From Bacillota bacterium (lineage in GTDB: Bacteria > Bacillota > Sulfobacillia > Sulfobacillales > Sulfobacillaceae): a stretch of DNA of 32,682 bases. The stretch covers positions 1 through 32,682 of the forward strand of contig JAJZZH010000219.1 in NCBI GenBank assembly GCA_021797675.1, given 5' to 3'. Positions 1-32,682 of the stretch are shown here, in pieces. A program made the translations under genes and the position numbers. Numbering within the stretch: the first letter of the stretch is position 1; each line of letters opens with the position of its first letter. The notes under the pieces are model-generated. The model was not told the origin of the DNA, did not search any database, and saw only the letters and a list, made by a program, of their open reading frames with translations.

Positions 1-126
1 CTAGGAGCTTGTCCATAAATCCCCATGAGCACGTGCAAAACTACAATATATTCCGCAGTTTCTGGAAACGGTACCATATATTGTGGATACGGTTGGCATG
101 ATTCGAATTAATGGACATGCTCCTAG
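1..126. repeat. Complete 126-bp MITE-like inverted-repeat element
   Basis: The two ends are inverted copies of each other: the first 20 bases and the reverse complement of the last 20 (107-126) agree at 18 positions, and both begin CTAGGAGC. An inner inverted pair of nine bases (43-51 and 76-84, ACAATATAT/ATATATTGT) lets the element fold further. It has no coding capacity, so it would need a transposase supplied from elsewhere. CTAG at both outer ends may be a target duplication or part of the repeat; one copy cannot decide. A second copy starts at 32612. The family is not recognised. Confidence 0.8.
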
Positions 127-580
127 AAAGCAAGCAAGGTGGTATGACGCAAGACTGGGTATCACTGCCTCAACTGCGGTGGACTGTTCGCCGCCGCCAG
201 GCTGAGAAGCAGCGGTAGTCTGAACCGGAAAACAGGAAATTGGGCCCGCGTCACGAAATGATATCAACAGGATTTGACCGAAGAATCGCCAGCGACATCT
301 AATTCCCTGGTCGCGGCCCATCGGACCTCCGTCCGATGGGTGAAGGTCCCGGAATTCCCGGTTTTCACCGGCGTTGCGAACGGTTAGCCAAGGACCCGCA
401 AGCATTATACCATAGAAGATGATATTTTCTCAGCAATTATTGAAGCAGTTACAACCTCGTCGGTCTTTTCTTTAGGGTACTTACGTATTGCTTATCCCGA
501 ACAAGCAATTGGCTAAAACACCCCGGCCGCTTGGCCGGCGTTGGACAGCCGTGCGGCCGCTACGGGCGACGGAGGAAAAT
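127..580. other. Non-coding stretch with hairpins
   Basis: No convincing gene is seen. The one long open frame here, on the minus strand, runs through the repeat element, has low-complexity composition and no ribosome binding site, and is taken as chance. The stretch holds a 10-bp perfect hairpin with a CTCC loop (317-326/331-340) and a 6-bp hairpin (523-528/533-538). Read on the minus strand, the second is followed by GGTGTTTT, so it could be a back-up terminator for the sulfur operon that ends at 631. Confidence 0.5.
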
Positions 581-621
581 GCAGCCAGGCGGGGCCAAGG
601 GATTGGGCCCCGCCTGGCTGC
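581..621 (-). terminator. Rho-independent terminator of the rhodanese/CoA-disulfide reductase operon
   Basis: A perfect 16-bp stem (581-596 with 606-621) with a 9-nt loop lies 9 bases beyond the stop codon of the reductase gene. Read on the minus strand, the stem is followed by ATTTTCC, a short T tract. Stem length and position make this a strong terminator call. Confidence 0.85.
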
Positions 622-630
622 GGAGGTGGC

Positions 631-2298
631 TTAAGACGCAGACCGATGGGCCCGCCAGGCGGTAAATCCGCCCACCAGATTGTACACCCGGGGGTATCCA
701 CGCTGAGTCAACATGCGGGCGGCGACATAACTGCGGTGCCCACTCCGGCAGTAGACCACCACCGGGCGGTCGGCGGCGGGCGGCAGGCGATCCCACTGCC
801 GGCGCAATCCGTCCAAGGGGACGTGCAAGAAATCACCAATTCCTCCCGTTGCGTTGACCTCCTCGGCGTTGCGGACGTCAAGCAGAACGGGTGGGGTCGA
901 GCCTTTGGCCAGCCATTGCTGCAATTGGCCTGGGGTAAGCGGGGTCACCAGTCCGCGGCGCGCATTTTCGGCCGCCATGCCAGTAATCACCACCGCGTCC
1001 TTGGCGGCGGCGAACGGGGGGGCATAGGCGAGATCCAGTTCGCCCATGTCATCCACCGTCATCCGGGCCGAGATGACGGTGGCGAGCACGTCGATCCGTT
1101 TGTCGACGCCGAGCCGGCCGACGATCTGAGCGCCTAATACCCGCCCCGTTTCCGGATGGAAGAGGATCTTGATAAACAGGTCTTGGGCATGCGGATAATA
1201 GCTCGCATGGTCGCCCTTAACCGTGTACATGACCTGATAGGGGACTTTCAGGCGCTCGGCCGACTTTTCGGTCAATCCGGTTACCGCCAGGGTGTAGGGT
1301 TCGACGCGCACGATGGCCGTGCCCAGGGCACCCCGAAATTCCGCTGTGCCGCCCGCGGCATTGGTACCTGCCACGCGTCCCTCTTTGTTCGCGATCCCTG
1401 CCAGTGGCCACCAAGTCGGGCTGCCGGTCACCAGGTCGCGCTTTTCGACCGCATCCCCCGCGGCAAAGATATGGGGGATCGAGGTGGCCATCCGCGCGTC
1501 TACGGCCACGGCCCCGGTCGTTCCCAGCTGTAGGCCCATCTGGTGGGCCAGAGTGACGTCTGGGCGCACCCCCAGGGCCATGACCACCAGGTCTGTGGGG
1601 AGGCTGCCGCCGGACGTCAAATGAACCCGGGAGGGCTCAATCACCGAGACCGTGTCCCTCAAACGGACCGATATCCCCAGGTCATCCAGGCGGTCGAGGA
1701 AATACTGTGCCACATCGGCGTCAACCGGGGGCAAAATCTGCGCAGCGCGGTCCACCAAGGTCACCGAAATACCCCGCCGAGTCAGGACTTCGGCCATCTC
1801 CAGGCCGATAAAACCGGCTCCCAGCACGGTCGCGTGACGGGTGGGACGGGATTCGATGAACGCACGTAGACGGGCAGCGTCGGGAACCGAACGCATTTGA
1901 AAGACATGGTCTCCGTCTTGACCAGGCAGGTTAGCGGAGAGTGTCTGCGCGCCAGGAGCAAGAATCAACTCGTCGTATGGGTGCCAAGAGGAGTCTCCGG
2001 TTTCCCGCGAGATACTCTCCACCCGCTGCGTCGACACGTCGACGCGGGTGACTTCATGGCGCGTCAACACCCGAACCCCAAATCGATGGTCGAAGCTTTG
2101 GGGGGTTTCCAGCAGCAAATCCTCGACGGATTCAATCTCCCGGCCCACGTAATACGGAAGCCCACAGTTGGCAAAGGAGACGTACGGCCCCTTTTCAAAC
2201 ATGATAATCTCGGCGTGTTCATCCATGCGCCGGGCGCGAGTGGCTGCGCTCGCCCCTCCCGCAACCCCGCCGATGATCAGGATGTGCTTAGGCATCAT
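631..2298 (-). CDS. CoA-disulfide reductase/rhodanese fusion (NADH-dependent persulfide reductase type)
   Basis: A flavoprotein of the pyridine nucleotide-disulfide oxidoreductase family, 555 aa, fused to a C-terminal rhodanese domain. The N-terminus has the FAD fold motif (IIGGVAGGASAA, residues 8-19) and the CoA-disulfide reductase active site SFANCGLPYY with the single redox cysteine at 45. A dimerisation domain follows, and the rhodanese part (about 460-555) carries the loop CRSGHRS with the catalytic cysteine near 517. Characterised relatives reduce CoA-disulfide, CoA-persulfide or polysulfide with NAD(P)H. The chosen ATG has GGAGG 9 nt upstream; the reading frame extends further upstream but would run inside the preceding gene. 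It overlaps that rhodanese gene by ATGA, so translation is probably coupled. The role in persulfide or elemental-sulfur handling is inferred from fusion and context. Confidence 0.93.
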   Translation of the reverse strand: MMPKHILIIGGVAGGASAATRARRMDEHAEIIMFEKGPYVSFANCGLPYYVGREIESVEDLLLETPQSFDHRFGVRVLTRHEVTRVDVSTQRVESISRETGDSSWHPYDELILAPGAQTLSANLPGQDGDHVFQMRSVPDAARLRAFIESRPTRHATVLGAGFIGLEMAEVLTRRGISVTLVDRAAQILPPVDADVAQYFLDRLDDLGISVRLRDTVSVIEPSRVHLTSGGSLPTDLVVMALGVRPDVTLAHQMGLQLGTTGAVAVDARMATSIPHIFAAGDAVEKRDLVTGSPTWWPLAGIANKEGRVAGTNAAGGTAEFRGALGTAIVRVEPYTLAVTGLTEKSAERLKVPYQVMYTVKGDHASYYPHAQDLFIKILFHPETGRVLGAQIVGRLGVDKRIDVLATVISARMTVDDMGELDLAYAPPFAAAKDAVVITGMAAENARRGLVTPLTPGQLQQWLAKGSTPPVLLDVRNAEEVNATGGIGDFLHVPLDGLRRQWDRLPPAADRPVVVYCRSGHRSYVAARMLTQRGYPRVYNLVGGFTAWRAHRSAS

Positions 2299-2933
2299 GC
2301 CGGTGCTCCTCCCGTGGAAGTTTGCGGACGAGCCAGCGGGTAACCCGCCGCCATCCATGCGTTCATCCCGTTGAGCACATTGTGGACGCGAAATCCCTGC
2401 AGAGCGAGCCAGACGCTCATGTTGAGGCTTCGGCTGCCGGAACGGCAGATCAGGGCATACTCGCGATGAGGATCGAGTTCGCCCAAGCGCCGGGGCAGAT
2501 GGCCCATCGGCAGCAACATGGCCCCTGGCACGATACCGTCCGCATGTTCATGGGGTTCGCGGATGTCGACGACCACAAAGCGGTCACGGTCTTCGTAGAG
2601 TTCGCCGACGCTGATGTCGCGAACAACGGGCAGCTCCTGGGCCATCCAGGATTCCATGCCGCGATCCCACACCCCTTGCACACTGAGGCCCAAATGGTCG
2701 AGAGCGGCCTTAGCCTGCGGGGCGTTGGTGGCGTCGCCGAAGATGCCCATGGGCGGTTTGGAACCCCGCAACGCTCCGGACAATTGACGCTCAAACGCAT
2801 CAGCTACCCAGGGAAAGGCGTAAGCCGCGGGGACGTGACCCTGATCATAAGCCGATTGACTGCGAACATCCAAGATCACGAGTTGACCATTGGCGGCGCT
2901 CTGACACCATGCTCGCCATTGCTGCAAATCCAT
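2295..2933 (-). CDS. Tandem rhodanese-domain sulfurtransferase
   Basis: A 212-aa protein with two rhodanese domains. The second (about 108-205) has a complete active-site loop, CRSGSRS, with catalytic Cys163. The first (about 1-100) keeps the fold signatures (VILDVRSQSAYDQGHVPAA) but its loop reads FGDATNAP and has no cysteine, so it is probably catalytically dead, as is usual in tandem rhodaneses. Such enzymes move sulfane sulfur from thiosulfate or persulfides to thiol acceptors. The start was set at the ATG with GGGAGGT 9 nt upstream; the in-frame TTG and ATG further upstream overlap that site. It is first in a two-gene operon, overlaps the reductase gene by ATGA and has its own promoter with a palindromic operator. 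Confidence 0.9.
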   Translation of the reverse strand: MDLQQWRAWCQSAANGQLVILDVRSQSAYDQGHVPAAYAFPWVADAFERQLSGALRGSKPPMGIFGDATNAPQAKAALDHLGLSVQGVWDRGMESWMAQELPVVRDISVGELYEDRDRFVVVDIREPHEHADGIVPGAMLLPMGHLPRRLGELDPHREYALICRSGSRSLNMSVWLALQGFRVHNVLNGMNAWMAAGYPLARPQTSTGGAPA

Positions 2934-2974
2934 TGCCCGCATACCTCCCAAATCAGTGTAGAATCGTTAGTGTG

Positions 2975-3004
2975 ATGATACCCCATAGGGTATCATTTAT
3001 GCAA
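2975..3004 (-). promoter_or_regulatory. Promoter with CsoR/CstR-like palindromic operator
   Basis: A perfect inverted repeat with 9-bp arms, ATGATACCC-CATA-GGGTATCAT, occupies 2975-2996. On the minus strand a -35 (TTGCAT, 2999-3004) and a -10 (TATCAT, 2975-2980) are separated by 18 bp, so the palindrome fills the spacer and a bound protein would block polymerase. Sites of the TACCCC...GGGGTA kind are known for the copper sensor CsoR and the persulfide sensor CstR (DUF156 family). CstR controls rhodanese and sulfide-oxidation operons in other Firmicutes, which fits the genes here. No DUF156 regulator gene lies in the window. Confidence 0.72.
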
Positions 3005-3122
3005 TAGGAATTTTTATTGAGGCACAACGATATCATGCTGACTCGTTTAGATACCCGCCGGGGGACAGGATACGGATCGACATCGGGGATGGGCGGCATC
3101 GCGCAACGGGCGGCGATCAGCC

Positions 3123-4331
3123 TTAGCCGCGAGAAGTGGCCGGCGTCCGTTGTCGATCCGTGATTCCGAAGCCCAAGAGGACGGCCATCGCGGCGATCCC
3201 TGCCAGGATCCAAAATGTCGAGGGACAAAATAATCGGGCACCAATACCCGAACCGATCATCATCCCAGCATACATCGCGGTATTGTTCCAGGCCAGGCTG
3301 CTGGCCCGAACACGGAGCGGCACGGTGCCGGCCAGCGCCTTGAGATCGGGAATATAGGCTTGGGCAAAGGCAAATGCCCAGGCCCACAAGATGTCTGTCC
3401 ATAGGGGGAGGAAGGCCGCACTAAATCCCATGCCGATGATCGTCGCCGCTTCGGCCAACTGCGCCAAATGCACCGCGAACCAAGGTCCGCGCCGATCCCC
3501 GAGACGGCCCAGCACATAATTGCCAGCCAAATTGGCGGCTCCGTAACCACTAAGAATATAGAGTAATTCGGTAAAATGGCGGATGCCTTGGCTTTCCAGA
3601 AAAGCGGGGAGATACGTGTAAACCATGCCGACGGCGAAAAATGCCAGCAGACTGGCCGAGAGGGAAGGCCAACTGAGCCGCAGTAGCGTGCGGGCGTCGT
3701 ACCCATGACGGCCGGCAGGTGCGGGATGGGAGGCCAATCGCCACGGACGCAAGACGCCCTGTACAGCCGCGCCCACCGCGACGAGGGCGACGGCGATGGC
3801 AAGCATCGTGCCCCGCCAGCCCAGCTCCCGGGCGAACAACATTCCCAACGGCACGCCGGCCACCGTGGACAGAGAAAATCCCATCGAGACCACGGACATG
3901 GCGCGAGCGTGCATGCGTCGAGGGATCACGTCGGCTACCAGGGCATATGCCATGGAGCTGACCGCTCCCGCGCTCATCCCGGTAAACGCCCGGGCGACCA
4001 CGAGCAGTGGAAACGTTGGCGCCAGACCAGTGAGGGCGTCGAAGACGACAAAACCGCCCAATCCCCAGTGCAAAACCTTCCGATGCCCCAGATGGTCGGC
4101 GAGCCCGCCCGCGAGCGGAGAAGCCAGGGCCGAGCCCGCGGCGAAGACGGTGACCAACCAGCCGACACCGCCCGCGCTGACATGAAAACTGCGCGCGATG
4201 GGCAGTACAAACGGCGCGATAAGGTTGAGATCGCTGCCTACTACAAACATCAGCAGAGAAAAAACTACGGCCACGGTCCACGGGTTCAGGCCGGAGCGTG
4301 CGGATCGTTCCGGCACGATGGGCGGCGGGAT
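3123..4331 (-). CDS. MFS transporter, DHA/AraJ-like efflux type
   Basis: A multi-pass membrane protein of about 400 aa with the hydrophobicity of a twelve-helix major facilitator. The loop between helices 2 and 3 has the family signature (GGLADHLGHRKVL), and a second such loop (LGRLGDRRGP) follows helix 8, as expected from the duplicated fold. The substrate cannot be read from sequence. It lies between the DsrE-like gene and the rhodanese operon, so export of a sulfur compound is possible but only inferred. The start is unusual: a perfect GGAGGT (4338-4343) is 6 nt before an ATC at 4331. The nearest upstream standard start is GTG at 4358, which has no ribosome binding site, and the next GTG downstream is too far from the site. 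The coordinates use ATC; 4358 is the alternative. Confidence 0.85.
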   Translation of the reverse strand: MPPPIVPERSARSGLNPWTVAVVFSLLMFVVGSDLNLIAPFVLPIARSFHVSAGGVGWLVTVFAAGSALASPLAGGLADHLGHRKVLHWGLGGFVVFDALTGLAPTFPLLVVARAFTGMSAGAVSSMAYALVADVIPRRMHARAMSVVSMGFSLSTVAGVPLGMLFARELGWRGTMLAIAVALVAVGAAVQGVLRPWRLASHPAPAGRHGYDARTLLRLSWPSLSASLLAFFAVGMVYTYLPAFLESQGIRHFTELLYILSGYGAANLAGNYVLGRLGDRRGPWFAVHLAQLAEAATIIGMGFSAAFLPLWTDILWAWAFAFAQAYIPDLKALAGTVPLRVRASSLAWNNTAMYAGMMIGSGIGARLFCPSTFWILAGIAAMAVLLGFGITDRQRTPATSRG

Positions 4332-4491
4332 ACCAGCACCTCCAGTCACGGCGAACACCTAAGGACAGAACGACGGGGCTCCCGCGCCGGGAAGCCTCTT
4401 CTATTCTGCCCCAATTTGTCCTTGCCGTTGCGGAAGTCTGGTGAAAACTCCGCACGGTTGGCCATATGGCCGTCTACGTGAGGCACCGTGC

Positions 4492-4836
4492 TTAGACGCC
4501 GATGATTTGGTATCCTTGCTCGACGAGGTCCACGATCACCGATCCCGCGGGCTCCAAGACGACCCCGGTGGCCGAGACGACTTGTTCATCGAGCCCCATT
4601 TGCTGCACGTTGGCGGGGCAAGCCCGTGTGCGCACCTCGGATTCTTTCAACGCCGCCAGCGCCCGCTGGATGGCCGGAATCTCGGCCGTGGTCAAGGTGA
4701 CTCCGGGGCCAAAAAGATAGACTTCAACGTCCTGCTGATGGCGCACAGTGCGCAGTCTGTGGGCCAAAACCAGGGCCGATAAGGCTTTATTAGCTTGGTC
4801 GGGACCCGCGGTTATCCAAAACGCGATCTTCGCCAT
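4492..4836 (-). CDS. DsrE/DsrF-like sulfur-carrier family protein
   Basis: A small soluble protein of 114 aa with the DsrE/F-like fold: an N-terminal strand (KIAFWITAGPDQ), a helix with conserved alanines, then VEVYLFGPGV, and a single cysteine at 73 (RACPANVQQMGL) at the position used as a persulfide carrier in several family members. ATG has GGAGG 8 nt upstream. It is the first gene of the minus-strand sulfur cluster, 160 bp before the MFS gene, and possibly co-transcribed with it. DsrE-like proteins next to rhodaneses commonly act as sulfur relays in sulfur-oxidising bacteria; that role here is inferred. Confidence 0.85.
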   Translation of the reverse strand: MAKIAFWITAGPDQANKALSALVLAHRLRTVRHQQDVEVYLFGPGVTLTTAEIPAIQRALAALKESEVRTRACPANVQQMGLDEQVVSATGVVLEPAGSVIVDLVEQGYQIIGV

Positions 4837-4866
4837 ATGCTTTCCCTCCTCTTGTCTGCACCATTC

Positions 4867-4875
4867 ATTCTAGCA
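4867..4875 (-). promoter_or_regulatory. Possible extended -10 promoter of the DsrE-like gene
   Basis: On the minus strand the sequence TGCTAGAAT is an extended -10 element (TGn followed by TAGAAT), 30 nt upstream of the start codon. No good -35 hexamer stands at the right distance, which is acceptable for extended -10 promoters. The rest of the stretch up to 5102 shows no gene. Confidence 0.4.
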
Positions 4876-5102
4876 AGATTTGAACCGATTGGGGGGGATG
4901 GTACCGACTTTCCAACCGATCCGCTGGCGGGTCTCAACGCCCCCTCGTACGACAATCCCACCACAATATAGGCTTGCGGAACCCCTGCGGACAAGGGCAA
5001 AGGGCAAAACACGAGCACCCAGGCCTCGCCCCATCTCAGCTGGCGACTCCGGACCGGCGGAAGGTGAACCAGGGCGGCTGGCGAGGTGGGATGCCCCGAT
5101 CG

Positions 5103-6020
5103 CTAAGTGATCCGACGAAGGCTTTCCCACAGCCAATCCAGAAATCCGGGCACATTCAGGTCGGCAGCGACTTGGACCGGAGGCCGCTTGGTAGACAAGG
5201 GCGAGACGACCACGGTTCCTCGCAACGGACCTTCGAGCACTACGGTAAGCGGCAGGCTCTCCCAGCGAAAGAGTTCGGGGGCGTCGACGGCGGCGACGGC
5301 CACCGCATCGTCGACGGGAAACGCGTTGGGGTCTCCGCCTTCCCCGCGGGATTTTTCTCCGTAAAACGACAACATCGAATATAACAGCCTCCCCAACTGA
5401 CCGAAGCCGCGCAGCCGATCAAGTTCAGTCAGTTGTACTAGAGCGCGATGCGTAACATTGATGCCGACCAGGCGGAGATTGGTGCCGTAGCGGAACACGG
5501 CGTCGGCCGCGTGGGGATCGACGAAGACATTGAACTCCACGTCTTTATCCAACTGGGCTCCCGGCATCCCGCCGGCCATACAGGTAATCGAGGCCAAGTG
5601 CTGGTTGACGTCGGGAAAGGCGAGCAACAAGAGGGCAACATTGGTCAGCGGGCCGGTGGCAATGAGGTGACAGGGACCGCGCTGACGGCCAATGGTGTTG
5701 CTGAGCCACGTCCAAGCCCGTTCAGGGGGAAACGGGCGGACGCCGGGACTCCTCACAACCTCGCCCAGCCCCGACGCCCCATGGACATGAGGCGCCGTCA
5801 GCAAGGGATAAAAGAGCGGTCCCTCAGCACCGACCATAACGGGAAGCTGGACCCCGGCTCGTTCCAGCACGAAGTGCGCGTTCTGGAAAGTCTGAGCAAC
5901 GCTGACGTTGCCGGCAACGGTGGTTACCCCCTGCACGTTGAATCGGGCCAGGGCGGTCACCATGGCCAATGCGTCATCAATGCCCGGATCCATGTCGAGA
6001 AAGACATTCGAACCGGTAAT
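5103..6020 (-). CDS. Inosine/uridine-preferring nucleoside hydrolase family protein
   Basis: An enzyme of the IUNH family, which hydrolyses the N-glycosidic bond of (ribo)nucleosides using a bound calcium ion. The family signature DMDPGIDDALA is near the N-terminus and supplies the calcium-binding aspartates. The central EFNVFVDPHAADAV segment and the late VDDAVAVA match the other metal and ribose-binding motifs. It has about 305 aa, normal for the family. The start is odd: a perfect GGAGGT (6028-6033) is 7 nt before an ATT at 6020, which puts the DxDPG motif at the usual distance from the N-terminus. The frame stays open upstream to a TTG at 6158 without a ribosome binding site, and would add an atypical extension. 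The exact substrate is unknown. Confidence 0.88.
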   Translation of the reverse strand: MTGSNVFLDMDPGIDDALAMVTALARFNVQGVTTVAGNVSVAQTFQNAHFVLERAGVQLPVMVGAEGPLFYPLLTAPHVHGASGLGEVVRSPGVRPFPPERAWTWLSNTIGRQRGPCHLIATGPLTNVALLLLAFPDVNQHLASITCMAGGMPGAQLDKDVEFNVFVDPHAADAVFRYGTNLRLVGINVTHRALVQLTELDRLRGFGQLGRLLYSMLSFYGEKSRGEGGDPNAFPVDDAVAVAAVDAPELFRWESLPLTVVLEGPLRGTVVVSPLSTKRPPVQVAADLNVPGFLDWLWESLRRIT

Positions 6021-6204
6021 CGGAGACACCTCCGCTGGCGGGACAGACCCGCAAGATGGCAATAGTATTCGATTTTGGCCGTAGTTATATACCGAGTGGC
6101 CTTGGCTGATCGAGAAACCATCGGCATCGTGGGCTCGGGTTGTATGGCATGTTCTCAAGTTTCTTTGGTCAGCAAATATAACCCGTCACTCAAGATAGGG
6201 TAAT

Positions 6205-6218
6205 ATACATATATGTAT
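6205..6218 (+). promoter_or_regulatory. 14-bp perfect palindrome, likely operator of the EXLDI gene
   Basis: ATACATA-TATGTAT is a perfect palindrome just upstream of the GAGGAGGT ribosome binding site. Half-sites of the ACAT/ATGT kind are typical of PadR and some ribbon-helix-helix regulators. Because the gene downstream has a short N-terminal region that may bind DNA, autoregulation is possible. Confidence 0.45.
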
Positions 6219-6238
6219 GAGTGTGAGGAGGTGGCCAT

Positions 6239-6781
6239 ATGGCCAACAAAACGATTTACGTCGCCGACGACGATCTGCCACTATACGAACAGGCGCAGGC
6301 GCTCGCTGATGGTAATCTCTCGGGTGCAATCGCGCGCGCATTGCGGAAATTTGTGCAGTCGGAGACGGCACACCGCGAAGGGTTCGAAGAGGTAGTGGTG
6401 CGGGTCGGCCCCCCCGGCAGCCAGCGAAAGAAGCGATTTTACGGCTACCGGATCACCGAATGGCGCCATCCCCATGGAGACAGCGGAATGGAGATCTTTG
6501 CGGTGTACCGTACCCGCAAGGGACATTATGCCGTCCATCGGGTGGAGATGCCGAGCTGGCTCCCGGGGCCGATGCATCGGCTCTTTGATGATGCATGGCT
6601 GGGAGGCTTGGCCAGCCGCGCATGGAAAGGGGTTCCATTCGAACAATGGTTTCCTTCCGGCACGGCCAAACTCGACGTCTACCAAACCCTCGACGAAATG
6701 GATGGGCACGTGCCGCCGGATCTCATAGCCCGCTTACGTGATCATGGCGACGAGCCCCCCATGGAAGATCTTGACATCTAG
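6239..6781 (+). CDS. EXLDI-family protein
   Basis: A soluble 180-aa protein ending in EDLDI, the C-terminal signature after which the EXLDI family is named. The first 45 residues (starting ANKTIYVADDDLPLYEQAQ) have a short strand followed by two helices, like ribbon-helix-helix antitoxin or repressor domains. The middle is rich in aromatic residues (FYGYRITEW, PFEQWFPSGTAKLDVYQTLDE). ATG is preceded by GAGGAGGT with good spacing and by a palindrome at 6205. The gene is single and ends at a strong terminator. The biochemical role of the family is not known to me; a DNA-binding role is inferred from the N-terminus only. Confidence 0.8.
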   Translation: MANKTIYVADDDLPLYEQAQALADGNLSGAIARALRKFVQSETAHREGFEEVVVRVGPPGSQRKKRFYGYRITEWRHPHGDSGMEIFAVYRTRKGHYAVHRVEMPSWLPGPMHRLFDDAWLGGLASRAWKGVPFEQWFPSGTAKLDVYQTLDEMDGHVPPDLIARLRDHGDEPPMEDLDI

Positions 6782-6787
6782 CCAGAC

Positions 6788-6821
6788 GGTCAAAACCCCG
6801 GTTCGACCCGGGGTTTTGACC
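6788..6821. terminator. Bidirectional terminator between convergent genes
   Basis: A perfect 14-bp stem (6788-6801/6808-6821) with loop TTCGAC lies 6 bases after the EXLDI stop codon and 31 bases from the end of the converging foldase gene. The stem itself contains AAAA on one arm and TTTT on the other, which suits termination in both directions. Confidence 0.85.
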
Positions 6822-6852
6822 CTGCTGACGCGATCCCGTCGAGGGCGCCCGC

Positions 6853-7800
6853 CTACTTGAACGCAAGGTGGGTCTTGGCAGCTTTGAGCGTCTTTTGGCT
6901 GAAAGCCGCAAACGCCTGGTTGGCGGCTACCAGTTGCAACTGGGATTGAATCGTCGACTTCACCGAGGAAAAGGGGCGCACTGAAGCCGGGCTAATTTTT
7001 TGCACCTGCATCACGTAATATCCTTGTGGGGTATCGGCGATGCCGTACTGACCCGCCTTCAGCGCCTTCATTTCGGTGGTGAAGCTGGCGGGAAAGCCGT
7101 TCGTTGCATTCAGCGGCAACGGACCCAGCTCTCCTCCGGCCTTGGCTGACGTCTTATCTAACGAATATTGCTTGGCTAGCGCAGCGAAGTTCGCGTGGCC
7201 CGCTTGGAGTTCGGTCAACAGGGAGTGAGCCTGGGTCTTGGATTTTACCACGATAGCCCGCACGGTGTCGGTGGCCGGATTCTCAAAGAATCTCTGGTTC
7301 GATTGGTAATAGTGCTTGACCGCTGCCGCGGAAGGCGGTTTTACGCCTTTGGACACCTGTCCATAGGCTGCCTGCAACATCTCTTGTCCCACCGCGAACC
7401 GGTAAAATTGAGGCAGCGTGAGGTGATAGGTCTTGAGCTGCGCCTTGAGGGCGGAGGTGCCCCCGGCCTGCTTTTCGATGGCGGTGATCGACTGATGAGC
7501 CTTGGTGTCAGCATGGGACCGGGTAATCAGATGGTGGGAAACTGCCCACTGTTCCACCGCAACCCACTGCATTAGTTGCTGAATCTGCCGTTTTTTGGCG
7601 GATGCGGTGATCTTTGGCATGGGCTGTCCCGTCATTAAAGAGATGGCTTCAATCGACTGTTTCCACTCCGCGTCGGTGATGGCATGGCCGTTGACCGTGG
7701 CCAAGGCATGAGAAGTCGCCGAAGCAACTCCACAACCGACCGCGGCTAACAAAAGCACTCCTGTCGTCGCACCCCATACCACTCGTCGTTCAAATCGCAT
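6853..7800 (-). CDS. PrsA/SurA-like peptidyl-prolyl isomerase lipoprotein (parvulin type)
   Basis: An exported foldase of 315 aa. The N-terminus is a signal peptide with a lipobox-like end (AAVGC, lipid-modified cysteine at 23), so it should sit on the outer face of the membrane. A SurA/PrsA-type N-terminal helical domain follows (VNGHAITDAEWKQSI onward). A parvulin domain spans about 155-260, with the conserved NFAALAKQYSLDKTSAKAGGE stretch shortened and GYYVMQVQKI at its end. Such proteins help secreted proteins fold after Sec export, a job consistent with the secreted protease, beta-propeller and binding proteins elsewhere in the window. ATG has GGAAGGGG upstream. It is a single-gene unit ending at the shared terminator. 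Confidence 0.88.
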   Translation of the reverse strand: MRFERRVVWGATTGVLLLAAVGCGVASATSHALATVNGHAITDAEWKQSIEAISLMTGQPMPKITASAKKRQIQQLMQWVAVEQWAVSHHLITRSHADTKAHQSITAIEKQAGGTSALKAQLKTYHLTLPQFYRFAVGQEMLQAAYGQVSKGVKPPSAAAVKHYYQSNQRFFENPATDTVRAIVVKSKTQAHSLLTELQAGHANFAALAKQYSLDKTSAKAGGELGPLPLNATNGFPASFTTEMKALKAGQYGIADTPQGYYVMQVQKISPASVRPFSSVKSTIQSQLQLVAANQAFAAFSQKTLKAAKTHLAFK

Positions 7801-9462
7801 GTGCGTTCCCCTTCCTCAAGTCCATCGAAATCTGTCCGTTCCCTAACCGGTCATCCCGACAACCCATTGACCCAAAATTTTCCCGCCCCGACGATATTGC
7901 ACAAGCCTTAGCATAACAACAATGACGATTCCTCGTCTAATCCGGTGTCTTCCTCGACTGCCAGGGTTAACCGACCGGCCGCGACCCCACGCGGGTAGGA
8001 AACCTGGTTGATCCTAGGCCGCCCTGGTTAACGGGGGTCCTGGGCGACTGGGAGGATCGGAACATCATGCCAGTTTGTCCATCCTGATTTGGCGGCGGGG
8101 ACTCCGGCGTTTACGCCGGCCTGTCTCCTCTCGTGCATTACGCATCCAGCGAATGGGTTGCGCGTTGGCGACGTTAACCACACGGTTCGGAACCACGTTG
8201 GGCACTTCGTGATCGAACGCGTCCTCCAAACGCAGAGCGCCGCGTGTGCGAATCGTGCTGACATAGCCCACGACGCCGGTTTTGACGGCGCGCACGCCGT
8301 CGCCTTTTTGGATGCGCACTGGTGCCCTTCGTCGATGTTGACCCGGCTTGTCGTGTCGGAGACACCGCCCCTCCCTGGCAGGGCTTTTCCTCCCGGGCGG
8401 CGGGCGGCGAGTTAGGGCAACGCTCGCCGACGCCATGACCGCTTCAACGTAGCCGGCTCGCTCTGAGGATCCCGACCGGCCGGGACTAGACAATGCGAGC
8501 TGACGGTTTCCCACGAGCTCCCGCCTTTTGGCCGGGGTCATTGACTTGCTCGATGGGTTCCTGCAATGCTCCCCACGGGTCGTCAGTCCGAGTGGATTGG
8601 CCTCGTGCCGGCCGACCGATCCCGGTTTCGCGGGCCGTCCTTCCGGTCCAGGGCGATGCAAGACTCCGTTCGGATATCAAAGTTCATCATTGCATGCTCA
8701 CCACGTTGCTGCCACTTTGCGGGTTCATCGCGTCACGGCGGCTTAGAGCCTCAAGGACCGATGGCCTCCATGCGCTTGGGCAATTGTGTTCTCTCGAAGT
8801 GATCAGACAAAATCCAGGACGATCACCCATAGATGAGTTCTCCCGTGGCGATCTGAACGGTCTTAATGATTTCCTCTTTGCTTAGGATAGTCGGTGTGGG
8901 GCCTGGAAGCAAACCGCATTCCCATCCGACGACTGTGGATCAACCGATAGACTCGGAGGGACTGGGGCGCAGCCAGGAAACGCGACCTTCGGGACGAAGC
9001 AGCTTGCGGGGCAGAAAACAGGCTTTGTCGACCCCCGGGCGGCCACAAGCTCGGGCAGCGTGTGATGTTCCCCCCGGTTCGTCCCGAAATGAGCACCTGC
9101 AACGACATCGACCTGACCCCCATACCCATTGCAGCCAAGGTCCAGGATGGGGATCGAGATGTTGGATCGCGACGGGCCATGGTGACTCCCTGGCGTTCCG
9201 TCGACGAAGAGTGCGTCTCGGCAAGAAAAATCCACCAACCCTCAACAAGGATTGCCACTTTAACAACGTGGGACAAGCGCGCATAATAAGATATTGAACG
9301 ATCCAGCTTACCTTCGATGACCATTTTACGGAAAGATCAGTAATCCATAGAAGACTTGTGCGAAGGATTTCCGGAACACGTCGGACGTTGCCGCCATCGA
9401 CTCGAAGGCGGTGGGGCGCGGTCGCGTGGGCTGAATCGTGGTCGGTCCGGGGGAGGACTGAG
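7801..9462. other. 1.6-kb stretch without a convincing gene
   Basis: Open frames occur on both strands, but none has a ribosome binding site together with a recognisable domain. Two minus-strand pieces look somewhat protein-like: about 8065-8310 (containing GALRLEDAFDHEVPNVVPN) and about 8990-9240 (containing SIPILDLGCNGYGGQVDVV). They are short, lack good starts and have other-frame continuations, as expected of decayed genes. I could not assign either to a family. Foldase promoter elements probably lie just above 7800, but no clear -35/-10 pair was found. Confidence 0.4.
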
Positions 9463-10311
9463 ATGCAAGGCATAAAGAAGGCCCGTGGAACCGCCGGCTG
9501 GCGGAACCGCATGCCGCTTTGGATCGGTGCGGCGGTGGCGTTCGCGCTCATTCTGATTATCGCCGCGGGACTCTGGTTGAGAGCTAGGGGACCAAGCACA
9601 GGACTGCGACTGGGCGGTCCGGCTCCAACTGCGTTGATGAGGGACTTGACCACGGTGCCGGCCGCCGTCTGGGCCAAACTCGCTACACGGGGGGCCGTGC
9701 CGGCCGAGGTGGTCCGCGGGAAAGCAAGACCCAGCCTGCTCTATGTGGGAGCAGAAGGCTGTCCATTCTGCGCGGCGGAACGTTGGCCCGTTATCGTGGC
9801 ACTCTCGCGCTTCGGCCACTGGTCCGGGCTGGATTTAATGCGCTCTGCTCCCAACGACGCCTCCTATCAGAATATCCCGACGCTTTCATTCCTGCACAGC
9901 ACCTTTCGAAGCCGGTACCTCACGGTAACGACGAAGGAGACCGCCGGCCGTTTTTTGGGGCCGTCCGGATTTTATCCCCCGCTGATGAAGCTAACCAAGG
10001 TCGAACAAGCAACCTTCAACCGCTATGACGGACCGCCCTATATTCCCCAAAAATATAGGCACTCAATTCCGTTTCTCTTGGTCGGCGGGCGCTATTTGTG
10101 GATTGGATCCGCCATTAGTCCCGGATTGTTAAGCGGCCGAGCATGGAGTGCCATCGCCAGGGAGGTTCATTCGGGGCAGGGGGCGACTGGCAGGTCGATT
10201 CTGGTCGCCGCGAATGCTCTGACGGCGGCGATTTGCGCGGTCGACGGCGGCAAGCCGGGCGGCGTGTGTCACCTCGTCGGGTCAAAGGTGCCGGCGGTGA
10301 CGGTCCCGTGA
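9463..10311 (+). CDS. DUF929-family membrane-anchored thioredoxin-like protein
   Basis: A 282-aa protein with one N-terminal membrane anchor (about 20-38) and an extracytoplasmic thioredoxin-like domain. The redox motif is GCPFCAAERW with Cys100 and Cys103, and a cis-proline candidate follows at 203 (SIPFLLV). A second cysteine pair, 258 and 269, lies near the C-terminus. The family (DUF929) is thought to include thiol oxidases or isomerases outside the membrane. GGAGG is 6 nt before the chosen ATG; the upstream frame is open but lacks this signal. Its stop overlaps the start of the VKOR gene (GTGA), so the two proteins are likely made together and act as a disulfide-forming pair, in the DsbA-like and DsbB-like roles. 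Confidence 0.88.
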   Translation: MQGIKKARGTAGWRNRMPLWIGAAVAFALILIIAAGLWLRARGPSTGLRLGGPAPTALMRDLTTVPAAVWAKLATRGAVPAEVVRGKARPSLLYVGAEGCPFCAAERWPVIVALSRFGHWSGLDLMRSAPNDASYQNIPTLSFLHSTFRSRYLTVTTKETAGRFLGPSGFYPPLMKLTKVEQATFNRYDGPPYIPQKYRHSIPFLLVGGRYLWIGSAISPGLLSGRAWSAIAREVHSGQGATGRSILVAANALTAAICAVDGGKPGGVCHLVGSKVPAVTVP

Positions 10312-10700
10312 GGTGGGCGGCCGTCGTCTTGGGGATGGCGGTGTCGGCGTATCTGACGGCCGTACACTACTACCGACCGGTGCCCTTGGTATGCGGGCAC
10401 TACGGCATGGTGGATTGCCAAAGTGTGCTGACCAGCGCCGAAGCCGTGTGGCTGGGCGTGCCGGTGAGTGCGTACGGACTCGGCTGGTTTCTCACCTATG
10501 GCATCCTCATCCGCGTTCGACATCTCGGTCGCTGGGTGATCCGCGGATGGGTGCTTTTGGGAACCACGACCGTGTGTTATCTGGTCTACGTCGAATTCGT
10601 GGTTTTGCAGAGCTTGTGCCTGTGGTGCTCGCTGCTGCACGTCATCATTTTGACTCTCTTGACCATCGAGCTGCGAGAGTGGGCGATATCCAGCGAATAA
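10308..10700 (+). CDS. VKOR-family membrane oxidoreductase (DsbB-like)
   Basis: A small polytopic membrane protein of 130 aa with four predicted helices. It has all the hallmark residues of the vitamin K epoxide reductase family: loop cysteines 29 and 37 (LVCGHYGMVDCQ), a conserved serine at 54 (GVPVSAYGL), and the quinone-side CxxC at 104-107 (CLWC). Bacterial VKORs pass electrons from a periplasmic or extracellular thioredoxin-like partner to quinone, allowing disulfide formation. The GTG start overlaps the stop of the DUF929 gene by four bases and has only a weak ribosome binding site, so translation is likely coupled. Confidence 0.93.
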   Translation: MRWAAVVLGMAVSAYLTAVHYYRPVPLVCGHYGMVDCQSVLTSAEAVWLGVPVSAYGLGWFLTYGILIRVRHLGRWVIRGWVLLGTTTVCYLVYVEFVVLQSLCLWCSLLHVIILTLLTIELREWAISSE

Positions 10701-10848
10701 TGGCCATGGCAGTCCTCGGCACAACCGTATTAACTTTCCAACGATTTGGCGCAAGGTTTTTAGAAGGAGATTGCGCGTCGACGGCGAATCATTCTACCGC
10801 GTGCATAAACTGAAGAATACCTGAATTACGATGGAGGAATTCGTTACG

Positions 10849-12267
10849 ATGGCAACATGGAAACGCAAGCGCTGGGGGAAATTTGCTGGCCTGGGGGGAG
10901 CGGCCGGTTTGGCCCTGCTGATCGGCACCGCCGGTCGCTGGGAGAGATATTCGTCGCCGACGCTTAGCCCAATCAAGATGATATGGGTTCGTTCGACCCA
11001 GCCGCTCGGACTGACGCCGCAGTCGTGGCCTACTTTTCACCGTTCATTCAACAACAACAGTGCCTTTGTTGACAGCGGTGCTCCCAGCGGACCAAGCTAC
11101 CTGATGCAGTTGCCAACCTTGGCCAGCAGCGACTCCCCGGTCGTCAATCATCGCCTGTTGGTGAACCTCAGTGAGGCCGGTGGGCGTGCCGACGGAGTAT
11201 ATCCCGGATTTACGATGGCTATCTTGCCGCGCAATGGGCACGTCTTGTGGAAACAGCAGATGCCCAACAGCGTACCGTCGGAGCCCGTGGTGGCCGATCA
11301 CTTGGTATTCGTCGGCGAAGGCAACGCGGTCTTCCGCAGTCGATTTCGTTTCCCGATCCCTGCGATTTTGGGCAACACGGTTCGAGGCACGGGTCCCAGC
11401 GCGGTCTTGGCGTATTCCGCGACAACCGGGCGGTTAGTTTGGAAGTATCCGACGGTGGGGTCGGACCAACCGTCGCCGACAGTTTACCAAGGCCGGCTGT
11501 ATGTGGTCAACGGGTCCCGACGCTTAGATGTCTTGGACCCCAAGACTGGCCGCTTTATTTGGGGCTGCAATTTAGGCGTCTATGTAAGCCGATCGAGTCC
11601 GCGCATTGCCAACGAAACGTTGTATGTGGGCGGGGGAGGGCCCGATGAGGTGGTCGCCGTGAATCTGGTGACGCACCGGGTGATTTGGCGGGTTCACTTT
11701 CTGAAGGCCATTGGGGCGGTTGACGACACCCCGCTCGCCTTGAGCGGCAATCAGATCTATGGGGAAACCATGGTGGGCTCGCCCTATGTCCCGCTGCTCA
11801 ACGCAGACCACCATCAGACATTGTTCGCGCTCAATGCGCTGAACGGGCGCCTGCTATGGCGCAAAAAACTCGCGTTCGGATTCGAACCTCGGTATAAGCA
11901 GGGATCGACGCCCATGATTCACGGTAATGTGGTCTATGTGGGTAACGCTATCAACGGCAAGTTCTTTGCATTCAACCGTTTTACTGGTAGGCTCTTATGG
12001 TTTGTGCGCCTACCGGATCCGGTCACCCGTCCCGCGGTATGGGTACACGGCTTCGTCGTAGGAATCACGTCGCACGGCCGCCTGTTCGCAGTGAACCAAG
12101 GGGGCACCGGCCTGCGTACCCTGCGCATTGCCCGCTGGGTCAATGCCTTTGGTCCTGTCTTGATTGACCGGACGCTCTTTGTGGCCGGAAATTCTCCCCA
12201 TCGCGGATATTTGGCGGCCGTTCCCTTGGACCGGTTGATCCTGGCGCCTCGCCAGCGTGCTCTCTGA
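10849..12267 (+). CDS. Exported PQQ-binding-like beta-propeller protein
   Basis: A 472-aa protein with an N-terminal membrane segment (about 12-28) and a long domain of repeated blades of the PQQ-enzyme/BamB-like type: A-x-x-G-x-x-x-W signatures recur (PRNGHVLWK, SATTGRLVWK, DPKTGRFIWG, NLVTHRVIWR, NALNGRLLWR, NRFTGRLLWF). No quinoprotein catalytic residues or cytochrome c motif were recognised, so enzyme activity is uncertain. GGAGG precedes ATG 10849 by 11 nt; an in-frame ATG at 10831 lies before that signal. It follows the VKOR gene by about 150 bp and may share its transcript. It could be a scaffold or a receptor at the cell surface. Confidence 0.83.
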   Translation: MATWKRKRWGKFAGLGGAAGLALLIGTAGRWERYSSPTLSPIKMIWVRSTQPLGLTPQSWPTFHRSFNNNSAFVDSGAPSGPSYLMQLPTLASSDSPVVNHRLLVNLSEAGGRADGVYPGFTMAILPRNGHVLWKQQMPNSVPSEPVVADHLVFVGEGNAVFRSRFRFPIPAILGNTVRGTGPSAVLAYSATTGRLVWKYPTVGSDQPSPTVYQGRLYVVNGSRRLDVLDPKTGRFIWGCNLGVYVSRSSPRIANETLYVGGGGPDEVVAVNLVTHRVIWRVHFLKAIGAVDDTPLALSGNQIYGETMVGSPYVPLLNADHHQTLFALNALNGRLLWRKKLAFGFEPRYKQGSTPMIHGNVVYVGNAINGKFFAFNRFTGRLLWFVRLPDPVTRPAVWVHGFVVGITSHGRLFAVNQGGTGLRTLRIARWVNAFGPVLIDRTLFVAGNSPHRGYLAAVPLDRLILAPRQRAL

Positions 12268-12401
12268 GGAGCGAAGACCGAACACTCAGTCTCTTCCGCT
12301 TGCGTGACGCGTGCCGTGGCCCGAATTGGACGATCGGCCGAGGTGACGGTATCATGAATGCGGACGACCATTCGATTTCACAAAAAAGGGGTGAGGCAAG
12401 C

Positions 12402-13193
12402 GTGGGACTACTCACGGGGAAAACGGCGGTCGTGATTGGAGTAGCCAACAAACGAAGCATTGCGTGGGGGATTGCCAAGGCACTCGACCGTGAAGGGGCT
12501 ACCCTCGCGCTCACCTATCAGACCGAGCACTTTCGGGATAACTTGGAGAAAATGCGCGGAGAACTCAGCCAAGATCCGGTGACCGCCCGCCTAGACGTCT
12601 TGGATGCGGATTCCGTGCGCACCTTTCGCGAAACCTTAGAGCAACAGTGGTCCGACCGCGGACTCAGCATCCTGGTGCACTCGATCGCCCATGCGCGGCG
12701 CGAAGACTTGGCAGGCCGATTTGTGGATACCTCTCGGGATGGCTTTTTGCACGCGCTGGAGGTAAGCGCATACTCGCTTCCCCGGGTGACTCGGGCGTTG
12801 CTGCCCCTGTTTGCCAAGGCCGGCGGCGGGAGTGTCATCACCTTGACCTATCAGGGATCCGACCGGGTAGTGCCGAATTACAACGTGATGGGAGTGGCCA
12901 AGGCAGCACTGGAATCGGCGACGCGCTATTTGGCCTATGACCTGGGCCGGCAAGGGATTCGGGTCAATGCCATCTCCGCCGGGCCGGTGCGCACCCTGGC
13001 GGCGGCAGGTGTCAAAGACAGCTCCTCGGCACTGCACCGGGTGGAGGAGCGGGCGCCAATCCCCGAAAACATTACCACCGATGATTTAGGCAATGCTGCA
13101 GTGTTTCTGGCCTCCGACTGGTCGCGTGGGGTCACTGGTCAGATTCTCTTTGTCGACAGCGGAATGCATATTATGGGCGGCTATTTGGCTTGA
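12402..13193 (+). CDS. fabI: Enoyl-[acyl-carrier-protein] reductase FabI
   Basis: The NAD(P)H-dependent enoyl-ACP reductase of type II fatty acid synthesis, which makes the last reduction in each elongation cycle. It is a short-chain dehydrogenase fold with the FabI-specific nucleotide motif (GVANKRSIAWGIAKAL) and the catalytic Tyr-x6-Lys in VPNYNVMGVAKAALES. C-terminal GQILFVDSGMHIMG is also typical. From the GTG at 12402 the protein has 263 aa, the family norm, and starts GLLTGKTAVVIG as relatives do. An in-frame ATG at 12354 also has a ribosome binding site (GAGGTG, 8 nt) and would add 16 residues. Its stop codon is part of the -35 of the tRNA promoter. Confidence 0.95.
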   Translation: MGLLTGKTAVVIGVANKRSIAWGIAKALDREGATLALTYQTEHFRDNLEKMRGELSQDPVTARLDVLDADSVRTFRETLEQQWSDRGLSILVHSIAHARREDLAGRFVDTSRDGFLHALEVSAYSLPRVTRALLPLFAKAGGGSVITLTYQGSDRVVPNYNVMGVAKAALESATRYLAYDLGRQGIRVNAISAGPVRTLAAAGVKDSSSALHRVEERAPIPENITTDDLGNAAVFLASDWSRGVTGQILFVDSGMHIMGGYLA

Positions 13194-13218
13194 CGAACCA
13201 CCGGGACACTGCTATACT
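13190..13218 (+). promoter_or_regulatory. Promoter of the three-tRNA cluster
   Basis: TTGACG (13190-13195), a 17-bp spacer and TATACT (13213-13218) form a near-consensus vegetative promoter 14 bases before the first tRNA. The -35 hexamer contains the fabI stop codon TGA. Confidence 0.85.
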
Positions 13219-13232
13219 CACCACTAGTGGTT

Positions 13233-13307
13233 GCGGAAGTAGCTCAGAGGTAGAGCATCGCCTTGCCAAGGCGAGGGTCGCGGGTTCAAATCCCGTCTTC
13301 CGCTCCA
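13233..13307 (+). tRNA. tRNA-Gly (anticodon GCC), CCA encoded
   Basis: Acceptor stem GCGGAAG pairs with CTTCCGC. The anticodon loop CTTGCCAAG gives anticodon GCC, glycine. The T arm reads GGGTTCAAATCCC. Discriminator T at 13304 is followed by an encoded CCA. Confidence 0.96.
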
Positions 13308-13331
13308 ATGTGTATCCTTCACAGGTTCCAA

Positions 13332-13406
13332 GGCGACGTAGCCAAGAGGTAAGGCAGGGGTCTGCAAAACCCCTATTCCCCGGTTCGAATCCGGGCGTCG
13401 CCTCCA
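13332..13406 (+). tRNA. tRNA-Cys (anticodon GCA), CCA encoded
   Basis: Acceptor stem GGCGACG pairs with CGTCGCC. The anticodon arm GGGGT-CTGCAAA-ACCCC gives anticodon GCA, cysteine. The T arm reads CCGGTTCGAATCCGG and CCA is encoded. Confidence 0.96.
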
Positions 13407-13418
13407 GGTACACGCAAT

Positions 13419-13496
13419 GGGTGGTTAGCTCAGTTGGTTAGAGCGCTCGCTTGACATGCGAGAGGTTCAGAGGTTCGAGTCCTCTACCGCCCACCA
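13419..13496 (+). tRNA. tRNA-Val (anticodon GAC), CCA encoded
   Basis: Acceptor stem GGGTGGT pairs with ACCGCCC with one G-T pair. The anticodon arm CTCGC-TTGACAT-GCGAG gives anticodon GAC, valine. The T arm reads AGAGGTTCGAGTCCTCT, and the CCA end is encoded. Confidence 0.95.
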
Positions 13497-13508
13497 CGCA
13501 TTTGTATC

Positions 13509-13536
13509 CCCGCAAGCGATTGCGGGATTTTTGTTT
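13509..13536 (+). terminator. Rho-independent terminator of the tRNA cluster
   Basis: Stem CCCGCAA (13509-13515) pairs with TTGCGGG (13520-13526) around a GCGA loop and is followed by ATTTTTGTTT. It lies 12 bases after tRNA-Val. Confidence 0.9.
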
Positions 13537-13854
13537 GACAAGTTCTCCGGCAAATTCCGAGTGGCGCACTTTCCTGCGTTGGCGAGATATGTCCATGAAC
13601 AAGAAGCCGTAGATATGCTTAAGCACGTTATATAGGATTGCGATGCGGCCCGGGACCAACGAGCAATCTGAAATGGGCCTAGAAACCAGGTTTGTGTGGA
13701 CATTTGCGCCCATACGGCTGAGAACGTTGTCGCGGCGACCGCGGTTGACCGGTGGCTGAATCCGATGAAACCCCGACCGCAACCGATGCCAACTGCGTGG
13801 CGTTATGCATAGTGCAATCGCGGTTTGACATTAGATCACGGAGGTAACGGATTG
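13537..13854. other. Intergenic stretch after the tRNA cluster
   Basis: No gene with a ribosome binding site was found. A minus-strand frame at about 13520-13780 (containing RIAILYNVLKHIYGFLFMD) looks slightly protein-like, but it runs into the tRNA genes and has no start signal. It could be a decayed gene next to a tRNA, a common place for integrated DNA, but there is no further support. Confidence 0.3.
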
Positions 13855-14787
13855 ATGCAAATTCTCAGACGGCGTATCGTGGTGTGGCTGGTTCTAGCCA
13901 TCGCTCTCGTTTTCGGCATCGGTTACATGGTTTACGCTGCGGCCGGAACGCACCCCGCTCCCCGACATCGGCCCGCTCCGCGTCCACCATCGACCGCACC
14001 GCGTCCGCGTCGCCGCCGCCAGCTTGCCCGACACCCCATTTCGCGGCCCATCTTTCATTTGGCTCGGCCGACCGTGCAGCATCCGCTCACCATCTTGTCC
14101 ATCGGGGACTCCCTGGGCGAGGACCTCGGTTATGGACTAAGGGATCTCCTGGCATCGCACCGCAACATCCGCCTGATACGGGACGCAGTCGGCTCGACCG
14201 GTCTGGTGAATACCGCCTATTACAATTGGCCGCTTAAATTCCAGGCGGAGCTAGCCGCCTATCACCCCCAATTGGTCGTGGTGTTAATCGGCGGCAACGA
14301 CGCCCTCAGTTTCAACCAAAACGGTCACTTTGTCGCCTTCGGGTCATCCCTTTGGCGCCGCGATTATGGTGCCCGGGTGGCCACCATGATGAACGAAGCG
14401 ACGCGCGCGAAGGCGCGAATGATTTGGGTCGGACTGCCAATTATGGGTCCCAAGTCGGTGTTGCCCAATTCCTCCATGAAGGCGCTCAATTCCGTCTACC
14501 AAGCGCAAGCCAAGCGACATCCGGGGGTGATGTATCTCTCCAGCTGGAAAGTTTTTCAAGGTTCCGGTGGCCAGTACGTCGAATATCTGAAAAACCGGAC
14601 CGGCATGAGCCAAATCGTGCGCGACACCGATGGCGTGCATATCGCCCCTCCGGCTGGCCAGGAGCTCATTGCCACCGCAGTCATCGGTGCCTTGGATCGC
14701 GCCGCCGGGCTGCGTATCTGCCCTGCCAACGATATTTGGCACCGCTATCTTCCTCCCTTCTGTTCCGCGGCGTCGAAAGGCAAATAA
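13855..14787 (+). CDS. Secreted or anchored SGNH-fold hydrolase (DUF459-like)
   Basis: A 310-aa protein with an N-terminal membrane segment (about 8-30), a proline- and arginine-rich linker (33-73) and an SGNH/GDSL-type hydrolase domain. Block I is SIGDSLGEDLG with the nucleophile Ser86, the IGGND motif is at 146-149, and the final block DGVHI supplies Asp259 and His262. Such enzymes are esterases or acyltransferases acting on cell-wall or envelope polymers; the substrate here is unknown. GGAGGT is 9 nt before the chosen ATG, and an earlier in-frame start at 13825 lies upstream of that site. It is a single gene. Confidence 0.87.
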   Translation: MQILRRRIVVWLVLAIALVFGIGYMVYAAAGTHPAPRHRPAPRPPSTAPRPRRRRQLARHPISRPIFHLARPTVQHPLTILSIGDSLGEDLGYGLRDLLASHRNIRLIRDAVGSTGLVNTAYYNWPLKFQAELAAYHPQLVVVLIGGNDALSFNQNGHFVAFGSSLWRRDYGARVATMMNEATRAKARMIWVGLPIMGPKSVLPNSSMKALNSVYQAQAKRHPGVMYLSSWKVFQGSGGQYVEYLKNRTGMSQIVRDTDGVHIAPPAGQELIATAVIGALDRAAGLRICPANDIWHRYLPPFCSAASKGK

Positions 14788-14812
14788 CCCGTGGGCAGGG
14801 ACGGGCAGCGTG

Positions 14813-14865
14813 GCAGGCGGCAGCATGCATAGATGTACGGAGGGGATTGGGCTCCTGCCGCCTGC
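14813..14865. terminator. Inverted repeat between convergent genes, possible terminator
   Basis: GCAGGCGGCAG (14813-14823) is the exact inverse of 14855-14865, with 31 bases between the arms. It stands between the converging hydrolase and oxidoreductase genes. There is no T tract on either side, so termination is only possible. Confidence 0.45.
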
Positions 14866-14877
14866 TCAGCCATTGCC

Positions 14878-15540
14878 CTAGTTTTTCGCCCGCCAAGCGG
14901 GTCTGCGAACCGGACTCGCCGCGGCCAAGGCCTTGATCAGCGCCTCGCGCTCGAAGTCGGCGATATAGCAGGGCGTGCCGGGTTGTTGCCGCCACGACTG
15001 GTCGATGCCGCCCGCGTCGACCGGGTCGAATCCCAATTGGTCGATGAGTTGCATGACCACCGCCTTTTTTTCCGGTTCGTCCCCGGCCACCGGCAAGGCA
15101 ATTCGGCCGTCGTTTCCCTGCGGCCTGCCTTTTTCCCGCAAATGCCGGGCTTGGATGTTGTTGAAGGCCTTGACGACTGCGTGGTTCAGCTGCCGTTCTA
15201 CCCAGCGACTTTCCGGCATCCCGTCTTCGATCTCGGCGATCTTGCCATCGCGCTCGGGGTAGTAGTTATTGGTGTCGATGACGGCGGCGTCTGGAGCCAG
15301 CTCGTCGAGGAGCCCTGCGGGCAACTGAGCAACGTTCCCCAAGGGAATGGTGATCACCACCACGTCTTTGCCCCGAGCGGCCTGCCGCACTGTGACGGCT
15401 TGTGCCCGCGTTTCCCGCGCCAAGTCGGCCAACGTCTCAGGGCCGCGGGAATTGGCGACCGCGACGTCGTGCCCAAGTTGAGCAAAGCGCTGGGTCAGCG
15501 TTCCGCCAATCATGCCCGCGCCAATGATACCAATGTTCAT
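14878..15540 (-). CDS. NADP/F420-type oxidoreductase (F420-dependent NADP reductase-like)
   Basis: A 220-aa Rossmann-fold protein starting with GIIGAGMIGGTLTQRF, the nucleotide-binding motif of the NADP-oxidoreductase, coenzyme F420-dependent family. NSRGPETL follows at the position that reads the NADP phosphate in relatives, and AVVKAFNNI is a conserved later motif. Members reduce NADP with F420H2 or act as dehydrogenases on other substrates; the cofactor partner cannot be decided from sequence. ATG has GAGGAG 7 nt upstream. The frame stays open for 66 further codons upstream without a signal. The 294 bp between it and the OsmC gene show no other gene. Confidence 0.87.
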   Translation of the reverse strand: MNIGIIGAGMIGGTLTQRFAQLGHDVAVANSRGPETLADLARETRAQAVTVRQAARGKDVVVITIPLGNVAQLPAGLLDELAPDAAVIDTNNYYPERDGKIAEIEDGMPESRWVERQLNHAVVKAFNNIQARHLREKGRPQGNDGRIALPVAGDEPEKKAVVMQLIDQLGFDPVDAGGIDQSWRQQPGTPCYIADFEREALIKALAAASPVRRPAWRAKN

Positions 15541-15834
15541 CGCGCATCTCCTCTCCCCAAAATCCTGCACTCCAGCATCCGTTGCGCCCCGTATCCGGCG
15601 GCCCCCGGCGACCAAGAGATCCGCCCGGGATGGATCCCAGAGTCGGCGACCGCCACCTCTCATGCCGTGTTCGCGGCCGAACGGCTGAAGACGCCGTTGC
15701 CGGGGGCCCACCGTGGACCTTGGCCACGATGGCTTCACGGCTGGTACGGTCCTCCATCCTTGGATCTTCGAAGCGCCCCGTTTTTCAGCTACTTGCCTGG
15801 ACTGAGCGCCTCGTCCCCCGGCGATCGGACCTGG

Positions 15835-16281
15835 TTACGCAGGTTGTCCATGGCCGAGGTGCCCAATGGTCACACCATTCAAGCAAATCTCCACGTTAAT
15901 GGCCGCGCTGTTGGCCAACATCGCGGAGACACTGCAATACCGCTCCTGGCTGAGCTGAACCGCCCGCACCACCTTGTCCCTGGCGGACGCGTCGCCCTCG
16001 ATCCGGTACACCAACCGAATTTCTTGGTACACCTTGGGATGCTCGGGTGCCCGCGATGCGCTAATTTCCATGTCGAACGCCGTATACGGAACCCGCATCT
16101 TGTTGAGAATGGAGACCACATCCATGCCCGTACACCCCCCAAGCGCGACCAAGACCAACTCCATGGGCCGCACGCCTCGATTCTCTCCCCCCACTTCGCT
16201 GGCCGCATCCATCCATACGTGGTGCCCGGAATCGGTTATGCCTTCAAACGCCATCGATCCGCGAAAAGCAACCGTGGTCAT
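15835..16281 (-). CDS. OsmC-family peroxiredoxin-like protein
   Basis: A 148-aa protein of the OsmC/Ohr/YhfA superfamily. The two reactive cysteines are in place: Cys50 in ALGGCTGMD and Cys116 in SQERYCSVSAML, with Arg38 and Glu41 nearby (RPMELVLVAL). The family reduces organic hydroperoxides with thiols, and the sequence is nearer the OsmC/YhfA branch than Ohr. ATG has GGGGGT upstream. It is a single gene on the minus strand. Confidence 0.9.
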   Translation of the reverse strand: MTTVAFRGSMAFEGITDSGHHVWMDAASEVGGENRGVRPMELVLVALGGCTGMDVVSILNKMRVPYTAFDMEISASRAPEHPKVYQEIRLVYRIEGDASARDKVVRAVQLSQERYCSVSAMLANSAAINVEICLNGVTIGHLGHGQPA

Positions 16282-16362
16282 AAGATACCCCCTTCACCCC
16301 TGCGGGTGTGATGTCCCGAGCCACTCCTGCATGACGCCTAAGTGACCGTCCTGTCCAGTCTC

Positions 16363-16386
16363 ATTATAGCGCCGAGTGGTCGGCGC
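16363..16386 (-). promoter_or_regulatory. Likely promoter and operator of the OsmC gene
   Basis: On the minus strand a perfect -10 TATAAT lies at 16363-16368. Just upstream is a 7-bp inverted repeat, GCGCCGA-GTGG-TCGGCGC (16369-16386), in the spacer region, a usual place for a repressor to act. The -35 hexamer is poor. Confidence 0.45.
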
Positions 16387-16436
16387 ACCGCGGGTCGAGC
16401 GGCTCAGAACCGGCGAACAGGGCGGGAACATCGTCT

Positions 16437-16466
16437 TTCATGGTTCGTGCCCCATCGTGGTACAAT
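16437..16466 (+). promoter_or_regulatory. Promoter of the beta-propeller gene
   Basis: TTCATG (16437-16442) and TACAAT (16461-16466) are 18 bp apart, and TG stands one base before the -10, giving an extended element. The start codon follows 43 bases downstream. Confidence 0.6.
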
Positions 16467-16508
16467 ACCTCACATTACCGGTGCGGACCGCGACAGGAGG
16501 AGAGCAAG

Positions 16509-17651
16509 ATGTCCAAGCGCAGACGATGGTCTAAACGAGGCAAAATTCAGCTGCTGACGTTTTTTGGCGTGGCGGCTGGATTGAGCGTGTATATCGCGGC
16601 CACATCGTCTCCCGCTCATGCCCCCCAGAAGCTTCGACCACCGCACGCTGCGCAGGCTCGTTTGCCGTGGCGCTCTTCACGCTTGAATCCGGTCTTGCCC
16701 GGGGACGTGCTGATCGCCGATTCCTACAATCATCGCATTCTCATTGTCAATGCCCAAAAGCGCATCGTGTGGCAGTTCCCGCCGCCTGGGGCCAAGCCCA
16801 ACCGTCCTTTTGCCCGCCCGGACGACGCGTTCTTCGGCCCCCACTTTGATGAAATCATCACCAACGAAGAGGACTATCAGGTCATCAGCATCATCAACAT
16901 CCACCAACGGCACGTGGTCTGGCAATATGGTCATTTCGGACGCGCTGGCAGCGCCCCGGGCTACCTGGACTACCCCGACGACGCCTTTCTTTATTGGCGT
17001 AATGGCCATGGCCTGATCACGGTCGCCGATATTCGCAATGATCGTATCCTGACCATTAATCGCTCCACCCATCAGGTGGTGCGACAGTATGGGCAAACAC
17101 GCGTCGACGTGGCCCGTCCCCCCGCCACCTATGCGGCGCCCAACGGGGATTTTCCCGCTCCCCACCGCGGCATGCTGGTTACCCAAATTGGGGGACAGGA
17201 CGTCGTGCGCCTCAATCACCAGGGGCACGTGCTCTGGACGTTGCCGCTCCCGTATTTCTACCCCTCGGATGCCAACCTGACGCCGCACGGCAACGTCATC
17301 GTCGCATTTTATACCAACCCTGGCCGCATTATTAAAATCAGTCGCCACGGCAAGATTTTGTGGCAGTATTATTTCCGCAGCGGTCCGCGGGCGCTCAATA
17401 AGCCGTCGTTGGCGATGGAACTGCCCAACGGCAATATCTTGGCCACCGACGACCACAACGACCGGGTCGTGGTTATCAACCCCAAGACCAAGCGCATCGT
17501 GTGGCAGTACGGTCATCGCGGCGTGCCGGGCAAAGCCCCCGGCTATTTGAACGTTCCCGATGGCGCCGACTGGCTGCCAGCAGGCATTACGCCGGGGGCG
17601 AAGCATCCCGTCGGCCATCACCTATGGAGTTATCCCGGCAATGGCTATTAG
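16509..17651 (+). CDS. Exported beta-propeller protein (NHL/arylsulfotransferase-like repeats)
   Basis: A 380-aa protein with a basic N-terminus, a hydrophobic signal or anchor segment (about 13-31) ending SPAHA, and a repeat domain. The repeats share a D-x-x-N-x-R-(I/V) core followed by I-V-x-Q-(F/Y): ADSYNHRILIVNAQKRIVWQF, ADIRNDRILTINRSTHQVVRQY and DDHNDRVVVINPKTKRIVWQY. The phrase YGHxGxxGxAPGYL recurs twice. This matches NHL-like or arylsulfotransferase-like propellers, usually binding or carbohydrate-linked proteins; no catalytic motif is seen. GGAGGAG is 7 nt before the ATG. It converges on the sulfatase maturase gene 31 bp away. Confidence 0.83.
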   Translation: MSKRRRWSKRGKIQLLTFFGVAAGLSVYIAATSSPAHAPQKLRPPHAAQARLPWRSSRLNPVLPGDVLIADSYNHRILIVNAQKRIVWQFPPPGAKPNRPFARPDDAFFGPHFDEIITNEEDYQVISIINIHQRHVVWQYGHFGRAGSAPGYLDYPDDAFLYWRNGHGLITVADIRNDRILTINRSTHQVVRQYGQTRVDVARPPATYAAPNGDFPAPHRGMLVTQIGGQDVVRLNHQGHVLWTLPLPYFYPSDANLTPHGNVIVAFYTNPGRIIKISRHGKILWQYYFRSGPRALNKPSLAMELPNGNILATDDHNDRVVVINPKTKRIVWQYGHRGVPGKAPGYLNVPDGADWLPAGITPGAKHPVGHHLWSYPGNGY

Positions 17652-17682
17652 GCTATTAGCCGGCGAGCCCTTCCCTGCTCCC

Positions 17683-18816
17683 TTAGAGGCGCTGGAGCAC
17701 GCTGCGGGTTCGGGCCCGTCGCAGCGGCACCGCCAGGCGTTCCAGGCGTTCGTTGGCATAGGCAAAGAACTGCTGGAACGAGGCACAGAAATAGTCCGCG
17801 GTATGCTCAGGCTGATTGTCCCATTGTCGGTTGCGCGGGCAGCCCCCCCGGCAATGCGCAAGCCACTGGCAACGCTGGCAGGTTCCCGGCAGATCCGGCT
17901 TCATGTCGGCAAAGCGTTGATAGACGTCAGTGCTAAACGCGTCAATCAAGGCCATGTCAGCGATGTTGCCGATGCGCCACTCGTCGCCGATATAAAAGTC
18001 ACAGGGGTAGAGATCCCCATTGGACTCCACAATCAGGTGGGCGGGACAGCGCTTGCGCATGGTGCACAGATCGGGTTGCAGGCCCACGTAGGACTGCACC
18101 ACATTGTCAAAAAACCGGATCGACGTATCGGGATGACCGTCGCGATACCAAACGTCGAACACTTCACAGAGAAAGTCGCCATACGCTTGAGGACTGATGG
18201 CAAAAATTCCCGGATCCTCCACGGTCTGGGACTGAAACGCCATCTGGGGAATGAACTGGATCCAGCGGAAGCCGTGCTCACGGTAAAAGGCCATCAGTTC
18301 GCCGCCTCTGCCGACATTATGTGGGCCGATGACGGTCAAAATGTTGAAATCCACACGTTCTTGCTCCAGCCAACGGATGCCTCGCATCACCCGATTGAAG
18401 GTGCCGTGACCACCCGCATCCACGCGATGCGCGTCATGCACCGCCTGAGGACCGTCTAGGCTGACGCCGACCAAAAACCGGTATTCACGAAAAAACTGGG
18501 CCCACGCCTGGTTAATGAGTACCCCGTTGGTTTGCACCGCATTACTGATCGTGGTCCGCGGGCGGGCGACTTCCGCCTCCAAGGCGACTACGCGCTGAAA
18601 AAAGGGAAGGCCCGCCAACAGCGGCTCCCCTCCCTGCCAAGCAATCGAGGCCACCGGCCCCGAGGTGGCAAGGTAGTCGCGCAAGGTCTTCTCCAAAATT
18701 GGCGGCGGCGGGATACGAATCCCCTGCGGCCGTCCCAACACCCGGCTATAATAGCAATAATCGCAGGCCAAATTACAGTCTTCGGAAACGGTCTTCCACA
18801 TGATGCCGTACTGCAC
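17683..18816 (-). CDS. Anaerobic sulfatase-maturating enzyme (radical SAM/SPASM)
   Basis: A 377-aa radical SAM enzyme that makes the formylglycine of sulfatases from cysteine or serine. The cluster-binding motif is CNLACDYC (cysteines 14, 18, 21), then the GGEPLL motif at the SAM site. The C-terminal SPASM part has the expected set of cysteines (CTMRKRC, YPCDFY, CQRCQWLAHCRGGC, YFCASF) for two more iron-sulfur clusters. GGAGGGG is 8 nt before a GTG start at 18816; the upstream frame has no such signal. It lies 114 bp downstream of a sulfatase gene on the same strand, so the two are likely co-transcribed as substrate and maturase. Confidence 0.93.
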   Translation of the reverse strand: MQYGIMWKTVSEDCNLACDYCYYSRVLGRPQGIRIPPPPILEKTLRDYLATSGPVASIAWQGGEPLLAGLPFFQRVVALEAEVARPRTTISNAVQTNGVLINQAWAQFFREYRFLVGVSLDGPQAVHDAHRVDAGGHGTFNRVMRGIRWLEQERVDFNILTVIGPHNVGRGGELMAFYREHGFRWIQFIPQMAFQSQTVEDPGIFAISPQAYGDFLCEVFDVWYRDGHPDTSIRFFDNVVQSYVGLQPDLCTMRKRCPAHLIVESNGDLYPCDFYIGDEWRIGNIADMALIDAFSTDVYQRFADMKPDLPGTCQRCQWLAHCRGGCPRNRQWDNQPEHTADYFCASFQQFFAYANERLERLAVPLRRARTRSVLQRL

Positions 18817-18930
18817 CGTCTGATCCCCTCCCGCACGTCCGTGTCCCTGCGCCTCAACCCACATCCTTAACCGCCTCTGCCAGCGCACCGCGCGATCGCA
18901 CGGGCCTCATCCGCCTTCGCCCAGTGATGC

Positions 18931-20274
18931 TTACGGCAATTCCTCCGGCCGTACCCGCCGTTGGCCGCCCTCACGCGGCGGATGAGGTCGAATCTCCGCC
19001 GCGGGTTCCCCCGCCTCGCGCATCTTGGCCACCAGCCGCTGGCGCAGGCGGGCAGCCAGGTCGGCATGCGAAGCGAGCCCGGCCAAATTAGTCAGTTCGT
19101 AAGGGTCAGCCTGAAGGTCGTAAAGAAATTCCTCGACGTATTCCTCCGCGAACATCACTCGATACCCGTCTTGCCCCGGGGCCGACACGCTATATTTCCA
19201 GCGCGGGGTGCGCAACGCTCGCCCAACCTGCGACTCGCTGATTTGAATCAGGACCTCGTTTGCCCAATCCTGCACCGAACGCTCCACCAACGGCACTAAT
19301 GAGCGACCTTGAAGGCCTTCCGGCACACCCAATCCTGCCGCATCGAACAAGGTCGGCGCCACATCGATCAAGCTGACCAATTCTTGCCGCGTGCCCCCGG
19401 AACGAAAGGGGCCGCCACCCATCACCATGGGAATCCGAATCGAGCTCTCGTGACAACTCCGCTTGTATTCCCCGTTGCGTGTCTTGAAATGATTACCGTG
19501 GTCACACGTATAGAGTACGATCGTGTCTTCGGCCATCCGCAAGCTTTCCAGCGCATCCAAAACTCTGCCAAAGGCCTCGTCGAGCCGCTTCACCATCCCA
19601 TAATATCCGCCCAGCTGTTGCGCCGCACTGCCGCCGAGCGCAGCCAGGTCCGGCGGCATCCAGCGTCCGTGGTAGGTATCCCGGTAGACATCGGGCGCCG
19701 GGTAGTCGTCGCGATGATTCTGATGGTGTGGCTCGAGGAACGACAAAAAGAGCAGGAAGGGATGGTCCGTGTTGTCCGCAATATAGCGAATGGCCGCGTC
19801 GGTCAGCGCATCCACCCGGTAGCCGGGCAGATGAACGGCTTCCGAGGCCTGATCATAGACCACGGTGTCATAGGCATCCGACGTAAACTCCAGGGCGTTT
19901 GCAGCCAGCCAATATGCATAGCCCCCGCGTTGTTCGGAGGGAACGGGTTCTTGGCCGGCCAAGTGCCACTTCCCGATATATCCGGTGCGATACCCGACCG
20001 CCTTCAGCCGGTCAGCCAGCGTAGTCGCCGACGCGGGGAGCGGCACCCCGTTGCGAAAGCAGCCGGTGGTCGTCGGGTAGAGCCCCGTCTGAACTGCCGA
20101 CCGTGCCGGGCCACACACTGGCTGGCAGGTAAAAGCATGCTCAAAGAGCGTTCCCCGGCGGGCGAACCGGTCAAGATTCGGGGTAAGCCCCAACGGGTTG
20201 CCATAGGCCCCGACGGTATCCCAGCGTTGCTGATCGGTAAAAAATACGACGATATTAGGGGATGGCTTCGCCAT
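18931..20274 (-). CDS. Sulfatase (Cys-type, formylglycine-dependent)
   Basis: A 447-aa type I sulfatase of the alkaline phosphatase superfamily. The metal-binding N-terminus reads FFTDQQRWDTVGAYG, and the sulfatase signature is C54-GPAR (CxPxR), the cysteine converted to formylglycine. KWHLAG and YTCDHGNH supply further metal and substrate residues. No export signal is seen, so it is probably cytoplasmic, as usual for targets of anaerobic-type maturases. GGAGGT is 7 nt before the ATG. The natural substrate (choline sulfate, aryl or sugar sulfate) cannot be read from sequence. It lies directly upstream of the maturase gene. Confidence 0.94.
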   Translation of the reverse strand: MAKPSPNIVVFFTDQQRWDTVGAYGNPLGLTPNLDRFARRGTLFEHAFTCQPVCGPARSAVQTGLYPTTTGCFRNGVPLPASATTLADRLKAVGYRTGYIGKWHLAGQEPVPSEQRGGYAYWLAANALEFTSDAYDTVVYDQASEAVHLPGYRVDALTDAAIRYIADNTDHPFLLFLSFLEPHHQNHRDDYPAPDVYRDTYHGRWMPPDLAALGGSAAQQLGGYYGMVKRLDEAFGRVLDALESLRMAEDTIVLYTCDHGNHFKTRNGEYKRSCHESSIRIPMVMGGGPFRSGGTRQELVSLIDVAPTLFDAAGLGVPEGLQGRSLVPLVERSVQDWANEVLIQISESQVGRALRTPRWKYSVSAPGQDGYRVMFAEEYVEEFLYDLQADPYELTNLAGLASHADLAARLRQRLVAKMREAGEPAAEIRPHPPREGGQRRVRPEELP

Positions 20275-20826
20275 CGCGCAAACCTCCAAATGTCTTCCAA
20301 GGTGGGTGCCGCCATTACCCGGATATAATGTTCGTTCGGCAAAGCCGCGTCGTAAATCCGAGCGCGCCACTGGCGCACGTTCGCTGCGCGTCGACGCGCC
20401 GCCCACTGCGCAGGTCGGTCGCCGGGAGTCTTGTTTACGGCGGCGCCAAGCTCCCCATCTCGTTTCCCACTGTATCATCATTTCACCCCACCACGCTACC
20501 TTGGCAGAAGCGAAATGCATGACTGCTTGGCAAACTCCCGATAACCCCGGATGGCTACGACGCGGTTTTGCCGCGCTCCGCCTAGCGCGGGCTGTGGTGG
20601 GGATCCCACGATGGGGAAATCTCCGACGGGCTCAGGCAGGAACTGGCATCCTTTTAGCGAATTGCCTATATGGATCCGGGAAATGCCGGGCGTCGAAACT
20701 ACCCTTTCAATATCACGTCAATTCAAATGGGTCAACGGATATCTTGGCCCGCAGCCGTTGGCAAGGTCACAGAAGTTTACAGATGGTGCAGATGAGAAGA
20801 TGAGAAGATGCGAAGGAGGGTCCCTG
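20275..20826. other. Intergenic region between divergent sulfatase and protease genes
   Basis: This 552-bp stretch must carry promoters for both divergent genes. No clear -35/-10 pair or riboswitch was found. Just before the protease ribosome binding site there is a short direct repeat, GATGAGAA-GATGAGAA (20791-20806). The open frames that extend both genes upstream have no ribosome binding sites. Confidence 0.4.
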
Positions 20827-22734
20827 ATGCCGACACGGCGTTGGATAATCGCAATCGGTAGCATCACCGGCTTAATCCTGCCCCTACAGTTCGCGGCCCC
20901 GAATATGGTCTCAGCGGCAGAGTTCGCCACGCTTCGCGGCAACACACCGTCTGCCTTAATTGCCGCCTCAACCAATCCGCAGCCAGCCTCTTCGGCGGCT
21001 ACCATCAGCCTTTTCGTCGGCTTCAACTTTCAGACGCCGTCATCCGGGTACCCAAAGCTGTCCCAGTATATTCAGGATACCGAGACCCCGGGTTCCCAAT
21101 ATTTTCATCATTTTCTGAGCGCGAGTCAGTTTACCGACCTGTATGCGCCTTCCTCCACCCAGGTGGCCGCGCTGCTCAACTACTTGGCCGCCTTTCACAT
21201 CACGCCGGTCACGGTCAACGGTCAGCCGCTCGCCTATCCCTTGGGCATTAACCTGACGGGCAGCGTGGGTGAGGTGGCCAGAGCCTTTCACGTATCCATC
21301 AATCACTATAATTTCGGAGGCCGTTCTTACCTGGCCAACGGCAACAATCCTTCCCTGCCGGAAAACTACGCGTATCAGGGTCAAACCTACAACCTCGCCG
21401 CCCTGGTTTCTGCCATCGCGGGGATGAGCACCTATAACGGCCTGTCAACCCATATGGTGTCGACGCCGAAGACGCTGCAAACGGGGCAAACCCAGCCGGT
21501 CGGATACTCTCCCGCCCAGATGGCGACGGCGTACAATGTTAATCCCCTGTACGCCCAACACGTTACCGGCCTCGGCACCACGATCGCCGTGGCCACCCTG
21601 GCCCCCTTCATTCCGCAAGACGCCAGCCACTTCTGGCGTTACTACCACATCCATCGCACCGGCTCGCTCAGTGAGGTCGGCGTGGCCGGCCAGCAGGTGA
21701 CGCAGTCGGGCTACGGCATCGGGGGGTCGGAGACCAGCCTGGATGTCGAGCGGTCGGGCGCGCTGGCCCCAGGCGCCAATCTCATCGTCTACGAAGCACC
21801 CAATACCACCACCGGCTTCATCAACCTGTTTGAGGCGGTGGTGAGTCAGGACCGGGCTCAGGTCATGACCACCAGTTGGGGAGAATCCGAGTTTTTCGTT
21901 CCCTTTTCCTATGCCTACCTCATCAATCAAGCCTTTATGCAAGGCGCTGCCGAAGGAATGACCATGCTCGCGGCCTCGGGCGACAACGGCGCCTACGACG
22001 GCTATCCGGCCGACAAGCATCTGAGCGTGGATTTCCCCGCCTCGTCCCCAGACGTCCTGGCCGCTGGCGGCACCACGCTGCCTCACATCAGCGCGACCAA
22101 CACTAATCCCATCACCCCCGGCACCACCGCCACCGGCACCATTCCTATCCCCCAGGGAAGCATCGCGATGCGCGGGGAACAGGGCTGGGGTTGGTCTTAC
22201 CTCCTGCCCTACTATGCCAATTTTGGCGTCAAAACGGCCTCTCAGTGGCGTCGAATGCTGTTCCCCGTCGGATCCACGGGCGGATCGAGCGCATTGTTCA
22301 CCGCCCAGAGCCCGGTGTCCACCAACTCGCTTTACGGCTGGTGGCAGCACGGCACCCCCAATCCGGGCGCTCGCAACGTACCCGACGTGGCCTGGAATGC
22401 CGACCCCTTCACGGGGTATGCCATTTATGACACCAATTCGGTCTACACCTCGCCCAACGCTGGGTGGACCAGCGGATGGGGCGGCACATCCTTCGCGGCG
22501 CCCCAGTGGGCGGGCACCGTGGCGCTGTTAGACCAATTTTTGGGCGGACGCCAGGGTTTGATCAATCCCGCCCTCTACGCCAACGCCCAGGGAGGCGGAT
22601 TTCACGACGTAATACGAGGCAATAACTGGTATTATTCAGCCGGACCGGGATGGGATTTCGTCACCGGCCTGGGTACCCCAAACGTTGCCCAATTGGCCAC
22701 CAGTTTGGAAGCCTGGAACCAAACCGGGCACTGA
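20827..22734 (+). CDS. Secreted S53-family protease (sedolisin/kumamolisin type)
   Basis: A 635-aa precursor of a serine-carboxyl peptidase that acts at acid pH outside the cell. It has a signal peptide (about 1-31), an activation prodomain (about 60-200, with QYFHHFLSASQFTDLYAPS) and a catalytic domain. The triad is Glu302 and Asp306 in SETSLDVE and Ser555 in GGTSFAAP, with the oxyanion aspartate Asp386 in ASGDNG. The C-terminal FHDV and GWDFVTGLG supply the calcium site near 594-612. GGAGG is upstream of the ATG. It is a single gene divergent from the sulfatase. The product likely digests protein for nutrition in acid surroundings. Confidence 0.95.
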   Translation: MPTRRWIIAIGSITGLILPLQFAAPNMVSAAEFATLRGNTPSALIAASTNPQPASSAATISLFVGFNFQTPSSGYPKLSQYIQDTETPGSQYFHHFLSASQFTDLYAPSSTQVAALLNYLAAFHITPVTVNGQPLAYPLGINLTGSVGEVARAFHVSINHYNFGGRSYLANGNNPSLPENYAYQGQTYNLAALVSAIAGMSTYNGLSTHMVSTPKTLQTGQTQPVGYSPAQMATAYNVNPLYAQHVTGLGTTIAVATLAPFIPQDASHFWRYYHIHRTGSLSEVGVAGQQVTQSGYGIGGSETSLDVERSGALAPGANLIVYEAPNTTTGFINLFEAVVSQDRAQVMTTSWGESEFFVPFSYAYLINQAFMQGAAEGMTMLAASGDNGAYDGYPADKHLSVDFPASSPDVLAAGGTTLPHISATNTNPITPGTTATGTIPIPQGSIAMRGEQGWGWSYLLPYYANFGVKTASQWRRMLFPVGSTGGSSALFTAQSPVSTNSLYGWWQHGTPNPGARNVPDVAWNADPFTGYAIYDTNSVYTSPNAGWTSGWGGTSFAAPQWAGTVALLDQFLGGRQGLINPALYANAQGGGFHDVIRGNNWYYSAGPGWDFVTGLGTPNVAQLATSLEAWNQTGH

Positions 22735-23115
22735 ACCGGCCACCCGCCCAGCGCCCCCCGGGGGGCCCTTCTGCGGTTCCGCCGCGCAAAAAGCCCTGGG
22801 CACGGGCTTAATGATTGCGTCCCCCAAACCGGGCCGCCTTGCGCAGCGGCGTGGCCTCTGGGTTCTTCTTAGCGATTCTTCCCCTCCGCCCTACGAGTCA
22901 AGGGCCCCATGGTCAGGACAAACCCGGGGCGGGCACTGCGTGCCCGGCGCACGGAAGATGCGGTGTTCCGCCTTGGGCACAGCTTTGGAACGAAAGGACG
23001 ACCGGGGTTCGCCACGATACCTCCTCCCCCTCGCCCCCCTTTACCTGTTTCTTCATCCAGGGAGGGAAAACTCGTCCTTCCGCTCCTTGCCCCCGAACGG
23101 TGGCCATCGTCTGCG
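22735..23115. other. Intergenic stretch between converging genes
   Basis: No gene was found. It includes a short GC-rich palindrome (CCCCCCGGGGGG near 22755-22766), which could form a hairpin after the protease gene but lacks a T tract. Open frames here are proline- or arginine-rich and have no start signals. Confidence 0.4.
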
Positions 23116-24357
23116 CTACCAGAGGCCGTCACGGTCCAGGCGTTTGCTGAGTTCTCGGACCGTTTGCAGCGGTGTGGGCTCGTCACCATAGCGTTCCCGC
23201 TCATAACGGGCGATGAGTTCTTCCAACGTCGCCCACCCTTCGTTCGGCCGGCTTAAGGGGTCGTCTCCGCGCCAACCCTTCAGCCCGTAATTGCGTAGGG
23301 TTTCTCCCAGGACGATGGGCCTTCCGCGACGCGCCTGACGGTCGAGCCAGCGGACGACGAGCCGCCGGAGAGCCGTTGGCGGTCGCGACCGTCGGCGTCG
23401 GGAGGGCAGCGGCGAGCGCTCCCAACGAAGCCCACCGGCTCCCAGCGCGTTACCTTCTGGTCGACTCCGCAGCGCTTGCAGGATAAGATAGGTCACGGTG
23501 AGCACGGCCACGGTCAGGACGACGATTCCCCAATGGGCGAAAACGAGGTGAGCGTGAACCGGGTGCATGCGATGCCTGGGCAAGATTTTGGGTATCCGGC
23601 TATGAACGCCCCGAGGCCTCGCCTTATGCCGCACCCATCGCAGCAAGAGCACCAAGAGCCCCAGGGCGGCGGCCGCCCCCAGCAATTGAACGAGGAGATC
23701 GCGCCAGAACTGAACCACCACGTACACCCCGAAGCCGGCCAGCATTCCCCACAGCATGACGGTTCGGGCCGACGGTGAAACGACGAGCATCAGCGCTACC
23801 CCCACTCCAACCGCGAACAGCATAACGAGAGGAGTCAGCACCAGTCGCATCCGGCCCGCACCCTGCGCTTGCATGCTGATCACCTGGGCACGATGCATGG
23901 CCAGCAGTCGTGCCGCCACTCCCAACCCCGCCAAGGCAGCGGTCGCCCCCGGCGAAGGATTTTTGGCCAAGACGGCGATGAGTGCTGCGACCGCCACCAT
24001 CGCTAAATCCGAAGCCAAGCGCCGAGTTTGCAGATCGTCATCTCGGGCCTCGCCATGACCAAGCCGCCGTGCCCAGAAGACCGACCACCCAATCTCACCG
24101 CAGACGGCGGCGCCGGGATAGAATTCCACCGCCCACACGCCGGCCAACAAGACGGTGATCACGGCCAGGCCAATTTTTTGAACGCGAAAAGAGGGATGGC
24201 GCCATAACAAAAGCATCGCCGAGGCCCCTGCCCCCGCCACCTCCGCAGCGACCGCAGGCCGAGGCGCACCGGTCACGGCACTGACCAGCACGAAGGCGGC
24301 CAGCACCGCCATCACGCTGTCGGCGAGCCGTGCATACGGATTCCAGGCGAGATTCAT
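23116..24357 (-). CDS. Membrane protein with C-terminal DUF4129-like domain
   Basis: A 413-aa protein with many hydrophobic segments in the first 250 residues, a further single helix near 290-310, and a basic cytoplasmic-type tail. The tail (GETLRNYGL, ending ELIARYERERYGDEPTPLQ) matches the DUF4129 type found at the end of transglutaminase-like operon proteins. GGAGGT is 9 nt before the ATG. It overlaps the DUF58 gene by ATGA and is last in the MoxR operon. In relatives this slot often holds a transglutaminase-like membrane protein; no transglutaminase motif was found here. Its role is unknown. Confidence 0.75.
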   Translation of the reverse strand: MNLAWNPYARLADSVMAVLAAFVLVSAVTGAPRPAVAAEVAGAGASAMLLLWRHPSFRVQKIGLAVITVLLAGVWAVEFYPGAAVCGEIGWSVFWARRLGHGEARDDDLQTRRLASDLAMVAVAALIAVLAKNPSPGATAALAGLGVAARLLAMHRAQVISMQAQGAGRMRLVLTPLVMLFAVGVGVALMLVVSPSARTVMLWGMLAGFGVYVVVQFWRDLLVQLLGAAAALGLLVLLLRWVRHKARPRGVHSRIPKILPRHRMHPVHAHLVFAHWGIVVLTVAVLTVTYLILQALRSRPEGNALGAGGLRWERSPLPSRRRRSRPPTALRRLVVRWLDRQARRGRPIVLGETLRNYGLKGWRGDDPLSRPNEGWATLEELIARYERERYGDEPTPLQTVRELSKRLDRDGLW

Positions 24358-25511
24358 CGTCGATCGACCTCCAAGCCTTCCCCCATAGCCGCTGAGGCCA
24401 ACAGGTCGATGACCTCCACCCGGCATCCGCGCCGCCGCCACGCGCTGAATTTCTGGTCGACGACCGCATCACGATAGGCCAGCAACGCAATGATGACCGT
24501 AGGAAAATCGACCTCACGTTCTATCTCGACCAAGAGCTCCTCCAGCGGTATCGCGGCATAGGTAGCCAGGCCGCCCAACACGTGGCCGACATGGCGGCGC
24601 ATCCGGGACGTCCACACCCCCTCGCCCCGGACGACGCCATGACGCACCTGTTTGCGCGCCTCGCCCCAGTACCCGTCGGCATAGACCCCCACTTGCACGC
24701 CCTGCCGGCTCATGGCCTCAACCAAGGCGTACGTAACCTCATAGACGCGGTCGGCATAATCGGTCCGACCTTCCCAGCGGAGCGCGGAAATCCGCACACT
24801 CGCAATCACCACAACGGTTTGTCGCATCGCGGTAGCCCGTTCGAGGACCATTAACTCACCTCGGCGCGCAGTGACCATCCAGGCCACATCGCGCAGGGAA
24901 TCCCCCGCTTGGTACGCTCGGAGGTCCACCCAATCGGAGGACGTCGGCGCGAATTTCAACGGCGAGGTTTTTAATCCCAAGTGGTCGAGCGGCACCCGGG
25001 TCGGTTTGCCGAGGACGCGCCGCGGATGCACGGTGATCATCCTCGCTACCGGAAACACGCGGTCTTCACGACGCATGGTCAATCCGTCGGCGACGGTAAG
25101 CGTCAGCGAATGCAGGCGATGGGCTCCGCGCCGCGCACCCAGGACGTCAAACCGGATGGTGATCGCTTCCCGGGGCCGAAGCGCGAGCGCGACGGCTACC
25201 GGAGGGCGATCGGAAGCCCACCGTTTGTTCCCCAGCGTCGGTTTCATCACCCCGGACGCCGCGGGCCGATCCGTGTCCAAAACGATTTCCAGGCCGTCAG
25301 GGAGGTCAAGCGTGCACCTTAGCAACGGGCAAGGCAGCCAGGTCGGATTCTTCACGATGATGGCGATTTCGCTGACGGCCTGAAAGGCGAGGGAGGTCGC
25401 CGCCAGAATGACCTCGGCTTCAATCCGCGGTGCCACGACCCGGTGCACCAACTCGACCCACGCGACCAGCGCGGCCGCCAGGGCAAATACGCCGAGCAAG
25501 ATGGCGATCAT
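24354..25511 (-). CDS. DUF58 domain protein (VWA-like, MoxR partner)
   Basis: A 385-aa protein with a first membrane helix (1-20), a variable immunoglobulin-like middle and the DUF58 signature WVDLRAYQAGDSLRDVAW near 215, followed by a von Willebrand A-like fold with METVVVIAS-type strand and late HVGHVLGGLATY. DUF58 proteins pair with MoxR ATPases and are thought to act in metal insertion or complex assembly. It overlaps both neighbours by ATGA, so the three genes form one translationally coupled operon. Confidence 0.88.
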   Translation of the reverse strand: MIAILLGVFALAAALVAWVELVHRVVAPRIEAEVILAATSLAFQAVSEIAIIVKNPTWLPCPLLRCTLDLPDGLEIVLDTDRPAASGVMKPTLGNKRWASDRPPVAVALALRPREAITIRFDVLGARRGAHRLHSLTLTVADGLTMRREDRVFPVARMITVHPRRVLGKPTRVPLDHLGLKTSPLKFAPTSSDWVDLRAYQAGDSLRDVAWMVTARRGELMVLERATAMRQTVVVIASVRISALRWEGRTDYADRVYEVTYALVEAMSRQGVQVGVYADGYWGEARKQVRHGVVRGEGVWTSRMRRHVGHVLGGLATYAAIPLEELLVEIEREVDFPTVIIALLAYRDAVVDQKFSAWRRRGCRVEVIDLLASAAMGEGLEVDRR

Positions 25512-26497
25512 GGGATCTCTTCATCCTCCAAGGGGACTCTTACCTCCCCCAGCAAGTCGGCCATCCAGGCCTCGGGATCAACGTCCTCGTCTGCGGTGAC
25601 CCGTAGCAACCGATGAAAGAGTACGCGAGCAGCAACTTTTTGTACGTCGTCGGGAATGACGAAATTCCGGCCGGCCAACACAGCCTGGGCGCGCGCGGCC
25701 TGAGCAAGCAAGATCATGGCGCGCGGACTCGCTCCCACCTCGATATCTGGGCGCGTTCGGGTAGCTCGCGTAATCGCTGCCACATAGGCCAGCACATCGC
25801 TCGCAAACCGGACCGCGGTGACTGCCTCCTCAAGAATGGATATGGGCGCAGGCGTGGATCCGGGATCCCCCGAGTTCTCCAGCGGTCGAGTATCCTCGCG
25901 GGGACGATTTTGCAGGTGCAGAGACAAAATGCCCAGATCATGCCGGGGAGCGGGATAGCCCAGGGAGGTCTTCAATAAGAAGCGGTCTAACTGGGCTTCG
26001 GGCAGCGGAAAAACGCCTTGCGACTCCAACGGATTTTGCGTAGCCATCACCAAAAACGGTTGCGGCAAGCGGTGCGCCGTGCCGTCGATGGTCACCTGCC
26101 CCTCCGCCATGGCTTCCAATAATGCCGACTGAGTCCGCGGCAGGGCGCGATTAATCTCGTCGACGAGAAGCACATGGGTAAAAATCGGCCCGCGCCGCAA
26201 GACAAACTCGGCTTCGCGAGGATGAAACACCAACCCTCCGACAATGTCGGCGGGCATCAGGTCGGGCGTGCACTGGATGCGGCGAAAAGAAAGTCCCAAG
26301 GCATCGGCAAACGTCTTCGCCAGCTCTGTCTTACCCACTCCGGGCACGTCCTCCAGCAAGATGTGACCATGCGTCATGAGGGCAATACAAAGGCTATCGA
26401 CGGCGTGGTCGAGTCCCAACAAACGGGCGGCAATGGTCTCTCTTATCTCGGTGATCACCGCTTGCGCAGCGGCAATGGGTTCAACCGATTGCGGCAT
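25508..26497 (-). CDS. MoxR-family AAA+ ATPase
   Basis: A 329-aa AAA+ ATPase. The Walker A motif is EDVPGVGKTELAK (49-61), Walker B is VLLVDEINRA (109-118), and sensor 1 is MATQNPLESQG with the EAQLDRF segment after it. MoxR proteins act as chaperones for the assembly of other proteins, together with DUF58/VWA partners. ATG has GAGGGG upstream. It is the first gene of the three-gene minus-strand operon and is divergent from corA. Confidence 0.95.
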   Translation of the reverse strand: MPQSVEPIAAAQAVITEIRETIAARLLGLDHAVDSLCIALMTHGHILLEDVPGVGKTELAKTFADALGLSFRRIQCTPDLMPADIVGGLVFHPREAEFVLRRGPIFTHVLLVDEINRALPRTQSALLEAMAEGQVTIDGTAHRLPQPFLVMATQNPLESQGVFPLPEAQLDRFLLKTSLGYPAPRHDLGILSLHLQNRPREDTRPLENSGDPGSTPAPISILEEAVTAVRFASDVLAYVAAITRATRTRPDIEVGASPRAMILLAQAARAQAVLAGRNFVIPDDVQKVAARVLFHRLLRVTADEDVDPEAWMADLLGEVRVPLEDEEIP

Positions 26498-26768
26498 GCC
26501 TAATATCCCCTCTCGAGCGGTCTATGGCGACGCAGAGCAAGCTCGCAGCGAGCAAACCATTTCGCCGCAGTCGTACCGTGCACTCCTCCGGCGGGTGGCG
26601 CACGCCCAGGATCTGCGGGTCTATCCGCCGTGGTTGCACCGAACCGTGGGATCGCCGATTCCCGGTGCTAACACCATAACCGATGGCGCTTCGAACGACT
26701 AGTCGGCGGATAACGGGTGTTGAATGCCGCGGCATGTTCCTGGTATTGTTGGCCGAGGAGGGTGCATG

Positions 26769-27689
26769 ATGCGAATCAACATCAAAGACGGCAACCAGGT
26801 CAAGCAAGTCTCCCTGGTGCCGCCGACCGCCGACCAAAAGGTTTGGATCGACGGGCGTAACGATGATGAGACCGTGGTTCAGATTGCAGACGCCTTGGGG
26901 TGGGATGTGGCGGCGTTAACTTCGATAACTCGTAACGTTGACCGAGCCCAGTTGCAGAATCTGGGCCAGGTTTCTTTCATCTCGGTCTTTGTGCCTGACG
27001 CGGACACCCTCCGCCAGGTGCACATCCTTCTGGCCCATAGCGTGTTGGTAACCTTGCATAATGAGCCTGTCGGGATGCTTGACGACATAGCCCTTGAGCT
27101 AGCCCAGAAGGCAGACCTGCTCCAGTCGGCCCACTATCTGCTGTACGAAATCTTAGAACGCACCGCGGACCGTTTCCTGGAGGCCATGGACCACTATGAA
27201 GAAGCGTTCGACGTACTGGAAGAAGAGGTGCTGAACGGCCATGACCGAACTCATGCAGTGTTTGCGCTGCGGCACGAGCTCCATCGTCAGCGCGCCATTC
27301 TGGCCGACATGCGTCGGATCGCCGCCCGCTTGTCGCGCCGGCAATTTGCCTCGGCCAGTACCGGTGCTCCGGAAGCCAATATTTTTGTCGACGTCTACGA
27401 TGGCTTCTATCATGTGATGGACAACATCGACAGTCTTCGCGACAATCTAACCGGCTTGGTGGATTTGCAACTCAACCAACGCTCGACCCGTCTTAATGAG
27501 ATCATGAAATTTCTCACCATCTTCTCGACGATTTTCCTCCCGCTTTCGTTTATCACCGGGTTTCTGGGGATGAATCTTCGCAGCATGCCTGAACTTTACA
27601 TTCCGTATGGGCAGGAATTCACTCTGTTCCTGATGATCCTCTTGGTAGCCACCATGCTGTATGTCTTCAAACGGCGAAAATGGATGTGA
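26769..27689 (+). CDS. corA: CorA-family magnesium/divalent-cation transporter
   Basis: A 306-aa membrane channel protein. A long soluble N-terminal domain with helical stalk (LDDIALELAQKADLLQSAHYLLYE) precedes two C-terminal membrane helices. The pore signature GMN is at the end of the first helix (ITGFLGMNLRSMPEL), and a basic tail, FKRRKWM, follows the second. CorA pentamers take up Mg2+, Co2+ or Ni2+. Two ATGs stand in tandem; 26769 has GGAGG 7 nt upstream and is preferred over 26766. It is a single gene divergent from the MoxR operon. No Mg2+ riboswitch was seen in the 271 bp upstream. Confidence 0.93.
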   Translation: MRINIKDGNQVKQVSLVPPTADQKVWIDGRNDDETVVQIADALGWDVAALTSITRNVDRAQLQNLGQVSFISVFVPDADTLRQVHILLAHSVLVTLHNEPVGMLDDIALELAQKADLLQSAHYLLYEILERTADRFLEAMDHYEEAFDVLEEEVLNGHDRTHAVFALRHELHRQRAILADMRRIAARLSRRQFASASTGAPEANIFVDVYDGFYHVMDNIDSLRDNLTGLVDLQLNQRSTRLNEIMKFLTIFSTIFLPLSFITGFLGMNLRSMPELYIPYGQEFTLFLMILLVATMLYVFKRRKWM

Positions 27690-27841
27690 TCAACTGGTTG
27701 GCAAAACCTCCCATACGCTCCACAGGAATTGTCGATCCCGTGCGCAGTCCAGATTCGCTCCCAGGCTTTAGCGTCGTGGTCCAGCTCAACTTCGCTCACG
27801 TCATGATCGGGGATAGCGGGCGATATTCGGCACCAACCCAA

Positions 27842-27971
27842 TCACGCGGGTTTTAGCTCGTGCAGGGCGCCCTTGGCCACCTGACCAAAGGCGGTCACGG
27901 GGTGCCGCTCCGCCGACGTGGCACCGCCCCAAAAACCGCACCTTGGTGTCCACAGGCGGGTTTAGCTTCAT
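27842..27971 (-). pseudogene. Possible short frameshifted reading frame
   Basis: A minus-strand ATG at 27971 opens MKLNPPVDTKVRFLG, and the continuation in the next frame reads GATSAERHPVTAFGQVAKGALHELKPA then stop. The pieces join only with one frameshift near the run of G and C bases at about 27925. There is no strong ribosome binding site and the family is not recognised, so this may be a gene remnant or chance. Confidence 0.25.
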
Positions 27972-28015
27972 GGTGGACCCCTGCCCTGCGCTGAAGCATC
28001 TTCGATGATGACCTA

Positions 28016-28058
28016 GGGTCAACGGCGGCTGCCCCTAAACGCCAGCTGCCGTTGACCC
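28016..28058. repeat. Long hairpin in the corA-binding protein intergenic region
   Basis: Two 16-base arms, 28016-28031 and 28043-28058, pair with only one G-T mismatch around an 11-nt loop. A smaller perfect hairpin (28107-28113/28122-28128, CCGCCTC/GAGGCGG) follows. Neither has a T tract. They lie between the ends of corA (plus) and the binding-protein gene (minus), so a structured bidirectional terminator is possible. Nothing else is seen between 27690 and 28178 apart from the short frame at 27842. Confidence 0.55.
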
Positions 28059-28178
28059 GGTCTTCGCGTCGACCTATGCCCGGTTAGTCTCCCCGATTTG
28101 TGATCCCCGCCTCGGGAATCGGAGGCGGCTTCAGGGGTTCGCCGGTTGATAGAGCCGTTTCTTTGCACGCCCTTGCCT

Positions 28179-29693
28179 TTAGGGCGCAAGGTGGTGCTGA
28201 AGCGCAAATTGGTGGTAAGCCGTCGCTACCGTACGCGCATATTGGGCCTTGGCCGCGGCCAGCGGCAAGTGCCCCCCAACGTATTCCTGGAAAATGTTGC
28301 GGATGGTCGTATATTCCGCGCTGGTCAGGAACTGACCGCCGTCACACTGGTACCACGGTCTGGTCAGCTGCGCCTTGACCGAGCCCAGAGCCGGAACCGG
28401 ATGGGTGCCCTTAAAGGTGGGTACGAAACTGCCCAGTTGGTTCACAATCATCTGATCGTGCTTGGGAGTGGCGATAAAACGCAGCCAATCCAGCACGGCC
28501 TGGAACTTGCCCGGCTGCCGCATGGTTGTGTCCGCCTTAGGCGTCGAGATCGCATACTGAAACGCCGCCTGCGGTCCCCCAGCATCCCCCGCGCTGTTAT
28601 AGTTCGTGCCGAACTTGGAAGTTTTACCCAGGAGCGGCATGGGAAAGGATCCAATGGGGAACTTGCCTCCCGCATATTTCACGGTGTTAGGCACCCAGGT
28701 GCCACCAAACACCATCGCCACCTTGCCGGCGGCAAACAGCACCTGCCCCGTCTGCGCACCGGTGGGCACGTTGTTCCACGGAATGACCGTGGTGTTTTTG
28801 TCCCAATAGTTATAGAGTTGCTTGACCACGGGCCACCAAGCCATAATCCGCGGATTCTTGGTTGGATTCAAAATGCCCTTGGCGTAGGCTATCGCATCAT
28901 CGTATTCGGAGATGCCAGGCTGCCGGGAAAACCCGGCAATCTTACGCAGGGTCGGCAAGCCAAGGTAATTGCCCAAAAAGTCCCGCACCCACCAGTCGTA
29001 CGTGGGAATGTCAGCCCCTGGCATGATGTGATGCGCCTTGAGTTGCTTGGCGTCGGCCAACAGCGCCGCCCAGGTCTTTGGCGGCCCGGCGATTCCTGCC
29101 TTGTGAAACAGTGCCTGGTTGTAAAAGAACTGAATGCCCAAATAGTCGCCATTGACCTCATAAATCTGTCCGCCGGGGGCTCGGGTCTCCGCCACGATCT
29201 TGGGATTCATCACGCTCGCCCAGTGTCGATTGCCCGGAATATAGGGATCGGGCTGACGGAAATAGGGCGCCAAATTATAGACGATCCCTTGCGGAAACAC
29301 CGTGTTCCAGTTCTCGTATTGGTTGAAATAGACGTCATACATCGTGCCGCCAGCCGCCTTGGTTTCGACCTGCTGATTGCTGTCCTGAAAACTGGGATTG
29401 ACGAACCGGATATGAATGCCGGGATAGAGGCGTTCGAACTGCTTGGCCAGCGTTTCTAGCACAGTCAAGCGCGGCGCATTCTTAGCCAGCTTGACACCGG
29501 GCGCAACGGGGGTATATGACTGCGCGAACATAGTAATCGTGCCCTTCCACTTCAGGTGAGGGAGAACACGGTGTGCGGCCGCCGGTCGGGGGCTAAACGC
29601 CGTCGCGGTAGTGACAATCAGGGTCGCGCTGAGCCCGATCAAACCTCCCTGTTTGCACCTGGCCATCGAACTGCCCGATGAAATCAACTTCAT
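28179..29693 (-). CDS. Extracellular solute-binding protein (ABC transporter, sugar type)
   Basis: A 504-aa exported binding protein of the family 1 type. The signal peptide (about 15-40) ends in PRPAAAH with no lipobox cysteine, so it is probably secreted or anchored by an uncleaved helix, unlike most Gram-positive binding proteins, which are lipoproteins. The mature part has the family features: the ERLYPGIHIRFVN strand, YDVYFNQYENWN, GIQFFYNQALFHKAGI, and AAGKVAMVFGGTWVPN. GGAGGG is 7 nt before the ATG. No permease or ATPase genes flank it here. The ligand is likely a sugar or oligosaccharide, from family only. Confidence 0.85.
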   Translation of the reverse strand: MKLISSGSSMARCKQGGLIGLSATLIVTTATAFSPRPAAAHRVLPHLKWKGTITMFAQSYTPVAPGVKLAKNAPRLTVLETLAKQFERLYPGIHIRFVNPSFQDSNQQVETKAAGGTMYDVYFNQYENWNTVFPQGIVYNLAPYFRQPDPYIPGNRHWASVMNPKIVAETRAPGGQIYEVNGDYLGIQFFYNQALFHKAGIAGPPKTWAALLADAKQLKAHHIMPGADIPTYDWWVRDFLGNYLGLPTLRKIAGFSRQPGISEYDDAIAYAKGILNPTKNPRIMAWWPVVKQLYNYWDKNTTVIPWNNVPTGAQTGQVLFAAGKVAMVFGGTWVPNTVKYAGGKFPIGSFPMPLLGKTSKFGTNYNSAGDAGGPQAAFQYAISTPKADTTMRQPGKFQAVLDWLRFIATPKHDQMIVNQLGSFVPTFKGTHPVPALGSVKAQLTRPWYQCDGGQFLTSAEYTTIRNIFQEYVGGHLPLAAAKAQYARTVATAYHQFALQHHLAP

Positions 29694-29779
29694 GCAACTT
29701 CCCTCCAAGTGTCGCCCTGGCCGTAAGCGGACTCCCTTCGAGCGCCAGCTCACGGTAGGAATTTTGATAAGTCAAATAT

Positions 29780-29821
29780 AGAATAGTTCGGATGATATAT
29801 TACGTCAATCGAATAATTCGA
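29780..29821 (-). promoter_or_regulatory. Promoter and operator of the solute-binding protein gene
   Basis: On the minus strand TTGACG (29803-29808), a 17-bp spacer and TATTCT (29780-29785) form a good promoter. A 13-bp palindrome, TCGAAT-A-ATTCGA (29809-29821), abuts the -35 from upstream, a position that suits an activator or a repressor. Confidence 0.6.
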
Positions 29822-29829
29822 CATCATCG

Positions 29830-30813
29830 GATTCTGGGGATGGATACCGTCTCGCCGCGACTTCCCGCAAACCGACGTTTCCAACGAGTTCCGATGCATG
29901 GTGGCATGTCAGTGAAGTGGACGTCCCCCATGGCCAAAAGCCAGAGATTCCTCCCAGCGACAGGTTTTTTGATCAGCGAACATATGGTGGCCGGACGATC
30001 CCCGGGGCCGTTTGGAATACACCCCCAGTTTGGCAGCCGAGGAATCCTCCCTGCACCGGATGGCTGCGGCCCAGGCCAAAGGAGTGGTAGCCAGCAGAAT
30101 GCGGAATTGCCCGAAGAAGTTCAGCCCATCGTGAAGGCATTCGGGGAGCTCGTCGTCCAAGAGGCGCAGATCACCACCTTAGAAGGAGTCGAAACGGGCT
30201 GACCCAGCTCTTTGATCAGAGCCTCGCGCAGGGCTGGATGCGCGAGATCGTGCAGACCCAGGAGCCGTCGTCGCCCCCGTGTCCGGCGTGCGCGCGGACG
30301 ATGCGCAAAGTCGACGAGGTTTGATTGGAGTTTATCAACCAGAGCCGTTCGCGGTTGCCAGCCTCATCGCCTACGACAGGGCAAAGGCCCCCACCGCCTG
30401 CTTTAGCCCCGTACGCTAGCTCCCATTGCCCACACACGCTGAACCATGCCAGGAGCCATCGCTAACGCCTCATGGCTGACGCGTTCGGCGCACCAGGCCA
30501 TAGAACGATGGCCCGGCTTGCGTCGGTCATCGCAGGACCCTACCGGCCACTTAGGACGCTGGCCAACGGCTGGGACTAAGCCCATGGGGCATTACTTCGA
30601 CCTTCGACTAACATGGTTGTCATCCGATCCAAAGGGTTCTGTTGGATGCGACCACGCCGAAATCAGCCCCATAGGCAGGGATTCACGGTTGGCGTAGGAC
30701 CAAAATGCACGACCGGAGCCAACCGCGAAGGATCGTGGAGCGACGAACGTTTTTGTGATCGTCAGGGCTAGCCGCCCTGCACCGTCCTCATCCCTGACGC
30801 CCGGCTGCTCTTG
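29830..30813. other. Gene-poor stretch with decayed fragments
   Basis: No intact gene was found. A plus-strand piece (about 30118-30324) is reconstructed with one frameshift as VKAFGELVVQEAQ... followed by GLTQLFDQSLAQGWMREIV and a CPAC zinc-ribbon-like pair; it resembles the N-terminus of some transposases but is too short to classify. An 8-bp inverted repeat (30760-30767/30792-30799) lies near the end of the Nudix gene. Confidence 0.35.
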
Positions 30814-31278
30814 TCATTCTAGGCGAATCAGGCGATCAAAAGGATGGATCTTCCATGCCTCATAGGGAATCGTGCGCGCACCCATCAGGGCGTCTTGAGT
30901 CCGCGAGCGCATTGGGGGCCGTGTAATGTACACCGCCATGTTGGCTGGAGTCAGAGCAACGAAGTCGGCGGCCTGAATTTCCTCTGGCTGAAGATGCAGG
31001 GTGCCCCCGAGGTATTCGCCAATAAAGACGATGGAGAGCACCGCCTGCGAAGCATTGTAATAGACCCCGGTCACCCCCGATGGCCGTATTTGGATACCCG
31101 TTTCTTCGCGCACTTCCCGTACCACCGCCCGATCGGGGGGCTCCCCCTCTTCCACCTGGCCTCCCGGAAGCTCCCAGGTATCCGCGCGCAGATGGGTCTT
31201 CACCAGCAACACGCCTCCCTGATGGTTCCGTACCAAGGCGGATACGGCCACAATATGTTTCGGTGCCATTCCCTGCAT
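30814..31278 (-). CDS. Nudix hydrolase
   Basis: A 154-aa Nudix-fold pyrophosphohydrolase. The Nudix box, from G40 in GGQVEEGEPPDRAVVREV to REETGI, fits G-x5-E-x7-R-E-U-x-E-E-x-G-U. Members cleave nucleoside diphosphates linked to another group, often removing oxidised nucleotides; the substrate here is unknown. ATG 31278 has GGAGGGGG 6 nt upstream; a second in-frame ATG lies three codons later. It appears to be a single gene. Confidence 0.9.
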   Translation of the reverse strand: MQGMAPKHIVAVSALVRNHQGGVLLVKTHLRADTWELPGGQVEEGEPPDRAVVREVREETGIQIRPSGVTGVYYNASQAVLSIVFIGEYLGGTLHLQPEEIQAADFVALTPANMAVYITRPPMRSRTQDALMGARTIPYEAWKIHPFDRLIRLE

Positions 31279-31645
31279 GCACCCCCTCCCCCGCAACGCA
31301 GCTCCCTCGGTGACTGCGCCCTCACCGGCTTCCAGGAAATGGGTGCGCCATCACGGGACCGGACGAGGGCCAGCTTCACGAATCCGACCCGTTGCCGTTT
31401 GCTGAAATGAGCTCCCGACCCTCGCCCGCCGCCATATCCTCGACGATGCGCCCAAAACGCGTCGCCGCGACGGAGTCTTGTCCGCCACCACCCCATGAAT
31501 CCAGTCGCCCGATGCCAGCGCAACCGCCACACCCACGTCCGGCATCCTGTTGCTCTGGCCTGAAAAAACCCGACCCTCATATATGGTATCCACCAGCCGG
31601 ATAAATACAAGTTATCGAGGAGTTAAGCAGGGAGGGGCAACCTAC
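31279..31645. other. Stretch without a convincing gene upstream of the Nudix gene
   Basis: Minus-strand frames across this stretch start near a TATATGAGG-rich spot at about 31590 and encode basic, low-complexity peptides with no domain. A frame starting at 31593 (TIYEGRVFSGQSNRMPD) is the most protein-like but lacks a ribosome binding site. No promoter could be assigned with confidence. Confidence 0.35.
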
Positions 31646-32290
31646 TCAAAGGCCGCAAGCATTGCCGCCTTTGGGATCATCTATAGCGGACGTGCGCACG
31701 TTTACCGCCTTCCCCGAGCTCGATGCCGGAATAACGCCGGCCCGGTCGAGATGGCACCAGCTCCCTGCTCTCCGAACCGCGCGATACCCACGCCGCATTG
31801 GACGTGCACGGCCACCAGGTCGGCGGCGACGGGGACATCGGGCCACCATTGGATCCCCCATCCCAGCCCCCTTAAGAGCCGTCCCGGTTGACCTGCCAGC
31901 ATGGGTGCCAGGACCATCTCGACCAACGCGCTGTTGGGCATGGCCGGTTGCCATGGTAAGAGCCCGTCGACGAGCGATAAGGGCCCCAGGCCTGATCCCA
32001 AGATGGTTTTGCCCCGGCGGAGGGCTGGAGGAATGATGGGATACCGGACAGAAGACTCACCATCTTGATGTTGAGTCCCACGATTTTTGGCCGCAAATTC
32101 GACGTGTTTTCTCAAATTTGTTGGCCACGTTTTCCTCGTAGAACTCTGGGGCCAGGAACGCAATCGCAACCGCGTATGCGGCCATGGCCAGGACAAGACT
32201 GCCTCGTCCGAACGCACGAGGATGCGCCTGATCTACGTCATCAGACCGCCGCCAGGCGGAGACCGGCCGAATGGACGCCCCGTTTATCAC
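31646..32290 (-). pseudogene. Decayed multi-pass membrane protein gene
   Basis: Frames on the minus strand together read as one broken protein. An N-terminal piece (32290-32057, with LAMAAYAVAIAFLAP) is followed in another frame (to 31702) by a long piece with LSLVDGLLPWQPAMPNSALV, MLAGQPGRLLRGLGW and a late VAADLVAVHVQCGVGIA. A third frame continues to 31646. The middle recalls uncharacterised DoxX-like membrane proteins that carry an LWLLDGxLQxQPxM-type motif. At least two frameshifts and missing hydrophobic segments show decay. Confidence 0.4.
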
Positions 32291-32398
32291 GGCCCATCCG
32301 TTCGGCCAGTGCTAAAGGGGCTCCTTGCAAAAACGGCCAACGAAATCGAGACGGGTCGTGGCCAAATAACTTCAATTTTCTTGATTCGCTACCCGGTT

Positions 32399-32611
32399 TC
32401 ATGACGTCCCTGTAGCCATTCCGAAAGCCCCGACGATGATCACACCCAGCAGGATCTTGCCCAGATCCTGATAGAACTGCGCGGTGATCTGCGGATTGAT
32501 CATCGATGGTAATGACCCATTCATGTTGATGACCCTGACAATCGGGTCAGCGTATGGCCGGCCGGCGCGTGTGTCCTCGTGACAACAAAACGATACCGGG
32601 GGTGTAACACG
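32399..32611 (-). pseudogene. 3' end of a gene cut by the repeat element
   Basis: An open frame of 70 codons runs from the border of the right repeat copy to a TGA at 32399. It has protein-like content: PYADPIVRVINMNGSLPSM, then INPQITAQFYQDLGKILL and a C-terminal membrane helix (GVIIVGAFGMATG). In the same frame the element supplies TAG right at the border, so there is no start upstream. The sequence was probably the tail of a longer gene interrupted by insertion. ATG 32524 inside it could still start a 41-aa peptide. The family is not recognised. Confidence 0.55.
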
Positions 32612-32682
32612 CTAGGAGCTTGTCCATAAATCCCCATGAGCACGTGCAAAACTACAATATATTCCGCAGTTTCTGGAAACGA
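32612..32682. repeat. Partial second copy of the MITE-like element at the window end
   Basis: Positions 32612-32681 are identical to 1-70 in the same orientation; the last base differs (A against G at 71). The copy is cut by the window end, so its right terminal repeat is not seen. The window being bounded by the same repeat on both sides suggests the sequence was broken at a repeat during assembly. Confidence 0.9.

Follow-up and report, generated by a model that had tools for sequence, protein, structure and literature searches.

ScCsoR (SCO0620) of Streptomyces coelicolor recognizes the operator ATACCn6GGTAT, from which it is released by polysulfide through Cys37 and Cys66, and controls the genes of a PDO, a rhodanese and a TauE protein as well as its own (PMC7533328). 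In Enterococcus faecalis, a cst-like operon composed of CstR, RhdA, RhdB and CoAPR lacks SQR, and its CstR carries Cys31 and Cys62 (PMC9405070). The CstR-YrkD proteins of S. aureus and Bacillus are also DUF156 repressors, which are released by sulfane sulfur and control rhodanese and persulfide genes (PMC9918477), and TTHA1953 of Thermus thermophilus, with Cys39 and Cys68 (+29) and the operator TACNNTACNNNNGTANNGTA, controls Sox genes (PMC10318464). The locus described here lies in a window of 32,682 nucleotides (the whole stretch of DNA analyzed, G000:C206), and was compared with a sister species (G003, locus L044), with an S. acidophilus-like genome (G020) and across 34 genomes of the family. 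Read from the sequence, an inverted repeat in this window probably serves as operator for a DUF156 repressor that responds to sulfane sulfur, most likely the protein L003, over rhodanese and reductase genes. The features of the locus are the following:

631-2298, minus strand: CoA-disulfide/CoA-persulfide reductase with a C-terminal rhodanese (PF07992, PF02852, PF00581)
2295-2933, minus strand: tandem-rhodanese protein (PF00581)
2975-2996, no strand: putative operator, inverted repeat ATGATACCC-CATA-GGGTATCAT, with the core ATACC-N6-GGTAT at 2978-2993
2975-2980, minus strand: -10-like hexamer TATCAT, inside an operator arm
2999-3004, minus strand: -35-like hexamer TTGCAT, 18 bp from the -10
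3051-3066, no strand: possible second, weaker operator (8/10; its L044 equivalent, 9/10)
3123-4358, minus strand: MFS transporter (DHA1-like), neighbour gene (PF07690), no own operator found
4492-4836, minus strand: DsrE-like single-domain protein, neighbour gene (PF02635), no operator found

The first-pass annotation had described four genes in the same direction, and all of them do lie on the minus strand between 631 and 4836 and belong, according to Pfam, to the families proposed. The start of the reductase gene overlaps the stop of the rhodanese gene (ATGATG), and tandem rhodanese and reductase thus look like one unit. As read from the translation, the active-site loop CRSGSR of the tandem rhodanese is kept solely in the C-terminal domain. 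The NCBIfam model closest to the reductase at 631-2298 is that of CoA-disulfide reductase, with a score under the curated cut-off, and its nearest solved structures are 3icr (a CoA-disulfide reductase), 3nta and 8a56, the CoAPR of E. faecalis. The MFS and DsrE genes are found upstream of this pair, separated by gaps, and no ATACC-N6-GGTAT site of at least 8/10 appeared in the scanned regions upstream of either gene. Moreover, the linkage of the MFS gene with rhodaneses is confined to the genus, and its orthologues in other genera are not near rhodaneses. Both genes were rejected as co-regulated partners for these reasons, and the palindrome is predicted to govern the rhodanese pair and the overlapping reductase gene alone, the four genes not forming one unit under it; a dedicated MFS partner can no longer be regarded as a peculiarity of the arrangement. 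No DUF156 gene accompanies the cluster in the window, the nearest candidates being on other contigs, and in related genera the regulator gene adjoins such an operon (for example, G006:C244 and G007:C4). In the G020 counterpart (L045, G020:C1:3303000-3313000), the operon looks interrupted: a transposase-like gene at 2261-3607 of the locus separates the rhodanese pair from the CoA-disulfide reductase, and the N-terminus of the latter is read in a different frame.

Elsewhere in the window, an element of about 126 bp with terminal inverted repeats of about 20 bp (CTAGGAGC.TGTCCAT.AAT) occupies both contig ends (1-127 and 32612-32681); its roughly 30 genomic copies, of 95-100% identity, have the look of a recently spread MITE-like sequence that breaks the assembly. 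At 17683-20520, the translations show a radical-SAM protein that looks like an anaerobic sulfatase maturase, adjoining a sulfatase-like gene, and a terminator-like sequence, a perfect inverted repeat of 14 bp around a 6-nt loop, lies between two converging genes at 6788-6821.

The repeat found between the MFS and rhodanese genes is formed by 9-bp arms around a 4-nt centre. It had been presented as a perfect 22-bp palindrome, and is in fact imperfect, being symmetric at 20 of its 22 bases. The minus-strand promoter TTGCAT (3004-2999)-18-TATCAT (2980-2975), whose -35 is weak (3/6), precedes the rhodanese pair and the reductase-rhodanese gene. A position exactly in the spacer, as first proposed, is right for 16 of the 18 spacer bases, which the repeat overlaps, but not for its full extent, which also covers the entire -10. 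The core, ATACCCTATGGGGTAT, is an exact fit to the ScCsoR consensus. First-order shuffling of the 188-bp intergenic gap yields arms of at least 9 in 0.6% of cases; as the chance statistics in this one window were weak, the case was built on conservation.

As regards the orthologous rhodanese pairs, for which a check of the upstream regions had been proposed, the site is kept at the same spacing in both the sister species and G020, whose orthologues show 80% and 60% protein identity, respectively. In the sister species, the site is ATACCCTGTGGGGTAT and the promoter (TTGCAT, 18 bp, TATTAT) keeps the same -35 and the same spacing; 15 of 16 bases are identical in the site core, against 80 of 139 aligned positions outside promoter and site. 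The G020 promoter, TTGATT-18-TATTAT, carries ATACCATTAGGGGTAT in identical register. Remoter tandem rhodaneses (about 35-43% identity) have sites ahead of their own operons, often in front of an MBL-fold, persulfide-dioxygenase-like gene.

A search of both strands of the 34 family genomes gave 169 matches to ATACC-N5-GGGTAT versus 28 for the reversed pattern. Among the 120 sites listed, 51 are followed within 2.6 kb by a tandem rhodanese or a member of the site-linked DUF156 subclass, and a simple promoter scan placed many sites just past the -10 or within the spacer, where they overlap the -10. In a Pfam survey of 73 first genes, hand-chosen from those adjoining perfect sites, the most frequent classes were rhodanese (21), DUF156 (14), MBL (11) and TauE (9), followed by DUF302 (3), CoADR (2), Grx (2) and DsrE2 (2). 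Two perfect ATACC-N6-GGTAT sites of G020, one before a NiFe-hydrogenase small subunit gene on a plasmid-size contig (L161, 2158) and one before a protoglobin/chemotaxis gene (L159, 1845), are possible outliers of the regulon. In the genome of the window itself, the pattern is only mildly enriched (6 matches versus 3 reversed) and three of the six matches fall inside coding sequence: those on C212, C226 and C43 were rejected as chance for this reason, and the match on C101 is also in an open frame. Nevertheless, the search for further genomic copies suggested by the first-pass annotation did lead to sulfur genes, with a second clear site at C220:14172, before two single-rhodanese genes, and to a 9/10 copy at the regulator operon of C160. 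The C220 site is conserved in G003 and similar to that at G020:127675. In G003, an identical 16-mer stands ahead of a TauE gene, of which no orthologue was found in the genome of the window.

The same genome encodes three DUF156 proteins (PF02583), the family in which the cognate regulator had been expected. L001 is of the CsoR type, with C-H-C copper ligands, and adjoins a P-type ATPase-like reading frame. The surroundings of L002 (G000:C198) are like those of sHdr loci, with DsrE2, thioredoxin and a GcvH-like lipoyl-binding protein, and the neighbours of L003 (G000:C160:38051-38335) are a thioredoxin-fold protein, DUF302 and glutaredoxin. L003 is not the first gene of its operon, whose promoter, TTGACT-17-TATAAT, contains ATACGGCCGGGGGTAT in the spacer; this site scores 9/10, also in the sister species. 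Two types of DUF156 protein occur in the family: the copper type, and another whose cysteines stand at +0 and +24 and which has no His at +25 and, with the exception of one sHdr-linked protein, no Cys at +29. Each of the 37 distinct segments representing this subclass has C0 and C24, and the subclass forms one clade in a tree of the family's own sequences, with L002 and L003 together against CsoR. The first cysteine of L003 occupies the X position of CsoR, but the Cys-His-Cys (X-Y-Z) copper ligands are not completed, positions +25 and +29 being Ser and Asn, and the second cysteine, at +24, does not stand about 29 residues on as in CstR-type proteins (C31/C60 type). CstR-type sensors leave the DNA on persulfidation, with a di- or trisulfide between subunits. 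On helix 2, both cysteines of the +24 class map to one hydrophobic stripe, which makes a C0/C24 contact between subunits plausible.

The distribution of the site follows these subclasses. ATACC-N6-GGTAT was found upstream of none of the 39 copper-type CsoR genes and none of the 11 sHdr-linked DUF156 genes of the family, whereas the remaining C0/C24 autoregulated clade, which includes L003, shows a perfect site at most 400 bp upstream in 22 of about 33 rows. The preference for persulfide over copper expressed in the first-pass annotation is supported, since the site is absent from CsoR-type genes and present at most members of a non-copper DUF156 subclass. Among other Bacillota sampled, the +24 type is encoded at three loci, which carry a 10/10 site, a 9/10 site and two 10/10 sites, respectively, and no site of at least 9/10 was detected at the three copper- or CstR-like loci checked with them. 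C0/C24 proteins are encountered both in relatives of Sulfobacillus and, beside iron-sulfur/cytochrome electron-transfer operons, in unrelated Bacillota. Those from outside the family (L222, L233 and L243) fall outside the Sulfobacillus-family clade in a 91-column tree, and therefore either convergence or early divergence is possible. In two of these cases, L222 (G152, 1426-1886) and L243 (G117, 1453-1928), the DUF156 gene is divergent from an operon of a Tat-signal 4Fe-4S ferredoxin and a cytochrome-b-like protein, with perfect ATACC-N6-GGTAT sites between the divergent genes, an arrangement that suggests a sulfur- or polysulfide-respiration target.

The co-occurrence of the TACC/GGTA palindrome with the L003 subclass, and its position over promoters, are what would be expected if L003 controlled the sulfane-sulfur genes; the location of L003 on another contig, away from the window genes, counts against it. 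An alternative regulator is L002, which could bind the site alone or share it with L003, tying the rhodanese pair to sHdr sulfur oxidation. L002 has the C0/C24 cysteines, the company of sulfur genes described above and a place in the same clade as L003, but the lack of an upstream site throughout the sHdr-linked subclass, together with the site present in the L003 operon, renders this explanation unlikely. In any case, this second C0/C24 protein, which shows no upstream site of its own, may cross-bind, and the sHdr-linked DUF156 proteins of the L009/L002 type probably represent a second regulator, whose operator is different.

Binding by the copper sensor L001, which would make the rhodanese genes part of a copper response, is less likely still. 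CsoR sites can resemble the repeat (TAC...GTA with G/C runs) and a CsoR with C-H-C ligands is encoded in the genome, but the promoter of this csoR bears a different G-rich repeat, CCCCCCCAGGGGGGG, before its TATAAT, the genes following the site are sulfane-sulfur and not copper genes, and the absence of the site from all 39 CsoR-type genes of the family led to the rejection of copper CsoR as cognate regulator. Finally, a chance palindrome, or the site of another regulator family conserved merely through recent ancestry, would agree with the weak enrichment in the genome of the window, but is highly improbable for a site that persists in identical register at 60% protein identity, is enriched over 34 genomes and precedes functionally coherent genes.

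Control by L003 in response to sulfane sulfur is therefore the reading retained, in which the site, its place in the promoter, its conservation, the members of the regulon and the co-occurrence with one subclass are taken directly from the DNA. The persulfide reading is supported by the sulfane-sulfur genes that follow the sites, by the operator shared with ScCsoR and by the precedent of CstR in Enterococcus. We infer the binding itself, the DUF156 protein involved, the effector and the cysteine chemistry. At low persulfide, the repressor would sit on ATACC-N6-GGTAT over the -10 and spacer, so that the genes of the tandem rhodanese and the reductase-rhodanese are not transcribed. A rise of persulfide or polysulfide in the cell would lead to modification of the repressor cysteines and to its departure from the DNA, a release of the site by sulfane sulfur that is proposed by analogy with ScCsoR. 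Once derepressed, both enzymes would transfer sulfane sulfur and reduce CoA-persulfide. A sulfur response is independently supported by the S. acidophilus rhodanese TPY_0110, which reaches 66.4 RPKM on sulfur versus 3.9 on ferrous sulfate, a 17-fold difference (PMC5114278), although other differences between growth on sulfur and on iron could explain this rise. TPY_0110 was matched to the site-bearing gene at G020:127727 by the gene order rhodanese-DsrE-LysR-SoeABC.

In comparison with the known systems, the operator, the type of regulon and the combination of rhodaneses and CoA-persulfide reductase without SQR are already described, and the new element is likely the cysteine spacing of the probable regulator. 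The open-licence papers searched contained neither a description of the +24 spacing nor a report linking a DUF156/CsoR protein to sulfane sulfur in Sulfobacillus. The locus resembles the ScCsoR system in its predicted DUF156 repressor and autoregulation, in its operator consensus, and in the PDO, rhodanese and TauE classes of the wider regulon; the whole ScCsoR-type target set (PDO, rhodanese, TauE and regulator) is found under the site at the level of the family, and rhodaneses, CoADR and regulator (9/10 site) in the genome of the window. However, in the window operon a CoA-persulfide reductase takes the place of the PDO and TauE targets, the candidate regulator gene lies elsewhere, and the ScCsoR cysteines are +29 apart, whereas L003 has them at +0 and +24, with none at +29. 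With the E. faecalis operon it shares rhodaneses and a CoA-persulfide reductase-rhodanese under a DUF156 persulfide sensor, here a predicted one. Neither operon has SQR, and this lack, initially seen as a distinctive trait, is not one. As in cst operons, rhodanese and CoA-persulfide reductase lie under one operator in the window; unlike in E. faecalis, a single protein holds two rhodanese domains, and the likely regulator is encoded at an unlinked place rather than as part of the operon system. The CstR-YrkD clusters differ by including SQR and PDO and by their CstR-type cysteine pair, and TTHA1953 offers the parallel of a DUF156 dithiol repressor in a sulfur oxidiser with sulfur-gene targets away from its own locus, as proposed here.

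The cysteine spacing of L003, which the first-pass annotation did not anticipate, differs from those of CstR, YrkD, ScCsoR and TTHA1953. The chances are about even that the C0/C24 type of DUF156 protein makes up a sulfane-sulfur sensor class of its own, reading the ScCsoR operator with a shifted cysteine pair; if the class is real, this shift implies a different sensing geometry. DUF156 control by sulfane sulfur would extend to the acidophilic sulfur and iron oxidisers used in bioleaching, for which none of the papers searched describes it, and DUF156 proteins could be sorted by a testable rule, with the second Cys at +24 or +29 and a His at +25 for copper. In this family, the site accompanies a single branch of the +24 type and in no case the copper type, and, if +24 proteins do sense persulfide, the disulfide geometry of CstR would not be the sole solution.
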